Part shown: piece by piece, positions 1-64,000 of the stretch
Layout: each line of letters opens with the position of its first letter
Numbering within the stretch: position 1 is the stretch's first letter
Source of the DNA: Polaribacter cellanae
Lineage (GTDB): Bacteria; Bacteroidota; Bacteroidia; Flavobacteriales; Flavobacteriaceae
Assembly (NCBI RefSeq): GCF_017569185.1
Contig: NZ_CP071869.1
Location: 3,400,001-3,464,000, forward strand
Length of the DNA stretch: 64,000 nt
Reading direction: 5' to 3'
The notes under the pieces: model-generated
What the model was told of the DNA's origin: nothing
Databases searched by the model: none
What the model saw: only the letters and a program-made list of their open reading frames with translations
Program-made: the position numbers and the translations under genes

Positions 1-1334
1 GAGGGGTTTTAGTAATTCTTGGTGGAGGAGAAAGTGGCGTTGGAACCGCAATCTTAGGGAAGCAAAAAGGATTTGATGTTTTTGTATCTGATAAAGGTGA
101 AATATCAAAAAAATATAAAGAAGTTCTTTTACGTCATAAAATAGATTTTGAAGAAAAAAATCATACAGAAAGTAAAATTTTAAATGCAGATGTGGTTATG
201 AAGAGTCCTGGAATTCCAGACAAAGTGGAGTTGATTTTAAAGTTGAAAGAAAAATCAATTCCAGTAATTTCAGAAATTGAATTTGTAGCTGAATTTACAG
301 ATGCTACAATCGTTGGAATTACAGGCTCAAATGGAAAAACAACAACAACATTGTTAACACATCATATATTAAAAAATGGAGGTTTAAATGTTGGAGTAGC
401 AGGAAATATTGGAGATAGTTTTGCGCAACAAGTGGCAGAAAAATCGTATGAAAATTATGTGTTAGAATTAAGTAGTTTTCAGTTAGATGGAATTGAGAAA
501 TTTCGTCCACATATTGCCATAATTACAAACATTACACCAGATCATTTAGATAGGTATGAGTATGATTTTAATAAATATATCGAGTCAAAATTTAGAATAA
601 CAAAAAATCAAAAAGCAACCGATTATTTAATTTACGATGCAGATGACGAAGTAATAAATAGTTGGTTGTCAAAAAATAAAACAGAAGCAAAATTAGTTCC
701 GTTTTCACTCGAAAAAGAGTTAGAATATGGAGCATTTATAAAAAATAAGAATATAATTATCAACCTTAACAAAGATAAAATTAATATGCCAACATCAGCT
801 TTAATACTAAAAGGAAAACACAATACAAAAAACGCTATGGCTGCAGCTATGGCTGCACAATTATTAAAAGTAAGAAAGCAAACTATTAAGGAAAGCTTAG
901 AGGACTTTGAGGGGGCAGAACATCGTTTAGAAAACGTTGCAAAAGTCTATGGAGTAGAATATATAAACGATTCTAAAGCAACAAATATCAATGCAACTTT
1001 TTATGCTCTAGAATGTATGGATAAGCAAACAGTTTGGATTGTTGGAGGTGTAGATAAAGGAAACGATTATAGCGATTTATTACCATTGGTAAGAGAAAAA
1101 GTAAAGGCAATAGTGTGTTTAGGCTTAGATAATGAAAAAATATTAGCGACGTTTGGCAATGTGGTTGATATTGTTGTGGAAACAGCTGGTGCAGAAGAAG
1201 CAGTTAAGGTGGCTTATAAATTGTCAGAAAAAGGAGATGCAGTTTTATTATCTCCAGCTTGTGCAAGTTTCGATTTGTTTGAGAATTATGAAGATAGAGG
1301 TCGCCAATTTAAAAAGGCTGTTAGGAGTTTGTAA
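1..1334 (+). CDS. murD: UDP-N-acetylmuramoylalanine--D-glutamate ligase, 5' end outside window
   Basis: MurD adds D-glutamate to UDP-MurNAc-L-Ala in the cytoplasm during peptidoglycan precursor synthesis. The frame is open from base 3, and the visible protein begins with the N-terminal nucleotide-binding loop ILGGGESGVG, so only a few codons are missing. The Mur-ligase ATP loop GITGSNGKTTT lies near visible residue 105. The central-domain motif LDRYEYDFNKYIESK follows, then the NDSKATN motif, and the C-terminal domain runs to PACASFDLFENYEDRG. An internal ATG at 192 is not the start, because the coding frame and the Rossmann loop lie upstream of it. It is the first visible gene of the dcw cluster, and the stop is followed within 10 bases by a bipartite repeat element. 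Confidence 0.97.
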   Translation, partial: GVLVILGGGESGVGTAILGKQKGFDVFVSDKGEISKKYKEVLLRHKIDFEEKNHTESKILNADVVMKSPGIPDKVELILKLKEKSIPVISEIEFVAEFTDATIVGITGSNGKTTTTLLTHHILKNGGLNVGVAGNIGDSFAQQVAEKSYENYVLELSSFQLDGIEKFRPHIAIITNITPDHLDRYEYDFNKYIESKFRITKNQKATDYLIYDADDEVINSWLSKNKTEAKLVPFSLEKELEYGAFIKNKNIIINLNKDKINMPTSALILKGKHNTKNAMAAAMAAQLLKVRKQTIKESLEDFEGAEHRLENVAKVYGVEYINDSKATNINATFYALECMDKQTVWIVGGVDKGNDYSDLLPLVREKVKAIVCLGLDNEKILATFGNVVDIVVETAGAEEAVKVAYKLSEKGDAVLLSPACASFDLFENYEDRGRQFKKAVRSL

Positions 1335-1340
1335 AAAGAA

Positions 1341-1478
1341 ACTCATTCCTCCCAAAATTTCGGGATTCCCAAAGGGAAGAGGTTAGTGAGTTTGAGGTAA
1401 ATTAAAAAAAAGATAAAAATAAAACATACAGATAAACACAAGAGTGTTTCTCTCCTTTGGAGAGATTAAGAGAGGATT
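1341..1478 (+). repeat. bipartite intergenic repeat, copy 1 (murD-ftsW)
   Basis: Two short palindromic arms fill the murD-ftsW gap. The left arm contains TTCCCAAAGGGAAGAGG (about 1368-1383). The right arm, CTCTCCTTTGGAGAG, is followed by ATTAAGAGAGGATT, which ends at the ftsW ATG. The AT-rich spacer carries ACATACAGATAAACACAAGAGTG, also recognisable in copies 3 and 5. Same layout as the copies at 3733, 48127, 49652 and 50343. Confidence 0.8.
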
Positions 1479-2663
1479 ATGAAAACCATTTTTCAACATA
1501 TAAAAGGAGATAAAACCATTTGGGCAATTGTTGCTGCTTTGGCAATATTCTCATTTATGCCTGTGTATAGCGCAAGTACAAACTTGGTATATGTAGTTGG
1601 TAATGGGTCTACTTTGGGCCATTTAGCAAAACATGCGGCTTTATTAATTTTCGGTTTTTTAATTATTTATGGAGTTCATAAAATTCCTTATCGATATTTT
1701 TCTGGAGGTTCTGTGTTAATGTTGCCAGTTGTATTTGTATTGCTAATTTTTACGTTATCTCAAGGAACCACAATTGAAGGTGCAAATGCCAGTAGGTGGA
1801 TTCGTATTGGAGGTATTGGTTTCCAAACATCCACTTTAGCAGGGTTGGTTTTAATGGTATATGTAGCAAGGTATTTGGCTAAAAACAAAGAAAAAAAAAT
1901 AAAACTTAAAGAAAGCTTATTGCAATTATGGTTGCCAGTAAGTCTATTGCTAATTTTAATATTGCCAGCCAACTTTTCTACAACAGCAATTATCTTTTTT
2001 ATGATACTGGTAGTTGCATTTATTGGAGGTTATCCACTAAAATATATAGGAATTATTGTTGGAGCAGGAATTTTAGCATTGGCATTTTTTGTTTTAATAG
2101 CGAAAGCATTTCCAGATGCAATGCCAAATAGAGTGCAAACTTGGCAAAATAGAATCGAAAATTTTTCAGAACAAGGAGGTAAAGATGCTTATCAAGTCGA
2201 AAAAGCTAAAATAGCAATAGCAACTGGAGGTGCAATAGGTGTTGGACCAGGTAAAAGTGTTCAGAAAAACTTTTTACCACAATCTTCATCCGATTTTATT
2301 TATGCAATTATTGTAGAAGAATATGGTTTGGTTGGAGCCATTTTGTTGGTCGCAGTTTATTTTTTATTACTCTTTAGGATTTTTGTAGTTTTAAAAAAGA
2401 CGACAACAATTTTTGGAACATTATTAGTTATTGGTGTTGGCTGCCCTATTGTTTTTCAAGCAGCAATTAATATGGCAGTTGCCACGAATTTATTTCCAGT
2501 TACAGGACAAACATTGCCACTAATTAGTAGTGGAGGAACTTCTATTTGGATGACGTGTTTTGCCTTAGGAATGATTTTAAGTGTAAGCGCTTCCAAAGAA
2601 GAAACAGAAGAAGATATTTTAGACGATAACCCTTTAGATATTTTGCATGAAACAATCGATTAA
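1479..2663 (+). CDS. ftsW: FtsW/RodA/SpoVE family lipid II polymerase
   Basis: A SEDS-family integral membrane glycosyltransferase that polymerises lipid II at the division septum with a class B PBP. The 394 residues hold about ten hydrophobic segments from residue 13 onward. SEDS signatures are visible: the segment [18 protein letters not shown] near residue 100, the [15 protein letters not shown] loop near 275, and the C-terminal [16 protein letters not shown] (about 345-360). Its position between murD and murG is the usual dcw order and favours FtsW over RodA. The ATG directly abuts the right arm of the upstream repeat. The 3' end overlaps murG by 17 bases, suggesting translational coupling. 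Confidence 0.96.
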
Positions 2664-3744
2664 TATATTAATTTCTGGAGGTGGTACAGGAGGGCATATT
2701 TATCCTGCAATTGCGATTGCAAATGAGATAAAATTGCGTTATCCAAATGCAAATATTTTGTTTGTAGGCGCAAAAGATAAAATGGAAATGGAAAAAGTTC
2801 CGCAAGCAGGATATAAAATAGAAGGCTTATGGATTTCTGGAATTCAGCGAAAAATCACCAGAAAAAATGCAAGTTTTCCTTTTAAACTCGTTAATAGTTT
2901 ATGGAAAGCAAGAAGAATTATTAGAAGATTTAAACCAGATGTTGCAATAGGAACTGGTGGTTTTGCAAGTGGACCAACTTTAATTATGGCAAACAGAAGA
3001 AAAATACCAACGTTAATACAAGAACAAAATTCTTTTCCAGGAATTACAAACCGATTATTAGGAAAAAGAGTGCAGAAAATATGTGTTGCGTATGATAATT
3101 TAGAGCGCTTTTTTCCAGGAAATAAAATTATAAAAACAGGAAATCCAGTAAGGCAAGATTTATTAACGATTCATTCTAAATTACAAGTAGCAACCGATTT
3201 TTATCAATTGGATAAAAGTAAAAAAACATTATTGGTTTTAGGAGGAAGTTTGGGGGCGCGTAAAATAAATCAATTAGTAGAAAATAATTTAGTTTTTTTT
3301 GAAAAGCAAAATATTGAAGTCATTTGGCAATGTGGAAAACTGTATTTCGATGAATATAAAAAATACAACGACCATAAAAATGTGCAAGTGCATTCGTTTT
3401 TAAACAAGATGGATTTAGCTTATGCAACTGCAGATTTTATAGTTTCCAGAGCAGGTGCAAGTTCGGTTTCAGAATTATGTATTGTTGGCAAGCCAGTAAT
3501 TTTTGTGCCATCGCCAAATGTGGCAGAAGATCATCAAACAAAAAATGCAAAGTTTATTGTAGATAGGCATGCAGCTTTAATGGTAAAAGAAAGTGAATTA
3601 AATACATTTTCTGTGGTTTTCGAAAGCTTGTTAAAAGACATTGGTAAACAACAAAGTTTATCAGAAAATATAAATGAATTGGCATTACCCAGTGCCACAA
3701 AAGATATTGTAGACGAGGTAGAAAAATTAGTATCCCATCTTTAG
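2647..3744 (+). CDS. murG: UDP-GlcNAc--lipid I GlcNAc transferase
   Basis: MurG converts lipid I to lipid II at the inner face of the membrane. The protein has 365 residues, normal for the family. It starts with the glycine loop [17 protein letters not shown]. The second glycine-rich motif, [13 protein letters not shown], lies near residue 198, and the GT-B donor-site motif [11 protein letters not shown] near residue 270. The start overlaps ftsW. The last residues, SHL, are read from the left arm of a repeat element: TCC CAT CTT TAG is the conserved beginning of that arm. TrpG at 50375 runs through the same sequence in the same frame. Confidence 0.97.
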
Positions 3745-3883
3745 TCTTCCCAAAGGGAAGAAACACGATTGTGGGAAATTGAGAAAGAAAAAAAAGGTAA
3801 AAATCTTTAATGAAAGAAAATAGTTTAAATACAATCAATAGCCAAAAGGTCCTTCCTTTAGGAAAGGATTTAGGATGGGATTT
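3733..3883 (+). repeat. bipartite intergenic repeat, copy 2 (murG-murC), partly coding
   Basis: The left arm, TCCCATCTTTAG then TCTTCCCAAAGGGAAGA (3735-3764), overlaps the end of murG. The right arm, CCTTCCTTTAGGAAAGG then ATTTAGGATGGGATT (about 3850-3883), is the inverted counterpart of the left arm and lies inside the murC reading frame. The spacer is AT-rich and contains the murC ATG at 3810. Confidence 0.8.
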
Positions 3884-5213
3884 TATTTTCTTCATCGGAA
3901 TTGGTGGTATAGGAATGAGTGCAATTGCACGTTTCTTTGCTATGAATGGAAAGCAAGTTGCTGGTTACGATAAAACACCTTCGCAAATCACAAAAGATTT
4001 GGGAGATTTGGGTGTGGAAATTCATTTTGAAGATGCTGTAAAAAATATTCCGATTTCGTTTTTAGATCAAAAGAAAACATTGGTGGTTTACACACCAGCA
4101 GTTTCAAAAAATCATGCTGAATTGAATTATTTTCAAAATAATAATTTCACGATTTTAAAAAGAGCAGAAGTGTTAGGTTTAATTACTAAAACTACATTTT
4201 GCTTGGCTATTGCTGGTACACATGGAAAAACAACCACATCTAGTATTTTAGGACATATTATGGAAGAAGTAAAAGCCACTTCTTTTTTAGGCGGAATCTC
4301 AGAAAATTACAATTCGAACTTAATCTTAGGAGAAGATAAAATAAGCGTTGTAGAGGCAGATGAATTTGATAGGTCTTTCTTGAAGTTGAGTCCCAATATT
4401 GCTTGCGTAACTTCTATGGATGCAGATCATTTAGATATTTACGAAAAGCCAGAAACGTTAACAGAATCGTTTGTAGAATTTGCAAATAAAGTTTCAGACA
4501 CTTTAATTGTTGCAAAAGGACTGCCTTTAAGCGGTTTGACTTATGCAATTGAAGAAAATGCAGATTATAAAGCCTTCAATTTAAAAATTGAAGAAGGAAA
4601 ATATGTTTTTGATGTGCAAACACCATCAGAAATTATAAAAAATATTGAATTCCATTTACCAGGAAATCATAATGTTATGAATGCTTTAGCGGCATTAGCA
4701 ATGGCAGATGTTTATGGTGTTTCATCAACAGTAATAAAACAACGATTAGGGAGTTTTAAAGGTGTAAAACGTAGGTTTTCATATAAAATTAAATCAGCAG
4801 ATTTTGTGTTGATAGATGATTACGCACATCATCCAACAGAGATAAATGCAGTAGAAAATGCTGTGAGAGAAATGTATCCGAAAGAAGAAATTTTGGTGGT
4901 TTTTCAACCACATTTATTTTCAAGAACGAGAGATTTTGTCGACGATTTCGTAACTGCTTTATCAAAATTTGATGCAGTTTTATTGTTAGATATTTATCCA
5001 GCAAGAGAAGAACCAATTTTGGGAGTTACTTCCAATTGGTTGTTGGAAAAAATTGATGGCGCGCATAAAAAAATGACTCAAAAAAATAATTTAGTAAAAG
5101 ATATTAAAAATTCGTCCGCAAAAATAGTGGTTATGTTGGGTGCAGGCGATATTGGAGTGTTGGTAAATGAGGTAACAAACGAACTTTTAAATCTTCCAAA
5201 AAATGAAGTTTAA
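3810..5213 (+). CDS. murC: UDP-N-acetylmuramate--L-alanine ligase
   Basis: MurC adds the first amino acid, L-Ala, to UDP-MurNAc. Visible motifs are the N-terminal nucleotide loop FFIGIGGIGMSAIARFF (about 29-45), the ATP loop IAGTHGKTTTSS (about 134-145), EADEFDRSFL, and the C-terminal DDYAHHPTEI near 340. Length is 467. The N-terminus is unusual: MurC normally starts within about ten residues of the GxGGxG loop, but here about 28 residues precede it. Residues 13-25 are encoded by the right arm of the repeat element. No ATG, GTG or TTG lies between 3810 and the loop, so translation must cross the repeat. The 3' end overlaps ftsQ by 11 bases. Confidence 0.96.
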   Translation: MKENSLNTINSQKVLPLGKDLGWDFIFFIGIGGIGMSAIARFFAMNGKQVAGYDKTPSQITKDLGDLGVEIHFEDAVKNIPISFLDQKKTLVVYTPAVSKNHAELNYFQNNNFTILKRAEVLGLITKTTFCLAIAGTHGKTTTSSILGHIMEEVKATSFLGGISENYNSNLILGEDKISVVEADEFDRSFLKLSPNIACVTSMDADHLDIYEKPETLTESFVEFANKVSDTLIVAKGLPLSGLTYAIEENADYKAFNLKIEEGKYVFDVQTPSEIIKNIEFHLPGNHNVMNALAALAMADVYGVSSTVIKQRLGSFKGVKRRFSYKIKSADFVLIDDYAHHPTEINAVENAVREMYPKEEILVVFQPHLFSRTRDFVDDFVTALSKFDAVLLLDIYPAREEPILGVTSNWLLEKIDGAHKKMTQKNNLVKDIKNSSAKIVVMLGAGDIGVLVNEVTNELLNLPKNEV

Positions 5214-5928
5214 AAGATTGCTAAAATATCTGTTGTTTGTAGTGTTAATAATATGTTTAACGTTTTTGTATAGTTTTTCTTCAAAGAGAAATAAACGAAA
5301 AAAAGTAACTAAAATTGAAGTTGAATTTGAGGCTGGAGACAATAATTTTCTAACACATGCTATGGTTAATAAATTGTTAATACAAAATAACACGACAGTG
5401 AAAAACCAAGCAAAATCTGTGATAGATTTATACAAATTAGAGAAGAACGTATCCAAAAATCCTTATGTGGAAAAAGCAGCAGTGTTTTTAAGCATAAATG
5501 GAGTGTTAAAGTCTACCATAAAACAACGTACGCCAATTGTAAGAATTGTTGCAGAAAACGATTCTTATTATGTTGATAAACAAGGGGTAAAAGTACCATT
5601 ATCGAGTAATCACTCTGCAAGAGTTTTGCTTGTTTCTGGTGTAAAAAGCGAAGAAGATGTAAAAGAAATTTTGCCTTTGGTTCGCTATATTTTAGCAGAT
5701 AATTTTCTGCAGAAAGAAGTGGTTGGAATTCAAAAATCTGACACGAATGAGTTTGAATTTTCCGTAAGAAGCGGCGATTATAAAATCGATTTTGGAAAAT
5801 TAAGAGATGTTGAGGTGAAGTTTAAGAAGTTAAAAGCATTTTACAACACCACATTTAAAGACAAAACGATTCAAGAATATAAAACCATTAATGTAAAATA
5901 TCACAACCAAGTTGTGTGCACAAAATAA
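5203..5928 (+). CDS. ftsQ: cell division protein FtsQ (DivIB-like)
   Basis: A bitopic membrane protein linking cytoplasmic division proteins with the periplasmic septal synthesis complex. The 241 residues have a basic N-terminus (MKFKRLLKY), one transmembrane segment (about 8-26), and a periplasmic part with a POTRA-like and beta domain. Sequence similarity within the family is weak, so the assignment leans on topology, size and position between murC and ftsA. It starts inside the last codons of murC (ATGAAGTTTAA) and is followed by ftsA after 6 bases, so murC-ftsQ-ftsA look co-translated. Confidence 0.88.
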   Translation: MKFKRLLKYLLFVVLIICLTFLYSFSSKRNKRKKVTKIEVEFEAGDNNFLTHAMVNKLLIQNNTTVKNQAKSVIDLYKLEKNVSKNPYVEKAAVFLSINGVLKSTIKQRTPIVRIVAENDSYYVDKQGVKVPLSSNHSARVLLVSGVKSEEDVKEILPLVRYILADNFLQKEVVGIQKSDTNEFEFSVRSGDYKIDFGKLRDVEVKFKKLKAFYNTTFKDKTIQEYKTINVKYHNQVVCTK

Positions 5929-5934
5929 ATCAAA

Positions 5935-7281
5935 ATGGAAAACAATAAAATAGCTGTTGGTTTAGACATTGGTACAACCAAAATTGTTGCCATGATTGGT
6001 CGTAAAAACGAATACAACAAAATTGAAGTTGTTGGTATTGGTAAAGCGAAAAGTTTAGGTGTAAAACGCGGAGTTGTAAGTAATATTACGCAAACGATTC
6101 AATCGATTCAGCAAGCAGTAGACGAAGCAGAAAGTGTGTCTGGAGTTAAAATAGAAGATGTTGTGGTTGGTATTGCTGGGCAACATATTAGAAGTTTACA
6201 TCATTCGGATTATATTACAAGAAACAATGCAGACGAGGTTATAGACGAGACAGATATCGAGAATTTGGTCAATCAGGTTCATAAATTAGTCATGTTGCCT
6301 GGAGAAGAAATTATTCATGTATTGCCACAAGAATTTAAGGTAGATTCTCAGGCAGATATTAAAGAACCAATAGGAATGTATGGAGGTCGTTTAGAAGCGA
6401 ATTTCCATGTAGTTGTTGGTCAGGTTTCTTCCATTAGAAATATTGGACGCTGTGTAAAAAGCTCTGGTTTGGGTTTAAGTGATATTACTTTAGAACCTTT
6501 GGCTTCTGCAGATGCAGTTTTAAGTCAGGAAGAAAAAGAAGCAGGAGTTGCATTGATAGATATTGGAGGTGGAACCACAGATTTAGCGATTTTTAAAGAC
6601 GGAATTATTCGTCATACAGCAGTAATTCCTTTTGGAGGAAATGTAATAACAGACGATATTAAAGAAGGTTGTTCAATAATCGAAAAACAAGCTGAATTAT
6701 TGAAAATTAAGTTTGGTTCTGCTTGGCCAGGAGAAAATAAAGAAACGGAAATCGTTTCTATTCCAGGGTTAAGAGGAAGAGAACCAAAAGAAATTACATT
6801 AAAGAATTTATCAAAAATTATACACGCCAGAGTTCAAGAAATTATCGAACATGTGTATTTAGAAATAAAAAATTACGGACACGAAACCCAAAAAGGAAAA
6901 TTAATTGCAGGAATTGTGTTAACAGGTGGAGGTTCTCAAGTAAAACACTTACGACAGTTAGTAGAATATATTACTGGAATGGATGCAAGAATTGGTTTTC
7001 CAAACGAGCATTTGGCAGGAGATTCAGACGATGTTTTATCAAGTCCAGCGTACGCAACAGCAGTTGGCTTATTAATGGAAGGACTAAATAGGCACACCAA
7101 AGAGGAAGACGAAGTAGAAGAAACCATTGAGCAAATTATGGAGGTTGAGAGTACAAAAGATTTAGAAGAAGAAACACCGCCAATTGTTGAAGAAGTACCA
7201 AAACCAAAAAAGAAAAAGAAAAAATCGTTTTTCGAAAAATTTACAGAAGGATTAAAAGATTTTTTGGATAACGCAGAGTAA
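5935..7281 (+). CDS. ftsA: cell division actin homologue FtsA
   Basis: FtsA anchors FtsZ to the membrane and helps recruit the divisome. The actin-like fold is shown by the phosphate-1 motif VGLDIGTTKIVAMIG at the N-terminus, IDIGGGTTDLAIF (about 205-217) and the adenosine motif IVLTGGGSQVKHL (about 325). The 448 residues end in an acidic/proline linker (EEETPPIVEEVPKPKKKKKK), followed by the amphipathic membrane-targeting helix SFFEKFTEGLKDFLDNAE. Directly downstream is a TTCAG/TTGGAAG repeat, then ftsZ. Confidence 0.97.
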   Translation: MENNKIAVGLDIGTTKIVAMIGRKNEYNKIEVVGIGKAKSLGVKRGVVSNITQTIQSIQQAVDEAESVSGVKIEDVVVGIAGQHIRSLHHSDYITRNNADEVIDETDIENLVNQVHKLVMLPGEEIIHVLPQEFKVDSQADIKEPIGMYGGRLEANFHVVVGQVSSIRNIGRCVKSSGLGLSDITLEPLASADAVLSQEEKEAGVALIDIGGGTTDLAIFKDGIIRHTAVIPFGGNVITDDIKEGCSIIEKQAELLKIKFGSAWPGENKETEIVSIPGLRGREPKEITLKNLSKIIHARVQEIIEHVYLEIKNYGHETQKGKLIAGIVLTGGGSQVKHLRQLVEYITGMDARIGFPNEHLAGDSDDVLSSPAYATAVGLLMEGLNRHTKEEDEVEETIEQIMEVESTKDLEEETPPIVEEVPKPKKKKKKSFFEKFTEGLKDFLDNAE

Positions 7282-7285
7282 GAAA

Positions 7286-7335
7286 AGTAGACAGTATTCA
7301 GTAGCAGTTTTCAGTTGGAAGTTTGAAATCTGAAA
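7286..7335 (+). repeat. TTCAGTTGG-type intergenic repeat, copy 1
   Basis: The ftsA-ftsZ gap contains CAGTATTCAGTAGCAG, then TTTTCAGTTGGAAGTTTG and AAATCTGAAAC. The same vocabulary (TTCAGTTGGCAG, GTATTCAGTGGCAG) recurs at 18757-18880, and a GGAAGT/GAAACTGGAAG form occurs in frame inside the GatB-AspRS linker at 45298-45390. Confidence 0.6.
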
Positions 7336-7386
7336 CAAATTTTATAAGAAAAGAGTAAAAAGAAAAAATATAAAAAATACGTTATT

Positions 7387-9282
7387 ATGAGCGCAGAATT
7401 CGATAACATTTCATTTGACATGCCTAAAACGCAATCGAACACCATTAAAGTAATTGGTGTTGGTGGTGGAGGAAGCAATGCAGTAAATCACATGTACACA
7501 CAACAAATTAGAGGTGTAGACTTTGTAATTTGCAATACAGATGCACAGGCTTTGGAAAATAGTCCAGTTCCTAACAAAATTCAGTTAGGAGCCAACTTAA
7601 CTTCTGGTTTAGGAGCAGGAGCAAATCCAGAAATTGGAGCACAAGCAGCCAAAGAAAGTTTACAAGAAATTCAGCAAATGTTAAATACCCAAACAAAAAT
7701 GGTATTTATTACTGCAGGAATGGGTGGTGGAACAGGAACAGGAGCAGCTCCAATAATTGCAAAAATTGCAAAAGATATGGACATTCTTACGGTTGGTATC
7801 GTAACAATGCCATTTGCTTTCGAAGGTAGAAGACGTTTAAAACAAGCGCAATTAGGAATCGACCAACTGCGACAAAATGTAGATTCTTTAATTGTAATTA
7901 ACAATAATAAATTACGTGAAGTTTACGGAAACCTTGGTTTTAAAGCTGGTTTCTCGAAAGCAGATGAGGTTTTATCGACAGCTTCTCGTGGAATTGCAGA
8001 AGTTATTACACATCATTACAAGCAAAATATCGACTTGCATGATGCAAAAACCGTTCTTTCTAACAGCGGAACTGCAATTATGGGTTCTGCAAAAGAAGAA
8101 GGGCAAGAAAGAGCAAAAACTGCAATTGTAAAAGCATTGGATTCTCCTTTATTAAATGACAATAAAATTACTGGCGCTAAAAACGTATTGCTATTAATTG
8201 TTTCTGGTTCTAATGAAGTTACTTTAGATGAAATAGGAGAAATAAATGACTTTATTCAAGACGAAGCCGGTTACGATGCCAACATTATTATGGGTATTGG
8301 AGAAGATGAAGAATTAGGAGATGCAATTTCTGTAACAATTGTTGCAACTGGTTTTGCAGCCGATCAACAAAGTACTATTACAAATACAGAAGTTAAGAAA
8401 ATTGTACACACGCTAGAAGACGAGCAACGAGCAACGTACGATTTTGGTGAGAAAACAATCACAAAATCGCCAACATTAGACCAGCCGATTTCTAATACTT
8501 CAGAACAAAAAATTATACACACTTTAGAAGAGGATGTAGATACAGTTACAAAGCCAAATTCTCCAGAAATGGAATTAGTACCAACTTCAGAAATTATTGC
8601 AAATATGCCTGTTTCTTATGATGAAATTTCTTTAGAAAGCGTTTCTGATGACGATTTTATCATTACAGATGTTACTCCAGTAGTTGAAGAAGAAGTGGAG
8701 GAAGAGCCACAACAACTGCAAGCAGATTTATTATTCGATTTGCCTTTAAATTCTTATACTGAAGTAAAAGAAGACGACGAAATTAAGTTCGATTTAAATG
8801 AAGAAAAGGTGGTAAACGAAATTGAAGTTTCGCAACCAGAAGAAGTAAAAGTCGAAAAAAGATACGTTTTAGAAGATTTTGATGCAAAACCAACCATTGG
8901 AAAAAGCTCCCATATTATAGAGAAGAAGGCAGTTGCAGAAGAAGAGGAGATTCGTTTTGAATTAAAAACAGCAACTCCACAATCGGAAATAAACCAAATT
9001 GAAACGAAAAGTGAAGAAGTTTCTCCTTTAGATTTAACAATTTCGGAATTACAACAAAGAGCCGAGGAAAGGCGTAGAAAAATGAAAGGTTTCAACTATA
9101 AATTTAACGATCAGTTAAATAAGAATATAGACGAAATTGAGCGTCAGCCAGCCTATAAAAGACAAGGTGTAGATTTAAATGTAGATGCTCCAATTAGTCA
9201 ATCTAAAACAGCAATTAAAAAAGAAGAAGACCAAATAGATTTTAAATCTAACAATTCTTTTTTACATGATAATGTAGATTAG
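7387..9282 (+). CDS. ftsZ: cell division GTPase FtsZ
   Basis: The tubulin homologue that forms the cytokinetic Z ring. The N-terminal GTPase domain (about 1-330) has IKVIGVGGGGSNAVNHM, the tubulin signature GGGTGTGAAPIIAKIA (about 113-128) and the T7-loop region. At 631 residues it is far longer than the roughly 380 of enterobacterial FtsZ. The extra length is a long acidic, Glu/Val-rich, probably disordered linker (about 340-590), as in other Bacteroidota. The C-terminal tail ends NNSFLHDNVD, the likely FtsA-binding peptide. A rho-independent terminator follows 27 bases after the stop, closing the dcw cluster. Confidence 0.98.
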   Translation: MSAEFDNISFDMPKTQSNTIKVIGVGGGGSNAVNHMYTQQIRGVDFVICNTDAQALENSPVPNKIQLGANLTSGLGAGANPEIGAQAAKESLQEIQQMLNTQTKMVFITAGMGGGTGTGAAPIIAKIAKDMDILTVGIVTMPFAFEGRRRLKQAQLGIDQLRQNVDSLIVINNNKLREVYGNLGFKAGFSKADEVLSTASRGIAEVITHHYKQNIDLHDAKTVLSNSGTAIMGSAKEEGQERAKTAIVKALDSPLLNDNKITGAKNVLLLIVSGSNEVTLDEIGEINDFIQDEAGYDANIIMGIGEDEELGDAISVTIVATGFAADQQSTITNTEVKKIVHTLEDEQRATYDFGEKTITKSPTLDQPISNTSEQKIIHTLEEDVDTVTKPNSPEMELVPTSEIIANMPVSYDEISLESVSDDDFIITDVTPVVEEEVEEEPQQLQADLLFDLPLNSYTEVKEDDEIKFDLNEEKVVNEIEVSQPEEVKVEKRYVLEDFDAKPTIGKSSHIIEKKAVAEEEEIRFELKTATPQSEINQIETKSEEVSPLDLTISELQQRAEERRRKMKGFNYKFNDQLNKNIDEIERQPAYKRQGVDLNVDAPISQSKTAIKKEEDQIDFKSNNSFLHDNVD

Positions 9283-9308
9283 ATTCTTTATAAAATCTTT
9301 CAAAAAGC

Positions 9309-9346
9309 AAAACCACATCTTTAAAACGATGTGGTTTTGTTGTTTT
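9309..9346 (+). terminator. terminator of the dcw cluster
   Basis: Perfect 11-bp stem AAAACCACATC / GATGTGGTTTT with an 8-base loop, followed by a T-rich tract, just after ftsZ. Confidence 0.88.
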
Positions 9347-9508
9347 TATAAAATTATTTTCACTATTTTTTCCGATTGTCGTAAACCATGAATGCTACAA
9401 AAATTAAATTTTGGCATTTTATTAAGAAATTAAAAGTGTAACGTTTTGTTTTTTCTGTCGTCTTCTAAGTGTAATTAACAAAACAAAAATATTTTAATAT
9501 ATACTATT

Positions 9509-9721
9509 ATGAAAGCATCAACTACACCAGCACAATTAGAAAGAGGAATTTTAACATCCGTTTATAAACAAGATATTAAGAGCGGATTTGCAACAGCAAA
9601 AACAGAATCTTTATCGAATGTAAAATATGCTATTTTCAACCAAGAATGTATTGAAAGTCAAATAGGTGTTGTTTTAAGAGTTTCTCTTTTTACAATTGCT
9701 ATTATTATGATTTTTTTCTAA
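9509..9721 (+). CDS. small hypothetical protein with C-terminal membrane segment
   Basis: A 70-residue protein that I do not recognise. The first 50 residues are polar (MKASTTPAQLERGILTSVYK...), and residues 54-70 form one hydrophobic segment ending IIMIFF, suggesting a tail-anchored protein. It stands alone after the ftsZ terminator, with an AT-rich 160-base upstream region. The ATG follows a TATATACTATT stretch. Three palindromic repeats lie downstream. Codon use matches the neighbours, but coding status rests only on the clean frame. Confidence 0.5.
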   Translation: MKASTTPAQLERGILTSVYKQDIKSGFATAKTESLSNVKYAIFNQECIESQIGVVLRVSLFTIAIIMIFF

Positions 9722-9803
9722 GTAGTATGTAATCAACTTAAAAAAAACATTTCATAAGTCAGTTTGAGTTTGTTCTCTTTCTGGACTAAATAAATTGTAA
9801 TTT

Positions 9804-9971
9804 AAACCTCACAGTTTTTAAAACCTGTGAGGGTTTTTATTTTAGAATTATTAAATAGGTACTGTTTTTTAAAAATTTACAACTACAACCTCTAAAGGGT
9901 TTCAAACCCTTTAGGGGTTAAAAAATAAATAGAATGTTAGACCTGACAGGTTTTTAAAACCTGTCAGGTCT
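9804..9971. repeat. three successive palindromic repeats
   Basis: Three hairpins stand in a row: CCTCACAG / CCTGTGAGG (9804-9837), CTCTAAAGGGTTT / AAACCCTTTAGGGG (9888-9919) and AGACCTGACAGG / CCTGTCAGGTCT (9939-9971). They belong to one family also present at 51454-51486 and at the IS110 insertion site (30220). The third has a T-run and could act as a terminator. Confidence 0.75.
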
Positions 9972-10024
9972 TTTTCCTATGATGGCTTTTCAATAAGAAA
10001 TAAAATATCTCGATTAAATAATTC

Positions 10025-10130
10025 GTTAGCAAACAAGCTTGCGTGAAGGATTGTAGCAATTGTTTGAGCTCTTTTTTCTTTTTCAGAAAAAAAGCGAGTG
10101 CGAAAAGCCTGACCTGAAAGGACACGCCCA
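10025..10130. repeat. dispersed GTTAGC...GCGTGAAGGATTG repeat, copy 1
   Basis: This stretch of the 9722-10187 gap reads GTTAGCAAACAA, CTTGCGTGAAGGATTGTAGC, AATTGTTTGAGCTC, a CTTTTTC/GAAAAAAAG hairpin, then CCTGACC and GGACACGCCC. Related sequence lies at 41680-41815 (same orientation) and at 17575-17665 (opposite orientation). No coding frame is seen in it. Confidence 0.55.
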
Positions 10131-10135
10131 AAACA

Positions 10136-10167
10136 AAAAAAATCCACCTTTAAAAAGATGGATTTTT
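10136..10167 (-). terminator. terminator of the aminotransferase gene
   Basis: Read on the minus strand, the hairpin AAATCCATCTTT / AAAGGTGGATTT ends in a T-run about 20 bases past the aminotransferase stop. Confidence 0.75.
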
Positions 10168-10187
10168 ATATAATAAAGTTTGAGATT

Positions 10188-11375
10188 TTAACTCAACGCT
10201 TTTTTAATTCTTTTAATGGCTTCACGAATTTGTAATTCGGATGCTGCATAAGAAATTCTGATACAGTTTGGTGTACCAAAAGCATCTCCTGTTACTGTGG
10301 CAACATTGGCATTTTCTAAGATAAACAAAGAAAAATCGCTTGCGTTATTAATTTTTGTTCCATTGATGGTTTTACCAAAGAAAGCAGAAATGTCTGGGAA
10401 AACGTAAAAAGCTCCTTCAGGAACATTTACTTTAAAACCCTCGATTTCTCTAAGCAAACCAATTACAATATCTCTACGAGTTTTAAACTCGTCTACCATA
10501 TATTGAATTTTTTCAACCGGTGCTAAAACAGCAGTAATTGCAGCTCTTTGAGCGATACAGTTTGTACCAGATGTAATTTGCCCTTGCATTTTTGTACATG
10601 CTTTTGCAATCCATTCTGGTGCTCCAATAAAACCAATTCTCCAACCAGTCATCGCAAAACCTTTTGCCAAACCATTTACAGTAATTGTTCTGTTATACAT
10701 ACTTTCGATTGCAGCAAAACTAAATGGTTTTGAATCGTAATTTACGTGCTCGTAAATCTCGTCCGACAAAACATATATCTGTGGATGCTTTTCTAAAACA
10801 GCTGCTAAAGCTCTATATTCTGCTTCAGAATAAATAGTTCCACTTGGGTTATTTGGCGAATTGAAAAACACCATTTTTGTTTTTGGTGTAATTGCAGCTT
10901 CTAATTGTGCTGGTGTAATTTTAAAATCGTTCTCGATGGAAGAAGGAATTTCTACATATTTTGCTTCACATAAAATTGCAATCGCAGAATAACTTACCCA
11001 ATAAGGAGCAGGCAATAAAACTTCGTCTCCTGGGTTTAATAAAACCTGTGCTACGTTTGCAATAGATTGTTTTGCACCTGTAGAAACCACAACCTGATTT
11101 GGTTTATAGTCTAAATTATTATCGCGTTTAAACTTTACGCAAATCGCTTCTTTCAACTCTACATATCCATCTACTGGAGAGTACGAATTGTAATTTTGAT
11201 TGATGGCTTCAATAGCAGCGTCTTTAATAAAATCTGGCGTATTAAAATCGGGTTCTCCCAAACTTAAGCCAATAATATCTTTTCCTTCTGCTCTTAATTC
11301 TCTTGCTTTTGCAGCCATTGCTAAAGTTTGAGAAACTGGTAAACTGTTAATTCTGTCCGATAATGGATGTTTCAT
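10188..11375 (-). CDS. pyridoxal-phosphate aminotransferase, aspartate aminotransferase type
   Basis: A class I/II fold-type I aminotransferase of 395 residues that probably transfers amino groups between aspartate or related substrates and 2-oxoglutarate. Visible motifs are LSLGEPDFNTP near residue 38, FNSPNNPSG (about 170-178), SDEIYEH (about 203) and the PLP-lysine motif VNGLAKGFAMTGWRIGF (about 233-249). The C-terminus has CIRISYAAS, containing the substrate-carboxylate Arg. It resembles aspartate/prephenate aminotransferases of subgroup Ib; exact specificity cannot be read from sequence. The start is the first Met, preceded by a single arm of the GTGTAATT repeat. It stands alone, with its own terminator. 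Confidence 0.9.
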   Translation of the reverse strand: MKHPLSDRINSLPVSQTLAMAAKARELRAEGKDIIGLSLGEPDFNTPDFIKDAAIEAINQNYNSYSPVDGYVELKEAICVKFKRDNNLDYKPNQVVVSTGAKQSIANVAQVLLNPGDEVLLPAPYWVSYSAIAILCEAKYVEIPSSIENDFKITPAQLEAAITPKTKMVFFNSPNNPSGTIYSEAEYRALAAVLEKHPQIYVLSDEIYEHVNYDSKPFSFAAIESMYNRTITVNGLAKGFAMTGWRIGFIGAPEWIAKACTKMQGQITSGTNCIAQRAAITAVLAPVEKIQYMVDEFKTRRDIVIGLLREIEGFKVNVPEGAFYVFPDISAFFGKTINGTKINNASDFSLFILENANVATVTGDAFGTPNCIRISYAASELQIREAIKRIKKALS

Positions 11376-11405
11376 TGTGTAATCGTGTAATTGTTTAACT
11401 ATATA
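11376..11405. repeat. GTGTAATT-type repeat, single arm
   Basis: TGTGTAATCGTGTAATTG directly upstream of the aminotransferase start. The fuller two-armed forms are at 23346, 52480 and 53260. Confidence 0.55.
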
Positions 11406-11415
11406 GTTGTAAAAG

Positions 11416-12507
11416 TTATGCCAATTCTGGCTTTTTACCTAAAACGCCCAAGTGCCTAAAGTGCTCTATAATTGCTTTACGCATTGTTTTGTATTCGTTG
11501 TAAGGCAAATTAAATTCTTGCGCTGTTTCTTTTACAATTTTAGCCAATTTATTGTAATGTACATGAGAAATATGTGGAAAAATATGATGTTCAACTTGAT
11601 GATTTAAACCTCCTGTATAGAAGTTTACCAACCAATTCGTAGGTGCAAAGTTAGATGTTGTATATAATTGGTGGACTGCCCAAGTGTGTTCTAAATTGCC
11701 ATCTTTGTCTGGAAGTGGCATTTCTGTATTGGGTACAATGTGTGCCAATTGAAAAACTAAACTTAAAATCATACCAGCTGTGTAATGCATTACAAAGAAA
11801 CCTAATAAAACTTTCCACCAAGCAATGTCTAAAACCAATAAAGGTAACACAATCCAAAGTGCATAATACACCACTTTAGAAATGACCAATTTTGTCCATT
11901 CTACTTTTGGGTTTGGAAATTTACCATAAGATAATTTACGTTTTAAATATCTGTGCATTTGCTTGATATCTGTAGTAATTGCCCAGTTTATAGTTAACAA
12001 TCCATATAAAAATATCGAATAATATTTTTGAATTTTATGAATAGGGAACCATTTAGAGTGTTCAGAAAAACGAATAACTCTTCCTGCATCTATATCTTCA
12101 TCATGGCCTTCTACATTGGTAAATGTGTGGTGTAAAACATTGTGTTGTACTTTCCAATTATACACGTTTCCTGCAAGGATGTAAATACTACTTCCCATTA
12201 ATTTATTTACCCATTTTCTTTTAGAAAAAGATTCGTGGTTTGCATCGTGCATTACATTCATACCAACACCAGCCATACCAATTCCTGTAACAACCATTAA
12301 CAAAATCATAACCCATTGAGGCATTGAAACTGTTAAGATTAGGATAAATGGAATTAAGAAAAGTGAAAACATAATAATTGCTTTACTGTACAATTTCCAG
12401 TTTCCTGTTCTCTTTAGATTGTTGTCTTTAAAATAAGTGTTTACTCTTTTATTTAGAGTTCTAAAGAATTTTGCTTTATCTACTCTGGAAAAATTTATTG
12501 TTTTCAT
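11416..12507 (-). CDS. membrane fatty acid desaturase
   Basis: A di-iron integral membrane acyl desaturase that introduces double bonds into lipid acyl chains. All three histidine boxes are visible in 363 residues: HDANHESF (near 106), HNVLHHTFTN (near 143) and NHQVEHHIFPH (near 310). Between them lie pairs of hydrophobic segments (46-90, 215-255). The QVEHH form of box 3 is typical of the linoleoyl-CoA/front-end desaturase-like group, but no cytochrome b5 domain is fused. A TATTTTTG promoter element lies upstream on the minus strand (about 12529-12536). It is divergent from rsmG. Confidence 0.9.
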   Translation of the reverse strand: MKTINFSRVDKAKFFRTLNKRVNTYFKDNNLKRTGNWKLYSKAIIMFSLFLIPFILILTVSMPQWVMILLMVVTGIGMAGVGMNVMHDANHESFSKRKWVNKLMGSSIYILAGNVYNWKVQHNVLHHTFTNVEGHDEDIDAGRVIRFSEHSKWFPIHKIQKYYSIFLYGLLTINWAITTDIKQMHRYLKRKLSYGKFPNPKVEWTKLVISKVVYYALWIVLPLLVLDIAWWKVLLGFFVMHYTAGMILSLVFQLAHIVPNTEMPLPDKDGNLEHTWAVHQLYTTSNFAPTNWLVNFYTGGLNHQVEHHIFPHISHVHYNKLAKIVKETAQEFNLPYNEYKTMRKAIIEHFRHLGVLGKKPELA

Positions 12508-12579
12508 TAATTGTTTTAATAAATAAGTTACAAAAATAATCTTTTTGAATTTGCTTTATATGATAAACGTCAGCTTTTG

Positions 12580-12612
12580 TTGCTAATTGTTTGTTAAGTA
12601 TAACTATTTTTG
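12580..12612 (+). promoter_or_regulatory. promoter of rsmG
   Basis: TTG at 12580-12582, 22 bases, then TATTTTTG at 12605-12612 matches the Bacteroidota TTG/TAnnTTTG consensus. The rsmG ATG follows 19 bases downstream. Confidence 0.65.
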
Positions 12613-12631
12613 CACTTCAAACCTTATATAG

Positions 12632-13261
12632 ATGGATATTATTCACAAATATTTTAAAAATTTATCAGAAACGCAAATTCAACAATTTAGCAAGTTACAA
12701 GAGTTGTACCAAGATTGGAATTTGAAAATAAATGTGGTTTCGAGAAAAGATATCGACGAATTATACCTACGTCATGTTTTACATTCTTTAGGAATCGCTA
12801 AAATTGTAAGTTTTAAAGCGGGTTCTAAAGTAATGGATGTTGGTACAGGAGGAGGTTTTCCTGGAATTCCTTTGGCAATTTTATTTCCAGAAACGCAATT
12901 TCATTTGGTAGATTCTATCGGAAAAAAAATTAAAGTTGTTGATGAAGTTGTAGCTGGCTTGGGTTTAGAAAACGTAAAAACCACCAATGGAAGAGTAGAG
13001 CAAGTAAAAGATACTTACGATTTTATTGTAAGTAGAGCAGTAGCACAAATGGAAACTTTTGTGGGGTGGACAAGAGGAAAAATAAACAAGAAACAAAACC
13101 ACGATTTAAAAAACGGAATTTTGTATTTAAAAGGTGGCGATTTAACTGAAGAATTAAAACTATATACTTCTGCCACAATTTACGATTTACCCAATTATTT
13201 TGATGAATCGTTTTTTGAAACTAAAAAAGTGGTGCATTTAGGGATGAAGTTTAAGGGCTGA
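12632..13261 (+). CDS. rsmG: 16S rRNA (guanine-527 N7) methyltransferase
   Basis: RsmG (GidB) methylates G527 in the 530 loop of 16S rRNA using S-adenosylmethionine. The 209 residues match the family. Signatures are WNLKINVVSRKD near residue 30, YLRHVLHSL, the SAM-binding motif VMDVGTGGGFPGIPLAI (about 68-84), the acidic LVDSIGKKIK and the VSRAV motif near 135. It is a single gene with a good promoter, followed by a palindrome that may terminate both it and the convergent lipoprotein gene. Confidence 0.96.
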   Translation: MDIIHKYFKNLSETQIQQFSKLQELYQDWNLKINVVSRKDIDELYLRHVLHSLGIAKIVSFKAGSKVMDVGTGGGFPGIPLAILFPETQFHLVDSIGKKIKVVDEVVAGLGLENVKTTNGRVEQVKDTYDFIVSRAVAQMETFVGWTRGKINKKQNHDLKNGILYLKGGDLTEELKLYTSATIYDLPNYFDESFFETKKVVHLGMKFKG

Positions 13262-13356
13262 TTTTGCAGGGAACGTTAAATAAATAAGCCATTTTTTTCT
13301 TCATATAATTAGAAAAATAAAGACATTTTTCTACAAAGTATGTAAGTTAAAAATTA

Positions 13357-13388
13357 CAGGATTAAATTTTTTATAGTTTAATCCTGTC
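13357..13388. terminator. bidirectional terminator-like palindrome
   Basis: ACAGGATTAAA / TTTAATCCTGT with a 10-base loop lies between convergent rsmG and the lipoprotein gene. A second small palindrome, GTCCCGAA / TTTGGGAC, lies near 13425. The rest of 13262-13517 shows nothing else. Confidence 0.6.
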
Positions 13389-13517
13389 TTCAAATATAGT
13401 AGAAAACTGGTTAAGAATAATTCTCGTCCCGAATTTTTGGGACTAATTGTTCATCTTTATGTAACTTTAAATAGCAATAAGTACTTCTTTTTTTAGATTT
13501 GGCATATAACAATTATA

Positions 13518-14261
13518 TTATATGCCCATAATTTTGTGATATTCCTCCATGCTTACTTCTTTGTAAAAATCGTTCGGAATATCAAATAAATTTTTTTCTA
13601 ACTTTTTAAATTTAATACTATCAGCATTAATTATTAAAGATTTATCTTTAGATATGGCTTTAAGAACAAAGAGATCTTTAATAAAAAGTTCTTGAGGTCC
13701 AACAGATAATTTTTGCCCTTCAGCAAACCAAACATCAAACTCTCCAGAAGTTTGTTGTGGATAGTTTCCAGCAAAGGTTATTTTGCCATTTTGAGTTGAA
13801 ATTTTATGAATGGGATTCGATTCTTTTAAATTTTTAGGTAAACCATCGTAATATGGAATCATATGGTTTTTTGGGTCTAAAGTTTCTTTTATCTTATACC
13901 TGTGCCCGTTAAAAGTCTCCATCCATATTAAACTGGTGTTATTTTTTCGGTATTTTACTACTTTAGCTTTCTCATAATAATCAGACATTTTTTTACTTGT
14001 TGATGAGAGTATTATTTCTTTTGTTATTCTTTTTTTAATATCGAAAAAAACTTTTACTTTAAGAGTGTCATATTTTGGAAATAACGATGTATAATGAGAG
14101 TAAAGTGAATCTTTTTTGTTTTCAGGTACGCCTTGTAACTGATTTTTTATTAATGTATGATTATCATTAATTAAAGAATATACTATTTCGCCACTATTTT
14201 TTTGTGTTTCACAAGAGCAAAAGACTATTAAGAAAATAGCCATAAAAGATATTGTTTTCAT
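13518..14261 (-). CDS. GLPGLI-like lipoprotein
   Basis: A 247-residue secreted lipoprotein with signal peptide MKTISFMAIFLIVFCSC (lipobox Cys at residue 15-17). It has the layout of GLPGLI-family proteins: an N-terminal GEIVYSL strand, a segment WMETFNGHRYKIKE, and a late GEFDVWFAEGQKLSVGPQELF region corresponding to the WYTPDIP...GP block. The GLPGLI hexapeptide itself is not conserved, so the family call is tentative. Function is unknown. It is monocistronic, with no clear partner nearby; the 256 bases upstream (14262-14517) show no feature. Confidence 0.55.
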   Translation of the reverse strand: MKTISFMAIFLIVFCSCETQKNSGEIVYSLINDNHTLIKNQLQGVPENKKDSLYSHYTSLFPKYDTLKVKVFFDIKKRITKEIILSSTSKKMSDYYEKAKVVKYRKNNTSLIWMETFNGHRYKIKETLDPKNHMIPYYDGLPKNLKESNPIHKISTQNGKITFAGNYPQQTSGEFDVWFAEGQKLSVGPQELFIKDLFVLKAISKDKSLIINADSIKFKKLEKNLFDIPNDFYKEVSMEEYHKIMGI

Positions 14262-14517
14262 TATTAAAAGTTTTTTTACAAAGAAAAATATTTTCTTGAA
14301 GAACGATGGTTAATAAGTGTTAATGAATGTTAATTTTTTACGCTAAATATTTTCTTCCAAATTAACACTATATATCACTAATTGGATTTGATAAAGCAAC
14401 AGTATTTAACTACATATTACCTGTAATTATGTTTTGTTTTTATAATGCAATGTAGAAAGTTCTTCAATTTTATTGAAAGTGGTAAAAGAAATACAAATTA
14501 CTTTAATTATTTACTAT

Positions 14518-15369
14518 TTAAAGATTAAAAAAGCCAAGTTTGCCTAATACATAGCCAATTAAACCAGCTAAAATAAGTGAGATAACAAACAATAAAATTA
14601 ATCCAATTAGAAAGCGAAGTAATTTTAGAATATTTTTACCAAAAGAAAGCTTATATAATTTACCAAATGCATATAAATAGTATAAGATATATGTAAGCGT
14701 GCTATAAAGGTATATAGATGGATGAATTACGATTGCTGCCAAGAAAGCAATTAGAGTAAAATAGGTAGCAAAACCATAGATGTATGCGTTTATAACGATG
14801 TGTTCACCAAAATTGTGAGGTTTTCGATACGTCCATTTGCTTAAAACAGCATAAATTACTAAAAAAAGAAAAGCTAGTAAGTTAAAATAACGAAGCATAA
14901 AGTACCAAATTTTATCCATGGTACTTAATTGAAATTCAGCTACTTTCTTTTCAATTTTTAATTTCTCAAGTTCTTTTTCATTAAGGTTAGGAAAAGCAGA
15001 AATATCTACAGTTGCTTTTTCTCTAATTTCTGTAAGATTTTCTGAATTCATAGCATTTTGAATATTTATAAAATCATCAGAAAAATAGTTAAAAATAATA
15101 ACAGATAAAGCTGCACCAACTGCTAAAAACGCAAAAGGATTTACATACTTTTTACGAACACCAGAAAGATATTCTCCAATAACCTCTTCAGGATTAGTAA
15201 CCATTTTCCTTAAGGTTAAGAAAAACTTACTATCAATGCCAAAAACATCTATAGCTAATTCTGTAACTAGATGTTTAAAGGTAATTCTACTAGTAACTAC
15301 TTTTGCGCCACAATTGTCGCAAAATAGAGCATTTTCCTCTAATGGATCTTGGCAGTTTTTACAATTCAT
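14518..15369 (-). CDS. DUF3667-type zinc-ribbon membrane protein
   Basis: A 283-residue protein starting with a four-cysteine zinc ribbon (CKNCQDPLEENALFCDNCG). A short helix region follows (LRKMVTNPEEVIGEYLSGVRKKYVNPFAFL), then about five transmembrane segments in the second half. This ribbon plus NP-F-L membrane layout is that of DUF3667 proteins, whose function is not known. Downstream of lysS on the same strand, but a terminator hairpin separates them, so it is probably transcribed alone. Confidence 0.75.
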   Translation of the reverse strand: MNCKNCQDPLEENALFCDNCGAKVVTSRITFKHLVTELAIDVFGIDSKFFLTLRKMVTNPEEVIGEYLSGVRKKYVNPFAFLAVGAALSVIIFNYFSDDFINIQNAMNSENLTEIREKATVDISAFPNLNEKELEKLKIEKKVAEFQLSTMDKIWYFMLRYFNLLAFLFLVIYAVLSKWTYRKPHNFGEHIVINAYIYGFATYFTLIAFLAAIVIHPSIYLYSTLTYILYYLYAFGKLYKLSFGKNILKLLRFLIGLILLFVISLILAGLIGYVLGKLGFFNL

Positions 15370-15384
15370 AAATCAAATATAACT

Positions 15385-15418
15385 AAAAAAAGGAACTACA
15401 TTTCTGTAATTCCTTTTT
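15385..15418 (-). terminator. terminator of lysS
   Basis: On the minus strand a stem AAAAAGGAA-TACA / TGTA-TTCCTTTTT ends in T residues about 80 bases beyond the lysS stop. Confidence 0.75.
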
Positions 15419-15495
15419 GATATCGTTCTTAATAAAACAGGAATTTATATATTATTTGGTCAATTCCTAATTGGTTAAGAATGTTATTTTTAATT

Positions 15496-17193
15496 CTACA
15501 AAGCTTCCACAAACAAACCTTCGTCTGTTTTAGAAACTTTGGCAACTTCTTTTTTAGTTAAACCTTTTATGGTTTTGTCCCATTTTTTGTTCGACAAACC
15601 AGATTGTGTTTTTAAATCGACTAATTCTATTTTTTCTGATTTTGTAATAATAGCAAGTAAATCTTTCTCCTCAACAGTGAGTTCTACATCTGCAGCGATT
15701 CGCTGCTCTGGTCGCATTTGAGGGAAAAATAGCACTTCTTGAATTGATTGATTATTGGTTAAAAACATAATTAATCTGTCCATTCCAATTCCCATTCCAG
15801 ATGTTGGAGGCATTCCATACTCTAAGGCACGTAAAAAATCGTGGTCTATAAATTCTGTTGCTTCATCATCTCCTTTAGCCGCTAATTTAAGTTGATGTTC
15901 AAAGCGTTCACGTTGGTCAATTGGGTCGTTTAATTCGGAATATGCATTGGCAATTTCTTTACCACAAACCATTAATTCGAAACGTTCTGTTAGCTCTGGA
16001 TTGTCTCTGTGTTCTTTACAAAGTGGCGACATTTCTTTTGGGTAATCTGTAATAAAAGTAGGCTGAATGTAGTTTCCTTCACATTTCTCACCAAAAATCT
16101 CATCAATTAATTTTCCTTTTCCCATGGTTTCATCCACATCAATCCCTAAAGATTTTGCGGCAGTTCTAATTTCGTCTTCTGTTTTTCCATTGATGTCGAA
16201 ACCCGTAAAATGCTTTATAGAATCTGCCATTGTTACTCTGGCATAAGGTGCTTTAAAATCAATTTTGTGTTCTCCAAAAGTGGCTTTCGAAGTTCCATTT
16301 ACTGCAATTGCACAATGTTCTAATAATTGCTCACAAAAATCCATCATCCAATTGTAATCTTTGTACGAAACGTAAATTTCCATGGCAGTAAATTCAGGAT
16401 TGTGCGTTCTGTCCATTCCTTCATTTCTAAAGTTTTTCGAGAATTCATATACACCATCAAAACCACCAACAATTAAACGTTTTAAATACAATTCGTTGGC
16501 AATTCTCATATATAATGGAATGTCTAACGAGTTATGATGTGTTATAAAAGGCCTTGCAGCTGCACCACCAGGAATTGGTTGTAAAACTGGAGTTTCTACT
16601 TCAAAATAACCAGCGTCGTTAAAGAAAGAACGCATGGCATTAAACAATTTTGTACGTTTTATAAAAACCTCTTTTACATTTGGGTTTACCACCAAATCTG
16701 CATAACGCTGTCTGTAACGCATTTCTGGATCCGTAAAAGCATCGTAAGTTACGCCATCTTTTACTTTAGGAATTGGTAAAGGTTTTAAGGCTTTAGAAAG
16801 TATTTTAAAATTCTTAACCATTACTGTTTTTTCACCTACTTTTGTGGTAAATAACGTTCCTTCAATACCCACAAAATCTCCTAAATCTAATAATTTTTTA
16901 AAGATATTGTTGTATAAAGATTTATCTTCTCCAGTACAAATTTCATCACGATTAAAATACAATTGTATTCTACCTTCACCATCTTGTAATTGCCCAAAAG
17001 AAGCTTTTCCTTGAATGTTAATTACCATTAAACGTCCAGCAATAATTACCTCTTTACCTTCCTCGTAATTCTGTTTAATTTCTTTTGAGTTAGAATTTAC
17101 TGGAAACAAATCTGCAGGATATGGGTTTATGCCCAAATCTCTTAATTTTGCAAGTTTTTCTCTACGTACAACTTCTTGTTCTGATAATTGCAT
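15496..17193 (-). CDS. lysS: lysyl-tRNA synthetase, class II
   Basis: Charges tRNA-Lys. The N-terminal OB-fold anticodon domain (about 50-160) includes GKASFGQLQDGEGRIQLYF. The class II catalytic core follows, with motif 2 FRNEGMDRTHNPEFTAMEIY (about 262-281) and motif 3 GMGIGMDRLIMFL (about 475-487). At 565 residues it is about 60 longer than E. coli LysS. The extra C-terminus after the catalytic core (from LTVEEKDLLAIITKSEKIEL) looks like a small winged-helix-type appendage with a Lys-rich helix, common in Bacteroidota but of unclear role. The minus-strand promoter is at 17230-17260. Confidence 0.97.
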   Translation of the reverse strand: MQLSEQEVVRREKLAKLRDLGINPYPADLFPVNSNSKEIKQNYEEGKEVIIAGRLMVINIQGKASFGQLQDGEGRIQLYFNRDEICTGEDKSLYNNIFKKLLDLGDFVGIEGTLFTTKVGEKTVMVKNFKILSKALKPLPIPKVKDGVTYDAFTDPEMRYRQRYADLVVNPNVKEVFIKRTKLFNAMRSFFNDAGYFEVETPVLQPIPGGAAARPFITHHNSLDIPLYMRIANELYLKRLIVGGFDGVYEFSKNFRNEGMDRTHNPEFTAMEIYVSYKDYNWMMDFCEQLLEHCAIAVNGTSKATFGEHKIDFKAPYARVTMADSIKHFTGFDINGKTEDEIRTAAKSLGIDVDETMGKGKLIDEIFGEKCEGNYIQPTFITDYPKEMSPLCKEHRDNPELTERFELMVCGKEIANAYSELNDPIDQRERFEHQLKLAAKGDDEATEFIDHDFLRALEYGMPPTSGMGIGMDRLIMFLTNNQSIQEVLFFPQMRPEQRIAADVELTVEEKDLLAIITKSEKIELVDLKTQSGLSNKKWDKTIKGLTKKEVAKVSKTDEGLFVEAL

Positions 17194-17229
17194 TCTGTAT
17201 TGTGTTAGGTTCTATTTTTATAAAGACAG

Positions 17230-17260
17230 CAAAGATACAATCTATAAAAGAATTAGACAA
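17230..17260 (-). promoter_or_regulatory. promoter of lysS
   Basis: On the minus strand TTG (17258-17260), 20 bases, then TATCTTTG (17230-17237) is an exact TTG/TAnnTTTG promoter. It is back to back with the promoter of the small-RNA candidate. Confidence 0.8.
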
Positions 17261-17290
17261 TTAGCAGAATTAATAAAATGTGGTTTATTA

Positions 17291-17322
17291 TTTGCGGAAA
17301 TACGAAATCGTTGTATATTTGC
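17291..17322 (+). promoter_or_regulatory. promoter of the small-RNA candidate
   Basis: TTTG at 17291-17294, 19 bases, then TATATTTG at 17314-17321: a full consensus match. The first hairpin of the candidate RNA begins 5 bases downstream. Confidence 0.8.
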
Positions 17323-17432
17323 ACGCTACTTTTTGTTGAAGTAGTATTTAGTTGTGTTGTTTGGCACTTTCGAAAAAGTGTCTTGGTTTTGTTAACCAAT
17401 GGAAAGCTTCCCTTAAATGGGACGCTTTTTTT
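17323..17432 (+). ncRNA. candidate structured small RNA
   Basis: About 110 bases hold four consecutive hairpins: CTACTT/AAGTAG (17326-17344), CACTTT/AAAGTG (17365-17380), TTGGTT/AACCAA (17383-17399) and a final GC-CCC/GGG-GC stem (17405-17424) running into seven T residues. A consensus promoter stands directly in front and an intrinsic terminator at the end. The long plus-strand frame crossing this region is hydrophobic, lacks family features and is better explained as chance. I do not recognise the RNA; tandem short hairpins do not look like 6S, tmRNA or RNase P. Confidence 0.65.
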
Positions 17433-17574
17433 GTTTATAAGCGTTTTTATTTCTTTTTTTTTTGGAGCTATTTCTAGCTTTTACTACTCGCTTTTTTTAT
17501 GCTGAATTTATTTCAACATCTTTCATTTTTAAAAAGTAAGTGAATTAAAGTAACAGATATTGAATCGAGTTCAG

Positions 17575-17665
17575 CATAAAAAAAGCTCAAACAATTAGCC
17601 TGTCTTGAGCTCGGTTGAGAGATTTAACCTAGGCTAGATTTGTTTGCTAACTTTTTTTTCAGTCT
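17575..17665 (-). repeat. dispersed GTTAGC...AATTGTTTGAGCT repeat, copy 2
   Basis: On the minus strand GTTAGCAAACAAA...CTAATTGTTTGAGCTTTTTT parallels the copy at 10025. An internal GAGCTC and an upstream TGCTGAATTTATTTCAAC (about 17500) are also palindromic. The remainder of 17433-17737 is AT-rich with no supported gene. Confidence 0.5.
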
Positions 17666-17737
17666 TCATTCTTCAGTTTTTAGATAACAGCAAGTCTATG
17701 TTTTGTATATTTCTTTGAAATTAAAAGACAATCTCAG

Positions 17738-18238
17738 TTAAAAGAACTCTCCTTTATACTCCCAAAATTTTATTAAAAATAAAACGACAAAAACTACAGC
17801 AACAGAAAATTTAATCGTTGCAGATGCTAACAAACCTATAAAAGAACCAAAAGAAGCTTTTATGGCTCTGTTGGTGTCTTTACTGTTATAAAAAAGTTCG
17901 CCAATTAAAGCTCCGAAAAAAGCACCAATTAAAATTCCAAAAGGAATAGGAGTAAACAAGCCAACAATTAAACCAATTGTAGTTCCATAAACCCCATATT
18001 TACTACCGCCAAAACGTTTGGTTCCAATTGCAGGAATTATATAATCGAGCACCCAAATAAGAACTGCAATACCTAAAGTAATTCCCAAAAAGTTACAATT
18101 CATTGGAATTACAGAGGTAAGATGCAAAACTAATAAGCCAATCCAACCTGTTAAAGGTCCAGGTAAAATAGGTAGAAAAGAACCAATAATTCCTAATAAG
18201 ACCAATAGAAATCCAATAAAAAGAAGAAGTATATCCAT
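17738..18238 (-). CDS. DUF456 family membrane protein
   Basis: A 166-residue glycine-rich membrane protein with about four hydrophobic segments. Typical DUF456 features are FLPILPGPLTGWIGLLVLHL near the N-terminus, DYIIPAIGTKRFGGSKYGVYGTTIG in the middle, and GALIGELFYN near residue 110. Function is not known. A longer frame begins at 18301, but its first 21 residues are read through a TTTCGACTGCGCTCAA dispersed repeat (18246-18263), so the ATG at 18238 is preferred. Divergent from the blaI-like gene, with a 40-bp palindrome between them. Confidence 0.8.
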   Translation of the reverse strand: MDILLLFIGFLLVLLGIIGSFLPILPGPLTGWIGLLVLHLTSVIPMNCNFLGITLGIAVLIWVLDYIIPAIGTKRFGGSKYGVYGTTIGLIVGLFTPIPFGILIGAFFGALIGELFYNSKDTNRAIKASFGSFIGLLASATIKFSVAVVFVVLFLIKFWEYKGEFF

Positions 18239-18320
18239 AATAATTAGGTTTCGACTGCGCTCAACCAAGAAGGTTATTTTAATAATAAGACGAAAATACA
18301 AAACCTTTGTTACAATATTT

Positions 18321-18388
18321 TATAACTAAAAAATTAGTTTAAACTAATTTTTTAGTTATATTTGTCGTGTTGAACTAAAAGTTTAGTT
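18321..18388 (+). promoter_or_regulatory. BlaI-type operators and promoter
   Basis: A perfect 40-bp palindrome (18321-18360) has arms reading TATAACTAAAAAATTAGTTT. It overlaps a TATATTTG promoter element (18357-18364). A second palindrome, AACTAAA-AG-TTTAGTT (18373-18388), lies just before the ATG at 18395. The repeated AACTAAA/TTTAGTT half-sites flanking the promoter are what autorepression by a BlaI/MecI dimer would need. Confidence 0.75.
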
Positions 18389-18394
18389 AAAATT

Positions 18395-18757
18395 ATGAAC
18401 AAACAATTAACAAAAGCAGAGGAGCAGATAATGCACGTTTTATGGGATTTAGAAGAAGCTTCTGTAAAAGAAGTAATTGATAAATTACCCAAACCAAAAC
18501 CTGCATACAATACTGTTTCTACAATTATTAGAATTTTAGAAAATAAAGAATTTGTGGCTCATAAAGCAGTGGGTAGAGGTTTTATCTATTATCCAATAAT
18601 CGATAAAGAAACCTACAGCAACCAAAGTTTACACAAATTAATGAACGGTTATTTTAATGGATCGTTTAAAAGTATGGTATCCTTTTTTGTAAAAGAAAAC
18701 AAAATGGATGTTACAGAACTAGAATCTATCTTAAAAGAAGTGAATAAAGGGAAGTAG
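18395..18757 (+). CDS. BlaI/MecI/CopY family transcriptional repressor
   Basis: A 120-residue winged-helix repressor. MNKQLTKAEEQIMHVLWDLEEASVKEVIDKL is the usual N-terminal helix pair, PAYNTVSTIIRILENKEFV is the recognition region, and GRGFIYYPIIDKE forms the wing. The C-terminal helix is the dimerisation part. Family members repress the next M56 peptidase gene and are removed by proteolysis on signal. The gene is followed by exactly that partner at 18940 and preceded by strong palindromic operators. Confidence 0.9.
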   Translation: MNKQLTKAEEQIMHVLWDLEEASVKEVIDKLPKPKPAYNTVSTIIRILENKEFVAHKAVGRGFIYYPIIDKETYSNQSLHKLMNGYFNGSFKSMVSFFVKENKMDVTELESILKEVNKGK

Positions 18758-18880
18758 TGTTCAGTTGGCAGTGTTTAGTTGGCAGTCGCAGATTTCAGTC
18801 TTAGTCCACACATTTCTATGTTTTCTATGTTTCTATTTGGTAATTATAAAAATTTTCAGTCTCAGTATTCAGTGGCAGAA
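18757..18880 (+). repeat. TTCAGTTGG-type intergenic repeat, copy 2
   Basis: GTTCAGTTGGCAGTG, TTTAGTTGGCAGTCGCAG and later CAGTATTCAGTGGCAG fill the gap between the blaI-like gene and the M56 gene. A short TTTCTATGTTTTCTATG tract lies between the two parts. Related to 7286-7335. Confidence 0.6.
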
Positions 18881-18939
18881 ACAGTAATAGAAGTAAAAAA
18901 AAATAAAAGCTTTACGAGAAAAATTTAAAAACAAAAACA

Positions 18940-20496
18940 ATGATAAATTATATAATTCAAGTTATTTTATTCCAAGTACTATTCTTGGCTTTGTATGATT
19001 TTATTTTAAGTAAAGAAACCTTCTTTACCAAAAATAGGTGGTATTTGTTAAGCACACCTATTTTATCATTTTTATTACCCTTTATAAAAATACCCACGTT
19101 TCAAAAAGCGGTTCCACAAGAATATATTATCTATTTGCCAGAAATTGTTTTATCTCCACAGAAAGTAATTCAGGAAACTTCTTGGTACCAAAACATTAAT
19201 TATATCGATGTTTTGTTTGGTATTGGAGTTCTTATTTTTAGCATTCTTTTTGTCGCTAAATTACTACAGATTATCAATTTAATAAGGTCGCATAAACTCA
19301 TTAAAAAAGACGGTTTTACCTTGGTTTTAATACCGAACCAAACCAAAGCATTTTCGTTTTTTAACTATATATTTTTAGGAAAAGAAATTTCAGGTACACA
19401 GAGAGCACAAATTATAGAGCACGAATTGGTACACAGTAAACAAAAACACTCTTTAGATTTATTGTTTTTCGAATTTTTAAAAATTGTAATGTGGTTCAAC
19501 CCAATTATTTTTTTATATCAAAAAAGAATAACGCTATTACATGAATATATTTCAGATCAAGTTGCCACAAAAAAGAATCCAAAAGAAAATTATATCAACC
19601 ATTTATTATCAAATTTTTTTCAAGTTGAAAACATTGCATTTATCAACCAATTTTACAAACAAACATTCATTAAAAAAAGAATTATTATGATGACCAAAAA
19701 ACAATCCAAAAAAATGAATCAACTTAAATATTTATTATTGATTCCTGCATTAGTGAGCATGCTGTTTTATATTTCGTGTTCGGAGAATGAAGCGAATAAT
19801 ATAAAAGTTTCTAAAAAAGAAATTGAGAAAAGGTATAGAAATAAGCAGGGAGTTCTTACGAGCGAAGAAGGTAAAAATAAAACCTATTTAGATTCTTATA
19901 TTGGTATAGAAAATCCAATAAATAAGGAAGAAATATCTTATGCAGATTTATCTGATGAAGAAAGAGCAGAATTTGATGTAATTAAGAGAAAATTTAACGA
20001 AAGAGCTTTAAAGAGGCCAGAAAGGGCTAAATATATTAATCTTAAATTGTTTAAAGGTGAAAAAGATAGAAATATGACTGCATTGATTTTTGACCTTTCA
20101 CAGATGAAAAATTTAGTAAAAGAACGTTTCGAAGAAAAAGTTGAAACAGAAGAAGTTTCTTTTATGACAATAGAGAAAACGCCTACTTTTCCTGGATGCG
20201 ATTCTGGAGATAAAGATTGTTTTTCTAAAATGGTGCAAAAACACTTTTTGAAGAATTTCGATTCAAAATTGCTTAGTAAACTAAATTTAAGCTCAGGAAG
20301 AAAAAGAATTTCTATTATGTTTAAAATAGATAAAAAGGGTAATGTAGTAGATGTTAAGGCAAGAGCACCACACCCAAAAATTAAAGAAGAAGTACTAAGA
20401 GTTATGGAGTCTTTACCACAAATGGTTCCAGGAGCGCAAGATGGAAAGCCAGTGGCTGTTAAATATTCGATACCTTTTGCCATAGAAGTAGAATAA
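18940..20496 (+). CDS. M56 (BlaR1-type) membrane metallopeptidase with TonB-like C-terminus
   Basis: A sensor/protease expected to work with the upstream repressor. The N-terminal half has transmembrane segments (about 1-20, 38-56, 85-108). The zinc motif HELVHSKQKHS lies near residue 163, with a further segment and WFNP after it. A second membrane segment near 265-280 leads to a periplasmic part. Residues 430-518 form a TonB C-terminal-like domain (PTFPGCDSGDKDCFSK..., GNVVDVKARAPHP, VPGAQDGKPVAVKYSIPF). The M56 plus TonB-C layout is frequent in Flavobacteriia; the substrate is unknown. Length 518. A TPR gene and a lipoprotein gene follow closely on the same strand. Confidence 0.88.
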   Translation: MINYIIQVILFQVLFLALYDFILSKETFFTKNRWYLLSTPILSFLLPFIKIPTFQKAVPQEYIIYLPEIVLSPQKVIQETSWYQNINYIDVLFGIGVLIFSILFVAKLLQIINLIRSHKLIKKDGFTLVLIPNQTKAFSFFNYIFLGKEISGTQRAQIIEHELVHSKQKHSLDLLFFEFLKIVMWFNPIIFLYQKRITLLHEYISDQVATKKNPKENYINHLLSNFFQVENIAFINQFYKQTFIKKRIIMMTKKQSKKMNQLKYLLLIPALVSMLFYISCSENEANNIKVSKKEIEKRYRNKQGVLTSEEGKNKTYLDSYIGIENPINKEEISYADLSDEERAEFDVIKRKFNERALKRPERAKYINLKLFKGEKDRNMTALIFDLSQMKNLVKERFEEKVETEEVSFMTIEKTPTFPGCDSGDKDCFSKMVQKHFLKNFDSKLLSKLNLSSGRKRISIMFKIDKKGNVVDVKARAPHPKIKEEVLRVMESLPQMVPGAQDGKPVAVKYSIPFAIEVE

Positions 20497-20511
20497 ACAA
20501 TTAAAAATTAA

Positions 20512-21768
20512 ATGAACAAGAAAGTTATACTAGTATTATTGTTTTTTACCATTTTAAAAGTTGAAGCTCAGTCTTCAACTTTTTCTGTGGTAGATAGTTT
20601 GTTCGAGAAAGGAAGATATCAATTGGCTTTAAAAGAATTAACAAAAATAGATGCCTCATTTACATCTAATTATAAAAGGGCAATAATTTACAAATCGATA
20701 GATAATTACAAGAAAACTGCCGAATTTTTAGAAAAAGCCTTGGAGTTTCAAGACGATAAGCGAGCCAAATTAAAATTGGCTAAAGCATATCAAAGACTTA
20801 ATAAGCCTAGTAAATCTATTAAAATTTACGAAAAAATTACGATAAAAGATTCGTTAAACTTGGTATTAAAATACCAATTAGGAAAATTGTATTTAATTAC
20901 AAACAATGCCACAAAAGCGGTTTCATTATTTAAAAACTTAATAAAAAAAGATCCTTCAAATGCACATTATTCTTATCAGTTAGCTTTAGCGTATGCAAAA
21001 AGAAACGATAGAGATCGAATGATAAATAGTTTTATAGATACTTTCGAAAAAGACACAACTCATTTAAAAGCAATTGCTCATTTAGCATCGAGTTTTCAAA
21101 AATTGAAAGATTTAGATTCTACAAAGTTATTTGTCGAAAAAGGATTAGAATTGGATAAGAATCACATCAATTTAAATAAATTGAAAATAAACCAATTATA
21201 TCGAGAAGAGAAATACAAAGAAAGCATTCCACTGCTTTTAAATTTAGATACAATCGATAAAAAAGATACGTACAGTATTTCTATGTTAGGTAGAACTTAT
21301 TATAATTTAGATAGTTTAGAAAAAGCTAAAAAATATTTTAAAAAATTATCTATTTTAGATCGCAAAAACTATAAAGCTTACACTTATTTAGGTCATATTG
21401 CTATGAAAGAGAAAAAATATACAGGCGCTCAATTTTATTATAGAGTTGCAACTACTAGAGGAAAAGAAAAAAGAGACGAAGAATATTTTGGGTTGGCAAC
21501 CATGTATTATGAAACTAAAAAGCCAAAAGAAGCACTTGTAAATTTCGAAAAAGCTTACAAAGAGAATGCAAGAAATTACAGAGCATTATTCCAATTAGCA
21601 AAAATTTCAGACGATTATTATAAGGATAAGAAAATAGCTTATAGGCATTATATAAAATATATGAATAATTTCGAAGGTAGAGATGCAGATATGACAAATT
21701 ATATAAAAAGAAGAATTACAGAAATTAAAAAAGAGTATTTTATAAGAGGCAAAAAGTTAGATAGATAA
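20512..21768 (+). CDS. secreted tetratricopeptide repeat protein
   Basis: 418 residues with a signal peptide (MNKKVILVLLFFTILKVEAQ) and about nine TPR motifs from residue 27 to the end, for example VLKYQLGKLYLITNNATKAVSLFKNLIKKDPS and YKAYTYLGHIAMKEKK. It probably acts as a periplasmic or membrane-associated scaffold. The gene starts 15 bases after the M56 gene and is followed by a small lipoprotein gene, so the three are likely one operon under BlaI-type control. The specific partner is unknown. Confidence 0.8.
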   Translation: MNKKVILVLLFFTILKVEAQSSTFSVVDSLFEKGRYQLALKELTKIDASFTSNYKRAIIYKSIDNYKKTAEFLEKALEFQDDKRAKLKLAKAYQRLNKPSKSIKIYEKITIKDSLNLVLKYQLGKLYLITNNATKAVSLFKNLIKKDPSNAHYSYQLALAYAKRNDRDRMINSFIDTFEKDTTHLKAIAHLASSFQKLKDLDSTKLFVEKGLELDKNHINLNKLKINQLYREEKYKESIPLLLNLDTIDKKDTYSISMLGRTYYNLDSLEKAKKYFKKLSILDRKNYKAYTYLGHIAMKEKKYTGAQFYYRVATTRGKEKRDEEYFGLATMYYETKKPKEALVNFEKAYKENARNYRALFQLAKISDDYYKDKKIAYRHYIKYMNNFEGRDADMTNYIKRRITEIKKEYFIRGKKLDR

Positions 21769-21805
21769 TATCATTAAAATTTAGTAATTTCACATAATAT
21801 ATAGA

Positions 21806-22285
21806 ATGATGTTTTTACGTAATTTTTCTTTTTTAATTTTAATTCTCTTTTGCATTTCTTGCGACAAGCTTTCATTTAAAAAAAAGGCGAATAAACAGGT
21901 TTTAGATACCGTTGTCAATTTTTCTTCTGTAGATACGTATCCGTCTTTTAAAGTTTGTGATTCACTAATTGAAAAAGCTCAACAGGAAGATTGTTTTAGA
22001 AACACCATCCACAAAAAAATAGGAGAGGAGTTACAAAAGTACGAATTCGCAATAAAGGATTCCATTTTCGAAGTTGTAATTGTAAATTTACTGATAAATT
22101 CCAATGGAAATATAGAACTGGAAACGATTGAATCTTCAGAAATTATAAAACAAGAATTACCAAAATTGGATAGTATTCTAAAAATAAGTATCCAACAAAT
22201 TCCAACAATTTACCCAGCAATTAAAAGAGGAATTCCTGTAACTACTAAATACAGATTGCCAATACAAATTCAATTAAAAGAATAA
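21806..22285 (+). CDS. lipoprotein with TonB C-terminal-like domain
   Basis: 159 residues. The signal peptide has a lipobox (LILFCISC, Cys near 19). The mature part resembles the TonB-C segment at the end of the M56 protein upstream: a YPSFKVCDS...QEDCF block (compare PTFPGCDS...KDCF) and a final IPTIYPAIKRGIPVTTKYRLPIQI strand. The shared motif supports a common pathway with the M56 gene. The start could be either of two tandem ATG codons. A large terminator hairpin follows at once. Confidence 0.7.
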   Translation: MMFLRNFSFLILILFCISCDKLSFKKKANKQVLDTVVNFSSVDTYPSFKVCDSLIEKAQQEDCFRNTIHKKIGEELQKYEFAIKDSIFEVVIVNLLINSNGNIELETIESSEIIKQELPKLDSILKISIQQIPTIYPAIKRGIPVTTKYRLPIQIQLKE

Positions 22286-22328
22286 TTCCAATACTTTTCT
22301 AAATTTACTTTAGAAAAGTATTGGAATT
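22284..22328. terminator. bidirectional terminator, 20-bp perfect stem
   Basis: AATTCCAATACTTTTCTAAA pairs with its exact complement, with a 5-base loop. It lies between the convergent lipoprotein gene and obgE and overlaps the lipoprotein stop codon. Confidence 0.8.
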
Positions 22329-22352
22329 ACAAAGTTGTAAAATGTAAATATT

Positions 22353-23345
22353 CTATGAGTTTAACATTTTCCAGAGTTTATCTTTTAATTCTTGTAAGCC
22401 AATTTCTGCAACCGAAGAAATAAAGATGGTTTCTATACCTTTTGGCAAATCTTGTTTTATTTCGGTAATCAATTCATCATCTAACATATCTGTTTTAGAA
22501 ATCGCTAACAGCTTGTCTTTGTCTAATAATTCTGGATTGTGCTGTTTAAGCTCATTTAAAAGAATATCGTATTCTTTATTAATATCGTCACTATCTGCAG
22601 GAATTAAAAATAACAAAGCAGAATTACGCTCTATATGACGTAAAAAACGGTGTCCTAATCCTTTTCCTTCTGCAGCACCTTCAATAATTCCAGGAATATC
22701 TGCAATTACAAATGTTTGATGATCTCTATGTTCTACAATTCCTAAATTGGGTTTCAGAGTTGTAAAAGCATAATCTGCAATTTTAGGTTTTGCGGAAGTT
22801 AAAACAGATAATAATGTCGATTTTCCAGCATTTGGAAAACCAACCAAACCAACATCTGCTAATAATTTTAATTCTATTCTAAACCAACCATCTTGTCCGT
22901 CAATTCCAGGTTGTGCATATCTTGGTGTTTGGTTTGTAGAAGATTTAAAATGCCAGTTTCCAAGTCCGCCTTTTCCACCTGGTAATAAAATTACTTCTTT
23001 TTCGTGATCGGTAATTTCGTGTAAAATTTCGTCTGTATCTGCATCTCTAACAATGGTACCTAAAGGAACATCTATATAAATATCTTTGGCATCGTGCCCT
23101 GTACTTCTACTTGCACTTCCAGCACCACCACCTTCGGCTCTAAAATGGCGTTTAAATTTTAGGTGAAATAACGTCCACATATTTTTATCTCCACGTAAAA
23201 TAATGTGTCCTCCACGTCCTCCATCTCCACCATCAGGACCACCTTTGGTAATGTACTTTTCTCTATGTAAATGCACAGAACCTTGCCCTCCTTTTCCAGA
23301 AGATGCATATATTTTTATGTAGTCAACAAAATTTCCCTCAGTCAT
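22353..23345 (-). CDS. obgE: GTPase ObgE/CgtA
   Basis: An essential GTPase that binds the large ribosomal subunit. The N-terminal Obg fold is glycine-rich ([48 protein letters not shown]). The G domain begins near residue 160 with G1 [13 protein letters not shown]3 DIPGIIEGA, a degenerate G4 region AISKTDM and G5 SSVAEIG. Length is 330, shorter than E. coli Obg because there is no acidic C-terminal extension. A GTGTAATT repeat separates it from the upstream hpt-adk gene. Confidence 0.97.
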
Positions 23346-23413
23346 AGTTTTTGTGTAATTGTGTAATTGTTAAAACGTGTAATCGTACTCGTTGCTTAAA
23401 CAATTACACATTT
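23346..23413. repeat. GTGTAATT-type inverted repeat, obgE/hpt-adk gap
   Basis: TTGTGTAATTGTGTAATTG...CGTGTAATCG (23351-23384) faces TTAAACAATTACACA (23396-23410), giving a hairpin that fills the gap. Confidence 0.65.
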
Positions 23414-24532
23414 TTATAATGTATCAAATACTTTTGCGATACGTTGTGTAATTTCTTCGATAGAACCTACACCATTAATTCCATAATATTTATTTTGAGC
23501 TTCGAAATAATCTTTTAGAATCGCCGTTTTTGTGTTGTATTCGTTAAAACGATTTCTAATTTTAGTTTCATCAGTATCATCTGTTCTTCCACTTGTTTTT
23601 CCTCTTTCTAACAAACGCTCTACCAATAAATCTTCTGGTACTTCTAAAGCAACCATTCCATTTATTTGTTCTCCTTTATCGGCTAAAAAAGCGTCTAGAG
23701 CTTCTGCTTGCGATTGTGTTCTTGGAAAACCATCAAAAATAAAACCATTGGCATCTGCATTTTTTTCTACTTCTGCTTTCAGCATATTTATGGTAACTTC
23801 ATCTGGTACTAAATCGCCTTCATCCATATATTTTTTGGCTAGTAAACCTAATTCTGTTTCATTTTTAATATTAAAACGGAATACATCTCCAGTAGAAATA
23901 TGTACCAAATTGTACATGTCTTTTAAAAATGTTGCTTGTGTTCCTTTTCCTGCTCCTGGAGGGCCAAATAATACGATGTTTTTCATTTTTGGTGTTGTTG
24001 ATAGTTGATATATTTCTGAATAATTTCTTCCTAAACCATTGTAGTCTAATCCATAACCTACAATAAATTTATCTTCAATACTTTTTCCAATATAATTTAT
24101 AGGTAGCTCTTTTCTAAAAACGTCTGGTTTAAAGAATAAAGAAGCCACTTTTAATTGTTTTACATTTTTATTTCTAAAGATATTGTAAATTTCTTGGAGT
24201 GTTGTTCCAGTATCTATAATATCTTCTAAAATGATAACTGTTCTTCCTGTTAAATCTTCATTAATACCTACTAATTGTTTTACATTTTCGGTAGAAGAAG
24301 TTCCTTGGTAAGAAGCTAATTTTACAAAAGAGACTTCGCAATTTCCTTCAAATTCTCTAATAAAATCTGCCGCAAATAAAAAGCATCCATTTAAAATTCC
24401 CACAAAAATAGGAACTTCATCTTTAGGAAGGTCTCTTTTTACTTTATTTGCTAAATATTTTACGATACTTTTAATTTCGTTTTCAGAAATAAATGGTTTA
24501 AAATATAAATCGTGAAGTTTTATTATACTCAT
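23414..24532 (-). CDS. fused hypoxanthine phosphoribosyltransferase-adenylate kinase
   Basis: A two-enzyme protein of 372 residues. Residues 1-175 are a purine phosphoribosyltransferase: VGILNGCFLFAADFIREF, the PRPP loop VIILEDIIDTGTTLQEI and IVGYGLDY. Residues 183-372 are adenylate kinase: P-loop KNIVLFGPPGAGKGTQ, STGDVFRF, FDGFPRTQSQAEAL, and a short lid (ERGKTSGRTDDTDETKIRNRF). The adk part begins with its own Met after a brief YQLSTTPK linker, as if an hpt stop codon was lost. Both activities act in purine salvage (IMP/GMP formation, then AMP/ADP exchange). A frame from TTG at 24541 is possible, but the ATG at 24532 sits only 6 bases from a TATATTTG promoter element (24539-24546), so the mRNA may be leaderless. 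Confidence 0.93.
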   Translation of the reverse strand: MSIIKLHDLYFKPFISENEIKSIVKYLANKVKRDLPKDEVPIFVGILNGCFLFAADFIREFEGNCEVSFVKLASYQGTSSTENVKQLVGINEDLTGRTVIILEDIIDTGTTLQEIYNIFRNKNVKQLKVASLFFKPDVFRKELPINYIGKSIEDKFIVGYGLDYNGLGRNYSEIYQLSTTPKMKNIVLFGPPGAGKGTQATFLKDMYNLVHISTGDVFRFNIKNETELGLLAKKYMDEGDLVPDEVTINMLKAEVEKNADANGFIFDGFPRTQSQAEALDAFLADKGEQINGMVALEVPEDLLVERLLERGKTSGRTDDTDETKIRNRFNEYNTKTAILKDYFEAQNKYYGINGVGSIEEITQRIAKVFDTL

Positions 24533-24565
24533 AGGATGCAAATATAATTGCTATTGATTAAATAG

Positions 24566-24621
24566 AAAAACCGTTTTCTTTTTAAAACTAAAACAAGTTT
24601 AGCCTAAAGAAAACGGTTTTT
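24566..24621 (-). terminator. terminator of secDF
   Basis: AAAAACCGTTTTCTTT / AAAGAAAACGGTTTTT, a 16-bp perfect stem just after the minus-strand secDF stop, ends in T residues. Confidence 0.85.
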
Positions 24622-24638
24622 ATTTATTTTAATTAGAA

Positions 24639-27600
24639 TTATTTGTTTTTTTGTTCTTTTTTAGCGGTATCGTATACAATTGGAGTTGCAATAAATAATG
24701 ATGAATAGGTACCTACAACTACACCAACGATTAATGCAAACATGAAACCTTTAATAGAATCTCCACCAAAGAAAAAGATGGCCAACATTACTAATAATGT
24801 GGTTAAAGAGGTGTTTATGGTTCTTCCTAGTGTAGAGCTTAGTGCTTTGTCTACAATATCATGGTATTTCCAACTTGTATGTGTTCCTGTAAATTCTCTA
24901 ATTCTATCAAATACAATTACAGTATCGTTTAAAGAGTAACCGACGACTGTTAAGATTGCTGCGATAAAAGATTGCCCAATTTCCATGTCGAATGGCATAA
25001 AGCTGTATGTTAAAGAAAAGACACCTAATACAATTAATACATCGTGAAAAACAGCAACTACTGCTCCAATAGAGAAAGCAATTTTTCTAAAACGTAATAA
25101 AATGTATAGGAAAACTACTAATAACGAACCAAGTACAGCATATAAAGCAGAGGTTTTAATATCGTCTGCAATGGTTGGTGCAACTTTAATATAACTTAAA
25201 ACTCCCATTTGAGCTTCACTTTTTTCAAAGCCAGGTTTAAAGTTTTCGTAAGAAGTGTTTCCTAAATAAGGTTTTAAACCTTTATATAAAGTATTTTCAA
25301 CTTCTTCATCTACCTCAGTACCTTCTTCGTCTATTCTGTAGGCTGTTGTTATTTTTAATTTATTACTAGATCCATAAGTTTTAACTTCTGGAGCTGATCC
25401 AAAAACATCTTTTAATGAAGATGCTACTTCTGTTGCGTTCATATCTTTATCGAAACGAACTTCGTAAGAACGCCCTCCTTTAAAGTCAACTCCTTGTTTT
25501 AAACCAAGTGTAAAAATTGAAATAAGACCAGCAATAATTACGGCTCCAGAAATAAAATAAGCAATTTTACGTTTTCTTAAAAACTTAACATCTATACGTT
25601 GGAACCATCCTTTAGAAATAGATGTGTTAAAGGTTAATTTAGAATTTCTATCTAAAGCACCATCGATTAACAAGCGGGTAATAAATACGGCTGTAAATAA
25701 AGAGGTAGCAATACCTATCATTAAGGTTAATGCGAAACCTTTAATAGGTCCTGTACCGAAAACATATAAAATAACTCCTGTTAATAAAGTGGTAATATTT
25801 GCATCGATAATTGCAGAAAGTGCTCCTTTAATAGAAAAACCTTCAGATACAGATTGTTTGAGTCCTTTTTTGAAGTTTAAACCTTCTTTTATCCTCTCAA
25901 AAATAATTACATTGGCATCTACAGACATACCAATTGTTAAAATAATACCAGCAATACCAGGTAACGTTAAAACGGCACTAAAGGACGATAAAATTCCAAA
26001 TATGAATAAAATATTTACAATTAATGCAATATCTGCATAAATTCCAGCTTTTCCATAGTATAGAATCATCCAAATAAATACTAAGAAAATAGCCAGACCA
26101 AAAGAAAGAAAACTAGCGTCTATTGCTTCTTGCCCTAAAGACGGACCTACAACTTCTATTTGTACGATACTTGCTTTGGCAGGTAATTTCCCTGCTTTTA
26201 AAGCAATAGCAATATCTTTAGCTTCTTCCACAGTCATAGTTCCACCAGAAATTTGAGTTCTACCTCCTTCGATAGTTTGGTTTACGGATGGTGCCGAGTA
26301 CACATAGTTATCTAAAACAACAGCAATAAAATTCCCTACATTATCTGCAGTCATTTTTGCCCATTGCTTAGTTCCTGAGCTATTCATAGTCATGCTTACT
26401 TCTGGTTTGTTTAATTGATCAAAAACCTGCGCAGCATCTAAAATAACATCACCTTCAATTGTAGGTCTGTCGTTTCTATTTGATTTTACAGCATATAAAG
26501 ATATGAATTCTTCTACCTCAAAATCATCATCAGCATTTTCTGGCTTTTCAGTTTTTATAGATTTGTAATCCCATAAAAACTTTACGTATCTTAATTCGTT
26601 GGGCAATAAATTTCTAACTTCTTTGTTTCTTAATAAACTATTTACTCTTGCTGTATCTGCCACTCGTGCTTGTGCAACAACAGAGCTTATTTGATTTTGA
26701 GACTGTGCAACTCTAGGAAATAAATAAGTAAATAGGTTTTTTTGAACTTTTGTTGAATCTACTGTTTCTCCTAAAAGATCGTCTATATCGTCTTTTTTAA
26801 CTGAATCTTTTACTTTTTCAACTTCAGTATCGTCTTTTAATAGTTCAGCAACTTTAGCATTTGCAGCAAAGAAAAAGTTTTGTACTTCTGCATTTGTGTA
26901 TACTTCCCAAAACTGTAATTCAGCTTTACTTGTAATTAATTTTGTAACTCGCTCAATGTCTTTAGCACCTGGTAATTCAATTTGAATTCTACCTGAGGTT
27001 CCAATTCTTTGGATATTAGGAGAAGATACCCCAAATTTATCAATTCTACTTCTTAATACTTCAAAAGCAGTATTAATAGAACCACTAATTTGTTCTTCTA
27101 AGGTTTCTTTAACAGTTGCATTTGCTTCATTAAAAGATATTTTACTGCTTAAAGCTTTTGTTCCAAAAATAGTAGGATCGCTTAATTTTGTATCTCCAGC
27201 GATTTTTTCGAATTCTTCGAAAAACAGATTCAAGTAAGTATCATTACTACTTTTTAGTCTCGCATCTGCATTTTTTAAAGCAGTGTTAAATGCTTCGTTG
27301 CTAGAGTCGTTTGATAAACTTTTTAAAATTTCTTTTACAGAGACTTGCAAAATAGCGTTTACACCACCTTTTAAATCTAGACCAAGGTTCATTTCCTTGT
27401 CTCTAACATCGTCGTAAGTATATTTTGCAATACCTAAATCGATAACATCTTTGTTGGCAACACTGTCTAAATATCTGTTTTCGAAAGTTGCTTTTAGTCT
27501 TGCATTATCTGGTGCTTTTTTTTCAGCATATACTTTTGCATTATCTTCTACTTTGTTGGCTAGAAATGTAAACGATAATTGGTATAAACTCACTAATCCA

Positions 27601-27641
27601 AAAAGAATAGCGAATAATTTAATGAGTCCTTTGTTTTGCAT
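24639..27641 (-). CDS. secDF: protein translocase fusion SecDF
   Basis: An RND-type membrane subunit that uses the proton gradient to help export through SecYEG. SecD and SecF are one 1000-residue polypeptide. The SecD half has an N-terminal TM, a large periplasmic domain (DLGLDLKGGVNAILQV near 86; VLRSRIDKFGVSSPNIQRIG near 195) and five TM helices with GMSVDANVIIFERIKEG near 570. SecF starts near 680, with GVDFKGGRSYEVRF and TVVGYSLNDTVIVFDRIRE. The periplasmic P1 region (about 250-400) is enlarged with acidic inserts. The promoter is at 27678-27708. Confidence 0.97.
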   Translation of the reverse strand: MQNKGLIKLFAILFGLVSLYQLSFTFLANKVEDNAKVYAEKKAPDNARLKATFENRYLDSVANKDVIDLGIAKYTYDDVRDKEMNLGLDLKGGVNAILQVSVKEILKSLSNDSSNEAFNTALKNADARLKSSNDTYLNLFFEEFEKIAGDTKLSDPTIFGTKALSSKISFNEANATVKETLEEQISGSINTAFEVLRSRIDKFGVSSPNIQRIGTSGRIQIELPGAKDIERVTKLITSKAELQFWEVYTNAEVQNFFFAANAKVAELLKDDTEVEKVKDSVKKDDIDDLLGETVDSTKVQKNLFTYLFPRVAQSQNQISSVVAQARVADTARVNSLLRNKEVRNLLPNELRYVKFLWDYKSIKTEKPENADDDFEVEEFISLYAVKSNRNDRPTIEGDVILDAAQVFDQLNKPEVSMTMNSSGTKQWAKMTADNVGNFIAVVLDNYVYSAPSVNQTIEGGRTQISGGTMTVEEAKDIAIALKAGKLPAKASIVQIEVVGPSLGQEAIDASFLSFGLAIFLVFIWMILYYGKAGIYADIALIVNILFIFGILSSFSAVLTLPGIAGIILTIGMSVDANVIIFERIKEGLNFKKGLKQSVSEGFSIKGALSAIIDANITTLLTGVILYVFGTGPIKGFALTLMIGIATSLFTAVFITRLLIDGALDRNSKLTFNTSISKGWFQRIDVKFLRKRKIAYFISGAVIIAGLISIFTLGLKQGVDFKGGRSYEVRFDKDMNATEVASSLKDVFGSAPEVKTYGSSNKLKITTAYRIDEEGTEVDEEVENTLYKGLKPYLGNTSYENFKPGFEKSEAQMGVLSYIKVAPTIADDIKTSALYAVLGSLLVVFLYILLRFRKIAFSIGAVVAVFHDVLIVLGVFSLTYSFMPFDMEIGQSFIAAILTVVGYSLNDTVIVFDRIREFTGTHTSWKYHDIVDKALSSTLGRTINTSLTTLLVMLAIFFFGGDSIKGFMFALIVGVVVGTYSSLFIATPIVYDTAKKEQKNK

Positions 27642-27677
27642 TTTATATTTATTTAGTCAAATTTTTTAAAAAACGTG

Positions 27678-27708
27678 CAAATATATGCCTTCTCGTAAAA
27701 TTTAACAA
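27678..27708 (-). promoter_or_regulatory. promoter of secDF
   Basis: On the minus strand TTG (27706-27708), 20 bases, then TATATTTG (27678-27685): a consensus match about 35 bases before the secDF ATG. Confidence 0.8.
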
Positions 27709-27782
27709 TTATTTTAATGGTTTGTTTTTTTTTGATGTAATTGATTTACATCCATTTAAATAGTTTTAGAAAAATGTAAAAT

Positions 27783-28388
27783 TTACATTTTAAATGAAGT
27801 AATTTTTGGGCCAGCCCTAACTTCTGGTTCTTTGTAAGAAGTATAATCCTTAATATACAGGTTGTTTTTGTTCGCTTTATAAGCAGTTCTAAAAAGCTTA
27901 TTTTCTTTGCTTTCTATTGTTTTAGATAATCCTAAACTATTATTTGTGATAAACCTATCTGAACGATGTTCGATTTCAAATATAATTTTGTTATTTAACT
28001 TAGAGACATCTACCTTGCTTGTTAATTCGTAAACATCAATATTATAAAGAGAAGATTCTTTTTCTTCTTTTTTGTCTTCGGAATTTTTATTTAGAACTAA
28101 TTGGTGCTTTTTTGAAAGGGCTTTTTTAATAGCATCAACATTTACAACACTATAATAAGAAATTTTTAAGATCCCTTTTTTTGTTTTGTGAATAACGATG
28201 TTTGTAACACCAATTTCTACCAATTTTTCTTGAACTTCGTTTATGGTGTTTTCGATACTATTGTTATGTGAAGAAGTGTCTTTGAATTCAAGAACAATTT
28301 CTTGATTAGGTTCGTAAACCTGTTCTTGGAATACTCCAAAACAGATAAACAACAAAAGAAAAGTACCAATGTACCATTTAGAATTCAT
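27783..28388 (-). CDS. hypothetical membrane-anchored or secreted protein
   Basis: A 201-residue protein that I do not recognise. The N-terminus is a hydrophobic signal or anchor (WYIGTFLLLFICFGVF), followed by a mixed alpha/beta region (residues 30-110) with two similar strands (IVLEFKDTSS; ILKISYYSVVNVDAIKKAL). A Lys/Glu-rich spacer EDKKEEKES and a C-terminal region with ALF-type basic residues complete it. The early part recalls a ferredoxin-like or heavy-metal-associated-type fold without a CxxC. It lies between secDF and fhs, divergent from fhs. Confidence 0.55.
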   Translation of the reverse strand: MNSKWYIGTFLLLFICFGVFQEQVYEPNQEIVLEFKDTSSHNNSIENTINEVQEKLVEIGVTNIVIHKTKKGILKISYYSVVNVDAIKKALSKKHQLVLNKNSEDKKEEKESSLYNIDVYELTSKVDVSKLNNKIIFEIEHRSDRFITNNSLGLSKTIESKENKLFRTAYKANKNNLYIKDYTSYKEPEVRAGPKITSFKM

Positions 28389-28534
28389 GCCCCAAATATA
28401 TAAAAAAAGATGGGTTTTAGCCTCTTGAAATTGGAATCTTAATCAACTTAAAAATTCGAATTTTAAATATCTTAAATTAAATAATAGTTGAGTTTTAAAA
28501 TTGACTATATTTATGCCTCTTAATCAAAAAAAAT

Positions 28535-30211
28535 ATGGCGCATTTATCGGATATTGAAATTGCACAAGCGAAAAAACTCCAACATATTAAAGAAATTGCA
28601 AAAAAAATAAATGTTGTTGAAGATGATTTGGAAATGTATGGAAAGTACAAAGCAAAACTCCCTTTGTCTTTAATTGATGATGACAAAATAACTAAAAACA
28701 ATTTAGTTTTAGTAACTGCATTAACGCCAACTCCTGCAGGAGAAGGAAAAACAACAGTTTCCATTGGTTTAACTGAAGGGTTAAATAAAATAGGAAAACA
28801 AGCAACTGTGGTTTTAAGAGAACCTTCTTTAGGGCCTGTTTTTGGAATAAAAGGTGGAGCTGCAGGTGGAGGATATTCGCAAGTTGTGCCAATGGAAGAT
28901 ATTAATTTACATTTTACAGGTGATTTTAACGCAGTTGAAAAAGCAAATAATTTATTATCTGCTTTGATCGACAATAATATTCAGAGCAAATCAAACAATC
29001 TAAATATAGACCCAAGAACCGTGTTTTGGAAACGCGTAATTGATATGAACGATCGTGCGTTGCGTGATATTACAATCGGTTTAGGAGGAACTGCAAATGG
29101 CGTTCCAAGGCAAGATGGTTTTAATATTACTCCAGCTTCCGAAGTAATGGCGATTCTTTGTATGGCATCTGATATCGAGAATTTAAAAAAACGTTTGGGA
29201 GATATTTTTATTGGTTTTACCTATAAAAATGAACCTATTTTTGCACGAGATTTAAAAGCAGAAAACGCAATGGCAATTTTGTTGAAAGATGCAATTAAGC
29301 CAAATTTAGTACAAACTTTGGAAGAAAATCCTGCAATTATTCATGGAGGACCTTTTGCAAATATTGCACAAGGAACCAATACCATTATTGCTACAAAAAT
29401 GGGACTTTCCTTATCTAATTACGTAGTTACAGAAGCAGGTTTTGGAGCAGACTTAGGTGCAGAAAAATTCTTGAATATAAAGTCTCAATTTGCAAAACTA
29501 AATCCTAAATGTGTGGTTTTAGTGGCTACAATTAGAGCTTTACGTCATCATGGAGGAGCAAAAAAAGATGAATATAATACACCAGATTTAGAAAAAGTAA
29601 CAGCAGGTTTTAGCAATCTTGAAAAACATATCGAAAATATTCGAAAATTTAATATTGAGCCAGTTGTGGCAATTAATTCTTTCGTTTCAGATTCTAAAGA
29701 AGAGGTAGATTTTGTGATTGAAAAATGTGCAAGTTTAGGAGTGCAAGCTGTTTTGTCTGAAGGTTGGGCAAATGGAGGTGAAGGAACTAAAAAAATAGCA
29801 GAAGCTGTTGTAGATGTTGTTGAAAATAAAGCCACACAATATAAACCCTTGTACGATTGGAAAAGCCCTGTAAAAGATAAAATTTCAATAATTGCCAAAG
29901 AAATCTATGGAGCTAAAGAAGTAGTGTATGATAAAAAAGCGATTTTAAATTTAAGAAGAATTGATCGACTTGGGTTTAATGATTTTGCAATTTGTATGGC
30001 AAAAACACAAAAATCTTTTTCAGATGACGAGCGTTTAATAGGAAGACCCACTGGTTTTACAGTTACAGTTCGTGAAATTGAAATTGCAGCTGGCGCACAA
30101 TTTTTAATTCCTATTTTGGGAAAAATGATGCGAATGCCAGGTTTACCAGCAATTCCTGCATCAGAAAATATGAGTATTGATAATAATGGAGTTATTTCTG
30201 GATTGTCTTAA
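28535..30211 (+). CDS. fhs: formate--tetrahydrofolate ligase
   Basis: The ATP-dependent ligase producing 10-formyl-THF for purine and fMet synthesis. It has 558 residues, as usual for the family. Motifs are the P-loop TPTPAGEGKTTVSIGL (about 66-81), REPSLGPVFGIKGGAAGGGYSQV (about 96-118) and NIAQGTNTIIATKMGLSLSNYVVTEAGFGADLG. The gene is monocistronic. Its 3' flank carries the palindromic repeat that was split by the IS110 element. The promoter has a weak TATATTTA box near 28505. Confidence 0.97.
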   Translation: MAHLSDIEIAQAKKLQHIKEIAKKINVVEDDLEMYGKYKAKLPLSLIDDDKITKNNLVLVTALTPTPAGEGKTTVSIGLTEGLNKIGKQATVVLREPSLGPVFGIKGGAAGGGYSQVVPMEDINLHFTGDFNAVEKANNLLSALIDNNIQSKSNNLNIDPRTVFWKRVIDMNDRALRDITIGLGGTANGVPRQDGFNITPASEVMAILCMASDIENLKKRLGDIFIGFTYKNEPIFARDLKAENAMAILLKDAIKPNLVQTLEENPAIIHGGPFANIAQGTNTIIATKMGLSLSNYVVTEAGFGADLGAEKFLNIKSQFAKLNPKCVVLVATIRALRHHGGAKKDEYNTPDLEKVTAGFSNLEKHIENIRKFNIEPVVAINSFVSDSKEEVDFVIEKCASLGVQAVLSEGWANGGEGTKKIAEAVVDVVENKATQYKPLYDWKSPVKDKISIIAKEIYGAKEVVYDKKAILNLRRIDRLGFNDFAICMAKTQKSFSDDERLIGRPTGFTVTVREIEIAAGAQFLIPILGKMMRMPGLPAIPASENMSIDNNGVISGLS

Positions 30212-30219
30212 AATTTATC

Positions 30220-30243
30220 AGACCTCACAGGTTTTAAAAACCT
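30220..30243 (+). repeat. left half of a palindromic repeat interrupted by an IS110-family element
   Basis: AGACCTCACAGGTTTTAAAA-ACCT (30220-30243) continues after the element as GTGAGGTCTTC (31640-31650). Joined, they form the same palindrome as the intact copy at 51454-51486. The half ends with the dinucleotide CT. Confidence 0.85.
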
Positions 30244-30342
30244 CGTATGTTTGTGTTTGATTAAATTGAAGAATAAAAATACATAAAGTTCATTGAAAAA
30301 AGGATAAAAATGTTTTGTTTTGATACTTAAACAAACAAAGAA

Positions 30343-30490
30343 CTAGGTAAGTGCAAGAAACAAACCTTGATAATGCATTTGCATATATCGTCTTTCAGAA
30401 TATCCTCTTACCTAGCTTTCTTTCTTTAGAACCTGAACAGTATTTTAGGAATAATTTCAATAATTATATCCAGTATTATTACGAGGTTAG
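30343..30490 (+). ncRNA. candidate bridge RNA of the IS110 element
   Basis: A 9-bp stem CTAGGTAAG (30343-30351) / CTTACCTAG (30407-30415) encloses a 55-base loop containing AAACCT (30362-30367), identical to the target left of the insertion. A second region carries ACAGTAT (30437-30443), identical to the last seven bases of the element before its CT. It also carries TACGAG (30480-30485), the reverse complement of CT plus the first four bases of the element (CTCGTA). These are the positions expected for target and donor guide segments. The right target guide is not clear. Confidence 0.6.
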
Positions 30491-30523
30491 GCTGTGGGAA
30501 GAATTCTTTGTAAATCTAACAAA

Positions 30524-31531
30524 ATGGACAAAGTAATTAAACAAGTAGTAGGCATTGATGTTTCTTGTAAGAAATTTGATGTATGTTTTCAAGAGCAAAC
30601 ACAAACAGGAAGTTTAAGTATTAAAGGCACACGTAGTTTTAGTAATGATCTAAAAGGCTTTAAAGACTATTTAATATGGTTTTCTAAACGTAAAAAGGAA
30701 GTTTATTTAGTTCATATTATGGAGGCTACAGGTGTTTATCATGAGAATTTATGTTATTTCTTATTTGAACAGCAAGAAAAAGTAAGTGTACAATTAGCAC
30801 AAAAGATAAAATATTTTGGAAAAAGTTTACATCAAAAAACAAAAACAGATAAAGCTGATGCTAAATTAATCGCTCTTTTTGGGTTTTCATTTTCAGTAGC
30901 ATTATGGGAACCAATTAGTGAACATTTTCAAGCCATAAAAGACTTGTGTAGAATGTTATCACAATTAAAAAAATCTAAATCTGCAACACAATCTCAATTG
31001 CATGCGTTTGAGAGTAAACACGGTGTTTTGGAAGAAGTGCTTACAATTATGAATAAGCTATTGGTTCAGCAAGAAGATAGTATAAATGAGTGTGAAAAAG
31101 AAATAAAATTATGGGTCTCAAAAGACAAAGATTTAGAAGAAAAAATTAATAGAATAACAGCAATTAAAGGCATTCAAATGCTTACTGTTGTTAAATTATT
31201 AGCAGAAACAGATGGTTTTAGAAAATGTAGTAGTATTCGTAAATTAGTCAGTTATGCTGGTTTAGATGTTGTAGAAAATCAATCTGGAACTAAATCAGGG
31301 CGAACTAGAATTTCAAAAAAAGGGAACTCGCATATAAGAGAAGCGTTGTATATGCCAGCACTTTGTGCTTGTAGATTTGATCAGAGAATGAAAACTTTCT
31401 ATAAAAGATTAAATGAAAAACAAAATACTAAAAAACAAGGAGTTATTGCTGTGATGAGAAAACTATTAATTGTAATTTATACCTTATGGAAAAATGAGCA
31501 ACAGTATAATCCAGAATATCAATGGAAATAA
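30524..31531 (+). CDS. IS110-family transposase (DEDD plus serine recombinase)
   Basis: 335 residues. The N-terminal RuvC-like DEDD domain has VVGIDVSCKKFDVCF (Asp), MEATGVYHENL (Glu) and KTKTDKADAKLIALFGF (two Asp). A coiled-coil middle (about 145-200) leads to the C-terminal Transposase_20 domain, with ITAIKGIQMLTVVKLLAE, SSIRKLVSYAGLDVVENQSGTKSG (candidate catalytic Ser) and RISKKGNSHIREALYM. The enzyme recombines DNA under guide-RNA direction. An upstream GTG at 30494 is in frame, but its extra residues overlap the guide-RNA region, so the ATG is used. The gene looks intact. Confidence 0.93.
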   Translation: MDKVIKQVVGIDVSCKKFDVCFQEQTQTGSLSIKGTRSFSNDLKGFKDYLIWFSKRKKEVYLVHIMEATGVYHENLCYFLFEQQEKVSVQLAQKIKYFGKSLHQKTKTDKADAKLIALFGFSFSVALWEPISEHFQAIKDLCRMLSQLKKSKSATQSQLHAFESKHGVLEEVLTIMNKLLVQQEDSINECEKEIKLWVSKDKDLEEKINRITAIKGIQMLTVVKLLAETDGFRKCSSIRKLVSYAGLDVVENQSGTKSGRTRISKKGNSHIREALYMPALCACRFDQRMKTFYKRLNEKQNTKKQGVIAVMRKLLIVIYTLWKNEQQYNPEYQWK

Positions 31532-31535
31532 AAAA

Positions 31536-31553
31536 GGGCGAAATGAATCGCCC
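31536..31553 (+). terminator. hairpin after the IS110 transposase
   Basis: GGGCGA / TCGCCC stem directly after the transposase stop. There is no strong T-run, so it may stabilise the 3' end rather than terminate. Confidence 0.45.
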
Positions 31554-31636
31554 ACAGGATAATCATAAAATTGATTTCCTAAATGAAATATAAAAATAGA
31601 AAATTAATATAAATAAATTAGGATTTTAACACAGTA

Positions 31637-31743
31637 TCTGTGAGGTCTTCATACATTACTCATTTTTTAAAATAAGCGTAATACTTATTCTGTGAGGTCT
31701 TCATACATTACTCATTTTTTAAAATAAGCGTAATACTTATTCT
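31637..31743. repeat. 52-bp tandem duplication at the right edge of the IS
   Basis: TCTGTGAGGTCTTCATAC... (31637-31688) is repeated exactly at 31689-31740, with 3 further matching bases. The unit starts at the right IS boundary and covers the right half of the palindrome plus the last 11 codons and stop of recQ. RecQ uses the second copy; the first is a non-coding remnant. Confidence 0.9.
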
Positions 31744-33819
31744 TATTTCGGAATAAGAAACTTCTTCATTTAGTTTTTCGTAAATCGGTTTTAATTCTAT
31801 TTTTCGACCGAATTCATTAAAAGCAATACGTACTTTGTCTATGGTTTCTTTACTAATAAATTGTTCTAAATCAACTTTTTTTCCTTCGGAATATAATTGA
31901 GATAAATGCGAGAAAATAGTAGTAATCGATACATCTCTTTCTTCTGCAATTTCTTTGGGAGTTAATCCTTCTTTATATAAATTGAATGTTTTTAATGTGG
32001 TAGGTGTTTTTCTAGGTTTTGCAACATTTTTAAATTTTCGAATAACGCTCATAAACTCATCTCCATACTTTTCCATTTTGTTCGTTCCTACTCCAGAAAT
32101 GGCTAAAAATTCGTTTTCGGTTGTTGGAAGTTCGCTTGCCATTAATTTTAAGGTTTTATCACTAAAAACAATGTAGGCAGGCATTTTTTCTTCTTTAGAA
32201 ATAGTATATCTTAATTTTTTGAGTTCCGTAAATAAGTCTTTATTTGTTTCGCCTTCAATTACAGTTTTTGCTGTTTTTTTAATTTTCTTTTTATCATCTA
32301 TACTTATTGGTGTTGTTAATCGGACTGTTTTCTCTCCTTTTAAAACTTTCCAACCAATAGGTGTTATTTTTAAGGCGGAACTTTCTGCATACATGATTTC
32401 TATGAAACCTTGGTTTGCCATTTGAATGATGTAATCTCGCCAATTAAAAAAAGAAATATCTTTTCCTACTCCGTATGTTTTTAGGTTGAAATATTGTTTC
32501 TCATGAACGTCTGCATTGTTACTTCCTCTTAAGACGTTAATTAACATTGTAATTCCGTCTTTTTCTCCCATTCTTGCAATTCCAGAAAGTGCTTTTTGAG
32601 TGATAATAGTGCCATCAAAATCTTTGGGTGGATTTGCACAAACATCGCAATTACCACAATTTTCTGTAAGATGTTCTCCAAAATAAGACAATAATATTTT
32701 TCTTCTACACGATTTTGCTTCTGCAAATTGTAACATTCTATTCAGCTTTTCTTTCTGCATTGCTGAATTTGCACCATCTTCTGCAAACTGACTATACAAA
32801 ACAAAATCTCTCATATTATAATACAAAAGAGTTTCTGATGGCAAACCATCTCTTCCAGCTCTTCCTATTTCTTGATAATAACCTTCGAGGTTTTTTGGTA
32901 AATTATAATGAATTACAAAACGAACATTCGATTTGTCGATTCCCATTCCAAAAGCAATTGTGGCAACAATTATTTTGGTGTCATCATTTATAAAATCGGT
33001 TTGTGTTTTTTCTCTTTCTTCATTACTCATTCCTGCGTGATAAAAAGCAACAGAATGGCCAATTTCTTTTAAATGATTAGCAACTTCTTCAGTATTTTTT
33101 CGACTTAAACAATAAATAATTCCACTTTCGTTTTTTCTTCGATTTATAAAGCTTACAATTTCTTGTAATTTTTTTCTTTTTTGAACTTGCCCACGAACTT
33201 CGATACTTAGGTTCTTTCTATCAAAGGAAGAAATAAATAATTTGGAATTTTGCAAACCTAATTGTTCTTCGATATCTTTTCTGGCAGATTTATCGGCAGT
33301 GGCAGTTAATGCCATAAAAGGCACATTTGGAAGTGAATTTCTAAATACTTTTAATTGTGTATATTCTGGTCTAAAATCATGACCCCACATACTTACACAA
33401 TGCGCTTCATCAATAGCAACCAATTTTATATTTAGTTGTTTTAGCCAAGTATTACTCACAGATATTAATTTTTCGGGCGATAAATACAAGAGTTGCAAGT
33501 CGCCATTTATGGCTTTTGTAATAACTTCGTTTTCTTCTTGTACAGAAATGGAGCTGTTGAAAAAATCGGCTTTTATTCCGTTTGCTTTTAATGCTTGTAC
33601 TTGGTCTTTCATTAAAGAAATCAAAGGGGAAACCACCACTGTAATTCCATCGAAAAGTAATGCAGGAATCTGAAAACACATCGATTTTCCACCCCCAGTA
33701 GGCATTAGAATGAAACTGTCTTTTCCTTCTATAGTTCTGTTGATAATTTCTTCCTGCAAAGGACGAAAGTTATCGTAACCGAAAATATTTTTTAAAAGAG
33801 TATGAGTTTGATTTTTCAA
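31708..33819 (-). CDS. recQ: ATP-dependent DNA helicase RecQ
   Basis: A 3'-5' helicase of the RecFOR pathway. 703 residues with motif 0/I (YDNFRPLQEEII; LMPTGGGKSMCFQIPALL), the DEAH box (AIDEAHCVSMWGHDFRPEY), motif VI (QEIGRAGRDG), the RQC zinc site (CRRKILLSYFGEHLTENCGNCDVC) and an HRDC domain (about 525-600). A longer C-terminus (about 610-703) adds a helix-turn-helix-like segment (LYKEGLTPKEIAEERDVSITTIFSHL), as in the longer bacterial RecQ form. Its last codons are duplicated downstream beside the IS element, but the gene itself is complete. Confidence 0.96.
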   Translation of the reverse strand: MKNQTHTLLKNIFGYDNFRPLQEEIINRTIEGKDSFILMPTGGGKSMCFQIPALLFDGITVVVSPLISLMKDQVQALKANGIKADFFNSSISVQEENEVITKAINGDLQLLYLSPEKLISVSNTWLKQLNIKLVAIDEAHCVSMWGHDFRPEYTQLKVFRNSLPNVPFMALTATADKSARKDIEEQLGLQNSKLFISSFDRKNLSIEVRGQVQKRKKLQEIVSFINRRKNESGIIYCLSRKNTEEVANHLKEIGHSVAFYHAGMSNEEREKTQTDFINDDTKIIVATIAFGMGIDKSNVRFVIHYNLPKNLEGYYQEIGRAGRDGLPSETLLYYNMRDFVLYSQFAEDGANSAMQKEKLNRMLQFAEAKSCRRKILLSYFGEHLTENCGNCDVCANPPKDFDGTIITQKALSGIARMGEKDGITMLINVLRGSNNADVHEKQYFNLKTYGVGKDISFFNWRDYIIQMANQGFIEIMYAESSALKITPIGWKVLKGEKTVRLTTPISIDDKKKIKKTAKTVIEGETNKDLFTELKKLRYTISKEEKMPAYIVFSDKTLKLMASELPTTENEFLAISGVGTNKMEKYGDEFMSVIRKFKNVAKPRKTPTTLKTFNLYKEGLTPKEIAEERDVSITTIFSHLSQLYSEGKKVDLEQFISKETIDKVRIAFNEFGRKIELKPIYEKLNEEVSYSEIRISITLILKNE

Positions 33820-33894
33820 TTTATGGACAATTTAACTACAAACATAAAGATTGAATCTTAAAATTACTCAAATATTTATAAAAACACGAACAAA

Positions 33895-33934
33895 AAAAAT
33901 CCAACTCCTTCAAAATTTTGAAAGCGTTGGATTT
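33895..33934 (-). terminator. terminator of mdh
   Basis: AAATCCAAC / GTTGGATTT with an inner CAAAATTTTG palindrome. On the minus strand it is followed by a run of T, 42 bases after the mdh stop. Confidence 0.8.
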
Positions 33935-33975
33935 ATGCTGTTTACTAATATCTAAAAACTAAATATTAGTTATTA

Positions 33976-34902
33976 TTATAACTCTAACAATCCATTTGTT
34001 TTAGAAACACCTGCTGCAGATTCTTGTAAATGTGCTTTTTCTGCATCAGATAAATTAATTTCTACAATGCTTTCAATACCGTCTTTTCCTAAAACAACAG
34101 GAACTCCAATACATAAATCATTCAAACCAAATTCACCACTTAATAAAGTAGAACAAGGAAATATTTTTTTAGTATCGCAAGCAATTGCTTGTACCATTCC
34201 AGATACTGCTGCACCAGGAGCATACCAAGCAGAAGTTCCTAACAAACCAGTTAATGTAGCTCCACCAACTTTAGTGTCAGCAGCTACTTTTTCTAATCTT
34301 TCTTTGGAAATAAATTCTGAAACTGGTACAGAATTACGTGTTGCCAATCTTGTTAAAGGAACCATTCCTTTATCTGAATGACCACCAATTACCATTCCAT
34401 CAACATCCGAAATAGGTGCACCTAAAGCTTCTGCCAATCTATATTTAAAACGAGCAGAATCCAATGCTCCACCCATTCCAATAATTCTACTTTTTGGTAA
34501 ACCTGTAGTTTTATGAACTAAATATGTCATAGTATCCATAGGATTAGAAACTACGATTATAATTGTATTTGGAGAATGTTCTATTAAGTTAGAAGAAACT
34601 GTTTTTACAATACCTGCGTTAATTCCAATTAACTCTTCACGAGTCATACCTGGCTTTCTTGGAATCCCAGAAGTAATTACACAAATGTTAGAATCTGCAG
34701 TTTTAGAATAATCGTTTGTACTTCCGGTAATCTTCGTATCAAAACCGTTTAAAGAAGCAGTTTGCATTAAGTCCATCGCTTTTCCTTCAGCATAGCCTTC
34801 TTTAATATCTAATAAAACAACTTCTGCAGCAAAATCTTTAATAGCAATATACTCTGCACAACTTGCACCTACTGCACCTGCACCAACAACTGTAACTTTC
34901 AT
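33976..34902 (-). CDS. mdh: malate dehydrogenase
   Basis: NAD-dependent malate/oxaloacetate interconversion in the TCA cycle. 308 residues of the LDH-like malate dehydrogenase type. Motifs are the N-terminal dinucleotide loop MKVTVVGAGAVGASCA, ITSGIPRKPGMTREEL (mobile loop with the substrate Arg residues), VVSNPMDTMTYL, the catalytic GMVIGGHSDKGMVPLTR (proton-relay His) and GLLGTSAWYAPGAAV. The gene stands alone with its own terminator. The 216 bases upstream (34903-35118) hold no supported feature. Confidence 0.96.
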   Translation of the reverse strand: MKVTVVGAGAVGASCAEYIAIKDFAAEVVLLDIKEGYAEGKAMDLMQTASLNGFDTKITGSTNDYSKTADSNICVITSGIPRKPGMTREELIGINAGIVKTVSSNLIEHSPNTIIIVVSNPMDTMTYLVHKTTGLPKSRIIGMGGALDSARFKYRLAEALGAPISDVDGMVIGGHSDKGMVPLTRLATRNSVPVSEFISKERLEKVAADTKVGGATLTGLLGTSAWYAPGAAVSGMVQAIACDTKKIFPCSTLLSGEFGLNDLCIGVPVVLGKDGIESIVEINLSDAEKAHLQESAAGVSKTNGLLEL

Positions 34903-35118
34903 ATTTTTTAATTTTAATTTATGTTGAATAATCGACTGCTAAAATACGATTTTTAAGGAATGTTTTAGTTAATTTAAAGCAAAAAAAAGGTTGCCTAAAT
35001 AGTTAGTTTAAATGTTATTTTCGACTGTAATGGAGCAATCGTAATTTACAAACTGTTAATTGTATATATTTTTCGACTCCGCTTTTAAAAAAACAGGTAA
35101 CTTAATTTTTTATGCTTT

Positions 35119-36174
35119 TTATCTGAAGCTAAATGCAATACCTAAATTTGCTGTGTTGTATTTTTGTAAAGTATAAGAGCCATAAATTTTAAAAAACCCC
35201 AAACTTAGTCTAGCTCCAAGTGTAGTTGTAAAACCGCTAGTGTCATAGTCTAAATTTAATGGGTCGTTTAAAGTTCTCGTAAAATTATTAATACCATCAC
35301 TATATTGTAGTTTATACTCTCCTCCTAAACGTAATGTGGAAGAACCTGAAATATACCCAACACCACCATATAAATTAATAATTGGAAAATTTAAAGATGC
35401 TAAAGCTTGAAAAGTATAAGAATTTAATTTTAATTCAGCTAAACCATTTGAAATATTAATATCATTTCCATTAGGGTCTTTAATGTTGTGGGCAACAGTC
35501 ATATTGGTAAAAGCTCCCAACAAAGAAATATGAAGAGGGGTTTTATCCATTGGGCCAAACCAATCTGTAATTTCTTTTTTTAGCCCTAAACCAAATAAAT
35601 TAGCTTTAGTTTCGCTACCACCAACCTTAGGAACAAATCTAAGTGTTGCTTCGAATTTAGCTGGAAGCCCAAGGCTTAGTTGAACTGCAGGTGTAGGAAT
35701 ACTATTAAAAGGTAGCTCATCTCCAAAACCGTCAGGCATTGTAAAATTTCTTCTTAATTCAGGATGAACACCTCCATTAATATTGGGGTCTGAATTAGCT
35801 GGTATAGTTACCTCAAACGCATTAACTTCAGCTAAACCTTTGCTAAGGATAGTTGGAGAGGTAGAAGGATTTTTAGTTATTTTATTAGAAAGTTTTAAAG
35901 AATTGATGTCAAAATTATTTTGATTATCACCTGCGAAAGAAAAATTACCTCCAATTGAAATATCGAAACCAAAAGGCTTGTGAACCTTAGCAGTATGATA
36001 CCAGCTATTACTCATTCCAAATATTAATCCTTCTGCAACAGGTGTTAAGTATCCTTTTGTAAGTTTGTTAGCGTCAGAGAGATCAGCAAATAAGATGTTT
36101 TCTAAACCTTCTTGTGCATTTGAATTAAAGACTAAGGTAAATACACCTATAAAAATTAAAATAGATTTTTTCAT
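35119..36174 (-). CDS. DUF6588-like secreted outer-membrane-type protein
   Basis: 351 residues with a clear signal peptide (MKKSILIFIGVFTLVFNSNAQ). The mature part is rich in alternating aromatic/Gly strands (for example FGFDISIGGNFSF, AQLSLGLPAKFEATLRFVP, TTTLGARLSLGFFKIYGSYTLQ) and ends in an aromatic residue plus Arg (GIAFSFR), typical of outer-membrane beta barrels. The N-terminal DLSDANKLTKGYLTPVAEGLIFGMSNSWYHTAKVHKPFGFDI is characteristic of DUF6588 proteins. Function unknown. It follows gyrB on the same strand, but the gyrB terminator separates them. Confidence 0.65.
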   Translation of the reverse strand: MKKSILIFIGVFTLVFNSNAQEGLENILFADLSDANKLTKGYLTPVAEGLIFGMSNSWYHTAKVHKPFGFDISIGGNFSFAGDNQNNFDINSLKLSNKITKNPSTSPTILSKGLAEVNAFEVTIPANSDPNINGGVHPELRRNFTMPDGFGDELPFNSIPTPAVQLSLGLPAKFEATLRFVPKVGGSETKANLFGLGLKKEITDWFGPMDKTPLHISLLGAFTNMTVAHNIKDPNGNDINISNGLAELKLNSYTFQALASLNFPIINLYGGVGYISGSSTLRLGGEYKLQYSDGINNFTRTLNDPLNLDYDTSGFTTTLGARLSLGFFKIYGSYTLQKYNTANLGIAFSFR

Positions 36175-36310
36175 TTGTAAGTAAGTTTGGTTAATATTTT
36201 TTAATTGACTAGAGGTATTTATAGCGAATATATAAAATTATACTAATAAATATAAGGTTTGCTGCTTCTTAAACTTAAAAATAAGGAAAAATACCTAATT
36301 GTAGGTAGAA

Positions 36311-36341
36311 AAAAACCTTCAATAATATATTGAAGGTTTTT
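36311..36341 (-). terminator. terminator of gyrB
   Basis: AAAAACCTTCAATA / TATTGAAGGTTTTT with a 3-base loop, ending in T residues on the minus strand, 28 bases after the gyrB stop. Confidence 0.85.
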
Positions 36342-36369
36342 AGTGTTTTAGATATTTGTAAAAGATGAA

Positions 36370-38328
<1,959 letters not shown>

Positions 38329-38372
38329 TTAAGGTTGATAAAACTCGTCTTGAAAAACGAATTTTGTATACT

Positions 38373-38402
38373 CAAATTTACGATTTTCAAGCTATTTTTC
38401 AA
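38373..38402 (-). promoter_or_regulatory. promoter of gyrB
   Basis: On the minus strand TTG (38400-38402), 19 bases, then TAAATTTG (38373-38380): a consensus match about 66 bases before the gyrB ATG. Confidence 0.8.
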
Positions 38403-38664
38403 ATGTTTTAAGCGTTTTAGTTCTAAAATTATCAACATTTGTTAAAAACGAAAAAGTGTCTTAAATCGCTTAAAAATGATTTTATTTTTGATTTTTGAAT
38501 TTTTTTATTGATCTTTTAAATTGTAAAAATATAAAATGGCTTAAATCTTTAATTTTTGGGATTGTGAATTTTGAAAATGTAGCATTTTTGGAATGACAAT
38601 AATACTTCTTTGAAATTTCTGTAAAACGAAATGAAGATTTTTTTAGTATTTTTTTTGCTTTTAA

Positions 38665-38850
38665 ATTCAATAGCAATGGTTTTTTACCCATTGTAAATAT
38701 GTTTTCAATAATGTTAGTTTTAGCCGAACTGTTTTCAAGGGTGCTTTTTTTTTGGCTAAAGCCATCTATGCAATGCATTAATAACATCCAGCTAAAGCTG
38801 GATGCAATTGATAGGGTTTCCTTGAAAAGAATATTTTATTCTTGTTGTTT
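38665..38850 (+). repeat. direct repeat flanking the toxin-antitoxin pair, left copy
   Basis: Begins ATTCAATAGCAATGG, followed by ACCCATTGTAAATATG, then TTAGTTTTAGCCGAAC, TTTTTTTTGGCTAAAGCC, CAGCTAAAGCTGGATGC and CTTGTTGTTT. Most of it matches the copy at 39461-39634 in the same orientation. It contains several palindromes and no gene; a minus-strand frame over it reads repeat sequence. The remainder of 38403-38664 is AT-rich with nothing recognised. Confidence 0.8.
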
Positions 38851-38909
38851 CAAAAAAGAGTTGGAAAAACACATTTGTTTTTGAACAAAAAATAGATTAA
38901 ATTTAAAAT

Positions 38910-39056
38910 ATGGAAACGTATACTGAGAAACAAGATTGGTGGAATACCATTTCTGATGCTGAAAAAGAATCAATAGAATTAGGTATTTCTGATGCTGATA
39001 AAGGAAAATTAAAACCACATTCTAAAGCAAGAAAAATATATGAAAAGTGGTTATAA
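38910..39056 (+). CDS. small antitoxin
   Basis: 48 residues, METYTEKQDWWNTISDAE... ending HSKARKIYEKWL. This short acidic/Trp-containing start with a basic ARKIYEKWL end is the pattern of the small antitoxins paired with RelE/ParE toxins in Bacteroidota. Its last 17 bases overlap the toxin start (ATG at 39040), the usual coupling. It would bind the toxin and repress the operon. Flanked by direct repeats. Confidence 0.75.
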   Translation: METYTEKQDWWNTISDAEKESIELGISDADKGKLKPHSKARKIYEKWL

Positions 39057-39338
39057 AATTCTTTGGACAGAACACGCTCTAAAAGAATTAGCTGACACCT
39101 ATGAATATTTAGAATTACATTTTTCAGAACGAGAACTTAACAAACTTTCTATTGAACTTGATAGAACCCTAAAGTTAATTTCACATAATCCTTACTTATT
39201 TCCACCTTCCGAATTTAAAGAAACTGAAGAACTGTCGTTAAAAAAATTAATACAATTTACTATAGTGAGCGTAATAATTGTGTTGAAATTCTTTCCTTTT
39301 TTTCAAACCGACAAAATCCGAATAAGAGAAAAGTATAA
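39040..39338 (+). pseudogene. RelE/ParE-family toxin, C-terminal frameshift
   Basis: The frame from 39040 gives MKSGYKILWTEHALKELADTYEYLE... through KKLIQFTIV, an ordinary ParE/RelE beginning. After 39267 this frame turns into a non-family hydrophobic tail ending at 39372. The expected family C-terminus, ERNNCVEILSFFSNRQNPNK, is present at 39267-39329 in another frame and ends in a stop at 39338. A single-base deletion near 39260-39267 explains this. The last strand, which usually carries active residues, is therefore lost, so the toxin is probably inactive while the antitoxin remains intact. Confidence 0.8.
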
Positions 39339-39460
39339 GATTATTTGCGCTTTTATTGCATTTAATTTCTAAATTATCCAATTGATAAAAAGCAATGAGC
39401 CTTTAGTATTTTTGTTTCAAAGATATAATTGCAGATTAAAAAAATGATAATTTTTTAAAA

Positions 39461-39634
39461 ATTCAATAGCAATGGGTTTTAACCCATTGTAAATATGTTT
39501 TGAAGAATGTTGGCTTTAGCCGAACAGTTTTTAAATATATTTTTTTTTGGCTAAGCAATGCTTTAATAATATTTAGCTAAAGCTGGGTGCTATTAATAAA
39601 ATTCACTTTAAAAATCGTGTTACGCTTGTTGTTT
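39461..39634 (+). repeat. direct repeat flanking the toxin-antitoxin pair, right copy
   Basis: ATTCAATAGCAATGGG, then the palindrome CAATGGGTTTTAACCCATTG (39470-39489), GTTGGCTTTAGCCGAACAG, TTTTTTTTGGCTAAGC, TTTAGCTAAAGCTGGGTGC and GCTTGTTGTTT. Offset from the left copy by about 797 bases. The surrounding 39373-39734 shows no gene. Confidence 0.8.
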
Positions 39635-39734
39635 AAAAGAGAAAATAAAAAAATATGTTTAGGGTTTATAAGGTAAATAATGGTTTTACGCTAATTTTTG
39701 TTATTTTTAAAATGTAAATCTTAAAACTATTATT

Positions 39735-39905
39735 ATGGGAAATGGAAAAAGTGATGCACACAACCAAGGTCAAAAAGACAGAGCTGAAGGAAAAAAGTAC
39801 AACAATCGTAGTTCATTTTTAGATTATTTAGATCCATCAAACGAAAGGTTGAAAAATACAGATGAAAGATCGAAAGCTTATCGAAAAGGGTGGAATAATA
39901 AATAA
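39735..39905 (+). CDS. small hydrophilic conserved-looking protein
   Basis: 56 residues, MGNGKSDAHNQGQKDRAEGK... ending ERSKAYRKGWNNK. Two related segments, DAHNQGQKDRAEGKKYNN and DERSKAYRKGWNNK, flank a short loop FLDYLDPSNE. This H-GQ-D/AYRKGW pattern occurs in small uncharacterised bacterial proteins; function unknown. It has its own terminator 27 bases downstream, which supports it as a real gene. Confidence 0.65.
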   Translation: MGNGKSDAHNQGQKDRAEGKKYNNRSSFLDYLDPSNERLKNTDERSKAYRKGWNNK

Positions 39906-39930
39906 ATATAATTCTAAATAGAAGCAAATA

Positions 39931-39960
39931 AAAATCCCTCAATTGAGGGATTTATTATTT
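39931..39960. terminator. terminator between convergent genes
   Basis: AAATCCCTC-AATT-GAGGGATTT with flanking A and T runs serves the 56-residue gene and possibly the convergent T9SS cargo gene. Confidence 0.8.
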
Positions 39961-39989
39961 TGTAAAATGTTAAATTTGGCTGTACTTCT

Positions 39990-41492
39990 TTAATGCTTCA
40001 TAAATTTTTTGTTACCAATAGTACCATCTGTTGTTTGGAACTTTAATAGGTAAAAACCATTTGTAAATGCAGACATATCTAAATGTTTCGTATTTAATGC
40101 AGTAGTAATAAGTCTTCCTCCAACATCGTACACTGTAATGTTTTCTATTTCGCTACCAGCAGGAACTTCTATGGTAATATTGCCAGAAGTTGGGTTTGGG
40201 TAAATTTTTGTTTCTTTCGATAAAAAGTTATCTGTAACCGATAAAGAGGTTGTTGTATTTAAATACAACTGCGCCTTGTAGTTACCCCAACTGGCACTTG
40301 AGTCAGTTGTTCTACCCAATAGAATAACATCGTCTTTTCCATCGCTGTTCATGTCGGTTACAATTATTTTACCATTATTAAAACCTCTACCAAAATCTGT
40401 AATAGTAGACTCAGAATCAAAGGGATTGTGTTCCCATTTTTGAAATTTACCATCGACTATTTTAAATGGAACAAGATCATATCTATACCCATTCCAATTT
40501 TTTCCCATTGTAATAAGACTTTCTTTATATCCGTCAGCATCAGTATCTATTAACTTAATTCTCATGGAGTCACCACACGGTATTATTTGATGCTGAGAAA
40601 AATTACCGTTTCCATCATTCAAATAAACCAAAATAAGTCTTGGATTATTTGAAAATGTTGTCACGATGCCAGCTGCAATCCAATCTAAATATCCATCCCT
40701 ATTAATATCATAATAGACACTAACTCCATCTTCTAATGTAGGCAATCCAACATCAGAAACAATATATGTCCCATCTGATTGAAGTTCAAATTTATGATTA
40801 AAACTATTACCATTTTTTGTTCCATGAACGTTCGGTATTAATTTACCTGTATTCATAAGATCAATAACATGTGCGCCGCCACTTACTCCACCAGAACCAT
40901 CAAAAACCTCAACCAAATCACCTGGATTTTGTGGATCATTTTTTACAATTTTTGTTTTATAAATGTTTTCTTCGTGCATCAGACCAGAGAAAATAAGACC
41001 ATCTCCATTTGAATGAGGAATGACAGCAATAGCACTTTTAATTACACCATCTAACTCTTGTGAAAGTTTTAAAGAATCTTTTTTGTACCTATATACATAA
41101 GTACGAGAGGCGTTAAATTTATCCACCCCAGTATTTGCAAAATCAGGATATCCATCATTATCAAGATTCATGAAGGTCGCAGAACCAAAAGTCAGAAACC
41201 TTAAATTATCTGTTGTCCTTTTAATAAAAGTGTTATTTTTTTTCTCAAAAATATATGTAAATGTTTCTAAGGTTCCTAGTTCAAATACACCTTTCGTACT
41301 TGACATAAACAACCATTCACGAACTTGTTTGGTATTTGGGTCTGTGAAAGATGTTGTTGCAATATTTAATCTATCTCCACCAGTTAAATCACCGATATGA
41401 GATTGGTTGTCTTTGTTGTCTAGGACAAAAGACTGTGCTTGTGCTACTCCTGAAACTATCAAGAGAAGCAGCAAATAAATTATTTTTTTCAT
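39990..41492 (-). CDS. secreted FG-GAP/VCBS-repeat protein with T9SS sorting domain
   Basis: 500 residues with a signal peptide (MKKIIYLLLLLIVSGVAQA). Calcium-type repeats typical of FG-GAP/VCBS beta-propellers are visible: NLDNDGYPDFANTGVD, YDINRDGYLDWIAAG, DTDADGYKESLITMG and DMNSDGKDDVILLG. The last 80 residues are a type A T9SS C-terminal domain (IYPNPTSGNITIEVP... ENITVYDVGGRLI... FTNGFYLLKFQTTDG... KKFMKH). It would be exported by the type IX system and attached to or released from the cell surface. It sits alone, with no obvious enzyme domain. Confidence 0.88.
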   Translation of the reverse strand: MKKIIYLLLLLIVSGVAQAQSFVLDNKDNQSHIGDLTGGDRLNIATTSFTDPNTKQVREWLFMSSTKGVFELGTLETFTYIFEKKNNTFIKRTTDNLRFLTFGSATFMNLDNDGYPDFANTGVDKFNASRTYVYRYKKDSLKLSQELDGVIKSAIAVIPHSNGDGLIFSGLMHEENIYKTKIVKNDPQNPGDLVEVFDGSGGVSGGAHVIDLMNTGKLIPNVHGTKNGNSFNHKFELQSDGTYIVSDVGLPTLEDGVSVYYDINRDGYLDWIAAGIVTTFSNNPRLILVYLNDGNGNFSQHQIIPCGDSMRIKLIDTDADGYKESLITMGKNWNGYRYDLVPFKIVDGKFQKWEHNPFDSESTITDFGRGFNNGKIIVTDMNSDGKDDVILLGRTTDSSASWGNYKAQLYLNTTTSLSVTDNFLSKETKIYPNPTSGNITIEVPAGSEIENITVYDVGGRLITTALNTKHLDMSAFTNGFYLLKFQTTDGTIGNKKFMKH

Positions 41493-41679
41493 GATATTTA
41501 ATTTTTGTAGCGCTATTGGTTTGGTTAACTGCTAAATAGTGCCAATTTCAAAAATAGTTTTTTTGAAAAACTTAACCAACTTATTGTCTTTATTTTTGTT
41601 AAAATTTTATAAAATGTGGTTTTTCTTTTTATATAGTATTTTTTATTTCTTGTTCTGTTTACTTTTTTTTTGAAGTAAC

Positions 41680-41815
41680 GAACTCGCGTTAGGGATTGCA
41701 GTGGAAATCCTTTTGCCTTTTTTTAGGCAAAAGATTGTAGTCTTTCGACAGCGCTCAAGATAAATTCCAAGCCCGACCTTGGTCCTGAACGTCTTCAGGA
41801 TAAAGGAACGCCCAA
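41680..41815 (+). repeat. dispersed GCGTTAGGGATTG repeat, copy 3
   Basis: AACTCGCGTTAGGGATTGCA, AATCCTTTTGCC / GGCAAAAGATTG (hairpin), TTTCGACAGCGCTCAA, then CCTGAACGTCTTCAGGA and GGAACGCCC. Related to the repeats at 10025 and 17575. The rest of 41493-41930 is AT-rich with no supported gene. Confidence 0.6.
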
Positions 41816-41930
41816 ATAATTATTAGAAACTTTTTAATGTAATTAATGCGATAATTTATGAAATTAATAATTATACTTCGAATTTTTGATGATACTATAA
41901 TGACTGCATAAAATCGTAAAAAAGAGGTTT

Positions 41931-41957
41931 TTGAACCATTTATTCTACATATATTTG
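41931..41957 (+). promoter_or_regulatory. probable promoter of the gat leader and operon
   Basis: TATATTTG at 41950-41957 is an exact -7 box. TTG at 41931-41933 lies 16 bases upstream, slightly closer than the usual 19-22. A start near 41963 would give a leader RNA of about 160 bases to the attenuator. Confidence 0.55.
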
Positions 41958-42018
41958 CTCGCATAAGAATAGATTCTAAAATATACTGAAATAAATTCAG
42001 CATAAAAATTCATCATAA

Positions 42019-42066
42019 ATGACAAATAATAATAACAATCGTAATTTCAATACTCCTAATTTATAG
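42019..42066 (+). CDS. asparagine-rich leader peptide of the gat operon
   Basis: Reads MTNNNNNRNFNTPNL: eight of 15 residues are Asn, five of them consecutive. It is followed within 4 bases of the stop by an antiterminator segment and then a rho-independent terminator, ahead of genes that make Asn-tRNA. The arrangement copies amino-acid leader peptides such as TrpL. I know of no named asparagine leader of this kind, so the role in attenuation is inference from the sequence. Confidence 0.78.
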   Translation: MTNNNNNRNFNTPNL

Positions 42067-42070
42067 GACA

Positions 42071-42124
42071 GGAAGGTTGTTGTTTAAAAATATATAAAGC
42101 CTTCCGATTTGGAAGGCTTTTTCT
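42071..42124 (+). promoter_or_regulatory. attenuator of the gat operon
   Basis: The terminator stem AAAGCCTTCC / GGAAGGCTTT (42096-42120, loop GATTT) runs into a T tract. The upstream segment GGAAGGTT (42071-42078), 4 bases after the leader stop, pairs with AGCCTTCC, the 5' half of that stem, so the two structures exclude each other. A ribosome finishing the leader would cover GGAAGG and let the terminator form. A ribosome stalled at Asn codons would leave it free to form the antiterminator. Confidence 0.78.
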
Positions 42125-42190
42125 TGTCTTGAACTTTTATGTTGAACTGGTTTCAGTATGTTTCAGGATTTTAATTAAAAATTTAAAGAA

Positions 42191-42457
42191 ATGAGTAAAA
42201 TAATGACTGTCGACATTTTGTCGAGTATTAAAGGGGCAGAACCATCGGAATCTGTGAAAAAATTATTTGACGTAATTAAAAATGCGAATCAGAATAATAA
42301 TGCTAATAATACTGTCAAAAATAATGTGGTTTCTTTAAATGATTTAAGAGAAGATGTGGTAATTGAAAGCTCAAAAATCGAGAAAGAAATTATAAAAGAA
42401 AACTTTCCAAGAGAGAAAAACGGATTTTTAGTGGTTGCTAAAGTGATAGAAGATTAA
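42191..42457 (+). CDS. gatC: divergent GatC subunit of the tRNA amidotransferase
   Basis: 88 residues. The second half, LNDLREDVVIESSKIEKEII... ENFPREKNGFLVVAKVIED, matches the conserved GatC belt (LRED-V, then AP--E-GFF-VPKV). The first half lacks the usual LAKLARLELSEEE helix and carries an Asn-rich stretch (ANQNNNANNTVKNN), so it would be missed by simple searches. GatC stabilises GatA on GatB. It stands 66 bases after the attenuator and 1 base before gatA, which supports the call. Confidence 0.72.
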   Translation: MSKIMTVDILSSIKGAEPSESVKKLFDVIKNANQNNNANNTVKNNVVSLNDLREDVVIESSKIEKEIIKENFPREKNGFLVVAKVIED

Positions 42458-42458
42458 T

Positions 42459-43859
42459 ATGGAGTCGCAGATAAAAAAGCTACATCAACAATTGGTGTCT
42501 AAAGAAATTTCGTGTACAGATTTGGTGCAAGAAAAATTAAATTTATTAAAACAAAATACACATAATACTGTCAATTCTTTGTTGGATTCTATGGCTTTGG
42601 AATTGGCTTCTAAAGTAGATACAAAAATTGCAAATGGTGAAGAAATCGGTCTTTTAGAAGGAATTCCATTCGGAATTAAAGATGTGTATATGGTTCAAGG
42701 AACATACACAACTGCAAGTTCGGATTTGTTAAAAAACTACAAATCTTCCTATACAGCAACTTCCATTCAGAAATTATTAGATGCTGGTGCCATTCCTTTA
42801 GTAAAAGAAAATTGCGATAGTTTTGGACATGGTTCTTCTTCTGAAAACACCATTTTTGGTGCTGTAAAAAACGCAACAAATCCCGATTTAGTTGGTGGTG
42901 GTTCTTCTGGAGGTTCTGCTGTAAATGTTGCAAAAGATTTTACAACATTTTCAATTGGTGGAGATACTGGAGGTTCCATTCGTCAGCCAGCAGGTTACAA
43001 TAAAGTATATGGTTTAAAACCAACTTACGGACGAATTTCTCGTTACGGATTAATGGCATACGCATCTTCTACAGATTGTGTTGGGCCGATTGCAAAATCT
43101 ATTGAAGACATTAGAATTGTATTAAATATAATGAGTGGAAAAGATGTTCGAGACCAAACTACTTTTTCTTCGGAAGAAATTTTGGAAGATACTGTCTCAA
43201 ACTCATCAACAATAAAAACAATTGGTTACTTTAAAAATTTTATTGAAAGTGAAGCAATTTCACCAGAAATAAAGCAAGATTTTTTAGCAACTATTGATAA
43301 AATAAAAGCCAAAGGAATTGAAGTAAAAGAATTAGATTTCTTTAATGCGGATATTTTAGTTTCAACTTATTATACGTTGGCAATGGCAGAAACAGCTTCA
43401 AATTTATCGCGTTTAGATGGTACAAATTACGGAGCAAGAATTGAAGGTGAGAATTTAAAAGATACCTATTCAATTACACGTTCAGAAAATTTTTCTGAAG
43501 AATCTAAAAGAAGAATTGTTGGTGGAAATCAAGTTTTATCGCAAGGTTTTTCTGATGAAATTTACTTAAAAGCACAAAATTTAAGAAACCAAATTTCAGC
43601 AAGATTTAGTGACGATTTTAATGAAGTTGATATTATTTTATCTCCAGTAACTCCTGCTAATCCGCCTAAAATTGGCGAGAGCTTAAATGATCCTTTAGCG
43701 ATGTATTTATCTGATGCTTATACAGTTGGATTTAGTTTGGGAGAATTACCAACATTAACAATACCTAAAGGAACAGAAACAGGTTTACAAATTACAGCAG
43801 ATAAGAAAAAAGATGTACAAGCCTTACAATTTGCGAACTTCTTAAACGATATTTTATAA
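42459..43859 (+). CDS. gatA: Asp/Glu-tRNA amidotransferase subunit A
   Basis: The amidase subunit that releases ammonia from glutamine for transamidation of Asp-tRNA(Asn) or Glu-tRNA(Gln). 466 residues with the amidase-signature Ser-cisSer-Lys triad: Lys in GIPFGIKDVY (about 74), the glycine/serine loop VGGGSSGGSAVNVA (about 146) and the nucleophile in IGGDTGGSIRQPAG (about 168). The TAA overlaps the gatB ATG by one base (TAATG), implying coupled translation. Confidence 0.95.
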   Translation: MESQIKKLHQQLVSKEISCTDLVQEKLNLLKQNTHNTVNSLLDSMALELASKVDTKIANGEEIGLLEGIPFGIKDVYMVQGTYTTASSDLLKNYKSSYTATSIQKLLDAGAIPLVKENCDSFGHGSSSENTIFGAVKNATNPDLVGGGSSGGSAVNVAKDFTTFSIGGDTGGSIRQPAGYNKVYGLKPTYGRISRYGLMAYASSTDCVGPIAKSIEDIRIVLNIMSGKDVRDQTTFSSEEILEDTVSNSSTIKTIGYFKNFIESEAISPEIKQDFLATIDKIKAKGIEVKELDFFNADILVSTYYTLAMAETASNLSRLDGTNYGARIEGENLKDTYSITRSENFSEESKRRIVGGNQVLSQGFSDEIYLKAQNLRNQISARFSDDFNEVDIILSPVTPANPPKIGESLNDPLAMYLSDAYTVGFSLGELPTLTIPKGTETGLQITADKKKDVQALQFANFLNDIL

Positions 43860-46800
43860 TGGAATTAGATCAAATACAAGATGCTTTAAAAGCTCACGAT
43901 TTAGAATTAATTATCGGTTTAGAAACGCACGTTCGTTTAAATACGAACTCAAAATTATTTTGTTCTTGCCCCAATGAAGAAACTGAAATTCCGAATACAA
44001 ATATTTGTTCGGTTTGTACAGGACAAATAGGAGTTTTGCCAGCAATTAACAAAGAAGCAGTTACAAAGGCGATTGTTTTTGGTAAGGCAGTTCGCTCTTC
44101 CTTTAAAAACGAGATTATCTCGTGGGATAGAAAACATTACGAATATCCCGATAATCCGAAAAACATACAAATTACACAATTTCACAATCCTGTAATTCCG
44201 GATGGCGAAGTTTCTTGTTATAGAAATGATGGGTCGCAATTTACAGTGAATTTAACGCAGGTTCATATTGAAGAAGATGCCGCAAAATTGATGCATGAAA
44301 AGAAAATTTCGTTAGTCGATTTTAACAAAGCTGGAGTTCCTTTAATTGAAATTGTTACAGAACCTTGTATCAGAAATATTGAAGATGCTTCTACGTATGC
44401 ACAATATATTCAGCGAATTGTTCAAAATTTAGGGATTTCTGAAGCAAATTTAGAAAAAGGGGAGTTCAAATCGGATGTTTCTGTGTCACTTCGAAAAAAA
44501 CATACCTATAATTTAAACCCAAGAACGGAAATCAAAAACCTGAATTCTTTCAAGTTTATGGTGGATGCTTTAAAGGAAGAAATTGAAAAACAACTAAATT
44601 ATTATACAGAACATAAAGAATTCAGGCCAGACCAAACTACGGTTTTGTGGGATGCAGATTTAAAGCAAACCAAAACAATGCGTAAAAAGGAATTTGAAGC
44701 AGATTATCGTTTTATTTCTGAACCAGACATTCCTTTTGTATCAATAAAAGATGTTGTAAATTCTATAAAAATTGATGCAAGTGCTTTGCCTCATGCAGTA
44801 GAATCTATCTTAATAAAAGGTGGAGTTTTACCACAAGATGCCAAATTTTTTACTGCAGATGCCATTCGTTCTAAAACATTTATGACCATAAATAATGCGA
44901 TTCAAGACCCGTCTTTTGTGGCAAAAACGTTGGTAAATAATCTGGGAGCAGAAGAATATGAAAATATTCACGACATCAATCATTTAATTGAAATTTTTGA
45001 ACTTTTTAAGGCCGATAAAATCACGTCTGTTTTAGTTCAAAACGGAATTACATCCTATTTAAAAGACAGAACTTTTGACTTTAAAAAGTATTTTGATGAC
45101 AATACAATTTCTGAAGCTCAAATTTTTGAAGCTATCGAAAAAGTAATTTCAGAAAACGAAGCAATTGCTAAAGATATTAAAGCAGGAAACCAAGGAAAAG
45201 CAGGAATTCTTGTTGGAAAAGTAATCGCAATTATTGGAAAAGGAGCTTCTGGAAAAGTGATTCGTACTGGAATACTGGACCAACTTGCTGGAGAAAAAGC
45301 TGGAAGTGGTAAGATGGAAGTTGGAAGTGATAAATCTGAAGGTGGAAGTGGGAAGTTAGAAACTGGAAGTGAATCTAAATTTGAAAAAGAAGAGAAATTA
45401 CCAGAAATACCTATTGTTATAAAAGAAGAATACAGAACACATAAAATATCTCAATTATCTGAAGAATCTATAACAGAAAAAGTAACATTATCTGGTTGGG
45501 TTTCGAGTGTAAGAGATCATGGAGAATTAATGTTTATCGATTTAAGAGATTCAAGCAATCAGGTTTTTCAAGTGCGTTTGAGTAGAGAGTCTTTCCCTAA
45601 TTTAGATGAATTGGTGAGGCTGAAACCAGAATCAGTAATTTCTGTGACTGGGGTTGTCGTTCAAAGAAATGAAGACGATTACAATGCAGGTTTAAGAACA
45701 GGTAAATTAGAATTAGAAACTTCTGATTTAGAAATTTTAAACCTTTCTAAAACACTTCCTTTCGAAATAAAAAGAGCAACAAAAAGTAACGAAAAAGTTC
45801 GTTTTCAATATAAATTTTTAGATCACAGAAATGATGAGGTTCGTAGAGCCATTGTAAATCGTCATAAAGTAATAAAATTATTACGTGATATTTTAGATGA
45901 AGAAGAGTTTTTAGAAATTGAAACGCCTATTTTAACTGCAGGAACAGATGAAGGTGCAAGAGAATTTATTGTGCCAACAAGAAAACAATCTGGTTCTTTT
46001 TACACGTTACCACAAGCACCTCAGCAATTTAAGCAAATGTTAATGGTGGGTGGATTTGAAAAATATTTTCAAATTGCGCGTTGTTTTAGAGATGAAGATT
46101 CACGTGGAGACAGACAACCAGAATTTACACAATTAGATATCGAAATAGCGTACGCAAGTATGCAACAAATCATAGATTTAAACACCAAAATGTTTAATGA
46201 AGTGGTGCGTAAAATTTATGGTAAAAAATGGATTTTACATCCTTTTGAAGTTATTACGTACAAAGACGCCATGGATAAATATGGTTGTGATAGACCCGAT
46301 TTACGTTATGGTTTGCAAATGCAAGACATTACAGATATTGTAAAAGATACTACTTTTCAGGTTTTTAGCAAACCAATTGAAGAAGGTGGAATTGTAAAAT
46401 GTATTAAGGTTTCTGCGAAAGAACAAGGAAACAAAAGAATGTCTAAAGGTCAGATTGAAAATTTGACAGCCATTGCACAACAAAATGGTTTAGGTGGTTT
46501 GGCTTACATTATTGTAAATGAAAACGATTTACAATCGCCAATTATTAAGTTTTTAGGCGAAGAAATTGCAGAAAATATTATAAAAGTTACCGATGCAAAA
46601 GTTGGTGACATTGTATTTTTCTCTGCATCAGATTATGCAACTGCAAACAAAGCGTTAGATGCTGTTCGTCAAGAAATGGGACGTATTTTAAAGTTAATAA
46701 ACCCAAAAGAATTAAAACCAGCTTGGGTGGTAGATTTTCCAATGTTTGAAAAAACAGATGAAGGAAGATGGACGTTTACCCACAATCCGTTTTCGATGCC

Positions 46801-47212
46801 AGCAGTATATGATTTAGAAAAACACATGATTGGAGAAGGAGAAGAAATCGGAACAATAATCGCACAACAATACGATTTAATTTTAAATGGTTACGAAATT
46901 GGTGGAGGTTCCGTTCGTGCGCACAAAGCAGAAATTTTAGAAGCAACCTATAAAAATATGGGTTATACTAAAGAAGAAATGCTAAAAAGTGTAGGAACCA
47001 TGTACAAAGCATTCCAATATGGAGCGCCACCACATGGAGGAATTGCTTGGGGAATAGATCGTTTAATGATGATTTTAGAGAAAAAAGCGTCTATTAGAGA
47101 AGTGATGGCGTTTCCTAAAACAGGTTCTTCTGAAGATTTGTTATTTAATGCACCTTCTATTTTATCTAACAAAAAGGTAGAAGAAATGAATGTGAAGATT
47201 ATTAAGAAGTAA
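43859..47212 (+). CDS. fusion of amidotransferase subunit GatB with aspartyl-tRNA synthetase
   Basis: A 1117-residue two-enzyme protein. Residues 1-478 are complete GatB: LIIGLETHVRLNT, the zinc Cys pairs CSCP and CSVC, DRKHYEYPDNPKNIQITQF, and the tail domain ending GKASGKVIRTGILDQL-like. Residues 480-515 are a Gly/Ser/Lys/Glu linker built of GSGK/EVGS/ETGS units. From about 522 comes bacterial AspRS: OB-fold (LSGWVSSVRDHGELMFIDLRD), motif 2 (RCFRDEDSRGDRQPEFTQLD), a GAD insertion domain and motif 3 (GIAWGIDRLMMIL). The RDHG His is the residue found in non-discriminating AspRS (Leu in the E. coli enzyme). The product would charge tRNA(Asn) with Asp and amidate it within one complex. Confidence 0.94.
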   Translation: MELDQIQDALKAHDLELIIGLETHVRLNTNSKLFCSCPNEETEIPNTNICSVCTGQIGVLPAINKEAVTKAIVFGKAVRSSFKNEIISWDRKHYEYPDNPKNIQITQFHNPVIPDGEVSCYRNDGSQFTVNLTQVHIEEDAAKLMHEKKISLVDFNKAGVPLIEIVTEPCIRNIEDASTYAQYIQRIVQNLGISEANLEKGEFKSDVSVSLRKKHTYNLNPRTEIKNLNSFKFMVDALKEEIEKQLNYYTEHKEFRPDQTTVLWDADLKQTKTMRKKEFEADYRFISEPDIPFVSIKDVVNSIKIDASALPHAVESILIKGGVLPQDAKFFTADAIRSKTFMTINNAIQDPSFVAKTLVNNLGAEEYENIHDINHLIEIFELFKADKITSVLVQNGITSYLKDRTFDFKKYFDDNTISEAQIFEAIEKVISENEAIAKDIKAGNQGKAGILVGKVIAIIGKGASGKVIRTGILDQLAGEKAGSGKMEVGSDKSEGGSGKLETGSESKFEKEEKLPEIPIVIKEEYRTHKISQLSEESITEKVTLSGWVSSVRDHGELMFIDLRDSSNQVFQVRLSRESFPNLDELVRLKPESVISVTGVVVQRNEDDYNAGLRTGKLELETSDLEILNLSKTLPFEIKRATKSNEKVRFQYKFLDHRNDEVRRAIVNRHKVIKLLRDILDEEEFLEIETPILTAGTDEGAREFIVPTRKQSGSFYTLPQAPQQFKQMLMVGGFEKYFQIARCFRDEDSRGDRQPEFTQLDIEIAYASMQQIIDLNTKMFNEVVRKIYGKKWILHPFEVITYKDAMDKYGCDRPDLRYGLQMQDITDIVKDTTFQVFSKPIEEGGIVKCIKVSAKEQGNKRMSKGQIENLTAIAQQNGLGGLAYIIVNENDLQSPIIKFLGEEIAENIIKVTDAKVGDIVFFSASDYATANKALDAVRQEMGRILKLINPKELKPAWVVDFPMFEKTDEGRWTFTHNPFSMPAVYDLEKHMIGEGEEIGTIIAQQYDLILNGYEIGGGSVRAHKAEILEATYKNMGYTKEEMLKSVGTMYKAFQYGAPPHGGIAWGIDRLMMILEKKASIREVMAFPKTGSSEDLLFNAPSILSNKKVEEMNVKIIKK
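45298..45390 (+). repeat. GGAAGT repeat inside the GatB-AspRS linker
   Basis: Reiterated GGAAGT units (GGAAGTGGTAAG, ATGGAAGTTGGAAGTG, GGAAGTGGGAAGTTAG, AAACTGGAAGTG) translate in frame as the linker. They resemble the intergenic repeat at 7286-7335. Confidence 0.65.
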
Positions 47213-47215
47213 AGT

Positions 47216-47300
47216 TTAACCGCAAAGTTTATTATTAATACTTTGAGACCTCTGCATTTTTTTTGGGAATTTCTGTGATTGAAAACTATAGCATTTGTAT
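47216..47300. repeat. degenerate CGCAAAG repeat before the YafQ-type pair
   Basis: TTTAACCGCAAAG, then ACTTTGAGACCTCTGC and TTTCTGTGATTG is a decayed version of the cleaner hairpin at 47868-47945. Confidence 0.5.
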
Positions 47301-47342
47301 AACACACTGTTATTTTATATATTTACTTAAAATTACTGGATT

Positions 47343-47582
47343 ATGAAAACTCAAACAGCCTTTAGAATCGATAAAACATTGTTAGAAATGATAAAGGAAA
47401 AAGCAAAAAGTTCTAACAGAAGTTTAAATAACTATATAGAATACTTGTTATATAAAGATGTTGGCAATATTCCTAATGAAACTACAATTGAGGCTTTAGA
47501 AGAAGTGAATAGTAATAAAGAGTTACCCTCAATTACAGACCTGAAAGCTTATAAAGAAGAATTATTAAAGTCTAAAAGTTAA
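47343..47582 (+). CDS. ribbon-helix-helix type antitoxin
   Basis: 79 residues. TAFRIDKTLLEMIKEKAKSSNRSLNNYIEYLLYKDV is a typical RHH/Arc fold (basic beta strand, two helices). The acidic C-terminus (EEVNSNKELPSITDLKAYKEELL) would wrap the toxin. It ends in TAATG, overlapping the toxin start by one base. Confidence 0.82.
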   Translation: MKTQTAFRIDKTLLEMIKEKAKSSNRSLNNYIEYLLYKDVGNIPNETTIEALEEVNSNKELPSITDLKAYKEELLKSKS

Positions 47583-47866
47583 TGTATTCTTTAAAAGAAT
47601 CTACACAATTCAAAAAAGATTTAAAAAAGTTAGTAAAGAAAAGTAAATTCGATTTAGAATTAACTTTTGATGTTTTAGAGATTTTACAAATTAGTGGCGT
47701 AAAAGGAATTCCTTCAGAAATGAAACCTCATAAACTAAAAGGAAACTATAAAAATAATTGGGAATGTCATATAAAACCAGATTTATTAATCATTTGGTTT
47801 GAAATTGAAGAAAATTTTACAATTAAGTTGGTTAGAATCGGTTCACATTCAGAGCTTTTCAAATAA
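47582..47866 (+). CDS. YafQ/RelE-family mRNA interferase toxin
   Basis: 94 residues, YafQ-like: STQFKKDLKKLVKKSKFD, then IPSEMKPHKLKGNYKNNWECHIKPDLLIIWFEIEE, and a final KLVRIGSHSELF. The HKLKGNY, WECHI and GSHSELF blocks with their His residues match the YafQ active site. It appears intact. It forms a bicistron with the RHH antitoxin, between two copies of a CGCAAAG-type palindrome. Confidence 0.88.
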   Translation: MYSLKESTQFKKDLKKLVKKSKFDLELTFDVLEILQISGVKGIPSEMKPHKLKGNYKNNWECHIKPDLLIIWFEIEENFTIKLVRIGSHSELFK

Positions 47867-47867
47867 A

Positions 47868-47945
47868 GGTTAAAACGCAAAGACGCAAAGTTTTTTTAAT
47901 GCTTTGCGACCTTTGCGTTTTTTCTTTGCGCTTTTGCGGTTAACT
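47868..47945. repeat. CGCAAAG / CTTTGCG hairpin repeat
   Basis: GGTTAAAACGCAAAGACGC then AAAG faces CTTTGCGACCTTTGCG...CTTTGCGCTTTTGCGGTTAA. It is a long imperfect inverted repeat after the toxin gene, and possibly its terminator. Confidence 0.7.
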
Positions 47946-47973
47946 CAACCCTAAAATAAATTCAAAATAAAGG

Positions 47974-48004
47974 TTGCTCAATTTAAAAATCCGTCTTATT
48001 TTTG
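47974..48004 (+). promoter_or_regulatory. promoter of the trp leader
   Basis: TTG (47974-47976), 20 bases, TATTTTTG (47997-48004). The leader ATG is only 7 bases beyond the -7 box, so transcription probably starts at or 1-3 bases before it (leaderless mRNA). Confidence 0.78.
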
Positions 48005-48011
48005 TAGAATA

Positions 48012-48062
48012 ATGAAATCAATTACAAAAAATATATGGTGGTGGAACTCTCTTAATAAATAA
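48012..48062 (+). CDS. trpL: trp operon leader peptide
   Basis: Sixteen residues, MKSITKNIWWWNSLNK, with three tandem Trp codons. It is followed by a transcription terminator and the trp genes. By analogy with classical attenuation, ribosome stalling at the Trp codons when Trp-tRNA is scarce would prevent termination. Confidence 0.88.
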   Translation: MKSITKNIWWWNSLNK

Positions 48063-48126
48063 GTGAGAAGAAAACCTATATTATAAATATACAAAAAAGG
48101 CTTATCTCACGATAAGCCTTTTTTAT
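48063..48126 (+). promoter_or_regulatory. attenuator of the trp operon
   Basis: The terminator is GGCTTATC / GATAAGCC (48099-48118, loop TCAC) followed by T residues. GTGAGA (48063-48068), right after the leader stop, is exactly complementary to TCTCAC at the top of the terminator hairpin (48105-48110) and may form the competing structure. The overlap with the stem is smaller than in the gat attenuator, so the antiterminator assignment is less certain than the terminator. Confidence 0.75.
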
Positions 48127-48270
48127 TGGCCCATCTTAATCTTCCTGTTTCGGCTTCGCTCAACACAGGCTTCAGGAAGGGATTTTGGACGAAAACAGAA
48201 TTATGAGTAAAAATAAACATACAGAAGAGCCACAAGAGTTTTTCCCCTTTGGGGAAATTAAAAGGAGATT
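48127..48270 (+). repeat. bipartite intergenic repeat, copy 3 (before and inside trpE)
   Basis: The left arm is GCCCATCTTAATCTTCCTG, then TTTCGGCTTCGCTCAACA and CAGGAAGGG. The right arm, CACAAGAGTTTTTCCCC then TTTGGGGAAATTAAAAGGAG (48231-48267), lies within the trpE frame. A second dispersed repeat (TTTCGGCTTCGCTCAA) is embedded in the left arm. Confidence 0.75.
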
Positions 48271-49645
48271 TAAAACAATCCATAAAACAAAAATAGCAGA
48301 CACAGTTACACCTGTTGGTTTGTATTTGCGTTTTAGAGATAAATTTGCAAACACGCTTTTATTAGAAAGTTCAGATTACCACAGTAAAGAAGAAAGCTTT
48401 TCTTTTATTGCGATTGAGCCGATTGTTTCTATGAAAGTAGACGATTATCAGTTTTCTGTTTCCCAGAAAGGAACACAAATTAATTCGCAAAAAATAGATA
48501 AAAATTTCTATGAATTATTCGATAAATTCACCAATTCTATAGATTTAGATTGTCCTGCTGAATTAAAATCATTCAATGGTTTGTATGGCTATTCTACGTT
48601 TGATTCTGTTCAGTATTTCGAGAATATTCAATTTAAAAACCAAAAAGCACCTTCTGCAATTCCAGAAATGCAATACAGTTTTTATCGATTTATTATTGCT
48701 ATCAATCATTTTAATGATGAAATGATTTTGATAGAAAATATCGAAGAAGGCACCCAATCTCGCATTAAAGAAATTCAGACAATTATAGATGCACAAGCAT
48801 TTAACACTCAAAAATTTGAAATAGTTGGCGAAGAAACTTCAAATGTAACTGGCGATGAATTTATCGATTATGTAAGAAAAGCAAAATCGCACTGTAAAAG
48901 AGGCGATGTTTTTCAATTGGTTTTATCACGCCAATTTCAACAAAAATTTAAAGGAGACGAATTCAATGTTTATAGAGCTTTACGCTCTATAAATCCATCA
49001 CCTTATTTATTTTATTTCGATTATGGTTCGTTTAAATTAATGGGATCTTCACCAGAAGCGCAGATTAAGATTTCCGCAGGAAAAGCGACTATTAATCCGA
49101 TTGCTGGAACTTTTCGAAGAACTGGCGATATGGCAGAAGATATGAAGTTGGGTAAAAAATTATCCGAAGATAAAAAGGAAACTGCAGAACACGTTATGTT
49201 GGTAGATTTGGCTCGAAACGATTTAAGCAAACACGCTGATAATGTGACTGTTGAAGTTTTTAAAGAAGTGCAGTATTTTAGTCACGTAATTCATTTAGTT
49301 TCAACCGTTAGAGGGAAAATTAAAGGAAACCCGATTGAAATTGTCGGCGATACGTTTCCAGCAGGAACCTTAAGTGGTGCACCAAAATATAAAGCGATGG
49401 AATTGATTGACAAATATGAGAATCAAACACGTGGATTTTACGGTGGCGCAGTTGGAATTATTGGATTGGATGGTTCCGTGAATTTAGCGATTGCCATTCG
49501 TTCTTTTGTCAGTAAAAACAACATTTTGTATTCGCAAGCAGGCGCAGGAATCGTAATTCATTCCGACGAAAAAAAGGAATTACAAGAAGTAAATAACAAG
49601 TTAGCAGCGTTAAAAAAAGCGTTGATATTAGCGGAAAATATATAA
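48203..49645 (+). CDS. trpE: anthranilate synthase component I
   Basis: Converts chorismate to anthranilate with ammonia supplied by TrpG. 480 residues from the ATG at 48203. Motifs are TPVGLYLRFRDKFANTLLLESSD (feedback-site region), QLVLSRQF near 240, SSPEAQIKI, NPIAGTFRRTGD near 300, EHVMLVDLARNDL near 330 and GTLSGAPKYKAMELID near 385. The enzyme body begins near residue 25 (FKTIHKTKIADTVTPVG). Residues 10-23 (HTEEPQEFFPFGEIKRR region) are translated repeat. The old start context GGATTATGAAAAC seen at other copies has become AGATTTAAAAC here, so initiation apparently moved upstream. An in-frame TTG at 48185 is a less likely start. Confidence 0.96.
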   Translation: MSKNKHTEEPQEFFPFGEIKRRFKTIHKTKIADTVTPVGLYLRFRDKFANTLLLESSDYHSKEESFSFIAIEPIVSMKVDDYQFSVSQKGTQINSQKIDKNFYELFDKFTNSIDLDCPAELKSFNGLYGYSTFDSVQYFENIQFKNQKAPSAIPEMQYSFYRFIIAINHFNDEMILIENIEEGTQSRIKEIQTIIDAQAFNTQKFEIVGEETSNVTGDEFIDYVRKAKSHCKRGDVFQLVLSRQFQQKFKGDEFNVYRALRSINPSPYLFYFDYGSFKLMGSSPEAQIKISAGKATINPIAGTFRRTGDMAEDMKLGKKLSEDKKETAEHVMLVDLARNDLSKHADNVTVEVFKEVQYFSHVIHLVSTVRGKIKGNPIEIVGDTFPAGTLSGAPKYKAMELIDKYENQTRGFYGGAVGIIGLDGSVNLAIAIRSFVSKNNILYSQAGAGIVIHSDEKKELQEVNNKLAALKKALILAENI

Positions 49646-49651
49646 AAAGAA

Positions 49652-49774
49652 GCCCATCCCAGCCTTCCCAAAGGGAAGGAGTTATTGTGAGTTTCAAAAA
49701 AAATAAATAGAATTATAAACACATAAATTATCCACAAACAGTTCCCTCCCTTTGGGAGGGTTAGGGTGGGCTTG
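49652..49774 (+). repeat. bipartite intergenic repeat, copy 4 (trpE-trpG)
   Basis: The clearest copy. Left AAGCCCATCCCAGCC then TTCCCAAAGGGAAGGAG; right CCTCCCTTTGGGAGGG then TTAGGGTGGGCTT. The arms are inverted to each other and each holds its own TCCCAAAGGGA-type palindrome, with an AT-rich spacer of about 65 bases. Confidence 0.85.
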
Positions 49775-49778
49775 AATT

Positions 49779-50375
49779 ATGAAAATATTAATATTAGATA
49801 ATTACGATTCGTTTACCTACAATTTGGTTCACATGGTAGAAAAAATTACAGGAAATTTTCCTACAGTTTTCAGAAACGATGAAATCAGTATTGCAGATGT
49901 TGGAAATTTCGACATCATTATGTTGTCTCCAGGACCAGGAATACCAGATGAAGCAGGAATTTTAAAAGAGGTAATTAAAACCTACGCTGGTGTAAAACCA
50001 ATATTCGGAGTTTGTTTAGGTTTGCAAGCCATTACCGAAGTTTTTGGAGGAAAAATCATCAATTTAGACGAAGTTTTTCACGGAGTTGCCACAGAAATGA
50101 GAGTCACAGATAAAAACGCGACTATTTTTAAAGACGTTCCAGAAACATTTTTAGCAGCACGTTATCATTCTTGGGCAGCAACAGACGAAGGTTTTCCAGA
50201 AGAATTACAAGTAACAGCAAGAGATGAAGATGGCTTAATTCAAGCAATTGAACATCAGATTTTTCCAATTTCTGCAGTTCAGTTTCATCCAGAATCTATT
50301 TTAACAGATGTTGGTGAGCAATTGGTAAGGAATTTTATTAATTCCCATCTCAATCTTCCCAAAGGGAAGAAGTAG
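49779..50375 (+). CDS. trpG: anthranilate synthase component II (glutamine amidotransferase)
   Basis: Supplies ammonia to TrpE. A class I glutamine amidotransferase of 198 residues: LDNYDSFTYNLVHMVE at the N-terminus, SPGPGIPDEAG, nucleophile Cys in GVCLGLQAITEVFGG (about 79-93), His/Glu in AVQFHPESILTDVG near 168. The last ten residues, SHLNLPKGKK, are encoded by the left arm of the next repeat element; the enzyme fold ends at about VRNFIN. Confidence 0.97.
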   Translation: MKILILDNYDSFTYNLVHMVEKITGNFPTVFRNDEISIADVGNFDIIMLSPGPGIPDEAGILKEVIKTYAGVKPIFGVCLGLQAITEVFGGKIINLDEVFHGVATEMRVTDKNATIFKDVPETFLAARYHSWAATDEGFPEELQVTARDEDGLIQAIEHQIFPISAVQFHPESILTDVGEQLVRNFINSHLNLPKGKK

Positions 50376-50456
50376 CAAGTTTGTGGGAAAAGAGAGAATA
50401 AACACAGATATTAACACAAGAGTGTTTTTCCCCTTTGGGGAAATAAAAAGGGGATA
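50343..50456 (+). repeat. bipartite intergenic repeat, copy 5 (trpG-trpD), partly coding
   Basis: The left arm, TCCCATCTCAATC then TTCCCAAAGGGAAGAAG, is read as the TrpG C-terminus. The right arm, CACAAGAGTGTTTTTCCCC then TTTGGGGAAATAAAAAGGGG, ends three bases before the trpD ATG. Confidence 0.85.
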
Positions 50457-51446
50457 ATGAAACAAATTTTAAACAAATTATACAGCCACGAAAAACTGTC
50501 GAAACCAGAAGCAAAACAAATCTTAATAGATATTGCTTCAGAGAAATACAATGATGCACATTTAGCATCATTTATGACTGTTTTTATGATGCGTCCAATT
50601 ACAGCAGATGAACTTTCTGGTTTCAGAAATGCGTTAATAGAATTGGCAATAAAAGTAGATTTTTCAGAATATAACACCATCGACATTGTTGGAACTGGTG
50701 GCGATGGAAAAGATACGTTTAACATATCTACTTTAACCTCTTTTATAGTTGCAGGAACTGGTCAAAAAGTAGCAAAACATGGTAATTATTCTGTATCCTC
50801 AAAATCGGGGTCATCAGATATGTTAGAAAGTTTTGGCTATAACTTTACCAATGATGAAAACATTTTGAAAGAGCATTTAGAAAAAGCAAATATTTGTTTT
50901 TTACATGCTCCAAAATTTCATCCAGCAATGAAAGCTGTTGGCCCAACCAGAAAAGCCTTGGCATTAAAAACATTTTTTAATATGTTAGGACCTTTGGTGA
51001 ACCCGAGTTCGCCCAAAAACCACCTATTAGGTACTTTTAACTTAGAAATTGCACGTTTGTATAATTATATTTTACAAGAAGAAAGCAATAATTACGGAAT
51101 TATTCATGCGTTAGATGGCTATGATGAAATTTCATTAACAAGCGGTTTTAAACTGTTTACTAAAAACGGAGAACAAATTATAAATCCAGAAGATTTAGGT
51201 CAAAAAAGAATTCAGCAATCAGAAATATTCGGAGGGAATAATGTTACGGATGCAGCGAAAATTTTCAAAACGATTTTAGAAGGAAAAGGAACAGATGCTC
51301 AAAATAATGTGGTGTTAACAAACGCTGCTTTCGCATTAACAATTGTTGATGAAAATAAAAGTTTTGAAACTGCTTTTGAAGAAGCAAAAAGCTCACTTTT
51401 CGGGTTGAAAGCAAAACAAACATTAGAAAAATTAGTAAGTTTATAG
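50457..51446 (+). CDS. trpD: anthranilate phosphoribosyltransferase
   Basis: Transfers phosphoribose from PRPP to anthranilate. 329 residues with the PRPP loop DIVGTGGDGKDTFNISTL (about 77-94), KHGNYSVSSKSGSSDMLESFGY, FLHAPKFHPAMKAVGPTRKALALKTFFNMLGPLVNPS and a late HALDGYDEISL. The start follows directly on the right arm of a repeat element. Confidence 0.97.
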   Translation: MKQILNKLYSHEKLSKPEAKQILIDIASEKYNDAHLASFMTVFMMRPITADELSGFRNALIELAIKVDFSEYNTIDIVGTGGDGKDTFNISTLTSFIVAGTGQKVAKHGNYSVSSKSGSSDMLESFGYNFTNDENILKEHLEKANICFLHAPKFHPAMKAVGPTRKALALKTFFNMLGPLVNPSSPKNHLLGTFNLEIARLYNYILQEESNNYGIIHALDGYDEISLTSGFKLFTKNGEQIINPEDLGQKRIQQSEIFGGNNVTDAAKIFKTILEGKGTDAQNNVVLTNAAFALTIVDENKSFETAFEEAKSSLFGLKAKQTLEKLVSL

Positions 51447-51453
51447 AAATTGA

Positions 51454-51486
51454 AGACCTCACAGGTTTTTAAAACCTGTGAGGTCT
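51454..51486. repeat. intact AGACCTCACAGG palindrome
   Basis: A 33-base perfect palindrome with arms AGACCTCACAGG / CCTGTGAGGTCT and a TTTTTAAAA centre, after trpD. It is the same sequence family that the IS110 element entered at 30243. Confidence 0.9.
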
Positions 51487-51503
51487 GGTAAGTCAAAAAT
51501 AAT

Positions 51504-51683
51504 ATGACAAAAAAGAAGAACAATTTAATTTTAATTATTCCAGCATTTTTATTAATGGGAATGGCAATTGGAATACAAACTAAAGAATTATTTAAGCATA
51601 CAATTGTTGGTTTAATTGTTGGAATTATTGTTTACTTTTTCTTAAAATACAGAAATAACAAAATAAATAAAACAAAATTATAG
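51504..51683 (+). CDS. small two-segment membrane protein in the trp operon
   Basis: 59 residues that I do not recognise. A basic start MTKKKNN, hydrophobic segments LILIIPAFLLMGMAIGI (8-24) and TIVGLIVGIIVYFFL (33-47), and a basic tail KYRNNKINKTKL. One base separates its stop from the trpC ATG, so it is probably translated with the trp genes. Role unknown. Confidence 0.62.
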   Translation: MTKKKNNLILIIPAFLLMGMAIGIQTKELFKHTIVGLIVGIIVYFFLKYRNNKINKTKL

Positions 51684-51684
51684 A

Positions 51685-52473
51685 ATGACGATACTTGATA
51701 AAATAATCGCATTTAAAAAGAAGGAAGTTGCAAAAATAAAAGCAGAAGTTCCTGTAAAAAAATTAGTAGAAAGCCCCAGTTTTGGAAGAACTACTTTTTC
51801 CTTAAAAAAATCGTTGCTAGAAGTGGGTTCTACAGGAATTATTGCCGAATATAAAAGACAATCGCCCTCTAAAGGAATTATTAACGACAAAGCAACGATT
51901 GCAGAAGTTACCAACGGATATTTAGATGCAAATGTGGCTGCACAATCAATTTTAACAGATACTTCTTTTTTTGGAGGAACCATGGCAGATTTAATGGAAG
52001 CAAGAGTTATCAATCAACAAAAACCAATCTTAAGAAAAGATTTTATTGTGGATGGATTTCAGATTGTAGAGGCAAAAGCAATTGGAGCAGATGTTATTTT
52101 ATTAATTGCTTCTTGTTTGACATCCAAAGAATTAATAAACTATGGAAATTTGGCAACAGACTTAGGTTTAGAGGTTTTGTATGAAGTACATACACAAGAA
52201 GATTTAGATAAAATTAATGATTTAGACAAGAAAATAATCGGAATCAATAACCGAAATTTAAAAACTTTTGAAGTTGATTTAGAGCATTCTATAAAATTGG
52301 CAAATCAAATTCCTGATACTTGTTTAAAAGTTTCAGAAAGCGGCATTTCTGACCCAAAAATTATTACTGGACTGAAAGAATTTGGTTTTCACGGTTTTTT
52401 AATTGGAGAAAACTTTATGAAAGAAGAAAACCCTGGAGAGGCTTGTCAAGAATTTATAAGTCAAATTAGATAA
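51685..52473 (+). CDS. trpC: indole-3-glycerol phosphate synthase
   Basis: Closes the indole ring from CdRP. A TIM barrel of 262 residues, not fused to TrpF. Motifs are IIAEYKRQSPSKGII (catalytic Lys, about 51-65), SILTDTSFFGG, ILRKDFIVDGFQI (about 114-126), IIGINNRNLKTFEVDL and VSESGISDPK near 215. Confidence 0.97.
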   Translation: MTILDKIIAFKKKEVAKIKAEVPVKKLVESPSFGRTTFSLKKSLLEVGSTGIIAEYKRQSPSKGIINDKATIAEVTNGYLDANVAAQSILTDTSFFGGTMADLMEARVINQQKPILRKDFIVDGFQIVEAKAIGADVILLIASCLTSKELINYGNLATDLGLEVLYEVHTQEDLDKINDLDKKIIGINNRNLKTFEVDLEHSIKLANQIPDTCLKVSESGISDPKIITGLKEFGFHGFLIGENFMKEENPGEACQEFISQIR

Positions 52474-52479
52474 AAAAAA

Positions 52480-52565
52480 TGTGTAAAAGTGTAATTATTG
52501 AATTGTGAAATTCCAAATCAATAAATTTAGATTTTGAGTAAGTACAATTACACGATTAAACCATA
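52480..52565. repeat. GTGTAATT-type inverted repeat (trpC-trpF)
   Basis: TGTGTAAAAGTGTAATTATTG...TTGTG (52480-52507) faces GTACAATTACACGATTAAAC (52542-52561), filling the gap. Confidence 0.7.
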
Positions 52566-52571
52566 AGAATA

Positions 52572-53267
52572 ATGAAGCTGAAAGTTTGCGGAATGAAATT
52601 CACAGAAAACATCCAACAAGTTGCCCATTTGCAACCTGATTATTTGGGTTTTATTTTCTACGAAAAATCGAAAAGAAATTTTGAGGGAATTATTCCAGAT
52701 TTACCAAATTCAATCAAAAAAACGGGGGTTTTTGTAAATGAATACAAGGAAATTGTAATTTCTTTGGTTGAAGAATATGGTTTAGATGCAATTCAATTAC
52801 ATGGCGATGAATCTGTGGAATATGTTACGGATGTAAAAAACCAATTAGCCGAAAGGCGTGCTTTATTCATTGAAGAAAATAAGCAGATTAAAAAGAAAAA
52901 AAATCAACATAAAATTTCTAAAAACGAAGTAGAAATCATAAAAGTATTCAGTATAAAAGATGAATTTAATTTTAATCTTTTAAAGCCGTATTTAGAAATT
53001 GTAGATTATTTTTTATTCGACACTAAAGGAAAAGAAAGAGGAGGAAATGGGACAAAATTTGATTGGAAAGTTTTAGAAAAATATCCTTTTGAAAAACCGT
53101 TCTTTTTAAGTGGAGGCATTGGCTTAGAAGATGTAGAGGAAGTAAAAAAAATATTGAAATCAGATTTACCAATTTATGCGTTAGATGTAAATAGTAAATT
53201 TGAAAGTAAACCCGGAGTTAAGAAAATAGAAGAGTTAGAGAAATTTAAAAATAAAATTTCTGTGTAA
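52572..53267 (+). CDS. trpF: phosphoribosylanthranilate isomerase
   Basis: Amadori rearrangement of PRA to CdRP. 231 residues, TIM barrel: MKLKVCGMKFTENI (catalytic Cys), YLGFIFYEKSKRNF, DAIQLHGDESVEYV, LFDTKGKERGGNGTKFDW (catalytic Asp), FLSGGIGLEDV and LDVNSKFESKPGVKK. An insert near residue 97 (ERRALFIEENKQIKKKKNQH) lengthens it relative to the usual about 205. The stop codon lies inside the following GTGTAATT repeat (GTG TAA). Confidence 0.96.
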   Translation: MKLKVCGMKFTENIQQVAHLQPDYLGFIFYEKSKRNFEGIIPDLPNSIKKTGVFVNEYKEIVISLVEEYGLDAIQLHGDESVEYVTDVKNQLAERRALFIEENKQIKKKKNQHKISKNEVEIIKVFSIKDEFNFNLLKPYLEIVDYFLFDTKGKERGGNGTKFDWKVLEKYPFEKPFFLSGGIGLEDVEEVKKILKSDLPIYALDVNSKFESKPGVKKIEELEKFKNKISV

Positions 53268-53345
53268 TTGTGTAATTGTTGAAATGTGTAAAAGTCTGCA
53301 CAGTTTAACAATTACACGATTAAACAGTTACACATTTAAAAAAAT
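53260..53345. repeat. GTGTAATT-type inverted repeat (trpF-trpB)
   Basis: CTGTGTAATTGTGTAATTG (53260-53278) and ATGTGTAAAAG face TTAACAATTACACGATTAAA and CAGTTACACA. It overlaps the trpF stop codon. Confidence 0.75.
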
Positions 53346-54530
53346 ATGAAATCAAAATTTCACCCAGACAAAAACGGATATTTCGGTCAATTTGGAGGTG
53401 CATTTATTCCAGAATTGCTATATCCAAATGTAAAAGAATTAGAAGATAATTACATTCAAATTATAGAATCTGAAGAATTTCAAACCGAATACAAATCGTT
53501 GTTAAAAGATTATGTGGGGCGTCCAACTCCGTTATATTTAGCAAAAAGTTTATCAGAAAAATATGGAGCACATATTTATTTGAAACGAGAAGATTTAAAC
53601 CATACAGGAGCACACAAAGTAAATAACACTGTTGGGCAAATTTTAATTGCAAAAAAACTGGGGAAAACCAAAATTATTGCAGAAACTGGTGCAGGACAAC
53701 ATGGAGTTGCAACAGCAACAGTTTGTGCTTTAATGGGTTTAGATTGTACCGTTTTTATGGGCGAAAAAGATATTGAGCGTCAAGCACCCAATGTTGCCAG
53801 AATGAAAATGTTAGGAGCAAAAGTTGTGCCAGCAACTTCAGGCTCTAAAACATTAAAAGACGCTACAAATGAAGCGATTCGTTATTGGATTCAAAACCCA
53901 GAAACATTTTATTTAATTGGTTCTGTGGTTGGGCCACATCCACACCCAGATATGGTTGCACGTTTACAAGCAATTATTTCTGAAGAAATGAAATGGCAAT
54001 TGAAAGAAAAAACAGGAAAGGAAAATCCAGATACCATTATTGCTTGTGTTGGTGGAGGTTCTAATGCTGCTGGTGCTTTTTATCATTATATGGACGATGA
54101 AGAAGTAGAGCTAATTGCAGTGGAAGCTGCTGGTTTAGGAGTTAATTCTGGCGAAAGTGCTGCAACCTCTCAACTAGGTGAAGTAGGAATTATTCACGGA
54201 AGTAAAACTATTTTAATGCAAGATGAATATGGGCAAATTGTTGAGCCATATTCAATTTCTGCAGGGTTAGATTACCCTGGAGTTGGTCCTTTACACGCCT
54301 ATTTATACGAAAGTAAGAGAGCAAAATTTATGAATGCTACAGATAAAGAAGCGTTGGCCGCAGCTTATGAATTAACAAAAATTGAAGGAATTATTCCTGC
54401 TTTGGAAACTGCACATGCTTTGGCTGTTTTGCCAAAAATGGATTTAAAAAAAGACCAAGTTGTGGTAGTGAATTTATCGGGAAGAGGAGACAAGGATTTG
54501 GAAACGTACATAAAAAATTTAAAAAAATAA
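53346..54530 (+). CDS. trpB: tryptophan synthase beta chain
   Basis: PLP enzyme joining indole and serine. 394 residues: [14 protein letters not shown], the PLP Lys in [20 protein letters not shown] (about 77-96), [27 protein letters not shown] (phosphate-binding loop, about 235) and [13 protein letters not shown] at the end. The TAA overlaps the next ATG (ATAATG), coupling it to the DUF3050 gene. Confidence 0.97.
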
Positions 54531-55318
54531 TGAACTCAAAAATAGAATTTATTGAGGCTGAATTAACAGGTTTAAGAAATGCTTTAAAAGAACACTCTCT
54601 ATACAAAAACCTTCAATCTATAGAAGATGTTAAGGTGTTTATGGAAAGCCATATTTTTGCTGTTTGGGACTTTATGTCTCTTTTAAAAGCTTTACAAATT
54701 AATTTAACAAGTATTTCCATTCCTTGGGTTCCAAAAAAAAATGGAAACTTGGTGCGATTTATTAACGAAATTACTTTAGCAGAAGAAAGCGATTTAGATA
54801 AAGATGGCAATATTAAAAGTCATTTCGAAATGTATTTAGATGCTATGCAAGAAATGGGGGCAAATACTTCCGAGGTAAATTTATTTCTGTCTAAAATATC
54901 GACAACAAATTCAATAAATAATATAATTGAAAACACGCAAATTTTACCAGAAGTAAAAAAGTTTCTTTATTTTACTTTTACTATTATTAAAACAGAAGAA
55001 GTTCATAAAATTGCAGCCGCATTTACTTTCGGTAGAGAAGATATTATACCAGATATGTTTTTAAAAATTATTAAAGAAGCATCGTTAAAAAACAATAAAA
55101 ATTACAATCGTTTTATTTATTATTTAAATAGACACATAGAATTGGATGGAGACGAACATGGACCATTATCTTTACAAATGATTACGGAATTATGTGGCAA
55201 TAACCAACAAAAATGGAATGAAGTTTTAGAAGTGGCTAAACAATCGTTAGAAGTTAGAATAAATCTTTGGAGTGGAATTGAAAAACAGCTAAAAAGTTAT
55301 ACAAAAGAATTTGTTTAA
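54530..55318 (+). CDS. DUF3050 heme-oxygenase-fold protein inside the trp operon
   Basis: 262 residues matching the DUF3050 family, which has an all-helical heme-oxygenase-like fold. Candidate metal-binding residues are those typical of heme-oxygenase-like diiron enzymes: Glu/His in FMESHIFAVWDFMSLLKAL (about 38-56), Glu and His in KTEEVHKIAAAFTFGRED (about 160) and HIELDGDEHGPLS (about 203-215). Its start overlaps trpB by one base and its stop is one base from trpA, so it must be co-translated with the two synthase subunits. No tryptophan-pathway role is established; acting on indole or tryptophan, or protecting against oxygen, are guesses. Confidence 0.85.
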   Translation: MNSKIEFIEAELTGLRNALKEHSLYKNLQSIEDVKVFMESHIFAVWDFMSLLKALQINLTSISIPWVPKKNGNLVRFINEITLAEESDLDKDGNIKSHFEMYLDAMQEMGANTSEVNLFLSKISTTNSINNIIENTQILPEVKKFLYFTFTIIKTEEVHKIAAAFTFGREDIIPDMFLKIIKEASLKNNKNYNRFIYYLNRHIELDGDEHGPLSLQMITELCGNNQQKWNEVLEVAKQSLEVRINLWSGIEKQLKSYTKEFV

Positions 55319-55319
55319 G

Positions 55320-56084
55320 ATGAAAAAGTTAAATTTATTATTAGCAGAGAAAAACAATTTATTGTCGATATATTTTACTTGTGGTTTTCCTAAATTGGAG
55401 GATACTACAAAGGTAATTGCATCTTTAGAAAAAAGTGGTGTCGATTTTATTGAGGTCGGTTTGCCTTATTCAGATCCTTTGGCAGATGGACCAACCATAC
55501 AAGATAGCAGCCAAAAAGCTTTAGAAAACGGTATTAATTTAGATGTTGTTTTTGAGCAGTTAATTACGATTAAAAAAACCAATAAAACACCTTTGGTTTT
55601 AATGGGATATTTAAATCAAATGCTAAAATATGGTGAGGATAAATTCTGTAAAAAAGTGGTGGAATGTGGAATTGACACATTAATTATTCCTGATTTACCA
55701 ATGGTAGAATTTGAAAATCACTATCAACAATTATTTAAAAAATATGGATTGACAAACGTGTTTTTAATTACACCAAATACAGAAGAAGAAAGAATTAGAA
55801 AAATAGATGCTTACACAAAGGCATTTATTTACGTAGTTGCATCATCTTCAATTACGGGAGCGAAAGGAGAAATTTCTAGTCAGCAAATTGCTTATTTTGA
55901 AAGAATTAAAGCAATGAATTTAAAAAATAAGTTAATTGTTGGTTTTGGAATTTCAGATAAATCTACTTTTAATACAGCTTGTAATTATGCAAATGGAGCA
56001 ATTATTGGTTCTGCATTTATTAAAAATTTAGGTAAAAATGGCATTGATAAAATAGACGATTTTATAAAACCGATTATTTCTTAA
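55320..56084 (+). CDS. trpA: tryptophan synthase alpha chain
   Basis: Cleaves indole-3-glycerol phosphate and passes indole to TrpB. 254 residues, TIM barrel: LLSIYFTCGFPKLEDT, the catalytic Glu in DFIEVGLPYSDPLADGPTIQ (about 47-66), the catalytic Asp in LIIPDLPMVEF (about 120) and VGFGISDKSTF near 207. The ATG at 55320 is preferred to an in-frame TTG at 55311 that overlaps the DUF3050 stop. Terminator follows. Confidence 0.96.
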   Translation: MKKLNLLLAEKNNLLSIYFTCGFPKLEDTTKVIASLEKSGVDFIEVGLPYSDPLADGPTIQDSSQKALENGINLDVVFEQLITIKKTNKTPLVLMGYLNQMLKYGEDKFCKKVVECGIDTLIIPDLPMVEFENHYQQLFKKYGLTNVFLITPNTEEERIRKIDAYTKAFIYVVASSSITGAKGEISSQQIAYFERIKAMNLKNKLIVGFGISDKSTFNTACNYANGAIIGSAFIKNLGKNGIDKIDDFIKPIIS

Positions 56085-56090
56085 AAGCAA

Positions 56091-56122
56091 AAAGGCGAAA
56101 CAATTAAGTTTCGCCTTTCTTA
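56091..56122 (+). terminator. terminator of the trp operon
   Basis: AAAGGCGAAAC-AATTAA-GTTTCGCCTTT followed by CTTATTTTT, 6 bases after trpA. It may also serve the convergent FKBP gene. Confidence 0.9.
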
Positions 56123-56140
56123 TTTTTACATAAGATTGCT

Positions 56141-56587
56141 TTAGTTTACACTAATTAACTTTATATCAAATACTAATACAGCTCCTCCAGGAACAGATCC
56201 TCTTCCATTGGCTCCATAGCCTAATTGATAAGGAACAATTAAAACACCTTCTCCACCTTCTCTAAAAAGTTGAATGCCTTCTGTCCAACCAAGAATAACT
56301 CGATTTAGATCTGTTTTATAACCAGCTGCGTTTTCATCAAAAACTTTTCCGTCTAAAAAATAACCTTTGTAAGCAACAGTAACATTAGAGCGACTGCTTT
56401 GTGGTCTTTTTCCAGAACCTTCTTTATTAATTACGTAATACAAACCAGAATTTGTTTTTTTTGCATTTAAATTATTAGCTTTTACATAAGCAATAATATC
56501 TGCTTCGGTTTGTGCCTCAAATGTTTCTTTACTTGAACAAGAAACAAATAAAAAGATGCTTAAAAATAAGGGTATATAGGATTTCAT
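56141..56587 (-). CDS. FKBP-type peptidyl-prolyl isomerase lipoprotein
   Basis: 148 residues: signal peptide with lipobox (FLFVSCSS, Cys near 17), then one FKBP domain (VTVAYKGYFLDGKVFDEN, VILGWTEGIQLFREGGEGVLIVPYQLGYGANGRG, VPGGAVLVFDIKLISV). The conserved YKGYFLDGKVFD and IPP-like loop indicate an active proline isomerase helping outer-membrane or periplasmic folding. Confidence 0.92.
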   Translation of the reverse strand: MKSYIPLFLSIFLFVSCSSKETFEAQTEADIIAYVKANNLNAKKTNSGLYYVINKEGSGKRPQSSRSNVTVAYKGYFLDGKVFDENAAGYKTDLNRVILGWTEGIQLFREGGEGVLIVPYQLGYGANGRGSVPGGAVLVFDIKLISVN

Positions 56588-56682
56588 ATTTTAAAATATT
56601 GATAAATTAGTTACAAAGATAAAAGGATTATTCTGAATAAACCTTTTCATCATTCAATAAAGCAGTAGAGCTGTTTCTTTTT

Positions 56683-57045
56683 TTATGAATTTATATAAAT
56701 TAAATAAGCGCAATACATTAATAAAAATTGAAGCGGAATTCGAATAATTGCAATTTTTTTAGAACCAATTGCAGGGCTAATTCTTGTAACATCCCAAATG
56801 TGAATTGGAAGAAAAAGAATCATTAAAATAAAAACACCATAGGCAGTATATTTTGCTGTTTCAGAGAAAAAAAGTCCGAAACCTAATAAAAATTCAATAA
56901 CACCAACACTATAATTTACTAATTTCTTAGGAAAAAAATCTGGAATAAAATTTTTGAATATTCTCGGTTTTATAATGTGCATAATTCCTGCAAAGCAGAA
57001 AAAAGCACCAAAAACAATTTTTAAAATAAGAAGTAAAGTTTCCAA
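56683..57045 (-). CDS. DoxX-like small membrane protein
   Basis: 120 residues with four hydrophobic helices, typical of the DoxX superfamily: ILKIVFGAFFCFAGIMHIIKP at the start, VGVIEFLLGFGLFF near 50, FILMILFLPIHIWDV and a final LQFLLMYCAYLIY. Family members are integral membrane proteins of poorly defined function. It lies 5 bases downstream of the M28 peptidase on the same strand, so they are co-transcribed. Confidence 0.82.
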   Translation of the reverse strand: METLLLILKIVFGAFFCFAGIMHIIKPRIFKNFIPDFFPKKLVNYSVGVIEFLLGFGLFFSETAKYTAYGVFILMILFLPIHIWDVTRISPAIGSKKIAIIRIPLQFLLMYCAYLIYINS

Positions 57046-57050
57046 AATTA

Positions 57051-58484
57051 TTACTGTTTAACAGGTGTGTGGTTGTATAAATATTTATCCATTAAATAAA
57101 CGATACTGGCCATAGAAGCACTTCCTAATTCTAATTCTCGTTTGTTTACTTTGTCGAAAGTATCTGTGCTTGTATGATGATAATCGAAATATCTCTGCGA
57201 ATCTGGTCTGTAACCAACCAAAGTTACATTTTCTCCTTTCAGAGGGCCAATATCTGCACCACTTCCACCTTTTTCGATATCGTGCAAACCATAAGGAGCC
57301 AATAATTTTTTCCAACTTTTTAATAAACCAGTGTTCGAATCGTTTGCATCAATAGAAAAACCTCTTGGTGTATGCCCACCAGCATCCGATTCTAAACCAC
57401 CAATATGATTTTCTTTATTCAGTTTTGCCAATTCAGCATATTTTTTAGCACCTCTTGTACCATTTTCTTCATTCATAAAAAAGACAACTCTTATCGTATT
57501 TTTAGGTTTAATGTTGTTCTTTTTAAACAAATATGCAACCTCTAAAGATTGTACAATTCCAGTGCCATCATCATGTGCACCATCACCCAAATCCCAAGAA
57601 TCTAAATGGCCGCCAACTACAAAAATATTTTCTGGAGTTTCTGTTCCTCTAATTTCTCCAACAACATTAAAAGAAGGTGTATCTGGTAAAGTTTTACAAC
57701 TTTGTTTAAAATAGAATTTCAAATTCGGGTTTCTCTTTAAATCGTCACTTAAAATATTAGCAGCTCTGCTACTAATAGCGGCAGTTGGTATGTGTTTTTC
57801 TTTAGGTAAATCGCCATAACTCATAGTTCCTGTGTGTGGATAATCGTCCACAGCATTGGTCATAGAACGCACAATAACTCCTTTTGCACCATATTTTCCA
57901 CAAACAGTGGCTCCTTGAACTCTTTGGTCTACGCAACCTCCATACGCTTTAAAAGTATTTATTAATGTATTATCGAAAGGACGATTGAAAAATACAATTT
58001 TACCTTCCATTTTATCGCCCAAGGCTTCAGCTTCTTCTAAACTTTTAACCTCAATTACTTCTGCTAAAACCCCAGATTTTGGAGTTGCCACAGAAAAACC
58101 TAAAGCACAAATAGGTACATTTTTTTGCGTTCCGTTTGTGGTGTAGGTTGCAATTTCTTTTTCTCCACGAACCCAATGTGGTACCATAACTGGTTGTAGC
58201 CATACAGAATCTAAACCTACTTCTTTCATTAACTGTTCTCCCCAAACAACCGCTTTTGCAGCTTCTGGAGAACCAGATAATCTTCCGCCAACGTTTGTTG
58301 TTAAATCTCGCAACCATTCGTAAGATTTTCCATCCATTAAAGCACTGTTAAATAATTTTTTAATATTTGTAGAATCTTTTTTTTCTTCGATTGATAATTG
58401 GGTAGAATCAACAATTTTTTCTTGTTTTTTATTGCAGGCAAGCATTAAAAAGCAGAAAGAAGTGAAGAGTAGTATTTTTTTCAT
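57051..58484 (-). CDS. secreted M28-family zinc aminopeptidase
   Basis: 477 residues: lipoprotein signal (FCFLMLACNKK, Cys near 17), a PA-type insert (about 150-260, with GKYGAKGVIVRSMTN), and the M28 catalytic domain with zinc ligands in VGGHLDSWDLGDGAHDDGTGIV (His and bridging Asp, about 290-310), FFMNEENGTRGAKKYA (catalytic Glu and zinc Glu), ESDAGGHTPRGF and a late DYHHTSTDTFDKV (His). It probably removes N-terminal residues from peptides in the periplasm or at the cell surface. Complete. Confidence 0.93.
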   Translation of the reverse strand: MKKILLFTSFCFLMLACNKKQEKIVDSTQLSIEEKKDSTNIKKLFNSALMDGKSYEWLRDLTTNVGGRLSGSPEAAKAVVWGEQLMKEVGLDSVWLQPVMVPHWVRGEKEIATYTTNGTQKNVPICALGFSVATPKSGVLAEVIEVKSLEEAEALGDKMEGKIVFFNRPFDNTLINTFKAYGGCVDQRVQGATVCGKYGAKGVIVRSMTNAVDDYPHTGTMSYGDLPKEKHIPTAAISSRAANILSDDLKRNPNLKFYFKQSCKTLPDTPSFNVVGEIRGTETPENIFVVGGHLDSWDLGDGAHDDGTGIVQSLEVAYLFKKNNIKPKNTIRVVFFMNEENGTRGAKKYAELAKLNKENHIGGLESDAGGHTPRGFSIDANDSNTGLLKSWKKLLAPYGLHDIEKGGSGADIGPLKGENVTLVGYRPDSQRYFDYHHTSTDTFDKVNKRELELGSASMASIVYLMDKYLYNHTPVKQ

Positions 58485-58534
58485 TTGGAGGTATTTATTT
58501 TAAAGTTATAAATCTACAAAAATGAAATGATAAA

Positions 58535-59290
58535 TTACTTTATTTGGAAATGAATATGATCATCATGTCTTACAGCTTGGCAACCATGAAATCGAATTCT
58601 ACGATCTTTTAAACCCATCCTTGTTTTTAAATGGGGTTCTATAAAAAGTTTACTTACGTTATTGTTCATTAAAATTTTCTGAATAAGCGTTTTTGTTGCT
58701 TTTTCTGATAGTTTTAAATTTTTATGAGAATTATCAAACGTAAAATATTTTGTAAAATCATATTGCCAATTTCCATTTTCTTTACATTTTTTAGTTTTAC
58801 TTATTTCGTGTTTTTTTGGTTCTTCAAAAATACCATAACCACTGTTAGTTGGTTTAGAATTGGTTAAATTTCCTTGATTGTCTTTATAAATAAAAGAAAG
58901 GTCTATTTTCTTACCATCATTATGGCTCAAATGAGGGAGTAGTGGAAAACCATCAAAGAATGGAAAATTAGCATCTAGATAAATCACTTTTAATTTGGGA
59001 TATTCTTTATTTACTCTCAGAGAAACATCAGTTAAAACATTTTGCAACTCTGGTGTAACATAATCTCTATTACAAAGTTTTGTAATAAAATTATGAGCTT
59101 TAAGTCTATAATTATCATTAATTTTTACTCTTCCAAAAAACGCAGAAATATTAGGAATAATTAGAAATGTAGATGTTAAATAAAGTAAAATGAATATAGA
59201 AAAACGTTTTATGAAAGATTTTTTTCTTCTAGATGAGATTAATAATATTGATATACTATAAATTAACCCGCCAATTTGCGTAACGTTTGG
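58535..59290 (-). pseudogene. MepA-like (LAS-type) peptidase remnant lacking a start codon
   Basis: The open frame runs from 59290 down to 58535 with no ATG, GTG or TTG before a TTG at 59047. Upstream codons still read like protein: two hydrophobic stretches (LIYSISILLIS; FSIFILLYLTSTFLIIPNISAFFG), then VKINDNYRLKAHNFITKLCNRDYVTPELQNVL. The C-terminal part has PLLPHLSHNDGKKIDLSFIY and RFHGCQAVRHDDHIHFQIK, a His/Asp pattern like LAS metallopeptidases (MepA/M15 group) that cleave peptidoglycan peptides. The zinc residues look intact, so loss of the 5' end by insertion or deletion near the repeat at 59270 is the likely damage. An unusual start remains possible. Confidence 0.6.
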
Positions 59291-59400
59291 TTAAAAGTAG
59301 CAGAGCAAGAAGATAATTACTTTACGGTTTAAAAACAAAAATAGTAGAAAAGTACAAACTTTGTATTTTGCACTTAACTACTATTTTTTATATAACAGTT
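59265..59400. repeat. palindromic intergenic element with GTAACG/AACAG ends
   Basis: Starts CCGCCAATTTGCGTAACG, contains GATAATTACTTTACGG, and has an inverted pair AAAAATAGTAG (59337-59347) / CTACTATTTTT (59378-59388) around ACAAACTTTGTA. It ends TATATAACAGTTTGTAAACAG. It covers the gap between the remnant gene and the next lipoprotein, and resembles mobile-cassette boundary sequence, though no attC core could be proven. Confidence 0.45.
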
Positions 59401-59410
59401 TGTAAACAGT

Positions 59411-59815
59411 TTATTCCTCTGTTCGTTTTTTAAAAGTAATTCTCATTCCACCAGCTTCAAGTCCGATGAAAGTAGACAGAATCAATTTATTGTTGGTTAT
59501 TTCGTATTTAAAACTTTGATTATTGTTTATTACTAATTCATTGTTATTTGTAGTGTAAATATATTCTCCATTTGAATTTAGAGGAAGTCTATCACTTACT
59601 TCTGTGCCATTTGAGATTAAAACATTTAAGCTACTGTTAGAATTAAAAGTCCAAATAATTTGATTTTCACTAAAGCTTTTTGTTGGTGAGAAACCAGGTT
59701 CAAATTTTATTAAACTCCATTTATTGTATATAGAATTTTCTTGTTGTTTTGTATCTTTTTCACTACACCCTGTAGTAAATAAGAAGATTGATAAAATTAA
59801 ATACATATTCTTCAT
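59411..59815 (-). CDS. small lipoprotein, lipocalin-like size
   Basis: 134 residues with lipobox FLFTTGCSE (Cys near 17). The mature part has YNKWSLIKFEPGFS, IIWTFNSNSSLNV, GEYIYTTNNNELVINN and FKYEITNNKLILST strands, the pattern of small lipocalin-like domains, where W near the start and a strand ladder are typical. Specific function unknown. It is downstream of the frameshifted metalloprotease on the same strand. Confidence 0.6.
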   Translation of the reverse strand: MKNMYLILSIFLFTTGCSEKDTKQQENSIYNKWSLIKFEPGFSPTKSFSENQIIWTFNSNSSLNVLISNGTEVSDRLPLNSNGEYIYTTNNNELVINNNQSFKYEITNNKLILSTFIGLEAGGMRITFKKRTEE

Positions 59816-59852
59816 AATATTTGCTTTTCATGTTAAATTTAAAAAAAGTTAG

Positions 59853-61347
59853 TTAATTGCCAAATATATCAAAACTTCCACTCGAGTTAGAAGTCCATTG
59901 CAGATTAAACACTTGTTCTTTCCAATCACTGCATCCACAAGAATTACATAAACGGGCTTGCAATCTTATTAGTCCAGAACCTCTAGCTGCAATTAACTTT
60001 ATAGCCTCAGAAATTCCGTTTCTCATCATTGATATTCCATAGTTATTCAAAACTCTCAATTCCCAATAGTGGTTTTGATAAATCATTGAATTATTATCAT
60101 ATTCAAGAGATATCCAATTCCAATAACTTCTACTATCTAAATAACCATTAGTATACAAAATATTTGGATTCATAAAGTTACTTTTATTTTTAATACTTAT
60201 TTTACTTATGTCGTTAAAAGTTCTTTGAATCTCAAAATTTTCTCGTAAAATAGTACCATTACTTAAAGTAGCTTTAACCCAACTATTTCCTGTAGAATTT
60301 GATGAAGACGCTCTAATAGTAATTGAATTATTATTACTTGATAAAATTGTTACATTTGAGGACACTTGCCAAGTAGTAGTAACAGTAGTAGGAATATTGC
60401 TTATAGTTAAGGTTTGACTATTAGCATAACATAATTGTTCGATAGAGCTTAACTTTTGGACTAAACAATTGTCAGTTACTGTTTGTTTTAAATAAGGTAA
60501 AGTATTTATTGCATTTCTCATTCTTTCCCCTTGACCTTCAGTGAAATATTCCATACAATTTACATCGGTATAAGACATTACGTTTTTTTCATCAGGGTTA
60601 TATGAATCTCCATTAGCATCTGCTCCTGAACTATTCCATTCACAGGTTGACTGATTAACATCAAAATCTAAATATGGATCTGCTGGTGTATCAGTTACAT
60701 AATCTCCACAAGTAGTAGAGTTAGAACCATTAACTAATTCAGGACAAGGATTGTCATTACCTCCTTCATCATATGTTCCATGATGAGTATGCCAAAGAAA
60801 AAGCACATGTCCCATTTCATGAGATATTACATGAGACCTTGTTAAAGAATTGTTTGGGGCTTTCCAATAACTCCCTGAGACATAAAATTCAGACGATTCT
60901 CCAACTCCATTAGCAAGACCTCCTCCTCCTACAGAATCATCATAAAGATAAATGTCAATACCATCTTTATGATTATTAACTCTAAAAATAGTTGGAGGGT
61001 TAGTCGATGTTAAACCATAATTAGGGTTATCATAATAAGTAGTGTTATCAATATAATCTATTTGACTATCCCAGTTGAAAGAGATGTTTTGGGGGGGTAA
61101 AATCTTGATTTAAAATATTAAAAGCTTCCTTTACGCTTTCTTTAGTCTGTCCGCCTGTCCCATCATCTTTTCTAATAACATGAAAGTATATTTTTAAGCA
61201 AAAAGAATCATTATTAGAACTTTTCATTTGATGGTTTGATTTTAAACTCAAGTTGCTTGATGTTGGAGGAGTAAAACAAAAGTTTTGTCCAAATACAGAA
61301 TTGAAATTCCATATTAATAATCCGATTAAAATTAGTTTTTTTTTCAT
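59853..61347 (-). pseudogene. pappalysin-like M43 metalloprotease interrupted at a C7 tract
   Basis: A secreted zinc protease split by one base. The first part (61347-61066) has a signal peptide and FCLKIYFHVIRKDDGTGGQ...NILNQDF, then stops. The second part continues in another frame as QNISFNWDSQIDYIDNTTYY, reaching HEMGHVLFLWH (HExxHxxxxxH, about 60815), SY-type Met-turn NVMSYTD and Cys-rich segments. The frames meet at seven C (plus-strand G, 61091-61097); six C would restore one frame (TPQNIS). So it is either an inactive gene, a phase-variable gene in the OFF state, or a sequencing error. No T9SS domain is seen at the C-terminus (SGSFDIFGN). Confidence 0.85.
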
Positions 61348-61461
61348 AATTTACATTGGTTTTAATGATTAATATTGAGTTCGATTTTCCTTCTCAAATT
61401 GTTTACAACAACGGTTAACAACAAAAAAATAAAAAAATGAAATAGTATTTTTAAAAGCTTT

Positions 61462-62178
61462 TTAAAGACCATTTGCTATTTTTTCAGCTTCAATATAAAC
61501 ACCTCTATATTTTTTGGCGTTTTGTTTAGACATAGATTTTATTTCTTGAAGCATTTCCTCTAAAACTTCTTTGGCATCAGTTTTTTTATTTCTTCGAATT
61601 AAAAAATTGGAGAGTTCTAAACGTTCGTTGTAATTCGAATAACGAATATCTAATTTTTTTAGTTGTGTTTCTGCTTCTTCAAAATTTCCTTTTTGTTCGA
61701 GTGCCAAACCATAAAAATAAATAGATTCTTTGAAGTCTTTTTCTAAATTTATTTTTTGTGAATAGGTAATTACTTTATCAAAATTACCGACTTTAAAATA
61801 ACATTTTATCAATTTATTTAAAGTGTAAGGGTCGTTTTTAAAACCACTGTCTAGTGCTTTTTCGTAGTATAAAATAGCATTGTTAAAATCTTTAATTTCC
61901 GAATATGCATCTGCCAAATTGATTTTATTTTGAAAAGTTTCCGAGAATTCTACTTTCTTTTCTAAGTCTTTAATCTTTTTTGTGGGATTGATAATTGTAG
62001 TGATTTCTTCAGAAATAATAGAAACCTCTCTTTTATTTACAACCTGAGTTGCCAAATAAATAACACAGCCAATTAAAGGAATAAAAAAGATGATAAAGTA
62101 CCAATAATATTCTTTTCCATTTTTGTAACAATGGTAAAAGCAAAAGATTTGAAGCGCAATAATTATATAATAGTACAT
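61462..62178 (-). CDS. membrane-anchored TPR protein
   Basis: 238 residues: two N-terminal membrane segments (YYIIIALQIFCFYHCY; YYWYFIIFFIPLIGCVIYLA), a linker, then about four TPR units (for example INLADAYSEIKDFNNAILYYEKALDSG and YTLNKLIKCYFKVGNFDKVI). Probably a cytoplasmic or periplasmic scaffold. It follows the outer-membrane receptor gene with a 55-base gap on the same strand. Confidence 0.8.
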   Translation of the reverse strand: MYYYIIIALQIFCFYHCYKNGKEYYWYFIIFFIPLIGCVIYLATQVVNKREVSIISEEITTIINPTKKIKDLEKKVEFSETFQNKINLADAYSEIKDFNNAILYYEKALDSGFKNDPYTLNKLIKCYFKVGNFDKVITYSQKINLEKDFKESIYFYGLALEQKGNFEEAETQLKKLDIRYSNYNERLELSNFLIRRNKKTDAKEVLEEMLQEIKSMSKQNAKKYRGVYIEAEKIANGL

Positions 62179-62233
62179 AAAAGTAAATATACTAAAAAAG
62201 GTATTTTAGTTAGATGTAAGAAAGCTGTTTTTG

Positions 62234-63991
62234 TTAAAAATCGAACTTATACGTAACACCTCCTAAAATTTGAAAACCTTGTGTGTCGAAATTGGCAAAA
62301 CGTTGGTATTTTGTATTTAAAATGTTGTTAGCTCTTATAAATGCAGAAAATTTATCGTTAAAGTGGTAACCGCCATTTAAATTTACATCTATAAAAGAAT
62401 TAATGGTTTGTATACCTTTAAAACTGGATGGAAACAAACCATTGTAAAGAGCATCTTTTCGTTCGCTAACATAAAAAATATTGGTAGTTACAAACCATTT
62501 CTCTTCTTTATATTTCCCTAAAAAAGAGGCTTGTAAAGAGGGTAAATTCCATTTTCCGATGGCATTTGTTATGCTATAATTATCTAGTTGAACTTGTGTG
62601 CTAAAAGATAACTTTTTTGAAAAATCATATTCAATTTCGCCAAAAAATGATGTTGTTTTTACATCGTCATAATAGATAGAAAAAGAATTTCCATATTCGT
62701 AACCCGCTAAAGTTTGTCCATTTATAGAAGCATTTGTTCCATTTGATTTTGAGTTGTTTCTTAAAAATAACGGTTTGTCTTCTTCCTTTATACTACTTGC
62801 TTTTAAATTGTAGCTAATGTCGTTTGTAATTTTTCCTTGTAAGCCAATAAATAAGTTAGAGGTTTCTGCAGTTTGAGTGATAAATAATGTTGGCGAAACA
62901 TATTGGTTTTCTTCTGTAAACTGTTTGTAAGTATTTGTATGTAAGTTTCCAGTAATTCCTCCATAAATATTTACATAATTTTTAAGTATTGATCTTTGTG
63001 CAAACACATCTGGAAATAAAAAGACATTGTTCGCTTCGTTTTCTGTATCTATAGAGCCATACATTTTTAAACCTGCTTTTATGGCAAAACCAGCGTAGTT
63101 TAGCTTGTATTCTGGAAAAATTTTTACGGTTAAAGTTGTGTAATTTATGTTGCTTGTGTTTTCGTAATTTCTATCGAAACTTCCGCTTAAATATTCTAAT
63201 CCAGTTTCTACTGAAATGTCGTTTAAATTGTTACTTAAAAATCTTAATGGAAGGTTTAACTTGGCATCGAAATTTGCGAGCATTTCTTTGCTTTCAAACA
63301 AATCTGTAAAGTAAGAAAACGAAACTTTTCCATAATCTATATAAGAATCGTGGAATTTAAAATCTCCAGCTACTTTAAAATAATTGTATTTTTGTTCTTC
63401 TTCGATGGTGTTTAGAACAGACGTATTAAAAACTAAATCTGGCAAACCATACCAATTGTATTTATTTAATTCGGCATGTAAGCTCACTTTCCAATCGAAA
63501 TAACGATCTACTTGTTTGTAAAAAACAGCTCCTTTAAAATTTGAAAAATTACTATTTAATTTAGAGTTTCTAATATTTTCTTGCGATGCTGCATATTTTG
63601 CAGATACCCCATATTCATTATTAAAACGGGTGTTTTTATATAAAAAAGCTTCTACATAAGGGCTTCCATAATTTCCATATCCTGTTGCTAAATAATTGTT
63701 ATAGATTCTTTCTTTTACACCAACACTAATTCCTTTAATTGCGCCAGTTTTTGGAATAAAAGTAGAGGCTACTGGTGCAGCATAAATACGGTACTCTAAT
63801 TTTTTCTTTTTGCTCTTTCCTAATAATTTAATTTTAGGGTTTTTATTTATTTTTTTACCGTCTGCAATTTCTGGGTTAAACTTTGTAACCACATTTACAA
63901 CTTCTGTTTTAACAGTGTCTTTCTTTTGTTTCTGACCATTTGTTGCCCAGAAACTTAATAAAATAAGTAATGTTAGAAAACCTTTTTTCAT
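62234..63991 (-). CDS. TonB-dependent receptor-like outer-membrane protein
   Basis: 585 residues: signal peptide MKKGFLTLLILLSFWATNG, a basic/VNVVTKFNPEIADGK segment, then a beta barrel with many aromatic-ended strands (GVSAKYAASQENIRNS, FKVAGDFKFHDSYIDYGKVSFSYFTDLF, FIRANNILNTKYQRF) ending GGVTYKFDF. The RANNILNTKYQ motif and terminal Phe are typical of TonB-dependent receptors, but no plug domain or carboxypeptidase-like domain is visible, so transport is uncertain. Complete: the start lies 9 bases inside the window. Confidence 0.8.
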   Translation of the reverse strand: MKKGFLTLLILLSFWATNGQKQKKDTVKTEVVNVVTKFNPEIADGKKINKNPKIKLLGKSKKKKLEYRIYAAPVASTFIPKTGAIKGISVGVKERIYNNYLATGYGNYGSPYVEAFLYKNTRFNNEYGVSAKYAASQENIRNSKLNSNFSNFKGAVFYKQVDRYFDWKVSLHAELNKYNWYGLPDLVFNTSVLNTIEEEQKYNYFKVAGDFKFHDSYIDYGKVSFSYFTDLFESKEMLANFDAKLNLPLRFLSNNLNDISVETGLEYLSGSFDRNYENTSNINYTTLTVKIFPEYKLNYAGFAIKAGLKMYGSIDTENEANNVFLFPDVFAQRSILKNYVNIYGGITGNLHTNTYKQFTEENQYVSPTLFITQTAETSNLFIGLQGKITNDISYNLKASSIKEEDKPLFLRNNSKSNGTNASINGQTLAGYEYGNSFSIYYDDVKTTSFFGEIEYDFSKKLSFSTQVQLDNYSITNAIGKWNLPSLQASFLGKYKEEKWFVTTNIFYVSERKDALYNGLFPSSFKGIQTINSFIDVNLNGGYHFNDKFSAFIRANNILNTKYQRFANFDTQGFQILGGVTYKFDF

Positions 63992-64000
63992 TATTATTGT

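Follow-up and report, generated by a model that had tools for sequence, protein, structure and literature searches.

The window analysed here is a 64,000-nucleotide stretch of the Polaribacter cellanae genome (contig NZ_CP071869.1, positions 3,400,001 to 3,464,000). At 17291-17432 of this window, the initial annotation had placed a candidate for an independent small RNA, of four tandem hairpins with a promoter and terminator of its own, divergent from lysS. In window coordinates, the features at the locus are:

15496-17193, minus strand: lysS, the divergent neighbour, outside the RNA and present at 33 of 33 same-genus loci
17291-17294, plus strand: TTTG, -33 element of a flavobacterial sigma-A promoter; TTG kept in 27 of 33 same-genus loci
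17314-17321, plus strand: -7 element TATATTTG; -7 box in all 33 aligned same-genus loci
17326-17432, plus strand: putative small RNA of about 107 nt, its start predicted from the promoter
17325-17345, plus strand: hairpin 1 (5' hairpin), from the MFE fold; variable within the family
17351-17361, plus strand: near-invariant single-stranded seed GTTGTGTTGTT, mean unpaired probability 0.976
17363-17382, plus strand: hairpin 2, of variable sequence with compensatory changes
17383-17399, plus strand: hairpin 3 with a GGU...ACC core, from the MFE fold and the family alignment
17401-17432, plus strand: intrinsic terminator hairpin and T run; stem 17401-17431, then seven T; preceded by a conserved CCAATG

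The proposed promoter is present, with a spacer of 19 bases between TTTG and TATATTTG, and some 100 bases separate the -33 element from the start of lysS on the minus strand, which makes the RNA unit divergent from lysS. PMC9723704 maps the sigma-A box of F. psychrophilum as TAnnTTTG at -12 to -5; by this placement the RNA would start at approximately 17326 and span about 107 nt.

The locus is single-copy in its own genome. The open frames across it are short (41-75 aa) and the hairpins covary, which argues against coding, and a coding role for 17291-17432 is dismissed. To the initial annotation, too, none of the protein frames looked real. We also dismissed a cis-element of lysS, as the RNA lies on the opposite, divergent strand and exists without lysS in many genera, and a phage origin, as there was no phage match. 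On the 3' side of the RNA, the gene-free stretch at 17495-17640 contains TATGCTGAA ... TTCAGCATA together with other inverted words, and may be a repeat remnant. Elsewhere in the window, a Bacteroid-trp leader (RF01692) at 47992-48106 on the plus strand scores 50 bits against a cut-off of 49 and is thus barely over it.

Fold, covariation and distribution of the RNA

The MFE fold of 17324-17440 contains all four hairpins of the initial annotation, and the last stem is followed by the seven T of its proposed terminator. The folding energy is -34.4 kcal/mol compared with a mean of -20.1 for 200 dinucleotide shuffles (z -4.92), and none of the 200 shuffles folds as well. Covariation in relatives had been named as a check on the RNA, and compensatory changes above the level of shuffles are found in both alignments that we analysed. 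In the first alignment (A1), made with MAFFT and comprising 25 rows, both sides change in 6 of 25 pairs, with 17 such cells compared with 3.8 in shuffles, and 0 of 500 shuffles reaches this number. The second (A2) consists of 51 matches aligned to a covariance model and hence leans towards that model; with this restriction, both-side changes occur in 10 of 19 pairs (134 cells vs 31.3 in shuffles), and hairpin 2, the first helix of the model, has compensatory changes in all 5 of its modelled pairs. Hairpin 2 thus varies freely in sequence but preserves its base pairs, a hallmark of an RNA; for hairpin 3 and the terminator, the support comes from constancy more than from covariation.

How far does this RNA extend beyond P. 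cellanae? A DNA search of 59 relatives matched 34 of them, namely 33 of the 36 same-genus genomes (own genome included) and, in part, one genome of another family; the three same-genus genomes that gave no match are only 53-71% complete. In the 33-row same-genus alignment the flanks vary, and the -7 box, the seed, GGTTTTGTTAACC and the terminator are constant. A covariance model (R1) built from 25 sequences, applied with E up to 1e-3 and strict filters, matched at least 113 of 299 Flavobacteriaceae genomes and at least 99 of 236 genera, the filters making 113 of 299 a lower bound. In a sample of the phylum it matched 22 of 247 genomes, all of them Flavobacteriaceae. The match in the genome of F. 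limi has the contig and coordinates of the match in G185 of the family sample, which identifies the family as that of Flavobacterium and genus g147 as Flavobacterium itself. Matches of the DNA search in genome G045 and in some genomes of the family cover part of the RNA only and look like chance or terminators; family counts were taken from the covariance model and not from these partial matches. Judged from these sequence comparisons, the locus is that of a true RNA family of the Flavobacteriaceae. The independent small RNA with its own promoter that was proposed initially is likewise supported, as a candidate, by the conservation of the promoter, the compensatory changes, the terminator and the lack of an Rfam match.

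The genomic context of the family follows two main patterns. At 72 other family loci (some places were fetched twice), the neighbour is lysS in 27, tRNA-Asp in 32 and neither in 13. The window locus has, as read from its letters, a promoter and an intrinsic terminator of its own, whereas in many other genera the RNA comes after tRNA-Asp instead. There, in Flavobacterium and others, tRNA-Asp is followed by a terminator-like hairpin in the position of hairpin 1, then by the seed, by hairpins 2 and 3, and lastly by the terminator.

Several genomes carry two or more copies of the RNA. Multiple or tandem copies are seen in G140 (up to five matches), G092, G298, L086 and L088, and in L088 some of them lie behind consecutive tRNA-Asp genes. 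In F. psychrophilum (G589:C43:1-19000), an island of about 9.5 kb, containing an integrase-like gene (named by eye), lies between two identical copies at 4281-4370 and 13774-13863, one of them after an intact tRNA-Asp and the other after a tRNA 3' end. It appears that tRNA-Asp serves as the attachment site of this island and that the island brings its own copy of the RNA. In one relative (L020:1392-1477, plus strand), a Flavo-1 element adjoins the RNA locus; this element is outside the window.

Seed-complement sites on message starts

Across the RNA family, the single-stranded segment GUUGUGUUGUU, 11 nt long, hardly varies. In A1, GTTGTGTTG is the same in all 25 rows, and across 75 members the first letters of the seed have a mean open probability of 0.66, with a value of at least 0.5 in 53 of 75. 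We located complements of this seed relative to start regions, defined as -70 to +25 of an ATG. The pattern AACAACACAM occurs 62 times in the own genome and its reversed pattern 63 times; a genome-wide excess of the motif was thus rejected, and only its placing is special. The sites comprised 60 stretches and one further site inside them, or 59 distinct non-self sites with the RNA itself excluded, and 11 of these lie on start regions in sense and none in antisense.

The exact complement AACAACACAAC has 11 non-self sites in the own genome, seven of them on start regions in sense: purC (-18 relative to the ATG), purD (-16), purH (-16), prs (-28), pnp (-45), guaA (+4) and tkt (+5), all named by NCBIfam HMM. 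Contiguous pairing with the seed is longest at purD (14 nt) and purC (13 nt), where it is better than all 200 shuffled seeds. Shuffled seeds do as well in 2 of 200 cases for tkt and 4 for purH, while guaA, prs and pnp are not clearly above them, with 7, 8 and 13 of 200 as good. Boxes of the -7 type just upstream of many sites place those sites inside short mRNA leaders. A near complement of the seed, AACAACACAC, is also located some 37 bases ahead of the 6S-Flavo match of the own genome (L193, G000:C1:408382), and another genome (L165, G028) shows a very similar sequence context.

In another genome of the genus (G019), start regions carry 4 of the 11 exact sites, at adk, rpe, an aldolase and guaA, the last again at +4 like its counterpart in the own genome, and purA has a 10-mer of the seed complement; these genes were named by eye, and the start of guaA equals that of L243. 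Nine other RNA-bearing genomes, representing eight other genera with F. psychrophilum as second Flavobacterium, have 66 non-self exact sites, of which 27 are on start regions in sense and none on start regions in antisense, the remainder being 26 elsewhere in coding sequence in sense, 8 in coding sequence in antisense and 5 other. The 27 sites come from six of the nine genomes; G238, G261 and G285 lack exact 11-mer sites on start regions. They precede 26 genes, many of which are cut by the end of the locus, and 11 of these belong to de novo nucleotide synthesis: purB (twice), purC, purD, purE, purF, a PurM-like AIR synthase, carB (twice), pyrD and pyrG, the purF and purM matches being well below curated cut-offs. 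The other genes are folD, glnA type III, rpe, tkt, pgi, GAPDH, an aspartate aminotransferase-like protein, thrC, ribBA, pnp (three times) and three unrelated ones, for DUF2853, a ClC channel and an endonuclease/phosphatase-family (phosphatase-like) protein. The set of targets varies between genera.

Could these counts reflect composition? Flavobacterial leaders are A-rich, and A/C-rich words might simply be common ahead of start codons in this group. Other 11-mers of the same composition (A7C4), counted on the same stretches, had 400 sites, of which 20 (5%) hit a start region in sense, compared with 27 of 66 for the seed complement (Fisher p 8e-14). Furthermore, 16 of the 33 genes with start-region sites in the own and the nine other genomes are nucleotide-synthesis genes, and we regard a composition artefact as extremely improbable. 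Nine RNA-negative genomes of other families, taken from the R1-negative phylum sample with a preference for many first-look candidates (and hence likely AT-rich), have 4 of 30 sites on start regions, compared with the same 27 of 66 (p 0.009). Two pattern-based matches to the RNA in these genomes are due to chance and were counted as ordinary sites within the 30. The four start-region sites lie at genes for a TolC-like protein, an integrase, a DUF7674 protein and an unnamed protein, with no nucleotide gene among them.

Like a trans-acting base-pairing sRNA, the window RNA has a conserved seed that is predicted to be unpaired and whose complement recurs on the start regions of several mRNAs. We propose, with a probability of roughly 0.8, that the RNA acts in trans by base pairing with ribosome-entry regions and represses nucleotide synthesis. 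Alternatively, AACAACACAAC might be the site of an unrelated factor, either the DNA operator of a repressor or the target of an RNA-binding protein, with the seed match being coincidental or the RNA gene itself carrying an operator. Operator-binding purine regulators are known in other phyla, and pairing is predicted here from the letters of the genomes. Nonetheless, all 34 exact start-region sites (7 in the own genome and 27 elsewhere) are in sense and none in antisense, an orientation that a DNA operator does not need, and some lie within the coding start (guaA +4, tkt +5). The seed, moreover, sits in a structured RNA with covarying hairpins and, at tRNA-Asp loci, behind the tRNA and a terminator-like hairpin. 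The sense-only orientation, the placing at leader 5' ends or first codons and the lack of nucleotide-gene sites in RNA-negative genomes all argue for pairing, and we consider an unrelated factor very unlikely.

A putative nucleotide regulon and its relation to known RNAs

How would a base-pairing sRNA act on these messages? RNA polymerase would start at about 17326 and stop at the terminator near 17432, and the exposed seed GUUGUGUUGUU would pair over 11-14 nt with AACAACACAAC, about 30 nt or less from the start codon. In the own genome, the mRNAs predicted to be bound are those of purine and pyrimidine synthesis (purC, purD, purH, guaA and prs), and in some genomes genes of precursor supply such as tkt, rpe, folD and glnA, among others, may be bound as well. 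Flavobacterial mRNAs have no Shine-Dalgarno sequences and have short leaders, so that masking of the site should block ribosome entry and repress the genes together; activation of some targets may occur instead. Hairpins 2 and 3 and the terminator could serve as scaffold and stability elements.

The match between the seed and message starts suggests that the sRNA may be a family-wide switch for nucleotide production. A wider view, which we hold tentatively and at somewhat less than even odds, is that of a core RNA regulon, in which one ancient sRNA would replace protein repressors such as PurR in the Shine-Dalgarno-less Flavobacteriaceae and would set the synthesis of purines, pyrimidines and PRPP jointly through the masking of ribosome-entry sites, its GcvB-like seed having been reached independently. 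Aspartate is a substrate of purine and pyrimidine synthesis alike, and the RNA often lies right behind tRNA-Asp. The proposed control of nucleotide synthesis by the sRNA would give an entire bacterial family a core sRNA regulon, in a phylum for which few sRNA targets are known, and would provide a concrete account of how nucleotide synthesis can be coordinated at translation without Shine-Dalgarno sequences. It would also provide a ready set of target leaders for studying sRNA action in the phylum.

A base-pairing sRNA is of an ordinary kind; as far as our searches show, what would be new is a family of this extent with a coherent regulon. We found neither its family-wide extent nor a nucleotide regulon in the literature searched, and papers containing the 11-mer included none on a bacterial sRNA among the matches listed. 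No paper on nucleotide targets of this RNA was found, the nearest being the one that describes Rfp18 of F. psychrophilum (PMC9723704).

Rfp18 is described there as a structured sRNA whose conservation reaches beyond F. psychrophilum; its deletion lowers fpp1 mRNA, and its third stem-loop is predicted to pair in the 107-bp fpp2-fpp1 spacer (PMC9723704). Rfp18 may be the F. psychrophilum member of our sRNA family (G589:C43:13774-13863), in which case expression and a deletion phenotype would already be published. Might the main role of the RNA then be the tuning of secreted metalloproteases, with the nucleotide sites being secondary? The 106-nt stop-to-ATG spacer between tandem metalloprotease genes of F. 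psychrophilum, which we take as fpp2-fpp1, carries AACAACACA, a 9-nt seed complement found in 8 of 2540 background windows, and Rfp18, like the window RNA, is structured and conserved in Flavobacterium. However, the reported pairing lies in the third stem-loop and not in a single-stranded seed, the reported targets are proteases, and four metalloprotease leaders of the F. psychrophilum genome have no comparable seed site (PMC9723704 for the first two points). A main role in protease tuning is improbable, and we retain repression of nucleotide synthesis as the preferred reading.

None of the Rfam covariance models scores over threshold at the locus, the best match being Phe_leader with 24.8 bits against a cut-off of 55. 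Flavo-1 (RF01705), which the initial annotation had suggested as a motif to look for, is a flavobacterial RNA motif as the window RNA is flavobacterial; it gives no score over its gathering cut-off here, and the suggestion thus did not hold. 6S-Flavo (RF01685), also a flavobacterial sRNA of about 110 nt, stays below its gathering cut-off at the locus, and a 6S RNA was dismissed because the genome has its own 6S-Flavo in another place, at G000:C1:408419-408547.

The closest likeness in the seed is to GcvB. The identical 11-mer GTTGTGTTGTT occupies positions 72-82 of E. coli K-12 gcvB, within the G/U-rich R1 seed segment. GcvB, known from E. coli and relatives, uses a single-stranded seed to bind the C/A-rich starts of mRNAs and represses a large number of metabolic genes together. 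Nonetheless, the window RNA fails the RF00022 model, is half as long as GcvB and has other hairpins. GcvB is a neighbour of gcvA, in contrast to the window RNA with lysS (33 of 33 same-genus loci) and its family with lysS or tRNA-Asp (59 of 72 other loci), and membership in GcvB was dismissed on the lack of an RF00022 match and of a gcvA neighbour. The targets differ as well, amino-acid transport for GcvB and, by its sites, nucleotide-synthesis genes for the window RNA. The shared seed is apparently the result of convergence, and would be a case of two phyla converging on one 11-letter seed for different pathways.

Follow-up and report, generated by a model that had tools for sequence, protein, structure and literature searches.

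The gatC-gatA-gatB::aspS operon of Polaribacter cellanae is preceded by a candidate ribosome-mediated transcription attenuator specific for asparagine. We put the probability of this reading, in which the mechanism is predicted from sequence, at about 0.87, and the operon would probably turn on when asparagine-charged tRNA is short. The elements of the switch, their conservation, their alternative folds and the distribution of the genes are directly seen in the window (the whole 64-kb stretch of DNA analyzed here) and in related loci. The original prediction for this window, that an Asn leader peptide attenuates the Asp-tRNA amidation operon, is supported by the co-occurrence of the leader frame with its terminator, by the position of the promoter and by the gene distribution.

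An asparagine-rich leader frame upstream of gatC

The 15-residue frame proposed to lie before gatC-gatA-gatB::aspS was confirmed base by base. It runs from an ATG at 42019 to a TAG stop codon at 42064-42066 and reads Met-Thr-(Asn)5-Arg-Asn-Phe-Asn-Thr-Pro-Asn-Leu, with eight Asn codons, five of them consecutive (Table 1). The 64-kb window holds no second short frame of this kind. A chance Asn frame was considered and rejected, as none arose in 30 Markov-randomised windows and the frame and the terminator co-occur across loci.

The codons were counted in 55 distinct homologous leaders, relative to the Phe codon. At positions -6, -5, and -4, the AAT/AAC counts are 41/10, 31/22, and 7/48, with few non-Asn replacements, and AAT occupies positions -3 and -1 in all leaders. 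The exchange of AAT and AAC at -6 to -4, with few other residues, points to selection on the amino acid. The Phe codon is kept in 55/55 leaders and the Pro codon in 52/55, for which Asn sensing alone gives no explanation; RNA pairing or an effect of the peptide may account for it instead. In 41/55 leaders, a single sense codon stands between the last Asn codon and the stop, and 3-5 nt separate the stop from the GGAAGG motif in 51/55. Judged from these sequences, the spacing around the leader stop and strand 2 is tuned.

Table 1. Coordinates of the leader, the operon and neighboring features in the 64-kb window of P. cellanae
Feature	Position	Strand	Basis or remark
FG-GAP repeat protein with a type IX secretion sorting tail	39990-41492	-	neighbor of the leader
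-7 box TATATTTG, Bacteroidota sigma-A type TAnnTTTG	41950-41957	+	sequence motif only
Leader peptide frame MTNNNNNRNFNTPNL, then stop	42019-42066	+	8 Asn codons of 15; homologous leaders
Strand 1, AATAATAAC (Asn codons)	42028-42036	+	anti-antiterminator helix with 42076-42084; RNAalifold, 36 leaders
Hairpin TCCTA/TAGGA over the leader stop codon	42054-42068	+	99.4% of cells paired
Strand 2, GGAAGGTT (antiterminator arm), then GTTGTTT (arm for strand 1)	42071-42085	+	sequence pairing
Intrinsic terminator, strands 3:4 and T run	42096-42123	+	10-11 bp stem, covariation
Strand 3, AGCCTTCC	42098-42105	+	partner is strand 2 (antiterminator) or strand 4 (terminator)
gatC, Asn-rich, 88 aa	42191-42457	+	TIGR00135 weak, below cut-off; precedes gatA, conserved in relatives
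gatA	42459-43859	+	TIGR00132, E 2e-130 (435 bits, slightly below cut-off); PF01425
gatB::aspS fusion, 1117 aa	43859-47212	+	GatB part about 1-477; AspRS of bacterial type, with a GAD domain, about 524-1117
YafQ/RelE-type toxin gene	47582-47866		downstream of the gat operon, ahead of the trp leader
Bacteroid-trp leader RF01692 before trpE, frame MKSITKNIWWWNSLNK, then stop	47992-48106		Rfam match

Mutually exclusive RNA helices

The first base of strand 2, GGAAGGTTGTTGTTT, lies four bases past the leader stop. Its antiterminator arm (42071-42078) forms eight contiguous pairs, one of them G-U, with strand 3, which can alternatively pair with GGAAGGCT of the terminator in a stem of 10-11 pairs (42096-42120) followed by T residues. 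The exclusion between these two pairings of the terminator 5' half was thus verified in the sequence, and 0.2% of random 28-nt stretches from the window pair as well with that half. The earlier note had missed strand 1, whose Asn codons pair with strand 2 in a third alternative helix.

The leader of the window folds with a z-score of -3.9 relative to dinucleotide shuffles. Applied to an alignment of 36 distinct leaders, RNAalifold returned the long helix between the Asn codons and strand 2, the stop-codon hairpin and the terminator; the first of these also appears in the window leader's own fold. In the stop-codon hairpin, one pair is changed two-sidedly, from C-G to U-A, in two sequences. The terminator is paired in 96.2% of cells, with pairing and covariation above shuffles (0 of 500), and the antiterminator 2:3 in 96.9%. 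The proposal that both stems covary holds for the terminator, which varies with compensation; the antiterminator is conserved and shows no covariation because strands 2 and 3 are nearly invariant. For the protector helix (Asn codons with strand 2), 94.8% of cells are paired, which is not above shuffles. The full eight-pair 2:3 helix is absent in three of the 36 leaders. When a ribosome footprint was removed before folding, its size and distances being those of typical ribosome toeprints, the 2:3 helix formed in 33/34 leaders for a ribosome stalled on Asn and the terminator in 34/34 for a ribosome at the stop codon.

Promoter position and distribution of the element

The TAnnTTTG box upstream of the frame matches the flavobacterial and Bacteroidota sigma-A -7 consensus (PMC9723704), and the transcript would start a few bases downstream of it. 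A box of this type lies 10-61 nt before the leader ATG in 36/36 leaders. A promoter between the terminator and gatC had also been considered at the outset; no exact TAnnTTTG is found there in any of the 47 leader-bearing loci scored. A similar box stands 15-70 nt before gatC in 56/57 leaderless loci, which is weak evidence since one mismatch was allowed; from sequence, the leaderless operons look directly expressed from a nearby promoter.

Besides the sampled genomes, 80 named loci were compared, including those of Polaribacter, Lutibacter, Flavobacterium, Tamlana and Hyunsoonleella. Over 101 orthologous loci, of which one or two are short upstream and for which the sampled and the named set share some genomes, the Asn frame and a matching terminator are both present in 41, both missing in 60, and never found one without the other, as anticipated for relatives. 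The 36 aligned leaders are the distinct ones among these 101 loci. As 60 of the 101 have the operon without the attenuator, the latter is not essential to the pathway.

A covariance model of the element (R1) gave 37 matches of 99.8 bits or more in 397 Flavobacteriaceae genomes, the next match scoring 53 bits. Among the best 30 of the 37, 29 sit 88-136 nt upstream of gatC, measured from the leader stop to a conserved GatC motif; for the thirtieth, L144, the script recovered no leader frame. Occurrence of the element before other genes was considered and rejected, the matches of 53 bits or less being scattered over many genomes in a chance-like manner. Across the phylum Bacteroidota, 395 sampled genomes yielded only the window's own copy.

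On the GatA tree, the leader-bearing loci lie in one part, a fork of 49 of the 88 rows of which 30 have a leader, and leader presence needs at least 10 changes over the whole tree. A single gain followed by several losses is a possible history, many branches of the tree being weak. Two Polaribacter loci (L047 and L072) have no leader, though close relatives carry one; their upstream region was apparently replaced by other sequence recently. The carriers of the attenuator are a group of marine flavobacteria.

The operon as an apparent route to asparagine

Fusion of gatB to aspS is found in 78/80 related loci, the other two being cut by contig ends. The best PDB match of the fused AspRS is 4wj3, with which it shares an RDHG motif; the second-best, 6hhv, has RDLG instead, and the second, standalone AspRS of the window genome has RDKG. 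4wj3 is an Asp/Asn enzyme and 6hhv an Asp-only enzyme, and the His of RDHG presumably marks non-discrimination in AspRS. From its sequence, the fused AspRS is probably non-discriminating and would make Asp-tRNA(Asn). The tRNA-Asn has U1-A72, which bacterial GatCAB needs in its tRNA (PMC4206432). The tRNA-Gln of the window genome (L173:1501-1573) also has U1-A72, though GlnRS is present.

Of the 149 Flavobacteriaceae genomes sampled, 22 carry the operon-type gatA, and in a 23rd, G124, a contig end leaves only part of the gene. A housekeeping AsnB is found in none of the 22 gatA-positive genomes vs 108 of the 127 gatA-less ones (Fisher 2e-15, the genome lists being matched by hand), and AsnA is absent in all 22. 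As no gatA-positive genome has either housekeeping asnB or asnA, the gat operon is apparently biosynthetic and the cells' route to asparagine. The suggestion that the genome might lack asnS failed, as the window genome has it, without weakening the attenuation idea; asnS and glnS are present in each of the 28 genomes tested, among them the 22 with gatA. A need of GatCAB for Gln was rejected on the same presence of GlnRS. Of the 13 leader-bearing genomes in the gatA-positive set, nine have no AsnB-family gene over the cut-off. In the other four, among them the window's genome, the AsnB-like gene is of another type; the one in the window genome (L148, 403 bits) may provide a second source of Asn.

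Two further observations concern GatC and the asnB genes of gatA-less genomes. The mean Asn content of 105 distinct GatC sequences is 13%, next to 6% for GatA and 5% for GatB::AspS of the window, with Asn runs such as NANQNNNANNTVKNN, an unexpected composition for a gene that opens an operon making Asn; it is 13.9% in leaderless vs 12.2% in leader-bearing operons (p = 2e-4, without correction for relatedness). Twenty regions upstream of asnB in gatA-less genomes (L181-L200) were searched for an Asn leader, and none comparable was found: one 16-codon frame with NNNN, in L198 of the same genus, lacks a terminator and overlaps the promoter box. In these regions, a TAnnTTTG-like box lies near the gene, and a recurring AT-rich motif, perhaps a regulator site, immediately precedes asnB.

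Proposed mechanism and alternative explanations

Transcription would start at about 41960, with a ribosome translating the 15-codon leader as RNA polymerase moves on through the downstream strands. With Asn-tRNA(Asn) plentiful, the ribosome would reach the stop codon and cover strand 2 (GGAAGG begins 7 nt beyond the first stop-codon base), so that strand 3 would pair with strand 4 and transcription would end before gatC. With Asn-tRNA(Asn) scarce, it would stall on the Asn codons and occupy strand 1, leaving strand 2 free (with even the last Asn codon in the A site, GGAAGG begins at least 13 nt further downstream). The free strand 2 would then capture strand 3, and read-through would let the operon be transcribed. 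If no translation took place, the Asn codons would pair with strand 2 and the terminator would form. The loop would be closed by the GatB-fused AspRS, GatA and GatC making Asn on tRNA(Asn). Tentatively, and at appreciably lower probability than for attenuation itself, this may be the first asparagine-specific leader-peptide attenuator and one that also reads the completion of amidation through the flux of the misacylated intermediate. The fused AspRS would load Asp on tRNA(Asn), and elongation factor Tu presumably rejects the product. If Asp-tRNA(Asn) piled up, the leader ribosome would therefore stall as well and GatCAB would rise, so that the switch would monitor the misacylated intermediate and not free Asn only.

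The almost invariant Phe and Pro codons could instead reflect a nascent-chain sensor, in which a conserved NFNNPN arrests the ribosome on free Asn or another signal in a TnaC-like manner. However, the conserved TTTC and CCTAA take part in RNA pairing as well, which is kept in L096 and L107 although Pro has become Ser. The synonymous exchange in the Asn run fits codon sensing, and 15 residues are short for an arrest peptide, which together leave this sensor improbable. Less probable still is a plain intergenic or constitutive partial terminator beside an incidental Asn-rich frame. Asn codons are common in an AT-rich genome and a terminator alone could damp expression, but the frame and the terminator are never apart in the 101 loci, the Asn codons are exchanged synonymously, the promoter box lies upstream of the leader, and randomised sequence yields no such frame; the comparative data already largely contradict this explanation.

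A riboswitch, a T-box or a protein-bound leader could also sense the signal, with translation of the frame being secondary. The leader is well structured, and T-box control of tRNA-dependent amidation, related to Asn, was reportedly described by Saad in 2012 (cited in PMC4206432) for Clostridium acetobutylicum. Yet no Rfam family reaches its gathering score on the leader, which shows no T-box match, and the conserved RNA consists of the frame and the switch with no extra domain of aptamer size, so that we consider such sensing very unlikely. A known Rfam element was likewise rejected, the leader giving only sub-threshold matches to Phe_leader and Thr_leader. Classical attenuation accounts for every part.

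Relation to known systems

Like the trp, his, leu, thr and phe attenuators of Proteobacteria (Rfam Phe_leader, Thr_leader), the gat leader has a short frame rich in codons for the end product, an antiterminator and a terminator that exclude each other, and control codons in a protector pairing. It differs from them in its control amino acid, Asn, and in a product, Asn-tRNA, that is made by amidation. The Bacteroid-trp leader (RF01692) is a Bacteroidota leader-peptide element with the same general architecture, but it has Trp codons (WWW), precedes trp genes and forms a separate family; within the window it matches over its gathering score at the trpE leader only and not at the gat leader. The trpE leader is a second leader-peptide attenuator, 6 kb downstream.

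The C. acetobutylicum T-box is the nearest functional precedent: there too the charging state of a tRNA reportedly sets the expression of the amidation pathway, but the tRNA binds the leader RNA directly and no leader peptide is involved. Deinococcus radiodurans and Thermus thermophilus have AsnRS and GlnRS, and a second AspRS with GatCAB makes Asn on tRNA(Asn) (PMC4206432). The gat operon is alike in function, but their extra AspRS is archaeal in type and separate, whereas that of the gat operon is bacterial, with a GAD domain, and fused to GatB. Leader-peptide attenuation of flavobacterial amino-acid operons has been noted in general (PMC9723704). In the literature searched, with subscription papers mostly outside it, neither an Asn leader peptide nor leader-peptide control of GatCAB was found. 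Within that scope, the claim that no asparagine case over GatCAB and AspRS had been described is borne out, with a T-box for amidation already known: the Asn specificity and the target are new, the attenuation mechanism is not.

Significance

Asparagine would thus join the amino acids sensed by leader-peptide attenuation, with no earlier case in the literature searched and in a setting, the Bacteroidota, where leader-peptide control is little studied. The regulation would be tied to a pathway with a misacylated tRNA as intermediate. The replacement of AsnB by the amidation operon, with or without the switch, is a natural swap that offers ready-made comparisons between close relatives. The switch would also predict under which conditions cells with an AsnRS of their own rely on the amidation route, a question raised in PMC4206432.
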